Assembly (NCBI GenBank): GCA_016928495.1
Contig: JAFGKQ010000310.1
Span: 1-5,441, forward strand
From: Candidatus Fermentibacterales bacterium
GTDB taxonomy: Bacteria; Fermentibacterota; Fermentibacteria; Fermentibacterales; JAFGKQ01
DNA: 5,441 bases
Reading direction: 5' to 3'
Translations under genes and position numbers: made by a program
In this document: one piece after another, positions 1 to 5,441 of the stretch
How positions within the stretch are numbered: position 1 is the stretch's first letter
Layout: every line of letters begins with the position of its first letter
Notes under the pieces: generated by a model
Databases searched by the model: none
Told to the model about the DNA's origin: nothing
Seen by the model: the letters and a program-made list of their open reading frames with translations, nothing else

Positions 1-539
1 CCCCTCCGGGCACCCCTCTCGAGATTTCCTACGGCGACTACCCCGTGCCGATCGGGTTGGGCCAGACCGTCTCCCAGCCTTACATAGTGGCCTACATGAT
101 AGACCTGCTGGACCTGCCCGAGGAGAGCCCGGCAAGGGTTCTGGAGGTGGGTACCGGATCGGGCTACGAGACCGCCATCCTGGCCCGAATGGGAGTCCGG
201 GTGGTGAGCGTGGAGATACTCCCGGAGCTCTCCGCGCGAGCCCTTCGAGCCCTGTCCGGACTGGGTCTGGAGGAGCGAGTTGCGCTCATCGCCGCCGATG
301 GGTACAATGGCTGGAGCCCGGCTGCTCCCTACGACGGGATAGTCGTGTCGGCTGCCCCGCCCGGGCTGCCCCCGGAGCTGCCGCGGCAGCTCCGGGACGG
401 ACGCAGGCTCGTGATCCCCGTTGGAAGCTGGCACCAGGAGATACTGGTCGTGACCATGGTCGACGGGGACCACATAGAGGTCAGGAGGGACCTTCCCGTG
501 AGATTCGTTCCCCTCACGAAGTCGCGTGGTGCGCCGTGA
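1..539 (+). CDS. pcm: Protein-L-isoaspartate O-methyltransferase, 3' part (5' end outside window)
   Basis: The enzyme uses S-adenosylmethionine to methylate isoaspartyl residues in aged proteins, starting their repair; it is cytosolic. The reading frame is open to the left edge (first full codon at base 3), giving 178 visible residues. The family is usually about 210, so some 30-40 N-terminal residues are missing. The GTG at 45 is not the start: the residues before it (SYGDYPVPIG) already match the family. Visible motifs, counted from base 3: the substrate-site GQTVSQP with its conserved Ser at about 20-26; SAM-binding motif I VLEVGTGSGYE at 46-56; an acidic post-I strand (VVSVEI); the ADGYNGW...PYDGIVV block; RLVIPVG; and the C-terminal VRFVPL signature. 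The stop overlaps the next gene's GTG by 4 bases. Family assignment is firm; the true start cannot be seen. Confidence 0.95.
   Translation, partial: PPGTPLEISYGDYPVPIGLGQTVSQPYIVAYMIDLLDLPEESPARVLEVGTGSGYETAILARMGVRVVSVEILPELSARALRALSGLGLEERVALIAADGYNGWSPAAPYDGIVVSAAPPGLPPELPRQLRDGRRLVIPVGSWHQEILVVTMVDGDHIEVRRDLPVRFVPLTKSRGAP
371..396. repeat. Perfect 26-bp palindrome inside pcm
   Basis: Bases 371-383 (CCCGGAGCTGCCG) are exactly followed by their reverse complement at 384-396, with no spacer and no mismatch. The centre is a CCGCGG hexamer (381-386). In RNA it could form an 11-bp stem with a 4-base loop. It lies in codons for PPELPRQLR, a loosely conserved stretch between two motifs of the methyltransferase. 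No T-run follows, so it is not a standard intrinsic terminator. Function unknown. Confidence 0.9.
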
Positions 540-1258
540 GCGAGGTGCTTCCTCCCGTCGAGGCGAGGGCTCGGGCCTCACGCTTCTGTCTGCTCTGCAT
601 CGGATCCATGCTTCACGGGGCTCTGCACAACATGGGCAACGCCCTGGTCTCGGCGATGGGCAACTACGACCTGGCCATCTCCTCGCTCACCAGCTCCGAT
701 CTCTCGAACGCTCTGGAGCGATTGAAGGCGCTTGGTGAGGCCGTGGACCGCCTTGGCGAGATACACAACAGGCTCAGCCAGCTCTCGGCTCCATCCGGGG
801 CCTCGCCGCAGTCGATGCCCTGCGAGACCTACCAGGGAGTGCTCAGTGTGGTCAGGGCCTGTTGCGGACGCACGCTGGACCTGATCCTGAGACCCGGATC
901 GGAGGAAGCGCTGGCCGAGGCCCCTTCTCCCGGGCCGTTGAATGGCGCTGTCGCTCTGGGACTCCTCACCTGGGCATTCGAGCAGGTACAGAGGAACGGC
1001 AGCATAACCGTGAGCGTGTCTCAGGGCCGGGAGCCTCCCGGCGTTGCCTTCGAGGTGGAATGGGCCTCCGCCGGGGGCCCGGAGAAGGCCTCCGGAGGGT
1101 CAGGCAGCAGCCTGGCTGCCTACCTGCTGGAAACGGTCTCCGATCTGGCGCGCTCCTCAGGGACCGAGCTCTGCCTGGAAGATGAGCGCGAGGGACCCGT
1201 GAGCCGCGGGCTCGCCCGCGCCATTCTCCCGGACCTGCCTTCCGTGCTCCGGGGATGA
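536..1258 (+). CDS. Histidine kinase-like protein with degenerate ATP-binding domain (possible phosphotransferase or pseudokinase)
   Basis: A 240-residue protein with no signal peptide or convincing membrane segment. Residues about 20-85 resemble a DHp helical hairpin: HNMGNALVSAMGNYDLAI (31-48) lines up with the kinase H-box pattern H-x-x-x-N-x-L, with His31 at the phospho-acceptor place, followed by a second helix ending EIHNRLSQLS. Residues about 98-232 follow the order of a HATPase_c domain: an N-box-like helix LLTWAFEQV leading into GSITVSV, a strand FEVE, a Gly/Ser-rich GSGSSLAA at the G2-box place, and a closing AILPDLP. The key N-box Asn is Trp146 and the G1-box Asp is Trp176, so ATP binding is doubtful. 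There is no sensor or receiver domain. The GTG start at 536 overlaps the pcm stop (GTGA) and has no clear Shine-Dalgarno; GTG 545 or ATG 608 are alternatives. Fold similarity is inferred by eye; the cellular role is unknown. Confidence 0.6.
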   Translation: MSEVLPPVEARARASRFCLLCIGSMLHGALHNMGNALVSAMGNYDLAISSLTSSDLSNALERLKALGEAVDRLGEIHNRLSQLSAPSGASPQSMPCETYQGVLSVVRACCGRTLDLILRPGSEEALAEAPSPGPLNGAVALGLLTWAFEQVQRNGSITVSVSQGREPPGVAFEVEWASAGGPEKASGGSGSSLAAYLLETVSDLARSSGTELCLEDEREGPVSRGLARAILPDLPSVLRG

Positions 1259-3309
1259 GCGGCCCGGGTCCGGACTCCGATCGGTTCGAGGAAGAGGTCG
1301 TCTCGATCCTCGAGAGGCAAGGGGGCGCCGTCCTCTCGATGGACTCCATCCGCAAGTCCCTGGATGACCCGCCCGGCGACTTCTCGGACAGGCTCGAGCA
1401 GCTTGTCTCCAGGGGCGTCATCTGGCCGGTCGGGCGCCGCAGCTACGCGCTGCCCTCCACGGTCAATCTGGTAAGGGGCCGGATAAGGCTCAGGCGCAGC
1501 GGCTCGGCCGTTCTGCCTCCAGCCGGGGAGGGGCAGGGACCGGTCGAGATCGACCGCAGGAGAGTGGGGGACGCCCTCGACGGAGATCTGGTCATGGTCC
1601 GTCTCATGCCCACGCCGGTGAGCGGCAGGGGACGGAGTCGAGCCGCAAGACAGGGGCGCGTGTTAGCGGTCCTGGAGAGGAAGCGCACGCGCCTGAGCGG
1701 GGTGCTGCTGAGGGAGGCCTCTCGACGGTGGTTCGTGAGGCCGCTGGACCCCGCTCTGCCGGAGTCCCTTCCGGTCAGGGGCAAGCCCCCTTCCGGGACC
1801 CGCTCGGGCTGCGTCGTGCTGTGCGATCTGGATTTCGACGGCGGAGCCGGAGTCATCGTGAGGAAGGCCCTCGGTGACTCCGGCTCGCCTCACGCGCTGA
1901 TAGACGGGCTCGTGGCGGGTGCTCTGGGTCCCGAGACCGATTTCCCCGACCGCCTCGTGTCGGCGGCAGAGGAGTCGGCATCCCGATTCCCCGACGGCTC
2001 GCCCAGGAAGGACCTCAGGGACTGGCTGACCCTGACCATAGACCCGGCTGACGCCAGGGACTTCGACGACGCCGTTTCCGTCAGGAAGGCCGACGGGGAG
2101 ATCCTGCTGGGGGTCCATATCGCCGACGTGGCTCTCTTCGTGACACCCGGAAGCGACCTGGACGAGGAGGCCTATCGCCGCGCCACCAGCACCTACCTTC
2201 CCGACAGGGTCATACCGATGCTGCCGGAGGCGCTCTCGGCCGGCGCCTGCAGTCTCCGCCCCGGAGAGGACAGGCCTGCCAGGTCGGTGCTCCTGCGGTT
2301 CAGGGAGGATGGAGAGCTGATCGGGTCGAGCATCGAGAGGTCGGTGATAAGGTCTTCCGCGCGCCTCACCTATGAGGAGGTGCAGGCCTATCTGACGGGA
2401 CAGGACGAGCCCGGGCTGCCGGGCCTCTCCGGTTCGCTCGGCGTCATGAAGGGTCTCGCGACAGCCCTCGCTTCGAGGAGGAGGGAACGCGGCGGCATAG
2501 ACCTGGGCAGCGACGAGTACGGCGTGGTCTTCGACGAGGAGGGATGGCCGTCCATCGTGGAGCAGACCGCTGATGACGACTCGCACAGGCTCGTGGAGAT
2601 GTTCATGGTGCAGGCCAACAGCGCCGTCGCCGAGTACTGCAGATGGTCGGGGCTGCCGGTTCTCTACCGGGTCCACCCCCCGCCGGGCAGGTTCTCCGGC
2701 GAGAGGCTGAAACAGGAGCTGTCGGGCCTCGGGATCAGGCTGCCCGGGAGCCGCGAGATCGGTCCCTCCTTCCTTCAGCGCGTGCTGGACGAGCATGGAG
2801 GGGGCGCGAGAGGCAGCATGGTTCGCGAGATGGTCCTGCGCTCCCTCAGCAGGGCTGTCTACTCGCCCCGGAGCGACGGGCACTTCGGCCTGGCCCTCAG
2901 GGACTACATGCACTTCACCAGCCCGATAAGGCGCTACCCGGACCTGCTCGTGCATCAGGTGCTGGCCGTCCTCGACGAGGGCTCGTTTCCGTCTGCCCTC
3001 CGGCCCCTGACGGCGGCAGCATCGCACACGAGCGAGGCAGAGAGGGATGCGGAGGCGCTGGAGAGGAGCTCCATCGAGCTCATGGCCCTTCTCGACCTCT
3101 CCAGGAGGACCGGAGAGGTGTTCGGCGGAGTGGTCACCGGATCCACTGATTTCGGGGCATTCATCAGGCTGGAGGGCCTTCCGGTGGAGGGCCTGCTCCA
3201 CGTGTCCAGGGCGAGAGCGGTCAGGCAGCTCCAGCCAGGCAGCGAGATCAGGGTAGAGGTTACGTCCGTAGATGTGCTGGGCGGGAGAGTCTCACTGGCA
3301 CCCGCCTGA
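1255..3309 (+). CDS. rnr: RNase R/RNase II-family 3'-5' exoribonuclease
   Basis: A processive 3'-5' hydrolytic exoribonuclease of 684 residues that degrades mRNA and structured RNA in the cytosol. Domains in order: winged-helix N-terminus (about 10-66), two cold-shock/OB domains (about 72-140 and 146-235), RNB catalytic domain (about 256-570) and a C-terminal S1 domain (about 620-682). The catalytic motif TIDPADARDFDDAV carries the four metal-binding Asp (263, 269, 271, 272), matching E. coli RNase R Asp272/278/280/281. Tyr314 in TYLP matches RNase II Tyr253, and the FTSPIRRYPDLLVHQ block with the conserved Arg559 is intact. The winged helix and TIDP-x-x-ARDFDD form favour RNase R over RNase II. 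It is shorter than the 813-residue E. coli enzyme: no basic tail follows S1, and S1 itself is compact. The ATG overlaps the previous stop (ATGA) with only a GGGG ahead of it, suggesting re-initiation by coupled ribosomes. Confidence 0.95.
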   Translation: MSGPGPDSDRFEEEVVSILERQGGAVLSMDSIRKSLDDPPGDFSDRLEQLVSRGVIWPVGRRSYALPSTVNLVRGRIRLRRSGSAVLPPAGEGQGPVEIDRRRVGDALDGDLVMVRLMPTPVSGRGRSRAARQGRVLAVLERKRTRLSGVLLREASRRWFVRPLDPALPESLPVRGKPPSGTRSGCVVLCDLDFDGGAGVIVRKALGDSGSPHALIDGLVAGALGPETDFPDRLVSAAEESASRFPDGSPRKDLRDWLTLTIDPADARDFDDAVSVRKADGEILLGVHIADVALFVTPGSDLDEEAYRRATSTYLPDRVIPMLPEALSAGACSLRPGEDRPARSVLLRFREDGELIGSSIERSVIRSSARLTYEEVQAYLTGQDEPGLPGLSGSLGVMKGLATALASRRRERGGIDLGSDEYGVVFDEEGWPSIVEQTADDDSHRLVEMFMVQANSAVAEYCRWSGLPVLYRVHPPPGRFSGERLKQELSGLGIRLPGSREIGPSFLQRVLDEHGGGARGSMVREMVLRSLSRAVYSPRSDGHFGLALRDYMHFTSPIRRYPDLLVHQVLAVLDEGSFPSALRPLTAAASHTSEAERDAEALERSSIELMALLDLSRRTGEVFGGVVTGSTDFGAFIRLEGLPVEGLLHVSRARAVRQLQPGSEIRVEVTSVDVLGGRVSLAPA

Positions 3310-3326
3310 GCCTTCCGGAAGGAGGC
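3310..3326 (+). promoter_or_regulatory. Possible hairpin covering the nadE ribosome binding site
   Basis: Directly after the rnr stop, bases 3310-3313 and 3315-3316 can pair with 3323-3326 and 3321-3322, leaving T3314 bulged and a GGAA (GNRA-type) loop at 3317-3320. The paired 3' arm contains the whole GGAGG of nadE. A 12-base perfect palindrome (CCTTCCGGAAGG, 3311-3322) overlaps it. A ribosome ending rnr at 3309 would cover or melt the stem, which would tie nadE translation to rnr. The structure is inferred from pairing only. Confidence 0.4.
3321..3325 (+). promoter_or_regulatory. Shine-Dalgarno sequence of nadE
   Basis: GGAGG sits 9 bases before the ATG at 3335 and is the best ribosome binding site in the window. 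It decides the nadE start: an in-frame GTG at 3272 would lie inside rnr, add 21 residues unlike the family, and lack such a site. Confidence 0.85.
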
Positions 3327-3334
3327 CTGTTTCC

Positions 3335-4099
3335 ATGGACTCGAGCGGGTCTTCGGACCCCGGTGTCTTCCCGGGGCTGGCGCAAGCCATCTCCGGCTGG
3401 GTTGGCGAGCAGCTCATCCAGGCTGGAGCCGGAGGTGTCGTGCTCGGCCTTAGCGGCGGCATCGATTCGGCAGTCTGTGCCGCGCTCTGCTGCAGAGCAG
3501 TCGGCCCCTCCGCGGTCCTGGCGCTGGCGCTGCCGTGCGACAGCGAGCCCTCCGATCTGCGGGATGCCGCAAGGGTCGCCTCCGATCTTGGCCTCGATCT
3601 TCGCACGATCGTCCTCGATCGAGCCCTGGAGAGTCTCCTGACCTGCTGCGGACTGGATCGCGGGGACAGGTTGACCGTTGCCAACATCAAGGCCAGGCTA
3701 CGGATGACCGTGATCTACGCACACTCCCGCGGCCGTCTGGTAGTGGGCACCGGCAACTACGCCGAGTACCTGATGGGCTACTTCACCAAGTGGGGAGACG
3801 GCGCCTGCGACATCATGCCGCTGGGCAGGCTCTTCAAGGACGAGGTGAGGCGTTTGGCCGAGGTCCTCGGGTTGCCGGGTTTTCTGCTGGGCAAGGAGCC
3901 ATCTGCCGGGCTCTGGCCCGGCCAGACCGACGAGGGGGACATGGGCGTCACCTACGATCAGATACGCAGGTGGGCCGAGGGTGGCGATCCCGGTCCGGAA
4001 GCAGCGAGGATCATGTCGAGCCTGAGCTCGGCAGCCGGGCACAAGCGTGGGCCGGTCCCGGTCTTCGAAGCCCGTGAATGGATGGTGGAGAATGCCTGA
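3335..4099 (+). CDS. nadE: NH3-dependent NAD+ synthetase
   Basis: It catalyses the last step of NAD synthesis: ATP-driven adenylation of nicotinate adenine dinucleotide, then amidation with ammonia. The 254-residue length fits the ammonia-using bacterial form; there is no N-terminal nitrilase (glutaminase) domain, so ammonia must be free or supplied by a partner. Motifs: PP-loop ATP-binding GLSGGIDSAV (38-47); NIKARLRMTVIY (117-128); GTGNYAEYLMGYFTKWGDG (138-156), followed by D159 and PLGRLFKDEVRRLA; the signature KEPSAGLWPGQTDE (187-200); and the C-terminal HKR (236-238) ahead of PVPVF. The start at 3335 follows a good GGAGG, 25 bases after rnr ends. The last 8 bases overlap purH. Both nadE and purH feed nucleotide cofactor supply. 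All family hallmarks are present. Confidence 0.96.
   Translation: MDSSGSSDPGVFPGLAQAISGWVGEQLIQAGAGGVVLGLSGGIDSAVCAALCCRAVGPSAVLALALPCDSEPSDLRDAARVASDLGLDLRTIVLDRALESLLTCCGLDRGDRLTVANIKARLRMTVIYAHSRGRLVVGTGNYAEYLMGYFTKWGDGACDIMPLGRLFKDEVRRLAEVLGLPGFLLGKEPSAGLWPGQTDEGDMGVTYDQIRRWAEGGDPGPEAARIMSSLSSAAGHKRGPVPVFEAREWMVENA
4080..4090 (+). promoter_or_regulatory. Weak ribosome binding region of purH inside nadE
   Basis: GGATGGTGGAG lies just before the purH ATG at 4092. GGATGG gives a 6-base spacing, while the better-matching GGTGGAG is almost touching the start codon. Neither is ideal, so purH probably depends in part on ribosomes arriving from nadE, whose stop lies 8 bases into purH. Confidence 0.4.
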
Positions 4100-5441
4100 C
4101 GCCCTCATCAGCGTTTACGACAAGAGCGGGCTCGATGATCTCGCCTCGGGTCTCGTGGAGCTCGGCTGGAGGCTCTTCGCCTCCGCCGGCACGTGCAGGT
4201 TCCTCTCGGAGAGGGGAATCGAGTCTGCGAGCACTGACGGGCTGACCGGGTTCGAGTCTCTGCTCGAGGGAAGGGTCAAGACGCTCCACCCGGTCCTGCA
4301 CGCGGGCATCCTGGCCAGAGGCGATGAGAGAGAGCGAATGAAGCGCGAGGGCCAGCCGGTTTTCGACATGGTCGTGGTGGATTTCTACCCGTTTACCTAC
4401 GCTCGCGAGCGGTTCGAGGCAACCGACAGGGAGCTCGTGGAGCTGATAGACATCGGAGGCCCGGCCATGGGCCGGGCCGCAGCGAAGAACTGGGAGCATG
4501 TCCTGGTGGTCCCCGGCCCGTCCTGCTACGGCGATGTCCTCCGAGCGGCGCGAGACGGCGCTCTGGATGCAGATCTCAGGCGCAGGATGGCATCCAGGCT
4601 CTACGGCATCACCGCTCTGTACGACCTGGAGGTCTCCGTCAAGCTGGAGGAGGGGCTCGAAGAGGGCCTGCGGTACGGTGAGAACCCGCACCAGAAGGCC
4701 TGGCTCCACAGGACATGGCCGCCACTGGGGATCGGACTGGCCGAGCTGGTCCACGGTTCCTCCATGAGCTACAACAACTACCTCGATGCCGACGCCGCCA
4801 TGTCCCTGGCAGCGGACATGCCGGCGGGAAGCTGCGCCGCCGTGATCATCAAGCACGGGAACCCGTGCGGAGCGGCCCTGGGCGACAGCCCCCTGGATGC
4901 CTTCGAGAAGGCCTTCGCCGCGGACACCGTGTCCCCCTACGGGGGGATCCTGGCCCTCAACGCCGAGGTGGACCTCGGGCTGGTCGAGAGGCTCAAGGGG
5001 CTCTTCCTCGAGCTTCTCATCGCTCCGGGATTCGAGGAGGAGGCGTTGCAGAGGCTGCGCAAGAGGAAGAAACTCAGAGTGCTCAGGTCCGATCTCCGGC
5101 CGAAGGCACAGCTCGAGCTGAGGTCGGTGGAGGGAGGCATCCTGCTTCAGACGCCTGACGCCACCGCACCGGAGGTGTCATCGGCCGACGCGGTCACGTC
5201 CAGGAAGCCGTCCGGAGCGGAGATGGCCGCTCTGGATCTCGCCTGGAGGGTGTGCAGGGGAGTCAGGAGCAACGCCATAGTCGTTGCTGCCCCCGACAGG
5301 ATCCTCGGAATCGGCGCCGGTCAGATGAGCCGCATCGAGAGCCTCGGGCTGGCCTGCGCCAGGGCCGAGGCCGCCGGTCTCTCGGTGGCCGGTGGCGTCC
5401 TCGCCAGCGATGGGTTCTTCCCGTTCCGGGACGGGGTGGAC
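4092..5441 (+). CDS. purH: Bifunctional AICAR formyltransferase/IMP cyclohydrolase, 5' part (3' end outside window)
   Basis: It performs the last two steps of de novo IMP synthesis: formylation of AICAR with 10-formyl-tetrahydrofolate, then ring closure. The frame runs without a stop for 450 codons to the window edge; the family is about 510-530 long, so roughly 60-80 residues are missing. The N-terminal MGS-like cyclohydrolase domain (1 to about 140) has SVYDKSGL, RVKTLHP with Lys63, DFYPF with Tyr99, IDIGGPAM with Asp120 and AAAKN with Lys132, matching the known catalytic Lys/Tyr/Asp/Lys set. The formyltransferase part has RYGENPHQ (194-201), SYNNYLDADAA, IKHGNPCGAA with Lys254-His255, SPYGGILALN, SNAIVVA, GIGAGQMSRIES and ASDGFFPFRD. 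Oddities: the usual STGGT is ASAGT (30-34), and the residue after GGPAM is Gly127 instead of Ile/Leu/Val. Catalytic residues are intact, so it is probably active. Confidence 0.96.
   Translation, partial: MPDALISVYDKSGLDDLASGLVELGWRLFASAGTCRFLSERGIESASTDGLTGFESLLEGRVKTLHPVLHAGILARGDERERMKREGQPVFDMVVVDFYPFTYARERFEATDRELVELIDIGGPAMGRAAAKNWEHVLVVPGPSCYGDVLRAARDGALDADLRRRMASRLYGITALYDLEVSVKLEEGLEEGLRYGENPHQKAWLHRTWPPLGIGLAELVHGSSMSYNNYLDADAAMSLAADMPAGSCAAVIIKHGNPCGAALGDSPLDAFEKAFAADTVSPYGGILALNAEVDLGLVERLKGLFLELLIAPGFEEEALQRLRKRKKLRVLRSDLRPKAQLELRSVEGGILLQTPDATAPEVSSADAVTSRKPSGAEMAALDLAWRVCRGVRSNAIVVAAPDRILGIGAGQMSRIESLGLACARAEAAGLSVAGGVLASDGFFPFRDGVD
4458..4478. repeat. Perfect 9-bp inverted repeat in purH
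   Basis: GGCCCGGCC (4458-4466) and its exact reverse complement GGCCGGGCC (4470-4478) flank an ATG triplet. The stem is entirely G:C and would be very stable in RNA. It encodes the GGPAMGRA part of a conserved cyclohydrolase motif, so much of its sequence is fixed by the protein. Confidence 0.8.

Follow-up and report, generated by a model that had tools for sequence, protein, structure and literature searches.

What might be the function of a short protein that resembles the core of a histidine kinase but carries tryptophans at two key positions of the ATP site? This question is raised by a gene, here termed X, in a 5,441-nucleotide stretch of DNA (the window) from a Candidatus Fermentibacterales bacterium, which is the complete contig C84 of an assembly (G000) of 2.3 Mb and 81% completeness. 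The initial annotation, made from the window alone, had described X as a sensor-free kinase core with an intact H-box, possibly a phosphotransferase or an adaptor/pseudokinase connected to the RNA-decay, NAD and purine genes around it.

Locus and distribution of the X family

X overlaps the upstream pcm gene by a GTGA (536–539) and the downstream rnr gene by an ATGA (1255–1258; Table 1). The order pcm–X–rnr–nadE–purH was seen again in many genomes of the phylum and in Sabulitectum rarA lies immediately 5′ of X, giving an overall conserved order of rarA–(pcm)–X–rnr–nadE–purH. Among 36 other loci, rnr directly follows X in 34 and the contig ends in the other two, and X overlaps or abuts rnr also where the cluster lacks pcm. 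Nothing beyond this conserved housekeeping gene order spoke for the suggested link of X to RNA decay, NAD or purine synthesis; judged from sequence, the neighbourhood is conserved and an RNA-decay role for X appears unsupported beyond gene order.

Table 1 Coordinates of X, its predicted domains and key residues, its neighbours and related features in other loci.
Feature	Location	Strand	Basis or remark
pcm, protein-L-isoaspartate O-methyltransferase	1..539	+	PF01135 E 3.2e-46; 5′ end lost at contig end
X, 240-aa DHp + degenerate CA protein	536..1258	+	GTG start
DHp-like hairpin, residues 7–84 (helices 7–52, 56–84)	554..787	+	pLDDT mostly 90–98 to residue 80; kinase DHp alignment
His31, predicted phospho-accepting	626..628	+	conserved 37/37
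Asn32 at H+1, where kinases have Asp/Glu	629..631	+	N 32, G 2, V 2, S 1 (n=37)
Asn35 at H+4, HisKA phosphatase residue	638..640	+	conserved 37/37; role from PMC3510030
Degenerate Bergerat CA-like domain, residues 97–236	824..1243	+	AlphaFold2 model; VIA CA-domain matches
Trp146 at N-box Asn position	971..973	+	hhalign; Asn in 0/36
Trp176 at G1 Asp position	1061..1063	+	motif and strand order; W in 36/36
rnr, RNase R-type exoribonuclease, directly 3′ of X	1255..3309	+	PF00773 E 5.2e-98
nadE-like NAD synthase	3335..4099	+	PF02540 E 1.8e-59; synteny
purH	4092..5441	+	PF01808 E 8.8e-87; synteny; 3′ end lost at contig end
Insertion element inside X	L171 (G028:C53:12000-18202), 3212-5599	minus	796-aa protein
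N-terminal extension, ~115 residues	L030:1999-2343	minus	receiver-like strand/helix order
PAS-rich hybrid kinase	L041:701-4030		
PAS-rich hybrid kinase	L044:2956-6285		
PAS-rich hybrid kinase	L089:6429-9641	minus	
Lipoprotein-like gene	L042:10642-11763	minus	
Lipoprotein-like gene	L056:10686-11765	minus	
Lipoprotein-like gene	L050:3446-4537		

A search with X in 60 relatives yielded matches in 32 genomes, mostly at 22–33% identity and some of them large kinases; scanning the genome contigs with the window protein alone as query gave no match. With a family profile (A1) built from 23 X orthologues, full-length or near-full-length X was detected in 37 of 42 genomes of the phylum, that of the window counted. 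The 248 genomes outside the phylum contained no X, only partial profile matches, mainly over the stretch from H-box to N-box and all within large open frames. The named loci belong to Sabulitectum, Aegiribacteria and Fermentibacteraceae, pointing to Candidatus Fermentibacterota, and X is an unnamed family restricted to this phylum among the genomes searched. The median pairwise identity of the 37 sequences is 23% with a minimum of 15%, and the window protein shares 18–26% with the other members. Close orthologues show, as judged from their substitutions, purifying selection on X (dN/dS 0.13–0.29).

Of the five genomes lacking X, three have no rnr in the assembly; in a fourth, rnr is truncated by the start of its contig. 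The fifth, G028, carries an X disrupted by an insertion element, which implies that X is not strictly essential everywhere. In this natural knock-out only the last 18–44 residues of X are left before rnr; the element encodes a 796-residue protein in which a DruA (PF14236) region is fused with a Tn5-type transposase. We also considered whether homologues devoid of the histidine could have been missed, and inspection of the five X-less genomes revealed no intact X locus without it. As the absences trace to missing assembly or to the G028 insertion, the invariance of His31 is not a search artefact.

Kinase ancestry and conserved residues

The window protein alone gave nothing above the cut-offs against Pfam and PDB and only sub-cut-off kinase matches against NCBIfam, so that the family profile was needed to reveal the link to kinases. 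Six of the 23 members weakly matched HisKA in Pfam (best E 0.001). The X profile aligned to histidine kinases of the same phylum from the DHp to the N-box, with E-values down to 5e-14, and the profile–profile comparison of the X family with nine of these kinases by hhalign resulted in a probability of 98% and, across 138 columns, an E-value of 2.8e-13; in this alignment His31 falls on the kinase histidine and Trp146 on the N-box asparagine. The gapless H-box and N-box alignments noted initially are thus well beyond chance, and the kinase ancestry of X is shown at the level of sequence comparison. Pfam matches to TPR_7, DUF6278 and Ubiq_cyt_C_chap (E 0.03–0.3), each in one member only, and the PDB profile match 3if4 (E 0.29) were set aside as chance.

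Across the family, His31 is present in 37/37 sequences and the ATP-site Asn and Asp are missing from 36/36 scorable ones. The H-box is nevertheless not intact as initially described: its histidine is kept, but the acidic H+1 residue, Asp in all nine aligned phylum kinases and acidic in none of the 37 X sequences, is replaced by Asn32. The assignment of Trp146 to the N-box position agrees with the hhalign pairing; with W in 14, A in 13, S in 8 and C in 1 of 36 scorable sequences at this position, this tryptophan is lineage-specific within the family. Trp176 was placed at the G1 position by strand order and an ungapped match of V-E-W-A-S-A-G to V-x-D-x-G-x-G, the profile alignment ending earlier. 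Trp176 is invariant at the former Asp position, and the sequences suggest that it may itself serve in binding or packing. Measured against an active HisKA kinase, X contains the histidine in the DHp hairpin and lacks the H+1 acid, the N-box Asn, the G1 DxGxG motif (a position set by motif and strand order), the F-box and the G2 box with ATP lid. The window protein carries a G2-box-like GSGSSLAA stretch.

Only 13 of 214 alignment columns are at least 95% conserved. The best-conserved stretch, residues 31–47 from the H-box to the LA (mean 0.72 versus 0.36–0.57 elsewhere), corresponds to the region that includes the response-regulator docking face on kinases.

Predicted fold of X and of its Aegiribacteria orthologues

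The AlphaFold2 model, calculated from 23 sequences as a single chain, displayed a helical hairpin followed by an alpha/beta domain (pLDDT 86.3, pTM 0.82), in line with the proposed DHp plus degenerate Bergerat-like architecture. The ATP lid is nearly gone, with some 13 residues joining strand to helix in place of lid and F-box. Foldseek ranked the phosphotransferase ChpT first (4fpp, E 2.9e-7), in support of the initial comparison with this protein, closely followed by active kinases (E 4.7e-7), with modest TM values of 0.43–0.48 for the top matches; three further ChpT/phosphotransferase entries also matched. In VIA-align, CA domains reached Z scores of about 11–12 over residues 96–236, where the CA domain of RetS was the top match to both X models with ties within 1 Z, and ChpT 4fmt (Z 11.2, rmsd 4.9, 172 residues) was tied with active kinases. 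These tied scores indicate that the shared fold is DHp plus Bergerat; ChpT is chosen over the kinases as the closer counterpart because of the lost residues and the short lid, not because of the structure score. The predicted hairpin and Bergerat-like fold of the single chain, the invariant His31 and the absent Asn and Asp all agree with the initial reading of X as a degenerate kinase core.

The description as sensor-free holds for the window protein, but not for the Aegiribacteria orthologues, which have a receiver-like amino-terminal domain. These orthologues possess about 110 additional amino-terminal residues with predicted strands alternating with helices and, as in L030, no evident phospho-Asp site. 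The top Foldseek match of the whole Aegiribacteria model was LvrB, a REC-DHp-CA protein; the VIA rows cover residues 121–334 only. These features suggest that the extension may be a degenerate receiver preceding the DHp.

Functional readings and comparison with known phosphotransferases

X is most likely a kinase-derived phosphotransferase or regulator phosphatase acting like ChpT, Spo0B or PhyT. The more specific reading that it is a former HisKA kinase turned dimeric histidine phosphotransferase is held with moderate confidence. Such a protein would neither bind ATP nor phosphorylate itself; His31 would accept a phosphoryl group from a receiver, the probable donor being a hybrid kinase or single-domain regulator, and would then pass it to a response regulator, while Asn35 may also allow X to drain phosphate from the regulator. 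Dimerisation, which in phosphotransferases such as ChpT, Spo0B and PhyT runs through a four-helix bundle, phosphotransfer, the partners and the loss of ATP binding in solution are what we infer for X. In part the initial interpretation is supported, by the fold, the ChpT match, the retained His31 and the lost ATP residues; a phosphatase has to be added to its two options, phosphotransferase and adaptor/pseudokinase.

In HisKA proteins, the acidic H+1 residue is required only for kinase activity and the Thr/Asn at H+4 only for phosphatase activity (PMC3510030). With the former lost and the latter kept in 37/37 sequences each, X could also be a dedicated response-regulator phosphatase, which would dock on a receiver as a kinase does in its phosphatase mode and position a water molecule by Asn35 without carrying phosphate itself. 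This residue pattern would suit a phosphatase equally well and makes it a serious option beside the phosphotransferase, even if we consider it the less likely of the two: a pure phosphatase has no clear need for an invariant histidine, and PhyT, which has the same pattern, transferred phosphate and, in vitro, showed no activity as a phosphatase of PhyR (PMC5898713). Less probable still is that X acts as a pseudokinase adaptor, which like RetS or DivL would associate with a kinase or regulator and exert its effect through the complex formed, with no chemistry taking place at His31. The leading VIA match to the RetS CA domain, the retention of a CA domain despite the loss of the ATP residues and the invariance of Trp176, as if for binding, fit such an adaptor, although an adaptor so diverged would have no need to keep both His31 and Asn35 unchanged. 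Because His31 is invariant, phosphotransfer is preferred to both phosphatase and adaptor.

The near-constant position of X ahead of rnr, also in clusters without pcm, could alternatively reflect a protein outside two-component signalling that regulates adjacent genes, for instance by binding RNase R or RNA. We regard this as very unlikely, as the conserved residues of X are those of receiver chemistry, and adjacency to rnr is not specific since the entire rarA-to-purH order is conserved. Least credible is a still-active kinase with an unusual ATP site: the Bergerat-like fold is retained and the GSGSSLAA stretch of the window protein resembles a G2 box, but neither the N-box Asn nor the G1 Asp occurs in any of 36 sequences, no H+1 acid occurs in 37 and only about 13 residues occupy the place of lid and F-box. 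This reading was rejected on account of the lost ATP-site and H+1 residues.

The phosphotransferase reading has its closest counterpart in ChpT of Caulobacter and Brucella (PF10090; 4fpp, 4fmt, 4qpj), which like X combines a DHp hairpin with a lid-less Bergerat-like domain, has no sensor and is of similar size; its histidine is phosphorylated and its Bergerat-like domain does not bind ATP, as predicted for X. In the ChpT structure an extended helix takes the place of the missing ATP lid (PMC3433190). X differs in lying beside rnr rather than belonging to the CtrA pathway, in the HN pair at H/H+1 and in its confinement to Fermentibacterota. Neither the matches at X loci nor the Pfam scan of 23 members included PF10090. 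Spo0B of Bacillus sporulation, a dimeric phosphotransferase that passes phosphate from one receiver to another, shares the build of DHp and degenerate CA domain. No member of the same 23 matched the Spo0B-type Pfam models (SPOB_a) at E 1, Spo0B structures gave no sequence match, and Spo0B is missing from the listed Foldseek matches, which is no argument against a shared fold.

PhyT and PhyP of the Sphingomonas general stress response resemble X in the non-acidic H+1 and the Asn at H+4 (HRxxN versus HNxxN in X), in a degenerate ATPase domain and in a suspected kinase origin; PhyT itself, with its HRxxN motif and degenerate ATPase domain, transferred phosphate (PMC5898713). PhyT, however, belongs to the HWE/HisKA_2 type, is anchored in the membrane and has a putative periplasmic sensor; X lacks a sensor of this kind and is nearest to HisKA kinases. 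Within the phylum, HDxNN-type HisKA hybrid kinases (for example L095, L098 and L101) are homologous to X from DHp to N-box and share the motif HxxNN...GNxxLA, but they keep the H+1 Asp, the N-box Asn, DxGxG, the F-box and the G2 box, all of which X lacks. As X does not match the sequence models of ChpT and Spo0B and is closest to HisKA kinases, its origin is probably separate from theirs and from that of PhyT. A search of open-licence literature found no paper on Fermentibacteria histidine kinases, nor any on "ChpT-like" proteins. The precedents ChpT, Spo0B and PhyT are known; the unnamed phylum-restricted family with its conserved neighbourhood is new.

No X locus matched the classical Hpt domain (PF01627). 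Eight genomes of 90–98% completeness contain X, no classical Hpt and 2–16 hybrid kinases with a carboxy-terminal receiver, consistent with a relay role for X; the window genome, 81% complete and with hybrid kinases on contigs C135, C272 and C73, likewise gave no Hpt match. This absence is no proof, since hybrid kinases can function without Hpt and 28 of the 42 phylum genomes hold Hpt domains besides X. As a bolder and rather doubtful extension, X might be a single, near-universal phosphotransferase hub of Fermentibacterota, derived from a HisKA kinase within the phylum independently of ChpT, Spo0B and PhyT, that replaces classical Hpt domains for several hybrid kinases and in Aegiribacteria acquired a degenerate receiver by which it is gated. 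The kinase-derived phosphotransferases described so far are, to our knowledge, few in number and come mainly from Firmicutes and Alphaproteobacteria. If true, a separately arisen phylum-wide family would mean that kinases have repeatedly decayed into phosphotransferases by a similar route, losing the ATP site and keeping the histidine and the H+4 Asn. X would then be a concrete candidate for a signalling hub in a phylum known here from metagenome-assembled genomes alone, and its family would offer a clean test of the idea that the H+4 Asn confers phosphatase activity on such proteins.

In three genomes of the Sabulitectum clade, a PAS-rich hybrid kinase, of 1110 aa in Sabulitectum, with a HATPase and a carboxy-terminal receiver is encoded just 5′ of rarA–X and is a candidate phosphate donor. 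A conserved lipoprotein-like gene, whose L042 copy had no Pfam match, was also observed 5′ of rarA, beside an adenine phosphoribosyltransferase-like gene.
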